Of a stretch of 30,408 nt of DNA, positions 1-30,408 are shown piece after piece. The position numbers and the translations under genes were made by a program. Origin of the DNA: a virus. The stretch covers positions 1 to 30,408 of IMG/VR virus record IMGVR_UViG_3300045738_001343. One strand, 5' to 3'. The notes beneath the pieces are model-generated. The model made no database searches, was not told where the DNA came from, and saw nothing but the letters and a program-made list of their open reading frames with translations. Numbering within the stretch: position 1 is the first letter of the stretch; every line of letters begins with the position of its first letter.

Positions 1-2923
1 AAACTCCTGGTTCTAATGTTTTATGATTCTCATAAACACTAACTTCAGGTAGAAAAACTGTTGCTGTATTAGTAAATTCAAATGTATGTAATCCTTTAAG
101 AATATGTTCATCTAACAACGTTCCAATTCTTTGACCCATTGAATTTAAAATATAAAGTTTAGTATCTTCTGGTTTATCTAAATAAAACTGAAATGTAGTA
201 TTGTCTATAAATGGATTGGGATAGTTATATGTTAGTGCACTACCATCAGGTTTTCCACCACCAAATGCCCAATACTTATTCCATACCATTACTTTACCAT
301 CTTTTCTATCCATTGATAAATCTCTACCTGCAGGTGAACCAGCGGCGTGTTTACCAACAAATCGTATTGGAGCTTCTGTCCACTCAGTATCAGGAAAATC
401 TGCTTTAAATAATAATTTTAATCCAACAATCTCGTTTTCTATATGATACGTTTCAGGTGCATTACTTGGTGAATAATTAATACCACCAAAAGAAACTCTT
501 TGCCAACCATCTACAACTTCGTGAACATTTACATAAGTCATCCAAGGCCCTGGTAAAACATCTGTTTTCATATCTATAAATGTTAATTCATCTACTTTAA
601 ATTCTACTTCAAATTCAAATCCTGCAATAAGAACTCCCTCTCTTGGTTTAATAGTTAACGGAACTTCAATTTGATTACCTGACTGAACTCTAACTGTTGA
701 ATCGGCTGGTAATGAAAGAGTTACTTCAACTCCATCTACAAAATCACCAAAGTTATTAGCTCCACTTAAAATATTATTAGTATTAGATTCATCATTAGTA
801 TCATTTATTTTTTCAGCATGTCTTGTTGGTGCACTTCCACCTGCCCAACGATAATATGTAGTACCCTCATTATCAATATATCCATCACTAACTGTGCCTG
901 CTTGGGCTTTAGTATAATCTATATTCGCTGAACCGTTAAGTGTTATTTGGTGTCCCTTACCCGTTGTAGCTCTTCCAGTTTTACTGTCATTTACTTCGTA
1001 AACTTTTGTTCCTGTGGCGTTTATATCTCCTGTAAAATAATATCCTACATCTGGCATTAAATAATCAGGATTATCATCGTTGTCAGTTCTGTTTGGTGCC
1101 CAAGAAGAATAACCATTTCCAATTATTAAATGAAGTGTATCCAATCCTGTTTGGTGGTCATCCATTAATGGGTTTATAGTTTCTATATGACCAAATGTTA
1201 ATGCTTTTTGATTAGTAGCTAAAGCTCTTGTTGTGGTTATTGGTGAATACTCTCCATTATTAACTCCAGAAGCTCTATCTCCACCATTATTTGTATTGGC
1301 AGTTGTATTCTCATCCCAATATATTGTATACTCATATTTGTTTAATCTTGTTTGACCATTTACTGTATTATAATATCCATAGTTTAAAGCATTACCACCT
1401 TCTTTAAAAACTTCTATTGAAGACCAATCTTCATGAGACCTACCAGTGTGGTGTGTATAGTTAGAAAATAATCCAGCCGAATAAGACCATAACAGATAAG
1501 TGTCGTTTAGAAAAAATAAATCATCACCGTCAACATCTCCAACTAAATACTCAAGAGCAGTCAATGTATCTATTCGTGTTCCTGGAATATCTCTTGTACC
1601 TGCATTATAGTTGTGATGTTTACCTGATTGAAAATTAAAAGACGCTATAGCATCAGTTACATTTGTAATTTGTTCTCTATGTAAATCAAATTGGTCGTGT
1701 GTTTCTATATCATCGCTATCATCGGGTGGCCAAAACGAAACACGATATCTATTATTTCTTGGTAATTGTATTTGATAATACCCTTTATCATCTGTATAAG
1801 TTGAGTCATAATAAGATATACCCAGAAATCCCTCTTTAGGAAGAACTTGTGCTGAAGTTGTTGATTTCTTATCATACAGAAATGTTGCCGTGTGGTCTCC
1901 AATAACATCATCACTTCCATCTTCATCTGCAGCATTAGCGTCATTTGCTATAACTTCTAAATTATACCAATTAGTTATTCGTGGATTAAAGTTAGCTTCA
2001 TTTCTATCTAATTCAAATTTTACTTTCCAATATGGATATGTGTTTTCTATTGGACCTCGTCTCCAAGCTGGGTTAGCATCAGCATAATCCCATTTTGCAC
2101 CCATACCTCTACCATTACCTTGAATGTATCTGTAGTATCCCTCAACATCAACAAGTTTTGGATGAAGAGTTATATCACCACGAGCACCATCTAAGTTAGT
2201 TGATTCTGTTCCATAGTTACCATCTATAAAAACTTTATAAGCAGTTAAATAATTTCCATTCGTTACATAAGTATACCATCCTACACCACCTTGATATTCA
2301 GTTGCTATTCTAAAAGCACGTGGATTAAAGTTATCTGCTACATCATTCACTTTAAAATGTAATTTTATTAATTCTTTTTGAACACCATTACCCCCACCAA
2401 ATTTGTGTGTGGCTACATTGTGAGATACCATTGTAATTCTTAACCAATCGTATCTACTATCAGATACAGATATTTCATTACCATTACTTGCTATACCATC
2501 AGTATAACCTATATTAGCATAACGAACCACTTCATAAGAATAGTGATGACCACTTTGTGCACTATCGCCCTCTGTCCAACCAGCTATATGTGCACCTTTA
2601 TGTATATAGGTTGAATCGTGAGACCAAGTAAAGATATCATTATCAAATATAATGTCTAAACGAAAAGCACTAACATTTGCACCATTGTCGTCAATTGTAA
2701 CGGCAACTGTCATTACATCATCTCTAAAAGCATCAAAGTTATTGTTTTTGTTTGCTGGCTCAGAAGTAACATCAGCTAAGTATGTTCTTAAACTATGAGT
2801 AACTTGGTCTCTCCACCAATACTTTGGTGTCTTATACTCTCTGCTCTGCATAAGTCTAATGATTGGTGTCTGAGTATATACGAAACTCATCACCAACATC
2901 AAGCCCAATAAAAATTTACGCAA
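1..2923 (-). CDS. Large secreted protein with dockerin-like, cohesin-like and T9SS sorting domains (3' end cut by window edge)
   Basis: The minus frame is open from a TTG at 2923-2921 to the window edge: 974 residues with no stop. The start is chosen because GAGGAG lies 7 bases upstream and the first residues (RKFLLGLMLVMSFVYTQ) form a lipoprotein-free signal peptide; no ATG has a comparable ribosome site. Residues about 457-480 (GDVDGDDLFFLND) resemble a dockerin calcium loop. Residues about 730-880 read as a cohesin-like beta domain. Residues from about 898 (NYPNPFIDNTTFQF, later ILNSMGQRIGTL) match the type A C-terminal sorting domain of the type IX (Por) secretion system; only the last 20 or so residues appear to be missing. 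The T9SS family exports proteins across the outer membrane in Bacteroidota and relatives. Its function here is unknown: surface attachment or polymer binding is inference. It lies just downstream of phage tip genes but has its own promoter. It could be phage cargo or host flank. Confidence 0.8.
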   Translation of the reverse strand, partial: MRKFLLGLMLVMSFVYTQTPIIRLMQSREYKTPKYWWRDQVTHSLRTYLADVTSEPANKNNNFDAFRDDVMTVAVTIDDNGANVSAFRLDIIFDNDIFTWSHDSTYIHKGAHIAGWTEGDSAQSGHHYSYEVVRYANIGYTDGIASNGNEISVSDSRYDWLRITMVSHNVATHKFGGGNGVQKELIKLHFKVNDVADNFNPRAFRIATEYQGGVGWYTYVTNGNYLTAYKVFIDGNYGTESTNLDGARGDITLHPKLVDVEGYYRYIQGNGRGMGAKWDYADANPAWRRGPIENTYPYWKVKFELDRNEANFNPRITNWYNLEVIANDANAADEDGSDDVIGDHTATFLYDKKSTTSAQVLPKEGFLGISYYDSTYTDDKGYYQIQLPRNNRYRVSFWPPDDSDDIETHDQFDLHREQITNVTDAIASFNFQSGKHHNYNAGTRDIPGTRIDTLTALEYLVGDVDGDDLFFLNDTYLLWSYSAGLFSNYTHHTGRSHEDWSSIEVFKEGGNALNYGYYNTVNGQTRLNKYEYTIYWDENTTANTNNGGDRASGVNNGEYSPITTTRALATNQKALTFGHIETINPLMDDHQTGLDTLHLIIGNGYSSWAPNRTDNDDNPDYLMPDVGYYFTGDINATGTKVYEVNDSKTGRATTGKGHQITLNGSANIDYTKAQAGTVSDGYIDNEGTTYYRWAGGSAPTRHAEKINDTNDESNTNNILSGANNFGDFVDGVEVTLSLPADSTVRVQSGNQIEVPLTIKPREGVLIAGFEFEVEFKVDELTFIDMKTDVLPGPWMTYVNVHEVVDGWQRVSFGGINYSPSNAPETYHIENEIVGLKLLFKADFPDTEWTEAPIRFVGKHAAGSPAGRDLSMDRKDGKVMVWNKYWAFGGGKPDGSALTYNYPNPFIDNTTFQFYLDKPEDTKLYILNSMGQRIGTLLDEHILKGLHTFEFTNTATVFLPEVSVYENHKTLEPGV

Positions 2924-2990
2924 GGTAAATCTCCTCGTTATTTTTTTAAGTGAAGTAACCTTTTAGAAAAAAAGGTATAGACTTTATTAT

Positions 2991-3019
2991 ATTATAAATA
3001 AATATTATGTTTCTTACAA
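2991..3019 (-). promoter_or_regulatory. sigma70-like promoter for the T9SS-domain gene
   Basis: On the minus strand TTGTAA (3019-3014) and a perfect TATAAT (2996-2991) are 17 bases apart. The start codon of the secreted-protein gene lies about 68 bases beyond the -10 box. The leader also contains a 7-bp inverted repeat (2958-2976, ACCTTTT/AAAAGGT). Two TATAAATA octamers lie on the opposite strand here (2993-3000 and 3021-3028) and point away from the gene. Confidence 0.5.
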
Positions 3020-3037
3020 CTATAAATATATTAATCC

Positions 3038-4138
3038 TTAATTATCAAATCTTATCGTAAAGGAAATATCATATTCTTTTGGTTTTTTTATTGGGCGGGA
3101 TAGTTTAGCCACCGCTAATAACTCTTTATTATCATCATATAACCCTATACTTGTTATATATGGATTAAAAGCAGAATGAGTTACAAAATTTGAATATACT
3201 CCTGCTGGTCTATATACTAAACTTGTATCATATTCTTCTTGTGTTCCAACTTCATTATAAACTGATCCTGTCAATTGTGTATGTATTCCTTCCATAAAAA
3301 ATCCAGATAAATCGCTTCCAAGTAATTGTGAACCACTTCTACCCGGAGTTGCACTTATATTATCTGTACCATTATATTCGTATTCTTGTATATTGCACAA
3401 AAATTCATATTCTCTAATAGTTTTAGTTCCTTGAAATTCTAACTCATAACCATCTGTACCTTCCAATTTTGCCACATTACCATATTTTGACCCAGTATCA
3501 GTTATAACAATAAAACCTTGATCATAAAATACGTTTCCTACAGAATCACCTACCACAACATTAGACCCTGATAATGATGATGACCTTCTTGCAAAACTTG
3601 ATGAATAAACAGAATCATATAAATGTCCTCTTTCATCATCTACTAAAGTAAGAGTTTCATCTGTCAAAGAATTATCAATAAGTTGTACTGTCCCAGGTTT
3701 TATTTCTTCTCCGAAAAATTTTCTAGGAATATTAATAACTCTTAAACTATTATGTATTCTATTTAAAAATGACCCAGATGAATCTCTAGGCCAAGGATCT
3801 TGATTAAAACTAAATTGTGGTTGGGGGGATAGTCCCTTAGGATTATTTTGTTGTTCAAATTTATAATATAAATGATTAATTGAATTATAAACAGGAAGAT
3901 TATAAAAAGTACCTACGCTATACCAAGTATCCTTGTCTTTTCCAAGAGACCTTGATAACTCATTAAAAGTACCTAAAGATTTTGACTGAGCAGACGCAGT
4001 ACTATAATTAAAATAGCTCCCACTAGTGCCTTCAAGAATAAAAACTCCACTTCCACTATCCGCGTCAGTGAATTCGTATTGTTTAAAAACTTTAAACGGG
4101 GTGATTGTTGCGTTGCCTTCTCCAATCGGCTTAAACAT
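3038..4138 (-). CDS. Phage tail tip / structural protein, paralogue of the next gene
   Basis: 366 residues. The C-terminal 45 residues (YITSIGLYDDNKELLAVAKL, ending in a beta-strand IRFDN) are clearly homologous to the end of the neighbour at 4152-5213 (YITTIGLYNANSELLAVAKL). An internal stretch also matches (GTVQLIDNS against GTATLRLIDDS). The rest is rich in Ser, Gly, Tyr and Asn without predicted membrane segments, as in beta-rich virion proteins. From memory, proteins with this GLY-(D/N)-ELLAVAKLS ending occur among structural genes of marine T4-like phages; the exact virion position is not known to me. It starts 13 bases after the upstream gene's stop, in the same operon. A role in host adhesion is inference from its position at the end of the tail module. 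It is the last gene before the secreted-protein gene. Confidence 0.7.
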   Translation of the reverse strand: MFKPIGEGNATITPFKVFKQYEFTDADSGSGVFILEGTSGSYFNYSTASAQSKSLGTFNELSRSLGKDKDTWYSVGTFYNLPVYNSINHLYYKFEQQNNPKGLSPQPQFSFNQDPWPRDSSGSFLNRIHNSLRVINIPRKFFGEEIKPGTVQLIDNSLTDETLTLVDDERGHLYDSVYSSSFARRSSSLSGSNVVVGDSVGNVFYDQGFIVITDTGSKYGNVAKLEGTDGYELEFQGTKTIREYEFLCNIQEYEYNGTDNISATPGRSGSQLLGSDLSGFFMEGIHTQLTGSVYNEVGTQEEYDTSLVYRPAGVYSNFVTHSAFNPYITSIGLYDDNKELLAVAKLSRPIKKPKEYDISFTIRFDN

Positions 4139-4151
4139 AAGCTTACCTCAC

Positions 4152-5213
4152 TTAAAAATCAAGTCTTACTTTTATTACTGCTTCTCTCGCCGGAGTTTTT
4201 AAGAACGGTTTACTAAGTTTAGCTACCGCTAACAATTCACTATTAGCATTATACAATCCTATCGTAGTAATATATGTACGAGGATCGGTTACATAAGTTG
4301 GATTTGTTAATTCACCACTTCCAGTATAATAAGTTGGGTTTTGACTAAAATTATATCGTCTATTATTTACTCTGCAGAAATAATGAGTTGATTTAATATC
4401 TTCTTCACGTCTTGCTTGAAAATATCCACCCGTAGTATTAATTGCATTATACAATTTACTAGAATTATTATCATCCGCATTAGTACTTAATCCAGTAGCA
4501 AGTGAAATACCATTCTGAGTTCCAGATTGATTATCATCTAATTTACCAGAGTCAAGCATAAAAACACCTAAAAACGGATAAAATCTTCCATAGTACATTT
4601 TGGTTGTACCAGATGAATACTTATATGAAGCTGTTCCGCCACTTATACTTCCTGAAACAATATTAAAATATGTAGTTCCCTTAGCAACACTAGAATCAGA
4701 AGTAGCGCCACTATCATCAATTAATCTTAAAGTTGCAGTTCCTAATCTTATTTCCCAATTACCTGGGTCAACCTTTTCTCTCATCCGAGCTCTTGATACT
4801 GAGATAAAATATGATGAAGATGATTCTAATTCAGCTCCACTTGCACCATACTTAAAAAATGTTTGAGTTGGTGACACAATTACATTTTTAAATTGTGAAT
4901 ATATAGCCTGGGAAGCATTTGTACCGTCCGTAGCATTTTTTGATCCACTACCAGCATGATGTCCATAAGTCACACTAAATTGTACTTCTGATGTAGATGA
5001 TGATGATGCTTCTTGATGTACATCAGTATAATAATCTCCACTAGATGCACTCTGCGCTGACGATGAAAAGAATCCAGCAGTTGCAGATCCTTGAGTTAAT
5101 GTAGTTCCTCCGCTCGACCATATACCACTTGAAACTGTAGTAACTCTGTTCGCCACTATATCTTCGGCTGTATCAAAAAGTTGAAATACGCCTGATGCGT
5201 CTCCTATTGGCAT
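4152..5213 (-). CDS. Phage tail tip / structural protein, paralogue of 3038-4138
   Basis: 353 residues, strongly Ser/Gly/Thr-rich, with the same C-terminal module as its downstream neighbour (GLYNANSELLAVAKLSKPF, then a final beta-strand VRLDF). The middle, residues about 145-175, contains WEIRLGTATLRLIDDSG, which aligns with the corresponding part of the paralogue. The N-terminal 130 residues differ completely, which suggests that this part carries the variable function while the C-terminus carries attachment or trimerisation. The start is preceded by AGGAG at good spacing. A TATAAATA box overlaps that site, so late transcription could restart here. Virion location and receptor are unknown; the structural assignment rests on context and paralogy. 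Confidence 0.7.
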   Translation of the reverse strand: MPIGDASGVFQLFDTAEDIVANRVTTVSSGIWSSGGTTLTQGSATAGFFSSSAQSASSGDYYTDVHQEASSSSTSEVQFSVTYGHHAGSGSKNATDGTNASQAIYSQFKNVIVSPTQTFFKYGASGAELESSSSYFISVSRARMREKVDPGNWEIRLGTATLRLIDDSGATSDSSVAKGTTYFNIVSGSISGGTASYKYSSGTTKMYYGRFYPFLGVFMLDSGKLDDNQSGTQNGISLATGLSTNADDNNSSKLYNAINTTGGYFQARREEDIKSTHYFCRVNNRRYNFSQNPTYYTGSGELTNPTYVTDPRTYITTIGLYNANSELLAVAKLSKPFLKTPAREAVIKVRLDF

Positions 5214-5225
5214 TTTATGTTCTCC

Positions 5226-5233
5226 TATTTATA
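5226..5233 (-). promoter_or_regulatory. TATAAATA late-promoter-like box
   Basis: The minus strand reads TATAAATAGGAGAACAT directly before the start codon at 5213. TATAAATA is the -10 element used by T4 gp55 late sigma factor, and a gp55-like gene lies at 21055-21774. A transcript from here would have a leader of only a few bases, and the octamer is common by chance in DNA this AT-rich, so confidence is low. Confidence 0.3.
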
Positions 5234-5263
5234 TTAAATATTATTTTCATTAAAAATTTTCAT

Positions 5264-5548
5264 TTACTCTGGATCCAGATCGTCCTTACCATTTTTACCG
5301 TTGCCGTTGCCATTACCAGAACTTTGTTGATATACTACTATATCTGCAGTAGCAGTATCAGATCCATCTTCATTTGTTACAGTCAATTCTACTGTATAGG
5401 TTCCTGGAGTTTGATAAGTATGAGTTGGATTTATAGATTCCGCGTCTATTCCATCTCCAAATTTCCAACTATATATTAATGCTTCTCCTAGTGAAGCATC
5501 CGTAAATACTACAGTAGCTGGTGCTGTTAATGTTTGTTGTCCTGCCAT
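5264..5548 (-). CDS. PKD (Ig-like) domain protein
   Basis: 94 residues. Residues 8-74 form a PKD fold: TAPATVVFTDASLG, then the hallmark YSWKFGDG, then PTHTYQTPGTYTVELTVTN. The tail is a Gly/Asn linker (NGNGNGKNGK) and an acidic end. PKD and other Ig-like domains are common accessory decorations on phage virions, where they bind carbohydrates or the cell surface weakly. The gene begins 2 bases after the stop of the upstream frame, with GAGGA 9 bases ahead of the ATG. The first beta-strand of the PKD domain seems to be missing and is instead found at the end of the upstream protein (PTAGFTYRT), which suggests a frameshift product or a broken gene. Confidence 0.75.
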   Translation of the reverse strand: MAGQQTLTAPATVVFTDASLGEALIYSWKFGDGIDAESINPTHTYQTPGTYTVELTVTNEDGSDTATADIVVYQQSSGNGNGNGKNGKDDLDPE

Positions 5549-5550
5549 TC

Positions 5551-5844
5551 TTAACCATCCTCAGTTCTGTAGGTAAAACCTGCGGTTGGAGGTTTTGGTG
5601 AAGTATCATCTGCGGGTGGGGGAGACGGTGCGGTTATGGTACCATCAACATTAAATAAATGTCCATTTAAAATACGTTTTGGTGTCCCTGCCTTAATAGT
5701 AATCTTAGTTGAAAATTCCTTTCCAGATAGTTCTCCTTTACCAGAAATAGTTACTTGTTTATCTGGAAATGTACCTGTAGTTTTACCAACAACTGATTTA
5801 GCTACCAATATAAATTTTTTGCCTGTTCTTGTCTTATATGGCAT
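5551..5844 (-). CDS. Small structural protein ending in the start of a PKD domain
   Basis: 97 residues. The first 72 residues are Lys/Gly/Thr-rich beta-type sequence of unknown family. They are followed by a proline-rich linker (APSPPPADDTSPKPP) and PTAGFTYRTEDG, which looks exactly like the opening strand of a PKD domain. The stop comes there, and the remainder of the PKD domain lies in the -1 frame immediately downstream. This gene may therefore yield a short form and, by frameshifting, a PKD-extended form. It lies in the structural operon, 16 bases after the preceding stop, with a good AGGAG site (aggagagtaata before the ATG). Function unknown. Confidence 0.65.
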   Translation of the reverse strand: MPYKTRTGKKFILVAKSVVGKTTGTFPDKQVTISGKGELSGKEFSTKITIKAGTPKRILNGHLFNVDGTITAPSPPPADDTSPKPPTAGFTYRTEDG

Positions 5845-5860
5845 TTATTACTCTCCTACC

Positions 5861-6340
5861 TTATCCAATCTCTTCTACTGTTATTACTTCACCTTCTTTA
5901 AATACATCAATATAAACATCGTCTGGTAAAGTTAAAGTATATTCTTCATCTTCTCCAAAATTTTCTGTAACTGGTGATATCACAAAATAATCGAAAGCTC
6001 CTACTGTTTCTGTAGCTGTTGGAACTCCAGTTATAAGAATAGTATCTACTGTATCATCTAGTTTATCTTTCAACGGAAATTTCATTGCTCCATCTTTTCC
6101 ATCTTCAGCTACCGCTACACTTCTAGTCATAACTTCCAATAAAGGCATATTCAAAATAGCATTATCATAATAATCAGGTCCACTAGTATGTGTAACATCA
6201 AAAAGATTATAATCTATACCATCATCTGCTAATGCAAATTTGCTTATATTAAGATTACCAGCAGTTGCTAACTGTTGTCTACCCAATTCTGTCAAAACTG
6301 CGTCTACAAATACTGTTACGCTTTTATCCAAAAATGCCAT
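5861..6340 (-). CDS. Phage structural protein, tandem paralogue of 6340-7047
   Basis: 159 residues. The N-terminal 70 residues (MAFLDKSVTVFVDAVLTELG, then KFALADDGIDYNLFDVTH) match the N-terminus of the upstream gene (FALADDEIDYTLWDTAH). The C-terminal half is different and short. I recall this FALADD-IDY N-terminal module from hypothetical structural proteins of marine T4-like phages. The start overlaps the upstream stop by one base (TAATG), so the two are translationally coupled. It probably forms part of the distal baseplate or fibre network; that is inference. Confidence 0.7.
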   Translation of the reverse strand: MAFLDKSVTVFVDAVLTELGRQQLATAGNLNISKFALADDGIDYNLFDVTHTSGPDYYDNAILNMPLLEVMTRSVAVAEDGKDGAMKFPLKDKLDDTVDTILITGVPTATETVGAFDYFVISPVTENFGEDEEYTLTLPDDVYIDVFKEGEVITVEEIG

Positions 6341-7047
6341 TATTCATTTGCCTTATAATTAACTCTAATTGTCAAAGCTGCAGTTGCACCAGACATCAAT
6401 CCAGTAACTATGCAAGTTGTTTTTGAAAGATCTTGTGTACTTGTAATTCTCTTAGCTTTAATTTTAATAGTATTATTACCTGGGGGCGATATTAATGTCT
6501 GTGAAGCTCTAAATCTTAAAGATTGTTCTGTAGGTTGAGAAAATCTACCAGCGGTTGTTGGATTATCATCTAAATATAGATAAGCTATATTTGTATTAAG
6601 TAATGTATAAGAATATCCTTCAGGTGCAGAATTTGAATGTAAATTAAGTGTAGTACATTGTATAGAATCTTCATCCCCAGCATTACTTACATTTTTCCAA
6701 CTTAAATCTAAAATTCCACTATTAGTATTTACTCTATTATTAAAAGTACCCCCAATAGTAGCCATCTTCATTCCAGCGCTTTTATCTAAATGATCGGTAC
6801 TTCTTAAAAGTTTATATCGCATTACACTAGTTTCATTTGGAACTGGTTCTAATAATGGTAAATTTTCTATAACGGTTCCATAATAATCCGAACCGGATGG
6901 GTGTGCAGTATCCCATAATGTATAATCTATTTCATCATCTGCTAAAGCAAAATGTGATACATTAAACTGTCCTTGAGCTAGCTTTTCTCTACCTTTATTG
7001 GTAAGAATAGCCTTCAAGACCTGAGTTGTTTTATTTAAATACGCCAT
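6340..7047 (-). CDS. Phage structural protein with FALADD module
   Basis: 235 residues. The N-terminal module (MAYLNKTTQVLKAILTNKGR, SHFALADDEIDYTLWD, then IENLPLLEPVPNE) is shared with the downstream paralogue. The C-terminal 130 residues are a beta-rich, Asn/Thr-rich domain absent from the paralogue, ending in LTIRVNYKANE. No signal peptide or membrane segment. The module is the part common to both copies, so it probably provides assembly contacts, while the C-terminal domain is specific to this one. It follows the giant tail gene after a 76-base gap and starts the block of small tip genes. Exact virion role unknown. Confidence 0.7.
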   Translation of the reverse strand: MAYLNKTTQVLKAILTNKGREKLAQGQFNVSHFALADDEIDYTLWDTAHPSGSDYYGTVIENLPLLEPVPNETSVMRYKLLRSTDHLDKSAGMKMATIGGTFNNRVNTNSGILDLSWKNVSNAGDEDSIQCTTLNLHSNSAPEGYSYTLLNTNIAYLYLDDNPTTAGRFSQPTEQSLRFRASQTLISPPGNNTIKIKAKRITSTQDLSKTTCIVTGLMSGATAALTIRVNYKANE

Positions 7048-7123
7048 TTTTCAATTCCTTCGATTTGTAATATATGATCACAGACAACCTTTGTTATCTA
7101 TAAATATATATAAATTAAGTTTA

Positions 7124-10100
7124 TTAATCATTTTCGTTTCCAGTATCAAATTCTGTTCTTAACTGTACACTTTCACGTGCATCACCTACTAATGCATATG
7201 GATTTGTTAATATATAAGTAACTGGAGTATAATCTTTCTTACCATTTACATCCAATGAAGATAATGCAGTAGTAACAGTATTTTTACTACCTTCAAAATT
7301 AATTCTACGTAATCCAGTTGAATGTTCAGTTATCTTTTCAAAACTAGAAGTTACAAATGAAACAGACGCCGCTGTTCCTTGTAAAAAATTTTCCTTACTA
7401 TTATAAATATACATTGGTTTTTTGTTAAATTGAGAAGTTCTTTGATTGTTTATCGTGGTAATTGCTTCCGTAAAAACAGATATTGGTCCTCCAATGTAAA
7501 TACTAGCAGTAGTATAATTTCTTCCAAAATGTCCAAACTTATCTACTCTATTTAAATCTCTCAATGAAGGTTTAGAAAAAATATCCCCACTAATAGTTGA
7601 TTCATAATATTGATTATCAGAAAACATTTCATAAGAAGAATCTTCATCTATTTCTCTATCAAGTCGTGTTACATTTTGAGTAACTTCTAAATAATTATTT
7701 TCAGCACTTGAAGAAACAAATCCACCATCATCTTCTTCTAATTTAATAGTATCTTCAAAAACTGGATTTTCAAATGTTGGATGTTTTATAGGTTGTTTAT
7801 TTCTTTCTAATATATTATTCTCCAATAATACTCCAACTACTGCTTTACTTCTTGCTGGTAACAAAGATTCCAATTGAGTAAATAATGAATGATCATAATA
7901 GTTTAATAATCTCAAATAATCCCAAAAATTATTAGCTCCAGTATATTTCTTAAAATATTCTAATTTTACCTTATCTAAATCTCTATATTGATATTCTTCA
8001 TCATCTCTCGGATCTCCAAGATACTGGTCAAAATTAAAATCTGATAATTGGTTCATTATATCTTGATTTATAACATCTGCTGGTGAAAAATATACTCCTA
8101 CTCGACTTAAATCTAATGGTGCTCTATCGTAAGATGCAATTTCAACTCTATTTGTTGGGCTTAAATTTATATTTTCACCTATTCGATCTAGATAATGTGC
8201 TTTTTCAATTCTTATTTTATTTGCGTTTCTTCTAATCCCACCTAATTTTGGTAGTGGAAATTTTGTTCTATCAACAACACTAGAATAACTTGTTTCATCT
8301 GCAAATCCAGTAGCTATTCCAGCAATCGGTGAAGATTGATCCGTTGACGTATCTCTAACAGTTGTATCACTATTATGATTCTTAGATTCATTAAAACTAT
8401 ATCGTAAAGCAATATCCTGAAATGAAGCACTTACACTATTTCCCGCATAAGATTGTGGATTTTCTACATGCTGATCAAAGTATTTTTCGTCTAATCTAGA
8501 TTTCCATATTCTAAATTCCATCATAGAACCACTAAATTGTCCACCAAAATCATTTGTAGTATATCCACCTATATAAAGTGAACCAGTATTATTATATGCA
8601 GTATTATATGATGCTGATGCCGCATTCTGATCTCCTGGCATATCCAAAGTGGTTTTACCAGTATATTGAATTACATCTCTACCTGCATCATATTGTTTAG
8701 CAACTAAATCATAAGTGACGTTATTATCTCCAGCAACAACTTCGTTTCGCTCATCAAATATTCTTTTAAATGTTGCACCATCAAAAAATACAGTCCTATT
8801 CGATAAACCACGAGGATGCCTAAATTCCAGACCCAATCCTAAATGTGCCGTAGCTTTCTTATTAACATTAAACTTAGTCGTCAATTTTTTCCAAGTTTTA
8901 GAAATCGGCCATATGAAATTCTGTGCCGCAGCCAATGGTCTCCCATCGGATGATAACTCCATACAAGTGAATACTACGTCGCCTCCATTTATATTTCCTG
9001 TTTTAGCATATACAGAAAATCCATATTGTTCTCCTTTAGATGCAGTTACAAATCTCGCATCTCCAAGAAGATCTTCAGTAGGATTACCGTCGCGGTTACT
9101 TGAAGGTCGTGAATAAGTAAATGCATTTGATGATTGATTGTCTGAGCTAACTTCATTAGCAGTAACCTTCATAGAATATTGACCACTATAAACTTCCGTA
9201 CTACCACTAGCTATTGTAGCAGTTCCATAACGCCAATCTTTAAATGGTAATTGTAATGACCCAGTTTCAAATATATTAGATACACCATCTTCTCCTTTAA
9301 ATAACTCAGTTGAAGTCGTATCCTTTGTCAACATTACAGACCAATAATCTCCATTATAAAATGGTAATGGTTCAGTTGATGCAGTAACATATCCAGCAGA
9401 ACCACTTAATGAAAATGATAATCTACCAATATTATCTGCAGAACCATTATCTTTTAAATAAATTCCAAATTGATCACCAGTAAGTCCATTACCACCCTGA
9501 ACTAATGTCTGATCAGAACTTGATGCTGCTTTAAATCTAAACTCCATAGAATTTGGTGTTTGTGCATTACCCAATCCTAAAGAATGTGACCAAGAACCAG
9601 AAACATATTGGGATGCTTTAAAATCTAAAGCTTTTGTAAATTTCCTAGCTGTTTCATATATAGGTTCTACATCCGTAATAGTTGGTCCACCATATTCTCT
9701 AACTCTCAATATTGTAGATGGTATACCATAACAATTTATTAATCCTTTCAACGATTCAATTGTACCACGCGATTTTAAAAATAAAGGCATATTGGCAATA
9801 ATTCTTTTCCATACTTCTCGTGAAATATCCTGTAATGAAGAGCTAGCATAAAGGGTTGTTGCATAATTAGTCTTATCTACTGATTTACCAAAAAAGAACT
9901 TATCTAATTTCGCTAAATCGTATCCATCTTGTAAATTCCAACCAAATCCTTTTGCTATAGGATAAATAAGTTGTTTAGATAATCCTTTATCTAAAGATTC
10001 ATCAATTTCATAAATTTGACCAAACCTATCAATATAATTTTTTATATTATCAAACTGATGCCCAGTCATATCTATAAATTTTGAAAAAGCATCATTGCCC

Positions 10101-12715
10101 ATATCATCTCTAATATGCTCTGGTAAATGATATAATAGCCTATCTCTATTTTCATGATCAAAATCTGATGAACTTACTATTTGATTATCATACCATGTTA
10201 TTGCATCTGAAGAAGTTATTTCAGATAAAATATACGGTTTAGTATTATTTTTCTTAGGCCATGATGCATCATATAATAAATCAAGACTAGCTGATGTATA
10301 TTGAGAACTACTACCAGATTTAAATGAGGAACTTTCAAAATACAAATATCTTTCATATCCATCAAAACTATTTACAACTTCACTATTTGCAATTTCCCAT
10401 TTTCTAGCATCAGTTCCTGCATTTGCAATTGCGGTATTTGGATCATTTCCTAAATAACCTGTATCATAATATGTACCTGCAATTGATTGACTGTAAGCGT
10501 CATGTAATTCTATTTTTTCTAATTTAGTTTTAAAATTTTGTAATCGCTTTTTTGCAGAACCAAATTTCATAAATTTATCATAATTTGAATAATCTATATT
10601 TAAGCGTACTTCATTCATAGACCCACTTATAATATCTCTTTCTATATCCTGTGCTAATGAGCTACTCTTGAATAATAAATCATCCCAATTTTGATATTCA
10701 GTTGATCTCTCTCTCACTATTGGTTCACCAACAGAAGTGCCTGAAGGTAATCTCAATATAGTATCAGGTATTACTGGTTGTGGAAAATCAATTAAATTTA
10801 AATCATATTGTTGGTGTGATATTACTTCTCTAACAAAATATATATCATCGCCCAACTGCACATTATTTGGTAACGGATTATATAATTTTAAAACCATTGT
10901 TTCGTCTAAGTCTAATTTATTTATAATAAGATGTAATGAAGATTGTCCTACAACAGCATAATAGGTTAAATCCATCATCTGCTTTGCCCCAATGTAGAAA
11001 TTAATTTCCTTTATATCAGTATTTATAGATTCATAAGTAATACCCAGTACTTCGGCGGCTTCTTCAATTGTCTTCGCTAATCTCCTCGTACCATCCCACT
11101 CTCCCTCATAGCTATGTTTAATATTAAAACTACTTATCTTATCACCCTCTCGATCTAAACCAGTAAGAGTAGCTTTATATGGCGCATAATCAGTTACCAT
11201 AACTCGCTCTTTATTTTCAACGTCTCTAAAATATTTTGCCGCTGATGGGTCAGGATCGACATACATATAATCAGCTAATAATTTCTCTATACAATCTTCT
11301 CTACTCACAAGAAAATCAGATAATAATATTTGCAACATACCATATTGTTCAGTAGAAGTTCCAGAGGTAGATTTTTCTACAAAATAAAATAATAATTGCG
11401 AATCTGTTGGTAACTTTCCACCCCATACTGGATGATGAAATAATCCATTAGCATTATTATTAAACCAAGCTTTAAAAGGTTCAGAAAAGTGAATTGCTTT
11501 TAAATTTGAAGCTTCAGAATTACCAACGTCAGCAGCCCCAGCATCATCTAGGGGGTTTGCATTAGCGTCATTAGTAGTTTGAACAACATCTGATTGACTA
11601 TATACAATTAAATCATCTGTTGGTATACTTGGTATTATAGGAGTTGTAAGAGTTTCTTTTGAATTTTCATGAAACTTCTCTAGGATAGAAGCTACATCTA
11701 ATGGCATACCTGTAATCAAATTTCCTGGATATAATACTGCTCCCTCATCCGTTATTTCTAATCCTTCTACATTTGGAAGCCAGGATCCAGGACTAGAAGA
11801 GCCACCACTCCAATCTATACTAAATATCCACTGGCCCATTGCGGACTCTTGAGATTGTGTTGCAGTAGGTACATGAACTGGTTTAGGTTCCATATATACT
11901 TCTTGGGTAACCGTTATTGTTTCTTCTTCTCTAGTAGATACAATAAAAGCTTTGGGAATTTCTACTGTTATATCAGAAAAAGTTTCAATTTTGTCATTAC
12001 TGCTAAATGCTACAATGGGATCTCCTGCTGCCATAGTAGATACATCCAAGGCTTGTAATTTATTAGTATCTACTATATGATAACTAATATCATCTGACTT
12101 ATAAAATAATTTATCTTCATAACCACTTTTAAAATCATCAAATGAATTTTGGTAAAAGGTATTACCCGTCAAACCACTTTTTAATTTAACTTCAATTTCA
12201 TCTCTTGCAGGTGAAATGTTAGCAATTTCATAAGTAAATCGTTTAGAAAAAACTCTAAACTCTTCTATATCTTCGTTTGATGAAATTACATTGGACCAAA
12301 AAACTTCATCTGGAGGTCCATCAGGAGAAACAGTATTTTTATACATTTTGCCATTATTTGTTACAACTGAATCTCTATAAAAATTACGTTCTCTATCTAC
12401 TAATACTGTTTGATGTGAACCTGCTTCGCATCGTAAAAAACTATATTGAAGTGTAATGTTACCACTTGATATTCCCATCGAATTTACTGCTTCACCTAAT
12501 TGAATTATATGTTTTTCTTCGAAAGCTGTATCAAGTGGTATAATATTACTACCAGCTACCATACCAGAATCAGTATAAAGAGCTCTTTTTAAAATAAAAT
12601 CTCTCGGACCTATAAGACTTTGAAGTGTTCCTAACTTAGGATAAGTTACATAACTGTACCTATCCTGTTTATACTTTATCCTACTTTTTATATTATCTGG
12701 AATTAAATAACTCAT
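7124..12715 (-). CDS. Giant baseplate/tail protein with tail-protein-I-like, LamG-like and carbohydrate-binding-like domains
   Basis: 1863 residues, the largest gene in the window. The N-terminal 850 residues are a baseplate-type region without a clear family. Residues about 860-1010 (LPEHIRDDMG, KGFGWNLQDG, MPLFLKSRGTIESLKGLINC) resemble the P2 gpI / tail protein I fold that connects wedge proteins. Residues about 1025-1130 and 1320-1425 read as the two halves of one LamG/concanavalin-like lectin domain (YWSVMLTKD; LYIGGYTTND; SGSMMEFRIW). Between them lies a CBM4/9-like jelly roll (about 1133-1318). The C-terminus is another unassigned region. Position after the gp6-like gene corresponds to gp7/gp8 in T4, and a wedge role with sugar-binding parts for host recognition is the best inference. 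The start follows AGGTAAATAA poorly; the ATG is the first in frame. Confidence 0.75.
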   Translation of the reverse strand: MSYLIPDNIKSRIKYKQDRYSYVTYPKLGTLQSLIGPRDFILKRALYTDSGMVAGSNIIPLDTAFEEKHIIQLGEAVNSMGISSGNITLQYSFLRCEAGSHQTVLVDRERNFYRDSVVTNNGKMYKNTVSPDGPPDEVFWSNVISSNEDIEEFRVFSKRFTYEIANISPARDEIEVKLKSGLTGNTFYQNSFDDFKSGYEDKLFYKSDDISYHIVDTNKLQALDVSTMAAGDPIVAFSSNDKIETFSDITVEIPKAFIVSTREEETITVTQEVYMEPKPVHVPTATQSQESAMGQWIFSIDWSGGSSSPGSWLPNVEGLEITDEGAVLYPGNLITGMPLDVASILEKFHENSKETLTTPIIPSIPTDDLIVYSQSDVVQTTNDANANPLDDAGAADVGNSEASNLKAIHFSEPFKAWFNNNANGLFHHPVWGGKLPTDSQLLFYFVEKSTSGTSTEQYGMLQILLSDFLVSREDCIEKLLADYMYVDPDPSAAKYFRDVENKERVMVTDYAPYKATLTGLDREGDKISSFNIKHSYEGEWDGTRRLAKTIEEAAEVLGITYESINTDIKEINFYIGAKQMMDLTYYAVVGQSSLHLIINKLDLDETMVLKLYNPLPNNVQLGDDIYFVREVISHQQYDLNLIDFPQPVIPDTILRLPSGTSVGEPIVRERSTEYQNWDDLLFKSSSLAQDIERDIISGSMNEVRLNIDYSNYDKFMKFGSAKKRLQNFKTKLEKIELHDAYSQSIAGTYYDTGYLGNDPNTAIANAGTDARKWEIANSEVVNSFDGYERYLYFESSSFKSGSSSQYTSASLDLLYDASWPKKNNTKPYILSEITSSDAITWYDNQIVSSSDFDHENRDRLLYHLPEHIRDDMGNDAFSKFIDMTGHQFDNIKNYIDRFGQIYEIDESLDKGLSKQLIYPIAKGFGWNLQDGYDLAKLDKFFFGKSVDKTNYATTLYASSSLQDISREVWKRIIANMPLFLKSRGTIESLKGLINCYGIPSTILRVREYGGPTITDVEPIYETARKFTKALDFKASQYVSGSWSHSLGLGNAQTPNSMEFRFKAASSSDQTLVQGGNGLTGDQFGIYLKDNGSADNIGRLSFSLSGSAGYVTASTEPLPFYNGDYWSVMLTKDTTSTELFKGEDGVSNIFETGSLQLPFKDWRYGTATIASGSTEVYSGQYSMKVTANEVSSDNQSSNAFTYSRPSSNRDGNPTEDLLGDARFVTASKGEQYGFSVYAKTGNINGGDVVFTCMELSSDGRPLAAAQNFIWPISKTWKKLTTKFNVNKKATAHLGLGLEFRHPRGLSNRTVFFDGATFKRIFDERNEVVAGDNNVTYDLVAKQYDAGRDVIQYTGKTTLDMPGDQNAASASYNTAYNNTGSLYIGGYTTNDFGGQFSGSMMEFRIWKSRLDEKYFDQHVENPQSYAGNSVSASFQDIALRYSFNESKNHNSDTTVRDTSTDQSSPIAGIATGFADETSYSSVVDRTKFPLPKLGGIRRNANKIRIEKAHYLDRIGENINLSPTNRVEIASYDRAPLDLSRVGVYFSPADVINQDIMNQLSDFNFDQYLGDPRDDEEYQYRDLDKVKLEYFKKYTGANNFWDYLRLLNYYDHSLFTQLESLLPARSKAVVGVLLENNILERNKQPIKHPTFENPVFEDTIKLEEDDGGFVSSSAENNYLEVTQNVTRLDREIDEDSSYEMFSDNQYYESTISGDIFSKPSLRDLNRVDKFGHFGRNYTTASIYIGGPISVFTEAITTINNQRTSQFNKKPMYIYNSKENFLQGTAASVSFVTSSFEKITEHSTGLRRINFEGSKNTVTTALSSLDVNGKKDYTPVTYILTNPYALVGDARESVQLRTEFDTGNEND

Positions 12716-12725
12716 TTATTTACCT

Positions 12726-13334
12726 TTATGTATCCAGTATTGGAACATCATAAGTGCCGCTACCACCGCCGCCACCAGTAGGGGTAGTACTACTGGTGGA
12801 ACCAGTATCCCCACTTGTTGTATCTGATGTGGTATCAGCAATCGTTGTATATGTACTAGTACCTGATGTTATATAATCTACCTCTTTAAATCTATTATCT
12901 ATAACTTTTACCGCCGAACTTGGATCAAATATATCTCTACTGTGATTAATTGTTTCAACAAAATTAACTGTAAGTTCTACATCATATCCTGAAGGCGTTG
13001 CACTGTTTGGAAATAATACTTGTCGGCTGAGGAAAGTTATACCTTGTTGAATATTTCCAGTTTCACTATCCTGGTATAAATTATATACCATTCTTCCATT
13101 TACTTCGGTCTTAGGTGCCATATTTAAAACTTGTCCTGGTAAAAGTTTTCCATTATTACTTTCCCATCCATAATTCGCTTGGCCGGCATAGTTCTCCTGG
13201 CCTCCACTAGATGCAGGGTTATTTATCCATTTAGTTAAATATACATCTCTATCCGAAAGCCACCTAACTGCATTTTTTTCTCTTAACTTTCTAACAAATG
13301 CTAAATGCTTTATTTCTTCCTTACTATAAGGCAT
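12726..13334 (-). CDS. Phage baseplate-associated structural protein with Thr/Ser/Gly-rich tail
   Basis: 202 residues. The first 60 residues are charged and helical (SKEEIKHLAFVRKLREKNAV, then WLSDRDVYLTKWINN). Residues 75-155 are beta-type (GQVLNMAPKTEVNG, RQVLFPNS, YDVELTVNFVET). Residues 158-195 are a low-complexity Thr/Ser/Asp linker and a GGGGGSG hinge, ending in YDVPILDT. The start overlaps the preceding stop by one base (TAATG). It sits between the DNRLRE protein and the giant tail protein. The flexible tail may tether a peptide end on another tail part. Family not recognised. Confidence 0.65.
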   Translation of the reverse strand: MPYSKEEIKHLAFVRKLREKNAVRWLSDRDVYLTKWINNPASSGGQENYAGQANYGWESNNGKLLPGQVLNMAPKTEVNGRMVYNLYQDSETGNIQQGITFLSRQVLFPNSATPSGYDVELTVNFVETINHSRDIFDPSSAVKVIDNRFKEVDYITSGTSTYTTIADTTSDTTSGDTGSTSSTTPTGGGGGSGTYDVPILDT

Positions 13335-14821
13335 TATCTACTCACTTTGAATTTAAAATCACCACCATAATAATTTACTGTTTTACTTACACCACTTCCA
13401 CTGACAACTTTATATTCTATTTGATAAAATCTTTCAGCCTGTAATCCGTTCATCCAAAAATTAAAATAATTTCCTGAACTATCGCACGAAATATATGAAC
13501 CAGATCCATATGGTACCATTACATCTTCTGTAAATGCATCCTTTATTTGATAATAACAAGAAGCAGTTGGTAAATATTTAACAGTTACACTATCAGAAAC
13601 AGTTGAGGTTGAATATGTTTTGGTAGGATATCTTTCTCTACCAACAAGTCTGAATTTTACTTTTGAATTTTCTTTATAATCAGGTCTTAATCCTTTCATA
13701 TAAACGACTAAATCTTCTAAATCCGAGGAAACTAATGGTGATAAAGAACCAGAATTAAAAGAATAATCATTCCAAACTACTTCTAATTTTGGTTGATAGA
13801 CTGTATCTGTTTCTCTACTAAAAAATGCAAAATGACCATATTTTGTAGTATTTCCTTCTTCGACATTATCATCCGCATTACCAACACTTCCACTTCTTTT
13901 AATCATAAACCCTTCATTTGGTACTCTTCCATCTATCCAAGTCCACATAACATCAGTTACATCCATTCTCATATCAGTAGTTTCCCAAGCAAACGATTGA
14001 GACGCTATATATCCACTTTCACTCCAAGTTCCACCAGAAAAATTAGTTTTTGTCATACCAGCAGTATCGGAGTCTGTAAGAGTGACGCTTGTATTTCCAA
14101 CAGTACCAGCAGTAGCTTGAGTAGCCGTAACAACTGCACTATCCACCGTAGCGGTAAATCTAGTTCCCGCTGGCCCCGATGAAGTATTAATAACATTCAT
14201 TAGGTTAGTTGCGGTTTGGTTATTTGAAGTTGTGGATTCCCATGTACCATTAACAGAACTTTGGTCACCATTGGTAAAGTCATAGTTAGTACCGTCTGCA
14301 GCAATCAAATTCACTTTATCACCAGCATTGAGTTCGGTGTAATCTGTAATGGTAATTGTTGCAGTTGCACTCTCTATCCCACTTCCACTATACCAGGTTC
14401 CACCAGTATTATTACTACCACTTATCCATTGAGTACCATCTACTTTTCCTTGTTTGTATCTCCAACTAACACCTTCTTCATCTGGTGGATTATCATAAAA
14501 TTTACCTTCTCCAGCCGTCCAAGATTGACTTACTGGATATCCATATAAAGATTGACTAGTCGTTAAATTAGATGAATTAGCATCATATAAATTTAAATAA
14601 AATTTTGTATCCGATCCTGATGTAATTAATCCAGATGATACTGACTGTGAAATATAAGTTAAATCAAATTTAATTAACGCACGAGAAACATTTATTATTG
14701 ATGCATTATTATTAGTATCTTTTCTTATTTCTAATATTTCATCCAATCCAGTATTTTGTGATTGAGTAACTGGTCCCTCATATAATGTTGCGTCTGCTGA
14801 AGCGTATTCAAAATAATGCAT
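13334..14821 (-). CDS. DNRLRE-type phage tail protein with an inserted beta domain
   Basis: 495 residues. Residues 1-140 and 265-345 together form a DNRLRE-like domain as seen in phage and surface proteins (DATLYEGPVTQSQNTGLDEI, SRALIKFDLT, then MRMDVTDVMWTWIDG, NEGFMIKRSGS, FSRETDTVYQPKLEVVW). Residues about 143-264 are an extra Thr/Ala/Ser-rich domain (TATITITDYTELNAGDKVNL, QATAGTVGNTSVTLT) of a kind that recurs in phage tail proteins. The insert is bounded on both sides by GGTW and by a near-identical DNA repeat. The C-terminal 150 residues are a separate beta domain (FRLVGRERYPTKTYS, ending in GGDFKFKVSR). It is coupled to the gp6-like gene by a TAATG overlap and probably decorates the baseplate or a fibre. 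Confidence 0.72.
   Translation of the reverse strand: MHYFEYASADATLYEGPVTQSQNTGLDEILEIRKDTNNNASIINVSRALIKFDLTYISQSVSSGLITSGSDTKFYLNLYDANSSNLTTSQSLYGYPVSQSWTAGEGKFYDNPPDEEGVSWRYKQGKVDGTQWISGSNNTGGTWYSGSGIESATATITITDYTELNAGDKVNLIAADGTNYDFTNGDQSSVNGTWESTTSNNQTATNLMNVINTSSGPAGTRFTATVDSAVVTATQATAGTVGNTSVTLTDSDTAGMTKTNFSGGTWSESGYIASQSFAWETTDMRMDVTDVMWTWIDGRVPNEGFMIKRSGSVGNADDNVEEGNTTKYGHFAFFSRETDTVYQPKLEVVWNDYSFNSGSLSPLVSSDLEDLVVYMKGLRPDYKENSKVKFRLVGRERYPTKTYSTSTVSDSVTVKYLPTASCYYQIKDAFTEDVMVPYGSGSYISCDSSGNYFNFWMNGLQAERFYQIEYKVVSGSGVSKTVNYYGGDFKFKVSR
14024..14406 (-). repeat. Direct repeat bounding the inserted domain of the DNRLRE protein
   Basis: On the minus strand CTGGTGGAACCTGG (14406-14393) and CTGGTGGAACTTGG (14037-14024) are 13/14 identical, and the similarity extends weakly a few codons further (AGTGGAAGTGG against AGTGAAAGTGG). 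They are 369 bases (123 codons) apart, in frame, and both encode TGGTW or SGGTW. This looks like the scar of a domain gained by duplication or recombination. Confidence 0.7.
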
Positions 14822-16731
14822 TAGACGTCTCCTACTACTCTACCGATAATATCTGTATCTGGAAATTTTAATTCAAAAATTGCTGGGTCTCTAGATGGAT
14901 AAACTACACCATTTTTAATCACCATTGGGTCTCCTAAATCATATACATTTCCTGAATATCCCTTTGCAGTATCATATCTATTTTCTATTACTATATTTGT
15001 TCCTAGTGGATTAGAATCACTTGGAGTTTCTACTCCAACCACACCTTCAACTTCTATTAACTTTGCTACCACCTCAGCAATTACAAGTGGTTGATTAATT
15101 TGCCACAAGTCAATATTAAAATAATTTTTCACTTCATTAATTGCATTCAATAAAACTTCATTTTTATTATAACCTTTTTTTGTTAATATATCAAATTTAA
15201 TAGCAATATTAACTATATAGGCATCCTTTATATTATAAGCATCTGTTACCATTCTAAATCTATCTAAATATACTTTAAGATTCTTTTTAGTAACATCATT
15301 TAATTTAGTTAATTTACGATTATTATTATACCCTAGTAAATATAAATTTAATCCAAATTGATTTTTAGTAAAAGTTAATTCTTCTCCAGGTTGTGTAGTT
15401 ATTTGTTCATCTTGCACTACATATGCTTTAGCTATATTACCATATCTTTCAGGTAACGCATAAATTCTAACAAGTATATCATCTCTAGTTACCGACCTAC
15501 TTTGAGCCTGAAAAAATGCCATAGCATTTTGTTTAATTTCTTCTACTGATTCTACATCCATTCCTCCAGATGATGGTTCATCATTAACAACGTTCAATGA
15601 ATTATTAACTCTCGTTATTTTAGTACCATCTAAAGTTGAAGGCAAACTTGTAACAATTTTAGAAGCAAAAGAATTAATTTCTCCTGATCTAACATTATGT
15701 TTAGAACCACCATCAAATGCATAAGTAATTTCTAATGTAGTATTAGACGGAGCTTCACCATATGCTCTTGTATTTGTAAAATTATTAGGATCAAAAGCAA
15801 TTCCTAATTTAGATGGACTTCCTGGTAAATTTGAACCTACATTATCGGGATTTGGAATTAATTCTTCGTCAGGAGTCACTAAAGTCCCTGCCCCAAACCG
15901 CATTTCAGTTTTTTTATCTGGTCTTACATATGTTCTAAATCTTTTTGATGTTTTCAATCTTTTTAAAATATAAGGATTTGTAGCATCAAACTGAACTAAT
16001 GAAGAATCATTTGATTCTATATTTTGAAATTCTGTAAAAACCATATCTTGTGCTAAAAATGGAACCTCATACCAAGTATTTCCATCACCATCAGTTACAG
16101 AAATAATATCTGTTACATTTTCTTCTGATAAAGTTATTCTATCATATTTAATTGGGCTTCCAAATGTAAATGTCTCTTTTTTACTATACCCGCTTACAAC
16201 AGTTATTTTTTTATGTAATCTATAATATTCAATAGTTCCATCAGTAGATGTTTGAGAAATTTCTTTTACAACATCTCCCTGATCTACTTTAAAATTACAA
16301 TCAGTTAACAATCTATATTCAACTCCAAAATTAGGAGCAAATAGTCTAGTGGTTGATTTAATATTTAAAGCATAATCATAATCTGGTTGTGTTGGATCAT
16401 CAGTCATAGCTGGAACTTCCTGTGAAAAAGTTACTGTAGCCATAGATGGTGATATCAATCTAGGAGTATATCCCATAAATTGTGCTATATTATATACTTG
16501 ATTTTTTTCCTCAGCATAAGGTAACAAACTTTCTTTAAACATAGCATCAATATAATAACCCAAAACATCACCAACATATGCTACAGATTCTAAAAACATC
16601 GTACCAGGAGCAGATTCATTGAAATCTTTATAAGTATTTGGGAAGTAAGTTTTTGCAAATTCTATAAGGTTACTTCTTAACCCTGCAAAATCACGTCCTA
16701 AATAGGATATATCTTTTTTATAAGTTGGCAT
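14821..16731 (-). CDS. 6: gp6-like baseplate wedge protein (baseplate J family)
   Basis: 636 residues, close to T4 gp6 (about 660). The N-terminus (KKDISYLGRDFAGLRSNLIE, then ESAPGTMFLESVAYVGDVLG at 39-58) is the conserved start of gp6 in marine T4-like phages. The middle contains the baseplate-J-type pattern (NAMAFFQAQSRSVTRDDILV, followed by LPERYGNIAKAYVV). In T4, gp6 dimers form the iris-like ring around the baseplate hub and control sheath contraction. It comes directly after the gp25-like gene, 10 bases from its stop, with GGAG upstream of the ATG, and couples by TAATG to the DNRLRE gene. The identification is firm at family level. Confidence 0.88.
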   Translation of the reverse strand: MPTYKKDISYLGRDFAGLRSNLIEFAKTYFPNTYKDFNESAPGTMFLESVAYVGDVLGYYIDAMFKESLLPYAEEKNQVYNIAQFMGYTPRLISPSMATVTFSQEVPAMTDDPTQPDYDYALNIKSTTRLFAPNFGVEYRLLTDCNFKVDQGDVVKEISQTSTDGTIEYYRLHKKITVVSGYSKKETFTFGSPIKYDRITLSEENVTDIISVTDGDGNTWYEVPFLAQDMVFTEFQNIESNDSSLVQFDATNPYILKRLKTSKRFRTYVRPDKKTEMRFGAGTLVTPDEELIPNPDNVGSNLPGSPSKLGIAFDPNNFTNTRAYGEAPSNTTLEITYAFDGGSKHNVRSGEINSFASKIVTSLPSTLDGTKITRVNNSLNVVNDEPSSGGMDVESVEEIKQNAMAFFQAQSRSVTRDDILVRIYALPERYGNIAKAYVVQDEQITTQPGEELTFTKNQFGLNLYLLGYNNNRKLTKLNDVTKKNLKVYLDRFRMVTDAYNIKDAYIVNIAIKFDILTKKGYNKNEVLLNAINEVKNYFNIDLWQINQPLVIAEVVAKLIEVEGVVGVETPSDSNPLGTNIVIENRYDTAKGYSGNVYDLGDPMVIKNGVVYPSRDPAIFELKFPDTDIIGRVVGDV

Positions 16732-16741
16732 ATTTTAACTC

Positions 16742-17134
16742 CTAAGTATATACAATAATAGTAGTATTTGTTCTAGTTGGATCATTTTTGTGTGCATAAG
16801 TAAGTGCAACATTTAATCTTCTTCTAGTATTATCTATTTTAGTATCAATATTTACAATTCTAAGATAGGGAAGCCATTTATCTATTGCATCATTTATTAC
16901 TTCATCTACTTTATCATTTATAGAATCATCCATTTGCTCAAATAAAATAGATGCAAGTGCACATCCAAAAGTAGGATGAGCCACTCTTTCACCCCACTTA
17001 GTTTTAAGTAAGTTTTGAATATTAAATTCGGCTGCTTCCATAGTAGATGCTGTGGGTGTCCAATTTTCATCAACTGGTAATCTTATTCCTATACTAACAT
17101 CTGGATCTTGATCATATTCTCTATTAGACGCCAT
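16742..17134 (-). CDS. 25: gp25-like baseplate wedge protein
   Basis: 130 residues against 132 in T4 gp25. It shows the GPW/gp25 family pattern: IQNLLKTKWGERVAHPTFGC at about 39-58, with the conserved GER (48-50) and PTFG (54-57), and a C-terminal beta-alpha part (INDAIDKWLPYLRIVNIDTK, RLNVALTYAH). gp25 sits at the junction of baseplate wedge and the first tail-sheath ring, and homologues (TssE) occur in type VI secretion and other contractile systems. Its ATG lies inside the last codons of the preceding gene (11-base overlap). The adjacent gp6-like gene follows in the usual contractile-tail order. Confidence 0.9.
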   Translation of the reverse strand: MASNREYDQDPDVSIGIRLPVDENWTPTASTMEAAEFNIQNLLKTKWGERVAHPTFGCALASILFEQMDDSINDKVDEVINDAIDKWLPYLRIVNIDTKIDNTRRRLNVALTYAHKNDPTRTNTTIIVYT

Positions 17135-17633
17135 TAGTATTCTTCTTATTCATAGCTTTCATTAAACCACTATAATCTCGTGTTAAAGCTTTCATTGTAG
17201 ATTCTGGAACTTTATCAACTGAAACACCTACTGACTTGGCTGTCATAGCAGCTCCTAATTCTCTTTTAAATTCATCTGTATTTCCAAATTCACCACTCTT
17301 CATTGCTACCTCTGTTACTTTACTCGAATCAAAAATTCCCCCGCCCATAGTTGGATAAGATTCATTTCCTTCTCCTTGCGGTATTCCACCTTTAGTTTCA
17401 TTCAAAACCTTATTTATAGCTTTATCTTTTGTATACTTTATTTCTTCTTTTTTACCAACTTTATATTTTTTTCGAATTGGTTCTTTAAACTCTTTTTCGG
17501 TTATTGATTTTGAAACTAATTCGGTGAGAGAAGAGGTGTTTCCTTCTTTAATAAATATCTCATTCATTTGTTTTCTGACTTCCTTACGAACTACTCGTTC
17601 TATTATTTTTATCATCTCGCCTTTTTTCATCAT
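17124..17633 (-). CDS. Hypothetical phage protein in the baseplate operon
   Basis: 169 residues. The N-terminal 80 residues are a basic helix (IKIIERVVRKEVRKQMNEIF) and Lys/Glu-rich; the middle has a Gly-rich turn (GGIPQGEGNE, TMGGGIFDSS); the C-terminal 60 residues are helical (FKRELGAAMTAKSVGVSVDK). No membrane segment. Two consecutive ATG codons open the frame, with GGAG 4 bases before the first. The place before gp25 corresponds in T4 to a region of small baseplate-hub assembly factors, so a chaperone or minor hub role is possible, but no family is recognised. Confidence 0.62.
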   Translation of the reverse strand: MMKKGEMIKIIERVVRKEVRKQMNEIFIKEGNTSSLTELVSKSITEKEFKEPIRKKYKVGKKEEIKYTKDKAINKVLNETKGGIPQGEGNESYPTMGGGIFDSSKVTEVAMKSGEFGNTDEFKRELGAAMTAKSVGVSVDKVPESTMKALTRDYSGLMKAMNKKNTNGV

Positions 17634-17668
17634 TTACTCCATTATTTAATAACTATTATTTTTAACAA

Positions 17669-18928
17669 TTAAGCTGGTCTATTTTCAAGAACTATTACAA
17701 GCTTAAACATTCCATTTTGATCTTTTGAAAGATCCCACATTAATTGAAAACTGTATCTTCCCGTTGCTGTTGAACCAGTAACTTCTGCTTTATCTATATA
17801 AGTTACATTCATTCCTAGAGTTAGTGAAAAATTTCTTGCAATGAACATAGCATATTGTACTGCATCAGTTAAACTATTTTTCGAGGAACTTCCTAACGCC
17901 ATTACTTCACGATTATTTAACATTCCAGTAGAAGTTTTACCCGCACCTATAGATTTTAAAGTAGTTAAATTATCCTTATATGTTTTCTTAGTTTCTAATA
18001 ACCTACTACCACTTTGATCTCTACTAGATTTAAGTTGACTTACTTCCGCATTCAGTTCTTCAAGCCAAGCTGCATCATCAGGATAATCACCAAACGTGTC
18101 ATTAGCAATCAAATCCGATATTTCTTCCTCTCTTCTTTTTATTTTATTTACCATATCATGATAGTCATTATAATCTGATTGTAAATTTACCATCAAGTGA
18201 TGATTTTCTACTTCTACTTTCATTCTATTTTGTATATTAACATCTCCGCCTCTGGCCACTTTACTTAACTGGCCTGTAACCTTTGCTTCATCTAAAACAA
18301 TCTGGTACCGGAATGGGTTGTCATCTATAAATTTTTTATTTTCTTCACTTTCTAAATAAAATGAAACTGTAGTTCCTTCTCTTAAAGCCTTTGTCCACTT
18401 TGAATCCAAAATAGCTTGTTTGGGATCTACACCTGTTTCTTTAACTGCTTTTACTTCCTTGATTAATGTAGCATTTTCTACCACTAATCCTTTACTATTA
18501 GAAAGCTGAGCACCGATTCCCGTCATTGAAGGCAATGCTACTCCTTCTATTGTTTCTTCACCATCTTCAATATATGTTTTTCCAATCTGCATTACTTCTA
18601 TATTTGCACCTACTGTTGGATTTACTGCACTAGCAGCTAGTTTAGCGGCCGCTATTCCTTTCTTCCACCCCCCTATAAATTTTCTAGCACCCGTAATTAA
18701 CTTATTAACTTTATTTACATCTACTTTATTTAATATAGCATTAATAGCCGCTAAAGCCGTTTCCATAACCTGAAGATCTTTTATCGATATTGTCCACTCC
18801 ATTCCTGGTTTTTTAGCTTCTTTAAGCTGCCGATTCATCTCCTTTAATTTTGCAGTTTCTTCATTAACTGGCGTTGATATGCTATTAACTCCTCTTTCTA
18901 TATTTTTACCTACAAATGTTTTAGCCAT
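17669..18928 (-). CDS. Hypothetical baseplate/tail protein with central coiled coil
   Basis: 419 residues. The first 45 residues are charged; about 50-105 are Ala/Lys-rich helices (NKLITGARKFIGGWKKGIAA); 110-240 are mixed with beta parts; 245-330 form a long coiled coil (MVNKIKRREEEISDLIA, WLEELNAEVSQLKSSRDQSG); the last 70 residues are a beta domain with YSFQLMWDL and a terminal VIVLENRPA. It lies between spike and gp25 genes, where T4 keeps hub and tube-initiator proteins. It overlaps the spike gene's stop by one base. A tube-initiator or hub-clamp role is an inference; the family is not recognised from sequence. Confidence 0.62.
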   Translation of the reverse strand: MAKTFVGKNIERGVNSISTPVNEETAKLKEMNRQLKEAKKPGMEWTISIKDLQVMETALAAINAILNKVDVNKVNKLITGARKFIGGWKKGIAAAKLAASAVNPTVGANIEVMQIGKTYIEDGEETIEGVALPSMTGIGAQLSNSKGLVVENATLIKEVKAVKETGVDPKQAILDSKWTKALREGTTVSFYLESEENKKFIDDNPFRYQIVLDEAKVTGQLSKVARGGDVNIQNRMKVEVENHHLMVNLQSDYNDYHDMVNKIKRREEEISDLIANDTFGDYPDDAAWLEELNAEVSQLKSSRDQSGSRLLETKKTYKDNLTTLKSIGAGKTSTGMLNNREVMALGSSSKNSLTDAVQYAMFIARNFSLTLGMNVTYIDKAEVTGSTATGRYSFQLMWDLSKDQNGMFKLVIVLENRPA

Positions 18929-20049
18929 TATATATCAACAGCTTTAGTGTCAGATATACCACCGAATAATTCTCTAATATTATGATGTTTTCCAGGTGTA
19001 GCATGAATTTTTTCTAACCGGGTTCTTAATGCCTTAAGTTCGTTATTTGCTTCTACTAGTTTAGGTTGCAATACAAGGTTTCCTGGAAGTACTGCTGTAA
19101 TAATTAGATCTAATATTTCCAATATATTATCTAAATGATTTACTAAAGCATCACCCATTACTGCTGGTTCATTATTAATTTTAACATTTGGTGCATTGAG
19201 ATAAATGGTATCAGGACTGTTTATATGTATAGAATTTTGTCTACTTTGAAATATCAATTGATCTGAATTTATTATAATCTTATTACCATTGTTATCAACC
19301 ATGTTCTGTACATTTTCTACGGAAGCTATTGGAAAATTTTCTGTAGTATCACTATCTAATAAAATAGTCGATCCTTCTCTAAAAAAAGTTGGTACAAAAT
19401 ATGGTAAATTTTGTGGAGATTGACTTTGATTATTACTCAATCTAATACTAGGGTTTCCTTCTTTATGATCCATTAAAATAGAAGAACCATATCTACTATT
19501 AATCTGCTTTGAACCTCGACCAACTAATGGTCTTTTCTTGGGATTTTTAGGAGCATCATAACCTTCAACTTTTTTTTGTATCTCTTCTAATGTCGTTGGG
19601 GACCACCCGGTAGTGTTTCCAATTTCAGGACTATATGTTGATATAAGTCCACCTAAGGTAAGTTGATCTAAATAATAATTCTTTCCATTATACCTTATAA
19701 CTGGTACAATTTCGTTTGGAAGTGGTAACTCAAATGAACTAACGTTTAACGGATAAGCTTTTGACTCAGTATTTTGTCTTTTCTGTTGTTCACTATAAAT
19801 AAATTTACCTGATATCATTCCAAATTTACTCGGATTGGGTGGGCCATCGGGACCGTCTTTGGTCATATCTAATGTATCATAAACTGTCTTTACTTTCAAA
19901 AAATCTATCTCAAATGAAGTTGACCTAATTTCACCAGCATAATTCTTTATAAGAGCATAAATTTCGCCTCTCTCTACATACTTTTTACCAACAAGATCTT
20001 TCTTGGTTCCTGCTGGTTCACTGTGGTGAAAAAATTTACCATCTCCCAT
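18928..20049 (-). CDS. gp5/VgrG-like baseplate spike protein, no lysozyme domain
   Basis: 373 residues. The N-terminal 190 residues include a conserved phage hub-like beta region (KYVERGEIYALIKNYAGEIR; FELPLPNEIVPVIRYNGKNY). Residues about 195-310 have short repeated strands (GSSILMDHKEGNPSIRLSN; NKIIINSDQLIFQSRQNSIH; INSPDTIYLNAPNVKINNEP) typical of the OB-fold and beta-prism of spike proteins. The last 60 residues are helical. T4 gp5 is 575 residues and carries a lysozyme domain between OB-fold and beta-helix; no such domain is seen here, as in many marine relatives. The tail-associated muralytic activity would then come from elsewhere. Position first among the large baseplate genes supports the call; exact fold should be modelled. 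Confidence 0.65.
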   Translation of the reverse strand: MGDGKFFHHSEPAGTKKDLVGKKYVERGEIYALIKNYAGEIRSTSFEIDFLKVKTVYDTLDMTKDGPDGPPNPSKFGMISGKFIYSEQQKRQNTESKAYPLNVSSFELPLPNEIVPVIRYNGKNYYLDQLTLGGLISTYSPEIGNTTGWSPTTLEEIQKKVEGYDAPKNPKKRPLVGRGSKQINSRYGSSILMDHKEGNPSIRLSNNQSQSPQNLPYFVPTFFREGSTILLDSDTTENFPIASVENVQNMVDNNGNKIIINSDQLIFQSRQNSIHINSPDTIYLNAPNVKINNEPAVMGDALVNHLDNILEILDLIITAVLPGNLVLQPKLVEANNELKALRTRLEKIHATPGKHHNIRELFGGISDTKAVDI

Positions 20050-20450
20050 TATGATTTCACTATTTTAGAAGTTTCTGGTTCTAATTTATTAGTAATTTCA
20101 TCTGTATATTTTTGTAAATCTTTAGCTACTGGATCTAATGATTTTAATAAATCTTCTTTTTCTTTGTCCGACAATCCAAATTCAAACTCACTAGAACCTT
20201 TTTGCTCTCCTACAACCAATCTTTGTACAATAGCTGCCATTTTTACTAACTGTTCATCGTTCTTAACCTTGATATCTAAATATTCTTTAATAGCTGGAAT
20301 TAATTGAACTGCAGTATCCCCATCTTTAATGAATTGCACAACTTCTCGTATCAACACATCTAATTGTTTTTTGTTCTCTGCAGAATTGTTATAGATATCT
20401 TCAAAGATATCGGCTAATGATTTTTCTTTAAATACTTTATAATCTGACAT
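20049..20450 (-). CDS. Conserved hypothetical, first gene of the baseplate operon
   Basis: 133 residues, helical and charged, no membrane segment: KVFKEKSLADIFEDIYNNSA, then VLIREVVQFIKDGDTAVQLI, then IKEYLDIKVKNDEQLVKMAA. I recall proteins with this pattern (KxKSLxDxFxDIY...IKEYLxIxxKND) beside baseplate genes in marine T4-like phages, without known function. T4 has UvsY (137 residues) next to gene 25, but I see no sequence similarity to it. The ATG has only a weak ribosome site. The gene's stop overlaps the spike start by one base. It is the first gene after the divergent intergenic region 20451-20636. Confidence 0.65.
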   Translation of the reverse strand: MSDYKVFKEKSLADIFEDIYNNSAENKKQLDVLIREVVQFIKDGDTAVQLIPAIKEYLDIKVKNDEQLVKMAAIVQRLVVGEQKGSSEFEFGLSDKEKEDLLKSLDPVAKDLQKYTDEITNKLEPETSKIVKS

Positions 20451-20508
20451 AATATTTTATTACCAATCCTTAATCTGATGGTGTTCGTATTGAACCCTTT
20501 TATACACT

Positions 20509-20548
20509 TATAAATATAACTGACTTAAAAACCTCTTGTATATAAATA
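20509..20548 (+). promoter_or_regulatory. Two TATAAATA late-promoter-like boxes
   Basis: TATAAATA occurs at 20509-20516 and again at 20541-20548 on the plus strand, both inside the non-coding region upstream of the plus-strand gene at 20637 and with similar context (TTATAAATATAA; TATATAAATATATAA). This is the T4 late-promoter -10 octamer, and a gp55-like sigma factor gene is 500 bases away. The rest of 20451-20636 shows no gene. The divergent baseplate operon may start from a TATAAAAG sequence on the minus strand near 20496-20503, which is weaker evidence. Confidence 0.5.
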
Positions 20549-20636
20549 TATAAGAATTTCGGAAATTTAAGTACTTAAATAGTTATTTTAGAGGGAAAAA
20601 ATACCCTTATGATACATAACTAACGGGAGAATAACC

Positions 20637-20861
20637 ATGAAGGAAGTCGTAACAATGGTTAAAGGATATATTGATGACTTAGCTCATTTGATGCTATCCT
20701 TTGTTGCCATAGGTGCTATTTCCGAAGTAATCTTCGGAACAGGCATTTTTGGTGTCAATGTTATTGGAAACCTAACAGCAATTATCAGTCAGTTTGGAGA
20801 AGGCGGTTTCGCCGGACTCGTAGCTTTATTGGTATTGGTTGGTTTATTCCGCAGCAAGTAA
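20637..20861 (+). CDS. Small two-helix membrane protein, the only plus-strand gene
   Basis: 74 residues. Residues 1-16 are amphipathic (MKEVVTMVKGYIDDLAHL), 17-37 hydrophobic (SFVAIGAISEVIFGTGIFG), 38-57 a short Gly/Asn connector, 58-71 hydrophobic (AGLVALLVLVGLF), ending in the basic RSK. A strong GGGAGA ribosome site lies 7 bases before the ATG. The gene is isolated, in the opposite direction to all neighbours, with late-promoter-like boxes in front and a strong terminator behind, so it is probably made in large amounts late in infection. I have a vague memory of similar short proteins in marine phage genomes without function. It could be a membrane-active lysis factor, or a virion component; neither is shown. 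Confidence 0.8.
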   Translation: MKEVVTMVKGYIDDLAHLMLSFVAIGAISEVIFGTGIFGVNVIGNLTAIISQFGEGGFAGLVALLVLVGLFRSK

Positions 20862-20876
20862 GCAGTGGAATATTTT

Positions 20877-20898
20877 GATAGGTGTACCTATACCTATC
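20877..20898 (+). other. Hairpin after the plus-strand gene
   Basis: GATAGGT (20877-20883) and ACCTATC (20892-20898) form a 7-bp stem with an 8-base loop, 16 bases after the stop codon and just before the terminator. It may stabilise the 3' end of the short transcript. Confidence 0.5.
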
Positions 20899-20908
20899 AG
20901 ATATAATA

Positions 20909-20941
20909 AAAGGGAAGATAAAAATATCTTCCCTTTTTTTG
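20909..20941 (+). terminator. Strong intrinsic terminator, possibly bidirectional
   Basis: AAAGGGAAGATA and TATCTTCCCTTT form a perfect 12-bp stem (20909-20920 with 20925-20936) around an AAAA loop, followed by a run of T to 20940. On the minus strand the stem is followed by TTTATTATAT, so it may also stop transcripts coming out of the sigma-factor operon. Confidence 0.9.
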
Positions 20942-20943
20942 TT

Positions 20944-21040
20944 TAAAGATTCGGTTGTTTTTAAGTTGTTTATTAGTGAGAACTAAAAAGCGGTTGAATC
21001 TTTAATATTTGATGATAGTGAGAATGAATCTCATTATCAT
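20944..21040. other. Two adjacent hairpins between convergent genes
   Basis: First: TAAAGATTC (20944-20952) pairs with GAATCTTTA (20996-21004), and inside it TTTTT/AAAAA (20958-20962, 20985-20989) and AGTT/AACT pair as well. Second: ATGATAGTGAGA (21012-21023) pairs with TCTCATTATCAT (21029-21040), 12 bp with one G-U, loop ATGAA. Neither is followed by a clear T run on either strand. They may end or protect the sigma-operon transcript, or be a small structured RNA. Confidence 0.5.
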
Positions 21041-21054
21041 TACATATAAATTAA

Positions 21055-21774
21055 TTAAGCAAAAATAGATCCAGTATTAGATGTATCTATAGCACCTTCT
21101 TTTAGATATTCTGTATTTAAGAGTAAATATTGTTGTTTCATTTGATTAACAACTCTAGTAATATGCTGGGTATTAGAACCAGTCATTTCTCTAATTAATA
21201 TATAAAGAGCTTTCTTATTAAAATTTTCTAAAGTGGTCCGCCGTTTAAATAACTCTAATACGGAATACGCTACATTTAAATCTTTTTTTCTTTTAAAAAA
21301 ACTATTTAAATTATTATCCCAAAAATCTACCATTTGTTCAACAAAATCATTATAATATTCATCCTCTTCTAATCTCGCTGTTTCAGAACCAACATTTCGT
21401 CTAAAATCTAATGAATCTATAGATGTATGTTGTTTCATCTTTTTATAGTTATTATTATTGTGTAATATCAACCAATTTTTTCCAACAATACTAAAATACG
21501 AAAACGCTTTACCCTTATTTGGATCGTATTTATGCAAATTCATTAATAAAAATCCCACTACTTCATGTTTTACATCAGTTAATGGAACATCAAAATAATA
21601 AAATTTAAATGTATGTATTAAATTTTCTGCTAACTTATCAAAAGCTGCCTGAATATGCTCCTCATAAATTTTATTTTTAATATGTATTTTATCGCAATTA
21701 TTATATCTAATAATGGCATCTTGACAAGGTTTCCCAAAATACATTTTACTTTTCTTTTTTCTTTTAACTGGCAC
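21055..21774 (-). CDS. 55: Late-transcription sigma factor, gp55-like
   Basis: 239 residues (T4 gp55 has 185). Residues about 65-103 hold a sigma region 2-like segment (DVKHEVVGFLLMNLHKYD, then NKGKAFSYFSIVGKNWLI), which in sigma factors contacts core RNA polymerase and the -10 box. The part at about 185-220 (KKALYILIREMTGSNTQHIT) could be a helix-turn-helix. The lysine-rich N-terminus is typical of phage proteins. gp55 recognises TATAAATA with help from gp33 and the sliding clamp, neither of which is in this window. It is the last gene of a minus-strand group and overlaps the end of its upstream neighbour by 11 bases. The sigma call is good; the gp55 label rests on phage context. Confidence 0.78.
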   Translation of the reverse strand: MPVKRKKKSKMYFGKPCQDAIIRYNNCDKIHIKNKIYEEHIQAAFDKLAENLIHTFKFYYFDVPLTDVKHEVVGFLLMNLHKYDPNKGKAFSYFSIVGKNWLILHNNNNYKKMKQHTSIDSLDFRRNVGSETARLEEDEYYNDFVEQMVDFWDNNLNSFFKRKKDLNVAYSVLELFKRRTTLENFNKKALYILIREMTGSNTQHITRVVNQMKQQYLLLNTEYLKEGAIDTSNTGSIFA

Positions 21775-22036
21775 TTTCTTGCTCCTCTAATCCTGTTTTA
21801 CTTAACTTTTCTGTTATATCTTTTAATTGTGTAAATACTTCACCAACTTCATCATCAGCTTCAAATACTCCTTTATCATCAATAGTACGCATATCAGTAT
21901 ATGCTACATTCATTTTTTCACTATAAGTTTCTACCCACGTTTCTAACATTTCTTGTTTTTTCATCAAGTTCCAAATTACATAACCTTCAACTATAAACGC
22001 TACGGTTTCTATTGCTAATATTATTTCTATAATCAT
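21764..22036 (-). CDS. Small membrane-anchored phage protein
   Basis: 90 residues. Residues 2-24 are a hydrophobic helix (MIIEIILAIETVAFIVEGYV), followed by a basic KK and a cytoplasmic, acidic, helical part (LKDITEKLSKTGLEEQ). The stretch MRTIDDKGVFEADDEVGEVF resembles short proteins I recall next to gene 55 in marine T4-like phages (IDxxGxFExDDEVG). Topology with the tail in the cytoplasm is predicted by the positive-inside rule. Function unknown. Start overlaps the preceding HD gene by one base (TAATG); stop lies inside the sigma-factor gene. Confidence 0.68.
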   Translation of the reverse strand: MIIEIILAIETVAFIVEGYVIWNLMKKQEMLETWVETYSEKMNVAYTDMRTIDDKGVFEADDEVGEVFTQLKDITEKLSKTGLEEQESAS

Positions 22037-22821
22037 TATTTATCTCCAAACAATTCTTCAAAAAGTTCCTTGGCTCTATCACTACTAACTTCTGTTTCAT
22101 CTGTAGCCGTTAAAACTTCAGTCGTAGTTTCCATTTGCTCTTTAAACTTCTCAATAGATTCTTCTTCTTTTTCTTTTTGTTTTACTTCACCTTGAACATG
22201 ATGTTGTTTTTCTGCAACCGTTGCCATCCAATCTCCCATATGTACTATATAATGTAATACATTTCTGGTAGCTGATGGTCTTCTGTAATACTGTTCATTC
22301 CCAGCATCAAACATTCCATCCGACATTTTAATTGCTTTCCAAACTTCAGTACTTACATTAACATTAAACTGTTGAAGTATCCATAACGACCTATCTGTTA
22401 CAGACATATATTCTCCAATTTCATTATGTTTATAAAATTCTCCAAGCTTATTACGATGCCATTCAGAATCCTGTTCTCTATAATATGGTGTATCTAAATC
22501 ACCCAATTTGCCCCAATCATGAAACATAGCAGCCAAGAAAACATCACTATCTGGATGTATTACTTCAACTCCCAAATCCTCAAATTGTTTCTTTACTTTT
22601 AATGCAGTTGTAGCAACTCTAACAGTATGATCTAAAAATCCACCGACAAAACAGTTATGGTAATCTAATCTACCTGAAGCTGGTGCTTCCATTAATCTAT
22701 TTTCAAAATGGCTAATGATTGATTTAACTCCTTCAAGAGTTTCCCCTTCTAAATAAGTTTCTACCATTTCCATTAACTCTTTATATCGTTCTATAATTTG
22801 ATCAGTTGTAAGTGTAACCAT
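22036..22821 (-). CDS. HD-domain phosphohydrolase
   Basis: 261 residues. The HD metal site is visible: His65 in FLDHTVRV, His101-Asp102 in AMFHDWGKLGDL and Asp197 in VHMGDWMATV, in the correct order and spacing. HD enzymes hydrolyse phosphate bonds in nucleotides, including nucleotide monophosphates, cyclic dinucleotides and RNA ends. The acidic C-terminal tail (residues 213-261) is low complexity and probably flexible. The neighbourhood (Dam, sigma factor, IMPDH/GMPR further upstream) suits a nucleotide-metabolism or anti-defence role such as removing signalling nucleotides; the substrate cannot be read from sequence. Spaced 3 bases after Dam. Confidence 0.8.
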   Translation of the reverse strand: MVTLTTDQIIERYKELMEMVETYLEGETLEGVKSIISHFENRLMEAPASGRLDYHNCFVGGFLDHTVRVATTALKVKKQFEDLGVEVIHPDSDVFLAAMFHDWGKLGDLDTPYYREQDSEWHRNKLGEFYKHNEIGEYMSVTDRSLWILQQFNVNVSTEVWKAIKMSDGMFDAGNEQYYRRPSATRNVLHYIVHMGDWMATVAEKQHHVQGEVKQKEKEEESIEKFKEQMETTTEVLTATDETEVSSDRAKELFEELFGDK

Positions 22822-22824
22822 AAT

Positions 22825-23694
22825 TTAACTCCAAAACCCATGTTCTATATTTTTAGTTTTTTCTTTTTTATTTTCTAATTGATAATTCATAATCAATAAC
22901 TCTGTTCCTTTATTTTGACTTTTGCCTTTTTGTGCAGAAGCCGGTTTTACAAAATCTTTTAATTCCCACTCATATTCATCTTCAGGAAACCAATCATGTA
23001 ATTGATCAAAATCATAATATGACAAACTAAATCTACCTTTTATATTTTTTAATATGTAAGCTAATCTTTTATGATCATCTGATTTAAAATCATGTAACGA
23101 ATAATAATTTTCTGTTTTCCAATATGGTGGATCTACATAAAAATATGTTTTAGGGCTATCATATTTTTTGATAACTTCTTCACAATCCATATTTTCAACA
23201 TTAGTTATTTTTTTTAATTTTTCTATAACCACAGGATTTTTTAATCTTCTTCTAAATGCATCAAATTTAGAACTATACTTTCCTTTTAAATCTATAAACT
23301 TTCCTTTTTCTGGATTTAACCCTGAAAAGATTTGTGTAACTATATAAGCATATTTCATCCCGTAATCATAATTTGGGATTTCTATATCTTTAATATTTTT
23401 ATTTTCAAATACTTCTGTTTTAAACTGATAGAATAACTCAGAATCTTGTGCAACAATTTCATCCATTGACTTTAAAAATTCTTGTGGATTTCTGCAACAC
23501 GATATTAAATTTGTCATATATCTATTAAAATCATTATATATAACATTTTTTAAAATGGGTTTTTTGTGTACTTCTCCTTTGACATATACCCAAAATGCCC
23601 CACCAAAAACTTCTACATATGTTTCTATATCATTGGGAATATAACTCCCAATCCATTTAGCCATACGGTTTTTTCCACCGATATAACTGATCAT
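22825..23694 (-). CDS. dam: DNA adenine N6-methyltransferase (D12/Dam class)
   Basis: 289 residues. The D12-class signatures are present: the N-terminal MISYIGGKNRM loop that binds S-adenosylmethionine, VFGGAF at 29-34 (motif I) and the catalytic DPPY at about 187-190. The product transfers a methyl group to adenine N6. T4 Dam methylates GATC; the target here cannot be predicted. No restriction enzyme gene is adjacent, so it is an orphan methylase, and protection of phage DNA from host restriction or marking for packaging is the usual explanation. The last 40 residues are a Lys/Gln-rich tail (SAQKGKSQNKGTE). Same operon as the HD protein. Confidence 0.9.
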   Translation of the reverse strand: MISYIGGKNRMAKWIGSYIPNDIETYVEVFGGAFWVYVKGEVHKKPILKNVIYNDFNRYMTNLISCCRNPQEFLKSMDEIVAQDSELFYQFKTEVFENKNIKDIEIPNYDYGMKYAYIVTQIFSGLNPEKGKFIDLKGKYSSKFDAFRRRLKNPVVIEKLKKITNVENMDCEEVIKKYDSPKTYFYVDPPYWKTENYYSLHDFKSDDHKRLAYILKNIKGRFSLSYYDFDQLHDWFPEDEYEWELKDFVKPASAQKGKSQNKGTELLIMNYQLENKKEKTKNIEHGFWS

Positions 23695-23710
23695 CTATTA
23701 ACCTTAATTA

Positions 23711-24232
23711 TTAACTTCCGGAATGTACCAAATCTGTTTTATGTATTTGTCCATTTAATTTATATGGTTTAACATCAATTGATTCCAAAATATCTATACG
23801 ATTTACCCATCGTTTATTCATCGTATCTCTAACTTGATAAATACCATCTTTATGATCTGTACCTTTAAGAAAAACAAAGTCACCATAATCTAACCATCCA
23901 CCCCATCGTTTCAAAAGATTTCTACTCACCGCTATAAATTTATAATTGGACGCATCTTGCGTCCTAATACGCGTTCCATCTGCGAGAATGTTCGGTGTAG
24001 AATCTGTCTGACGACGAACTGGTTGGTACATTGTTACTGTTACCGGCATACCTTCACTCCTCAGTTCAGTAAGTTGTTCCATTAATAATGCATTTTCTTT
24101 AGTTACACTTTCCATTAAAGAAGTATAATATTTTTTATTCTTTTCTAATATATTAATAGAAATAAATCCATTAATAAAAACTACTGTAAGAATTAAAGCC
24201 AATACATTCATTGAATCTGTTAATCTACGCAT
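23711..24232 (-). CDS. Membrane-anchored 3D-domain (double-psi barrel) protein
   Basis: 173 residues. Residues 9-29 form one transmembrane helix (VLALILTVVFINGFISINIL) after a basic start, so the rest lies in the periplasm. Residues 33-58 are a short coiled coil. Residues 62-155 match the 3D/MltA-like double-psi barrel: VTVTMYQPV, then DGTRIRTQDA, FIAVSRNLLKRWGGWLDYGD and YQVRDTMNKRWVNRIDIL, which contains the final Asp of the family's Asp triad. Related domains cleave or bind peptidoglycan (lytic transglycosylase, Rpf/stationary-phase proteins). In a phage this would fit cell lysis or wall remodelling. It is the first gene after the tmRNA. Enzyme activity is inferred from fold only. Confidence 0.75.
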   Translation of the reverse strand: MRRLTDSMNVLALILTVVFINGFISINILEKNKKYYTSLMESVTKENALLMEQLTELRSEGMPVTVTMYQPVRRQTDSTPNILADGTRIRTQDASNYKFIAVSRNLLKRWGGWLDYGDFVFLKGTDHKDGIYQVRDTMNKRWVNRIDILESIDVKPYKLNGQIHKTDLVHSGS

Positions 24233-24303
24233 TTTATTTTCCCGTTGTCTATTATAAGTATGTTTAAAAATTACGTTCTACCATAATTTTAATAATCTAT
24301 TTG

Positions 24304-24725
24304 TGGAGCGGGGGGAATTCGAATCCCCGTCCTGTCTGTTTTCAAATATAAAGTCGTACACAACTTAGTTGGTTTCCAAATTCGGTAGTTAACCAACAAA
24401 CCCACCATAGACCAATTTACTCAGATTGATTTAACTGACAGATTTATTTAAACTCTAATCTATGAACGAGTGATCGTCTAACTTTTTTTATGTCCGAGTG
24501 TTAGACAACTCAGGAGACTTATGCGAAAGCGTAAGTCGGTTGATAATCCATCACGGGTTCAACAAAATTGTCAAACATCCGTTCTGTATTGGCAAATTGC
24601 CAATCAATTACCAACCCTTCAAGCGAATTATCGCTATTTAGGTTTGTGAGTCTTTTGTAGCGAGTTTTACTCAAACTCCGTTGCACTTTATTATCAAATA
24701 ACACCAGTCGATACCTGTCCGCCCC
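24304..24725 (-). ncRNA. ssrA: Transfer-messenger RNA (tmRNA)
   Basis: 422 nt on the minus strand. The 5' end GGGGCGG (24725-24719) pairs perfectly (one G-U) with CCGCTCC (24311-24305), discriminator A at 24304. The T-arm GGGGATTCGAATTCCCC is perfect (5-bp stem, TTCGAAT loop). The 5' tRNA-like part reads GGGGCGGACAGGTATCGACT, as in other tmRNAs. Pseudoknot-type stems include GTCTAAC/GTTAGAC and GTTGGTT/AACCAAC. The tag frame ends with PTYAFA and TAA (24521-24519). CCA is not encoded: ACAAATAG follows. The tag's first codon is uncertain, because a hairpin (24588-24604) covers a GCC codon; the tag is about 17-24 residues, ending in a degron-like aromatic/Ala tail that lacks the usual final AA. 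tmRNA rescues stalled ribosomes and tags the peptides for proteolysis. Confidence 0.92.
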
Positions 24726-24732
24726 ATGTTAC

Positions 24733-24942
24733 TTAGTCCGTTGCTTTAACGTTCTTTGCAACTGGTCCTTGTTTTCCTTCTCCGATTTCAAAAGTTACTT
24801 TTTGACCTTCTTCTAAAGTCTTAAAGCCATCGCTTTGAATTTCGGAAAAATGTACAAAGTAATCTTTGCCATCTGATACTGAATCTGCTACGAAACCGTA
24901 ACCTTTTTTAGTATCAAACCACTTGACTGTGCCTGTATTCAT
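24733..24942 (-). CDS. cspA: Cold-shock domain protein (CspA family)
   Basis: 69 residues, the usual length. Both RNA-binding motifs are intact: KGYGFV (RNP1, residues 13-18) and DYFVHF (RNP2, 27-32), with [11 protein letters not shown] at the start. It is a single OB-fold that binds single-stranded RNA and DNA and melts RNA structure. The stop codon is only 7 bases before the tmRNA 5' end, so the two probably share one transcript from which the tmRNA is cut by RNase P. The ribosome site is AGGAA 7 bases before the ATG. Phage-encoded cold-shock proteins are known in marine phages; here it may help translation or late transcription. Confidence 0.92.
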
Positions 24943-24951
24943 TCTATTTCC

Positions 24952-25119
24952 TTATTTGTTCTTGTTTAACCAATTTTCTTCATCATCATCGCCACCATTG
25001 GTAAAAGGTGACATATAATTTTCTTCAATTTCGATATCACTAATTAATTCAAGTATGATATCCCAATTCTCTGTTTCTAAAGCTTCTTCTAATTTTTCTT
25101 TAATTTCTAACAATTCCAA
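24952..25119 (-). CDS. 55-residue acidic protein (short gene with a TTG start)
   Basis: Frame of 55 codons from TTG at 25119-25117 to TAA at 24954-24952, preceded by GGGAGA 6 bases from the start; no ATG exists in frame before the preceding stop. The product is helical and acidic: LELLEIKEKLEEALETENWD, followed by IILELISDIEIEENY and a tail with GGDDDEENW. I recall similar short acidic helical proteins (ELxxIxEKLExALExENW) in marine T4-like phages. It fills the gap between the IMPDH-like gene and cspA (10 bases from cspA), and its tail approaches a protein-protein interaction motif, but function is unknown. Confidence 0.7.
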   Translation of the reverse strand: MELLEIKEKLEEALETENWDIILELISDIEIEENYMSPFTNGGDDDEENWLNKNK

Positions 25120-25140
25120 ACTAAGTCTCCCATTTACTTA

Positions 25141-26337
25141 TTAACTATTAAGTAAATGAGGTTTTCCTTCAATATTTCCTGCTCCAGTAACCTCTATTAA
25201 TTCTACCTTAGAATGAAACTCAGAAATATTGTTAGCACCAACATAAGAGAAAGAACTACGAAGTCCCTCTTGTATATCTTGGATAATTCTTTTGACCTTT
25301 CCTTTATATGGAATAACTTTGTGGTTTCCTTCAACATTTTTATTATCACCCCTATCATGTTTTGAATCTAACGAGGCAGACCCTCTATACTTTTTATATA
25401 ATTGTTCATTTGGCCACTCACCTATTTTTTCAATCGTGCCTGGAGTTTCCTTTGTACCAGATAAAAGGGAGCCCAACATAATCGTATCAGCCCCACAAGC
25501 AAGTCCTTTACACACATCACCAACAGTACGCACCCCACCATCAGCAATAATAGGACAACCATAGGTATCAGCAACGGCCACGCAATCAATAAGAGCAGTA
25601 ACTTGAGGGATTCCCACACCTGTTCTAATGCGCGTTTCACATAACGATCCGTTTCCAATTCCGACTCTAATCGCATCCGCTCCTTTTTCGCATAAGTATT
25701 CACACGATTCTGCTGTTGCAACTGAGCCAGCAATAACTTCGACTGATGATAATCTGGTCTTGATTTTTTCAATTGCTTCTCCTACTAATTTATGGTGACC
25801 GTGTGCTACATCTATAACTATAACGTTACATCCATTGCTCACTAATTCTTCTGCTCTCTCTAAATAATCACTCTTAACTCCTACTGCTGCACATAATGGT
25901 CTTTTACTCCACCTCTTATTCGAGTCCAATCTTTCTTTAGTCATATCAAGATAATCTTGTATATCTGAACCATCATCATCATCTATATAACCTACATATC
26001 CATTTATCTTAACATATTGGTCATATGCTTCAGCTAATGTTTGTGGTGAATCTTTATCTATTTTAAAATAACTTTCAAACTCTTTATGTAAATTTTTCAT
26101 CATACGAGATTGTTCTTCAATAGTATTAAATCTATGTATAACTCCAACACCGCCCCATTCCATCATTTCATATGCCATCCCATATTCAGTTATAGTATCC
26201 ATAGGTGATGAAACAATTGGAATATTTAATTTTGTCTTTTTAGTGAAATTAGTTTCTAAAACAATTTCAGAACGGGAACCTAATTCCGAATATTTTGGAA
26301 TGATATTTACATCATCATAAGTTAACGCTTTTTTCAT
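25141..26337 (-). CDS. IMP dehydrogenase / GMP reductase family enzyme without CBS domains
   Basis: 398 residues. The (beta/alpha)8 barrel signatures are present: LTYDDVNIIPKYSELGSR, the loop GIGNGSLCETRIRTGVGIPQ with catalytic Cys233, IIADGGVRTVGD and MLGSLLSGTKETPG, then EGLRSSFSYVGA. IMPDH oxidises IMP to XMP (to GMP); GMP reductase converts GMP to IMP. The ADGGVR motif favours IMPDH, RTGVGIPQ resembles GMP reductase, and the IMPDH Arg-Tyr flap dyad is not evident (KHDRGDNKN). Between 85 and 147 a 60-residue acidic insert replaces the 120-residue Bateman module, so allosteric control by purine nucleotides is probably lost. The ATG overlaps the preceding stop (ATGA). Purine supply for phage replication is the likely role. 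Confidence 0.85.
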   Translation of the reverse strand: MKKALTYDDVNIIPKYSELGSRSEIVLETNFTKKTKLNIPIVSSPMDTITEYGMAYEMMEWGGVGVIHRFNTIEEQSRMMKNLHKEFESYFKIDKDSPQTLAEAYDQYVKINGYVGYIDDDDGSDIQDYLDMTKERLDSNKRWSKRPLCAAVGVKSDYLERAEELVSNGCNVIVIDVAHGHHKLVGEAIEKIKTRLSSVEVIAGSVATAESCEYLCEKGADAIRVGIGNGSLCETRIRTGVGIPQVTALIDCVAVADTYGCPIIADGGVRTVGDVCKGLACGADTIMLGSLLSGTKETPGTIEKIGEWPNEQLYKKYRGSASLDSKHDRGDNKNVEGNHKVIPYKGKVKRIIQDIQEGLRSSFSYVGANNISEFHSKVELIEVTGAGNIEGKPHLLNS

Positions 26338-26612
26338 TTATTTATTTTATCCAGTTCTTCTGTAACTTCTTGTAAAAGAAAAGGACATACACCACATTTT
26401 GAATCATATTCCCAACATTCCCAATATGTTCGCGGAATGTCAATACAATCATCATCAAAATCCTCACATATATGATCTGGTACTGATTTGTAATCTATAG
26501 ATGTTCTTGTCTTACCTTTTACCCAACCATAACTTGACATAAATCCTTTCATAACCGATAAATTATTAGTATCTATTTTCAAGTTATCGGGCCACCAATA
26601 TAGATTTCCCAT
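26334..26612 (-). CDS. Small Cys-rich protein, hypothetical
   Basis: 92 residues with Cys at 49, 56, 66, 73 and 76 (HICEDFDDDC; WECWEYDSKCGVCPF), which could bind a metal, plus an aromatic-rich N-terminus (MGNLYWWPDN). It overlaps the end of the deformylase gene by 34 bases and the start of the IMPDH-like gene by 4 (ATGA), so it is made as part of this operon. No family recognised. The CGVC pair near the C-terminus is reminiscent of a zinc or iron-sulfur site. Confidence 0.65.
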   Translation of the reverse strand: MGNLYWWPDNLKIDTNNLSVMKGFMSSYGWVKGKTRTSIDYKSVPDHICEDFDDDCIDIPRTYWECWEYDSKCGVCPFLLQEVTEELDKINK

Positions 26613-27235
26613 TTACCACTATCTATAAGTGGTTTAGCTTTTTTGTATTTCAAATCTTTTGTTTCTTTACCATCGGTAATCATAACAATTTCATTTCTTC
26701 CCCACTTCTGTGATACTCTACGTGGTTTTAGTTTATGTTCTCTATCCATTATTGTAACTCCATTTAAATGATCTATTTCGTGTTGGACACAAATAGATTC
26801 TATTAATCTTAATTCATTATCTTTTTTTATATTTTGTTCTTGTTCCCAACTACCTTTACCTTCAGTTGAATTTTCTACTCCACTAAAATACCAATCTGAT
26901 TCTTCTTGTTCAGTATGTATAACTATATTCTTAAATCTTTTAGTATCAACTCCCTTACCTTTATATGATAAGCAACCTTCATAATATATTATCTCATCCC
27001 ATTGTTCTTTAATAACAGGATTAATTAGAATAATGGGCTCCCTAACATTAACCACAGCAACAGCGGCGTCAATACCCACTTGGTTAGCTGCAAGTCCAAT
27101 TCCATCTTTCCTTTCAGTAAGGATAGTGAATAATTCTTCTGCAATTTTAAGTCCTTCATCTACTGAAACCTTTCTCAGTTTTTTATTGATAACTGGGTTA
27201 TCTTCTGTTAAACAATTTATTACTTTTCTTTTCAT
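26579..27235 (-). CDS. def: Peptide deformylase with long C-terminal extension
   Basis: 218 residues against about 150-170 in typical phage and bacterial enzymes. All three metal motifs are present: GIGLAANQVG (45-54), EGCLS (86-90, metal Cys88) and QHEIDH (151-156, His152, Glu153, His156). The enzyme removes the formyl group from nascent N-terminal Met. Residues 108-142 are an insert (SDWYFSGVENSTEGKGS) and residues 172-218 an extra domain (KWGRNEIVMITDGKETKD, ending in YIGGPIT). Phage PDFs in cyanophages are thought to keep host photosystem proteins working; a phage of a non-photosynthetic host would use it for rapid translation of its own proteins. Coupled to the 26-codon gene by TAATG. 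Confidence 0.92.
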   Translation of the reverse strand: MKRKVINCLTEDNPVINKKLRKVSVDEGLKIAEELFTILTERKDGIGLAANQVGIDAAVAVVNVREPIILINPVIKEQWDEIIYYEGCLSYKGKGVDTKRFKNIVIHTEQEESDWYFSGVENSTEGKGSWEQEQNIKKDNELRLIESICVQHEIDHLNGVTIMDREHKLKPRRVSQKWGRNEIVMITDGKETKDLKYKKAKPLIDSGKWEIYIGGPIT

Positions 27236-27315
27236 TAAAACTTTGGTTTATTATTTATATCTGATAATTTAACTGCTATGTAAATTAGCAAACATACAAC
27301 GGCAAATTCAAACAT
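27235..27315 (-). CDS. 26-residue membrane peptide
   Basis: ATG at 27315-27313, stop TAA at 27237-27235 overlapping the deformylase ATG (TAATG). The product has one predicted helix (FEFAVVCLLIYIAV) followed by KLSDINNKPKF. Its ATG overlaps the last codons of the upstream gene (8 bases). The two flush overlaps suggest a real coding gene instead of chance. Function unknown; topology predicts the basic end in the cytoplasm. Confidence 0.55.
   Translation of the reverse strand: MFEFAVVCLLIYIAVKLSDINNKPKF
27251..27258 (-). promoter_or_regulatory. TATAAATA late-promoter-like box before deformylase
   Basis: The minus strand reads GATATAAATAATAAACC, 16 bases before the deformylase ATG and inside the 26-codon gene. 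It could be an internal late promoter for the def-IMPDH-csp-tmRNA segment; chance occurrence is possible. Confidence 0.28.
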
Positions 27316-27529
27316 TTTTTACTGCCCTATACTTAGATTTTTTTGATTTATCTTTAACAACTATTTTTCCTTTAAGTTTACCTTTTGTTCCAAGGTGATT
27401 TTCAATAAACCAATCAGGAATTTCACCATCCGTAGCTTCCATATATCCACGAAGAGCTCTACGAATATTACTCAACTTTCTCCATTTAGATGCACTTTTA
27501 TTTTTCTTATGATGTTTACTTCTTGGCAT
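27308..27529 (-). CDS. Small basic protein, hypothetical
   Basis: 73 residues, very rich in Lys/Arg at both ends (MPRSKHHKKNKSASKWRKLS; KLKGKIVVKDKSKKSKYRAV), with a central helical part (RRALRGYMEATDGEIPDWFI). It probably binds nucleic acid. It starts one base into the preceding gene's stop and ends inside the 26-codon gene. No family recognised. Confidence 0.6.
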   Translation of the reverse strand: MPRSKHHKKNKSASKWRKLSNIRRALRGYMEATDGEIPDWFIENHLGTKGKLKGKIVVKDKSKKSKYRAVKNV

Positions 27530-27726
27530 TATACATCTACTCCTACTTCTTTGAATAACATTCCGTTTGTCATAATCCCGGCTACTTCAGAACCTTTTAG
27601 TTTTAGAACTTTGTTTCTGTACGACAAAGCATTTTCATCATCTTTTGCCCAAAACCTACTACCATCTTTTAACATATAATGTTTAAGATTTTGTTCCTCG
27701 TGAAATGATGTTTTCTTTTTAGCCAT
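27529..27726 (-). CDS. Small hypothetical protein
   Basis: 65 residues: basic start (MAKKKTSFHEEQNLKHYML), then KDGSRFWAKDDENALSYRNK, then a hydrophobic beta-type end (GSEVAGIMTNGMLFKEVGV). No membrane helix. Tightly packed between neighbours, 3 bases from the upstream gene and one base overlap downstream. Family not recognised. Confidence 0.6.
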   Translation of the reverse strand: MAKKKTSFHEEQNLKHYMLKDGSRFWAKDDENALSYRNKVLKLKGSEVAGIMTNGMLFKEVGVDV

Positions 27727-27729
27727 TTG

Positions 27730-27912
27730 TTACTCCCAAATTCTTGCTAATCTACGAATGAAACCAAGTGTGGCTCCAAACCCAAATGCTATTGCAGCTA
27801 CTTGTAAATTTTCCATATATAATGCTGTAGCAGATATCATATATGTTGTGAATCTTGCTACACCATATAATGAAAAATCACCACTTGTTTCTATAAATTC
27901 TTTTCTTGACAT
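27730..27912 (-). CDS. Small membrane protein, hypothetical
   Basis: 60 residues with two hydrophobic stretches, about 19-33 (VARFTTYMISATALYM) and 35-52 (LQVAAIAFGFGATLGFI), then a basic C-terminus RRLARIWE. This hairpin topology leaves both ends in the cytoplasm. It could be a holin or a membrane-interaction factor, but sequence alone does not decide. 3 bases from each neighbour. Confidence 0.6.
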   Translation of the reverse strand: MSRKEFIETSGDFSLYGVARFTTYMISATALYMENLQVAAIAFGFGATLGFIRRLARIWE

Positions 27913-27915
27913 TTT

Positions 27916-28350
27916 CTATCCTTTATTAATTTTATGATTTAAAAAATCTTTTTGTTTCTGTACAGCTTTTTTAAGAGCTGCCTTTTTCTTTTTATGTCGA
28001 TCAACAAGTACTTGTTCTTGTGTCCGACGTTTAATTTTTCTTTTCTTTGGTGGTTTCACCTTAGTAGGTGGTAAAGTACCTTTTAATTTAGGTTGTTCTT
28101 TACCTAAATGATACACAGTACCATCCTTATCTACAAACTCTTTTCTCCAATGCCATCCTGCTGGACGACCTGTGGGTTTGTACCCCTTTGGTTCTTCTAA
28201 TGGTATTGCCCTAACTGTACATCGTGAACATTTTACACTCGTTGCTTCATCACCAACTTGTTCATATCGTCCACATACCATACAAGACATATATCTTACA
28301 TTGCCTTCAGTATAACTATTATACTCTATTTTTTTATTTTTACGGGCCAT
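27916..28350 (-). CDS. Zinc-ribbon basic protein, hypothetical
   Basis: 144 residues. The N-terminus has a CxxC/CxxC zinc ribbon (Cys23, Cys26, Cys41, Cys44; YMSCMVCGRYEQ and VKCSRCTVR). It continues with GYKPTGRPAGWHWRKEFVDK and ends in a long Lys/Arg-rich helix. Zinc ribbons of this type bind nucleic acids or ribosomes; phages use such small proteins to redirect host RNA polymerase, but no direct evidence exists here. Start 14 bases after the upstream gene's stop, no strong ribosome site. Confidence 0.65.
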   Translation of the reverse strand: MARKNKKIEYNSYTEGNVRYMSCMVCGRYEQVGDEATSVKCSRCTVRAIPLEEPKGYKPTGRPAGWHWRKEFVDKDGTVYHLGKEQPKLKGTLPPTKVKPPKKRKIKRRTQEQVLVDRHKKKKAALKKAVQKQKDFLNHKINKG

Positions 28351-28364
28351 TTATTTTCTCTTTT

Positions 28365-28931
28365 CTATTTTATTCCCAAAATTCTTTTTTCAAATTGTTT
28401 AAACATCCCATTCAAAGCTTTTCTCTGTTTTATACTTAAACTACCTCTACTATAAACTTGTTTTTCAATAGATTCCAAGAAGTATAGTTTCTCATTTGTA
28501 TAACCCTTTGTATAATTACATTCATCTAATCTCCGTTTAATCATATTCAACTTACTAATTGTATTATCTGTATAATCTAATTTCTGTTTCCGTAACTTCG
28601 GATCTCTTTCTTCATTTAAATGTTTTGTGTATGACTTAACAATCTTGGTAATAGCTAATTCCATTTTGGGTGTTATTTTTCTACCATGAACTAATGCAGA
28701 ACTCATATCAATAATAAATTCACGATAAGTGTTCCCTGTAGATAGATAATTTAAATCATTAATAATAACTTTAAGTTGTTTTATTCTCTTACCATACATA
28801 GACTTATTTTCTGCAATCTTTTCATAATGTTTACCAACACCAGCTTTTTTAGCAGTTTTTTTAACTGCTACTGGTTTTTTAGCTACTTTTATAACGGAAA
28901 ACCAATTGGTTTTACTGTCGTTAACTCTCAT
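28365..28931 (-). CDS. Basic helical protein, hypothetical
   Basis: 188 residues from the ATG at 28931, which overlaps the stop of the upstream gene (TAATG); an earlier in-frame ATG at 28946 would add five residues but lies inside the upstream gene with a worse site. It has a Lys/Ala-rich N-terminus (AKKPVAVKKTAKKAGVGK), resembling histone-like tails, then a helical body (YEKIAENKSMYGKRIKQLKV; ITKIVKSYTKHLNEERDPKL). DNA or RNA binding is inferred from composition only. No family recognised. Confidence 0.62.
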   Translation of the reverse strand: MRVNDSKTNWFSVIKVAKKPVAVKKTAKKAGVGKHYEKIAENKSMYGKRIKQLKVIINDLNYLSTGNTYREFIIDMSSALVHGRKITPKMELAITKIVKSYTKHLNEERDPKLRKQKLDYTDNTISKLNMIKRRLDECNYTKGYTNEKLYFLESIEKQVYSRGSLSIKQRKALNGMFKQFEKRILGIK

Positions 28932-29248
28932 TACAAATATAACCATCCACCGAATCTATCGGCGTTTTTAAAAGTTTCTTTATCATATATAGAACCTCTA
29001 ATACAATTACCTTTTGTATGAGGTCCTCTCCAACCCGCAGGTTTGTAAATATTACCAGTATTTCGTTCTACAAAACAATGTATGCGATCAAAATCATACT
29101 TATCATCATAAACTATTCTATCAAATCTACGACCTTTAACCATTCTAATAGAATACTTTTCAGGTGATACATCTCTTGAATTAGATTCTTCTGTAAATCT
29201 ATCTTCCAAGTAATTCATAAACTCTATGAGTGTTTTATTATAACTCAT
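28931..29248 (-). CDS. Conserved marine-phage hypothetical protein
   Basis: 105 residues. The part FDRIHCFVERNTGNIYKPAG, then WRGPHTKGN and a terminal ADRFGGWLYL, matches a pattern I recall from short cyanophage and marine T4-like phage proteins (HCFVDxxTGxVYKPASW). No membrane segment, no obvious catalytic residues. Start is 6 bases after the upstream short gene; the ATG overlaps nothing. Function unknown. Confidence 0.72.
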   Translation of the reverse strand: MSYNKTLIEFMNYLEDRFTEESNSRDVSPEKYSIRMVKGRRFDRIVYDDKYDFDRIHCFVERNTGNIYKPAGWRGPHTKGNCIRGSIYDKETFKNADRFGGWLYL

Positions 29249-29254
29249 ATTAAT

Positions 29255-29350
29255 CTAATATAATCCTAAACTACTCAAATATGATTTGCCAGCTCTTAAA
29301 TAAAAATAAGAACTCGTTAAACCTACTAACACTTTTATCATTAAAATCAT
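29255..29350 (-). CDS. 31-residue peptide, first gene after the tandem promoters
   Basis: ATG at 29350-29348, stop TAG at 29257-29255, and GAGAG 8 bases before the ATG. The product begins with a hydrophobic run (MILMIKVLVGLTSSYFYL) and ends RAGKSYLSSLGLY. Its position directly after two promoters and 6 bases before the next gene suggests it is translated. It might act as a leader peptide or a small membrane protein. Confidence 0.5.
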   Translation of the reverse strand: MILMIKVLVGLTSSYFYLRAGKSYLSSLGLY

Positions 29351-29374
29351 TTATATTCTCTCATTATCTACTAT

Positions 29375-29404
29375 AATATAAGCATAAAAAGCTATACGAG
29401 TCAA
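29375..29404 (-). promoter_or_regulatory. sigma70-type promoter P1
   Basis: On the minus strand TTGACT (29404-29399), an 18-base spacer and TATATT (29380-29375), followed by the start of the small-gene operon about 25 bases on. The upstream flank AATAAAGC and the spacer pattern TATAG...TTTATG are shared with P2, so both are copies of one promoter. Confidence 0.75.
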
Positions 29405-29487
29405 GCTTTATTTTATTTATTTTCACTAATAAATATTCTTATATTTGTCATACAAATTTGTGAATAAATGAATTTTGTCCATAACCT

Positions 29488-29517
29488 AATATACACATAA
29501 AATACTATATGTGTCAA
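29488..29517 (-). promoter_or_regulatory. sigma70-type promoter P2
   Basis: Perfect TTGACA (29517-29512), an 18-base spacer and TATATT (29493-29488) on the minus strand. It lies 113 bases upstream of P1. Between them, at about 29440-29456, is a small inverted repeat (ATTTGTCATACAAAT) that could be an operator. As host-type promoters, both are probably used early in infection. Confidence 0.8.
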
Positions 29518-29538
29518 GCTTTATTTTTACTAATTAAA

Positions 29539-29566
29539 ATTGGGAGCCGGTTACCCAGCCCCCAAT
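29539..29566 (-). terminator. Terminator-like hairpin after the TonB receptor gene
   Basis: ATTGGG (29539-29544) pairs with CCCAAT (29561-29566), extended by GC/GC inside one mismatch. On the minus strand it is followed by TTTAATT, a weak T run. It lies 12 bases after the receptor gene's stop and just before P2, separating the two transcription units. Confidence 0.6.
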
Positions 29567-29577
29567 CATATTACTTT

Positions 29578-30408
29578 TTAGAAATTTACAGACAATCCTA
29601 AGTTAAAGTATCTTGGTGTTCCAAGAAATACTTCTGCGTTATGAGCTGCGTGAACTTTACTTCCGTAGCTATTGTATTGACTGTGATCTACTGCATCTTG
29701 AACATAAACTGCATCAAGTGCATTAAATACATGACCTGTTAATGTCATATCATATCCACCAATTTTTGGTAGTTGATATGAGGCGTGTAAATCAAGTCTA
29801 TTGTATGCGGGTGCCATCCATACTTGTTCTCTATCAGCATCTGCATCTGAACCATCATACTCGCGTGCCCCTGGACTCCAATCTGCATAATTCTTATCAT
29901 ACATCCTGTAAGTACCTGACATTCTAAGACCAGTAATTGGTGCAAGTGTTGCACCTAAGACATAAGCTGTCTGAGGTTGGTCACCTACCATTAATCCATC
30001 AAGTGCATATGTGTAAGGTGTAGTTTTCTGTCCTATTACCTGACCAGCTTCATTGAACTCATCTTCTTGATAATTACCATCGGCATCACCATCAAACTTC
30101 CAAGTGCCAAAACTTATAGCTGCATTTAAACTAAGCATATCACTTATTTTAGTATTAGCTTCAATTTCAAGACCCTGATGGTTTTGATTTATTCCACTTA
30201 GGAATATAACATCAGTATCACCACTTGAACCTTGTCCACTTGTTACAGATTTAGTAAGGTTTCTATCTTTCCAATCTGTATTATAAACATTTGCTTTAAC
30301 AGCAAAGTTTTCAGATTGAAAATTAATACCAGCTTCTGTACTAATGAATTTCTCATTAGCAGGATCTGAAGCAACTGTACCATCAAAGTAAATCACATTA
30401 TCCATAAT
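29578..30408 (-). CDS. TonB-dependent outer-membrane receptor, C-terminal part (5' end beyond window)
   Basis: The frame is open at the right edge; 277 residues are visible, ending in the typical beta-barrel end GTPRYFNLGLSVNF. Alternating strands are clear (AGINFQSENFAVKANVYNTD; NHQGLEIEANTKISDMLSLN; YVLGATLAPITGLRMSGTYR; RLDLHASYQL; MTLTGHVFNALDAVYVQDA), as in the last strands of TonB receptors, which are usually 650-900 residues. Such receptors import iron complexes, vitamins or glycans across the outer membrane. The plug domain, if present, is outside the window. It is transcribed apart from the phage operon, by a terminator and two promoters, so it could be host flank or a phage-borne receptor. 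Confidence 0.82.
   Translation of the reverse strand: MMDNVIYFDGTVASDPANEKFISTEAGINFQSENFAVKANVYNTDWKDRNLTKSVTSGQGSSGDTDVIFLSGINQNHQGLEIEANTKISDMLSLNAAISFGTWKFDGDADGNYQEDEFNEAGQVIGQKTTPYTYALDGLMVGDQPQTAYVLGATLAPITGLRMSGTYRMYDKNYADWSPGAREYDGSDADADREQVWMAPAYNRLDLHASYQLPKIGGYDMTLTGHVFNALDAVYVQDAVDHSQYNSYGSKVHAAHNAEVFLGTPRYFNLGLSVNF

Follow-up and report, generated by a model that had tools for sequence, protein, structure and literature searches.

The gene cut by one end of this viral contig appears to be a true phage gene, and its product is probably a cargo protein that is exported through the Sec and type IX secretion (T9SS) machineries of the host with help from a phage PorV-like protein, and that is displayed on the cell surface, where masking would be its likely role. 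The window, by which we mean the whole 30,408-base stretch analysed, is the entire IMG/VR record, and both contig ends carry envelope-type genes (Table 1). The phage location of the gene, its conservation, signal peptide, cohesin fold, sorting domain, PorV-family neighbour and accompanying cassette are all read from sequence, as is the lack of a translocon in the phage records; actual secretion, the pairing of PorV with cargo, timing, host and purpose are what we infer.

Table 1. Features of the window around the T9SS cargo gene and elsewhere on the contig
Feature	Position	Strand	Basis or remark
T9SS cargo gene	2..2923	minus	974 codons, TTG start, no stop before contig end
T9SS type A C-terminal sorting domain (YNYPNPF...), truncated	2..229	minus	TIGR04183 and PorU CTD fold
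Cohesin-fold module	269..733	minus	PF00963 and fold match
EF-hand-like loop GDVDGDD..LND, dockerin-like, single copy	1478..1540	minus	alignment and family pattern
Predicted Sec signal peptide, Gln at +1 (Bacteroidetes 'Q-rule')	2873..2923	minus	sequence
Ribosome-binding site AGGAG	2931..2935	minus	sequence; precedes TTG start
Phage promoter-like motif xATATTTAT, copy 1	2998..3006	minus	upstream of cargo
Phage promoter-like motif xATATTTAT, copy 2	3022..3030	minus	upstream of cargo
Tail-fibre-like and small genes	3038..7047	minus	adjoin cargo gene on its upstream side
Fibre-like genes	3038-4138, 4152-5213, 5861-6340, 6340-7047	minus	same order in relatives
Large tail protein, 1863 aa	7124..12715	minus	kept in relatives
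Baseplate wedge protein, gp6-like	14821..16731	minus	PHROG baseplate wedge 1e-21
Baseplate wedge protein, gp25-like	16742..17134	minus	PHROG baseplate wedge
Phage-borne TonB-dependent receptor (TBDR), C-terminal part	29578..30408	minus	PF00593 3e-10; contig end opposite cargo gene

The setting of the cargo gene was characterized both in the window and in related viral contigs. The initial annotation had placed the gene beside phage tail genes, and a position next to tail and baseplate genes was confirmed by the wedge proteins and by colinear tail genes; the gp6-like wedge protein matches its counterparts in Microcystis phage Mel-JY01 and Flavobacterium phage immuto at 42% and 36%, respectively. 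A scan of viral contigs with the cargo protein returned 17 loci (46-81% identity) and a profile scan returned 89 cargo matches, 80 of which were kept. Relatives of the gene occur in more than 80 IMG/VR contigs, where they too follow the tail genes. One of these, G025 (53,682 bases), is colinear with the window, running from TBDR through peptide deformylase, baseplate wedge and tail genes to a cargo gene (67% identical), and it continues beyond the cargo with a PorV-family gene, envelope-type proteins, an SbcC-like nuclease and a large fibre protein, the conserved cassette past the cargo leading into phage recombination and fibre genes. Another, G005 (83 kb), encodes a T4-type portal (PF07230, 6e-76) and a T4-type terminase, and also has phage genes past the cargo. 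By its sequence, the source virus is classed as a T4-like myophage, an assignment that combines the wedge proteins of the window with the portal and terminase of G005, which lie outside the window contig. At least 80 viral relatives of the TBDR were found, and a 905-aa full-length version is present in G025; the receptor is absent from seven long cargo-bearing contigs searched, so the two genes do not invariably go together. Neither the cargo, the PorV-like protein nor the 328-aa outer-membrane protein of the cassette had a tblastn match among 50,697 annotated phages. Two alternatives had been left standing by the initial annotation, a phage cargo exported by the host and a joint between phage and host DNA. 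The first is strongly favoured, while the second is contradicted by G025 and G005, which continue with phage genes, and by a directional, intergenic promoter-like motif that the cargo gene has in common with structural genes; where host genes would have been looked for beyond the cargo, relatives carry phage genes, and the sorting-domain family TIGR04183 is matched at the level of the cargo family.

The open frame that had been drawn over positions 1-2923 is real, lies at 2..2923 on the minus strand and is truncated at the contig end; alignment with complete relatives shows that about 20 C-terminal residues are lost. At its N-terminus, a predicted Sec signal peptide reads MRKFLLGLMLVMSFVYT and is followed at the cut site by QTPIIR (signal peptides were called by a heuristic and inspection, not by SignalP). 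Glutamine occupies position +1 in all cargo proteins with an intact N-terminus (50 of 54 by pattern and three by eye, the last being truncated), and in most signal peptides of the cassette proteins as well. This Q-rule has been reported to be exclusive to Bacteroidetes, and its use by P. gingivalis phages is cited in the same paper (PMC10653852). An alignment of 13 family members gave a common architecture, consisting of signal peptide, beta-rich N-terminal region, GDVDGDDxFxLND loop, cohesin and C-terminal domain. The AlphaFold model of the full-length cargo has a mean pLDDT of 39.8 and is usable for the cohesin region only, whereas the C-terminal 264 residues, modelled separately, gave a pLDDT of 74.7. 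A fold search with the N-terminal 500 residues, in their low-confidence model, gave no fold assignment.

Like the signal peptide, the NYPNPF-type sorting domain and the cohesin-like domain claimed in the initial annotation were both borne out, each at the level of the family. TIGR04183 was matched by 12 of the 13 family members at E<=0.1, the thirteenth being truncated ahead of the domain. With hmmscan the window copy scored 16.6 bits, and a genome search gave it 20.4, both below the cut-off of 23 because its sorting domain is truncated; the complete relative L012 reached 23.4 bits and passed. In the 13-member alignment the domain opens with YNYPNPF and closes with YIFVLQTxxxxKANKFTVVK. Model residues 164-264 were matched to the CTD (residues 1055-1157) of P. 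gingivalis PorU (6za2) over 90 residues with an rmsd of 2.6 and a Z of 9.0, a middling score that was weighed jointly with the HMM match. Since PorU is a T9SS substrate itself, the modelled fold supports the C-terminal domain of the cargo being a genuine T9SS sorting domain.

The cohesin profile PF00963 was matched by 13 of 13 aligned family members at E<=0.1 (best 6.9e-6, with L012 at the cut-off of 24.1), although the window copy alone, at 16.2 bits, stays below that cut-off. Modelled folds agreed: the cohesin region of the full-length model matched type I cohesins with a Z of 14.4, and residues 1-153 of the C-terminal fragment model matched cohesin 1g1k with a Z of 16.0 and an rmsd of 2.2, the fold matches overall aligning about 136-139 residues at an rmsd of 2.2-2.5. 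Upstream of the cohesin module, the loop GDVDGDDxFxLND is kept in 52 of 54 distinct cargo proteins, and the cargo has a second, shorter calcium-loop-like motif, TGDINATG. The label 'dockerin', which had been given to the loop, did not survive. Pfam dockerin profiles matched no cargo family member scanned, and one conserved loop with one partial loop does not make a proven dockerin pair; with neither a profile match nor paired calcium-loop/helix repeats, we rejected a dockerin identity for the cargo.

All 48 of the distinct, complete cargo genes that have 900 or more bases of sequence after them are followed by a gene for a PorV/PorQ-family protein. The gap between the two is mostly 6-11 or about 70-106 bases, and the PorV-like gene was never found without the cargo. 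Its product, of about 290 aa, matches NF033709 with an E of 5e-23 in L012. This profile was matched in 13 of 25 records searched, and all relatives whose sequence extends as far as the gene match it, at E values of 1e-16 to 2e-27; just four of the 25 records pass the 90-bit cut-off. A profile of the PorV-like proteins also matched PorV as solved in its complex with SprA (6h3i, chain F; E 1.5e-6). Against the PorV and PorQ equivalogs NF033710 and NF033711, the phage proteins scored about 39-54 bits, where the cut-offs are 250 and 220, and they form one clade apart from the sampled cellular proteins (100/100 support). Because scores fall below the equivalog cut-offs and mostly below the family cut-off, membership as judged from sequence goes no further than 'PorV-like'. 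The window's own copy, by analogy with relatives, would sit just off the contig. PorV shuttles substrates from the T9SS translocon, and PorQ is a member of the attachment complex; the presence of a phage copy adjoining its own substrate suggests that the PorV-like protein may be a dedicated partner of the cargo beside it.

Past the PorV-like gene, the cassette genes keep a conserved order. A 126-aa membrane/coiled-coil protein comes first and a small secreted one second; a lipoprotein of 212-216 aa and a 328-aa outer-membrane-type protein follow, and then a secreted protein of 172 aa and a membrane protein of roughly 240 aa. The order cargo-PorV-lipoprotein-328-172 was found in 29 distinct loci. 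The lipoprotein and the secreted 172-aa protein are remote paralogues. As a candidate CsgG curli pore, the lipoprotein (216 aa) was rejected: Pfam CsgG gave no match, and hhalign to E. coli CsgG gave a probability of 6.6, confined to the signal peptide.

Among annotated phages, the only matches to the cassette lipoprotein came from the cultured Flavobacterium myophage vB_FspM_immuto (Immutovirus, NC_055915; 28.9%, E 4e-23). The immuto cassette contains gp013, a secreted C-type lectin, together with gp014 and gp015. gp015 carries a cohesin and a T9SS sorting domain, the latter at 44.8-46.5 bits and well above the cut-off, and it aligned with the cohesin and sorting domains of the cargo over 210 columns (probability 95, E 2e-8). 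gp017 is a homologue of the cassette lipoprotein, gp018 of the N-terminus of the 328-aa protein (hhalign E 3e-6) and gp019 of the 172-aa protein (E 1e-11). A PorV-family gene is absent from the immuto genome, and PorV is presumably supplied by its Flavobacterium host; as immuto has a cargo without PorV, a phage PorV is not universally needed. Mel-JY01, the phage with the nearest annotated baseplate protein, has a colinear tail region, but there the tail-fibre genes are followed directly by GIY-YIG, primase-like and SbcC-like genes. Cargo, PorV and cassette are all absent from its genome, with no TIGR04183 or PorV match. The presence of the cassette in relatives linked to T9SS hosts and its absence from a phage whose recorded host is cyanobacterial suggest that the cassette follows T9SS hosts.

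For the marine phages, co-binning and cellular homologues bear on the host. A Flavobacteriales metagenome-assembled genome (MAG) includes among its binned sequences a contig that carries the cargo and another that encodes a 73%-identical TonB receptor, and the best cellular match of the TBDR, within a sample of that MAG's phylum, was at 52%. SprA is present in the MAG and absent from 15 phage records searched, so the host would supply the translocon. Co-binning with this SprA-bearing MAG and the Q-rule together make a T9SS-bearing Bacteroidota the likely host.

Control of the cargo gene was examined using the xATATTTAT motif that precedes it. In four contigs, the motif occurs 48 times in coding direction, and 32 of these matches are intergenic, where intergenic DNA makes up 5% of the sequence; on the opposite strand only 1 of 23 is intergenic (Fisher p 4e-7). 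Copies are found ahead of tail, capsid-region and fibre genes. Since this motif is common to the cargo and structural genes, their co-expression is suggested, and with it a putative timing. The T4 late promoter TATAAATA, in gene orientation, showed no enrichment and was rejected as the control element in favour of xATATTTAT.

Taken together, these data are consistent with the following course of events. A phage-type promoter shared with structural genes would drive synthesis of a cargo protein of about 950-1000 residues. Host Sec would export it, with the signal peptide cut ahead of glutamine, and the host T9SS, through its SprA translocon, would then take it across the outer membrane by means of the type A sorting domain. 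The product of the next gene, a barrel of the PorV/PorQ family, would act as shuttle or attachment partner, and late in infection the cargo would be shown on the surface of the infected cell, where it would probably form or enter a protein layer through its cohesin module and calcium-loop region. The most likely gain would be a masked or rebuilt surface that blocks adsorption of other phages, or of the phage's own progeny, to a doomed cell; this masking function is a guess. A stronger version, which we consider quite possible yet short of probable, is that the phage brings a dedicated PorV-like shuttle for a single surface protein and thereby reprograms the host T9SS to coat the cell with a cohesin-based layer. 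If true, type IX secretion would have a phage-encoded component, and the virocell surface would be remodelled by a new route.

The same export could serve another purpose, with the cargo and its cassette acting as a surface adhesin or scaffold to catch particles, nutrients or fresh host cells (sibling capture), or aiding uptake during infection. The cohesin fold suggests scaffold assembly, the immuto cassette includes the secreted lectin gp013, the phage also carries a TonB-dependent receptor, and roles in uptake and capture have been proposed for csgGF of pelagimyophages (PMC7029224). On the other hand, neither a carbohydrate-binding domain nor an enzyme domain was detected in the long cargo, and the csgGF phage Melnitz showed no sibling capture (PMC9004378); we regard a capture or uptake role as rather unlikely.

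It is improbable that the cargo is a virion component, such as a tail-fibre accessory whose domains serve particle assembly, next to an unrelated outer-membrane porin that merely resembles PorV. The position of the cargo directly after tail-fibre-like genes, and the promoter-like motif they have in common, would fit such a role, but a Q-rule signal peptide is found in every cargo with an intact N-terminus, the neighbour is of the PorV family at all 48 loci, and gene and cassette are missing from the colinear Microcystis phage. Moreover, secretion removes the protein from the cytoplasm, the site of T4-like virion assembly. Just as doubtful is a proposal in which the phage PorV-like protein replaces or jams host PorV and so redirects or shuts down the host T9SS (for example gliding or receptor adhesins), the cargo being a favoured substrate; a divergent, single phage clade of PorV-family proteins that is always paired with one substrate agrees with it, whereas competition with host PorV would be required. 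Finally, the T9SS gene would be a host gene if the contig ended in a joint with host DNA, through mis-assembly or an integrated phage. This reading has in its favour the envelope-type genes at both contig ends and nothing else. It is rejected as scarcely credible, given that in dozens of independent contigs the gene occupies this position and is flanked on either side by phage genes, that 52 genomes of the co-binned MAG's family hold no cargo homologue except on the phage contig itself, and that the TBDR is found in phage contigs as large as 216 kb.

Export of the cargo to the surface of the infected cell, our preferred reading, has partial precedents. T9SS domains had been described in the initial annotation as unexpected in a phage, but this does not hold: T9SS type A sorting-domain proteins are encoded by Cryophage, a phage of Bacteroidetes (Bellas et al. 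2020; PMC7468147), and the available text on the crAss-BACON gut phage lineages places T9SS sorting domains in phage ORFs (PMC6949934). Cryophage is a circular 76-kb phage whose cargo is of enzyme type (endoglucanase, GH39, PA14) and varies between variants (PMC7468147), whereas here T4-like phages carry a single conserved cohesin-type cargo, a paired PorV-family gene and an envelope cassette. The crAss-BACON proteins have BACON repeats and belong to gut lineages, and a PorV or cohesin cassette is not described in that text (PMC6949934). Phage-borne T9SS cargo is therefore known already, having been mentioned in passing; apparently new is the paired PorV-like gene, no earlier report of a phage PorV-like T9SS component having been found in the open-licence literature searched.

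The phage protein resembles the PorV/PorQ family of P. gingivalis and F. johnsoniae (6h3i) in its HMM match (5e-23), in its profile match to solved PorV and in adjoining a T9SS substrate; it differs in being phage-encoded, in its length of about 290 aa, in forming a divergent single clade and in its sub-equivalog scores. The csgGF pelagimyophages and Melnitz are likewise T4-like marine phages with an outer-membrane secretion cassette (PMC7029224, PMC9004378), but theirs belongs to the curli (type VIII) pathway and not to T9SS, and the 216-aa lipoprotein here has no detectable homology to E. coli CsgG. In an abundant and widespread but uncultivated group of marine T4-like phages, a T9SS cargo is a constant component. 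A PorV-family gene accompanies it in every case, a conserved envelope cassette surrounds it, and the sequences suggest that these viruses may redecorate the exterior of the infected cell. Immuto is a further close comparison: it shares a homologous gp013-gp019 cassette and a baseplate protein related at 36%, and differs from the marine phages in its smaller cargo, in the separate lectin and dockerin-loop-like proteins alongside it and in having no PorV-family gene. Because the cassette is thereby also present in a culturable Flavobacterium phage, whether lytic phages use or re-equip the host T9SS to alter the cell surface becomes a testable question.

The end of the contig opposite the cargo gene encodes the C-terminal third of a TonB-dependent receptor. 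Relatives of this receptor, with identities of 63-99%, are encoded in at least 85 viral stretches on contigs of up to 216 kb, and phage-carried TonB receptors therefore look common among marine phages. Full-length relatives are approximately 900-980 amino acids long and contain a signal peptide and carboxypeptidase-regulatory-like and plug domains. The bin of the Flavobacteriales MAG NAT55 includes two phage contigs, C68 and C3 (L099/G030), one with the cargo cassette and the other with the TonB receptor, the latter adjoined by clamp-loader-like genes.

In the 83-kb relative G005, a block of genes resembles glycosyltransferase, sugar-epimerase and SGNH-hydrolase types, as judged from N-terminal sequence, a resemblance that suggests further surface modification. 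The peptide deformylase gene of the window is kept in the colinear 53.7-kb relative G025. The IMP dehydrogenase/GMP reductase-like gene was not found in the compared sequences of G025, G005 and the further relative G011. No homologue of the PKD-domain protein was found in any of the three relatives compared.

The motif xATATTTAT precedes structural genes, the cargo gene and other genes, and probably serves these phages as a promoter. Read as its reverse complement, the motif is similar to TATAAATA, the late promoter of T4; TATAAATA showed no enrichment in gene direction.

Features of the window and of related phages
Feature	Position	Support or remarks
PKD protein (small, nearly all PKD domain)	5264-5548	1e-19; amid tail genes
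Dam-type DNA adenine methyltransferase	22825-23694	PHROG 1e-42
IMP dehydrogenase/GMP reductase-like	25141-26337	NCBIfam 6e-92, PHROG 1e-98
Phage peptide deformylase	26579-27235	PHROG 1e-24
TonB-dependent receptor	29578-30408	
xATATTTAT	2998-3030, 7100-7108, 20510-20550, 29429-29437	directional, intergenic
G005 block (~20 genes)	L103-L106, ~39200-61700 of reverse complement	
immuto gp013-gp019 cassette	L156:10527-16409	NC_055915

In the cultured Flavobacterium phage vB_FspM_immuto, the cassette homologous to that of the marine phages encodes gp015, a cohesin protein whose T9SS tag had gone unremarked, alongside gp013, which is a C-type lectin with a secretion signal.
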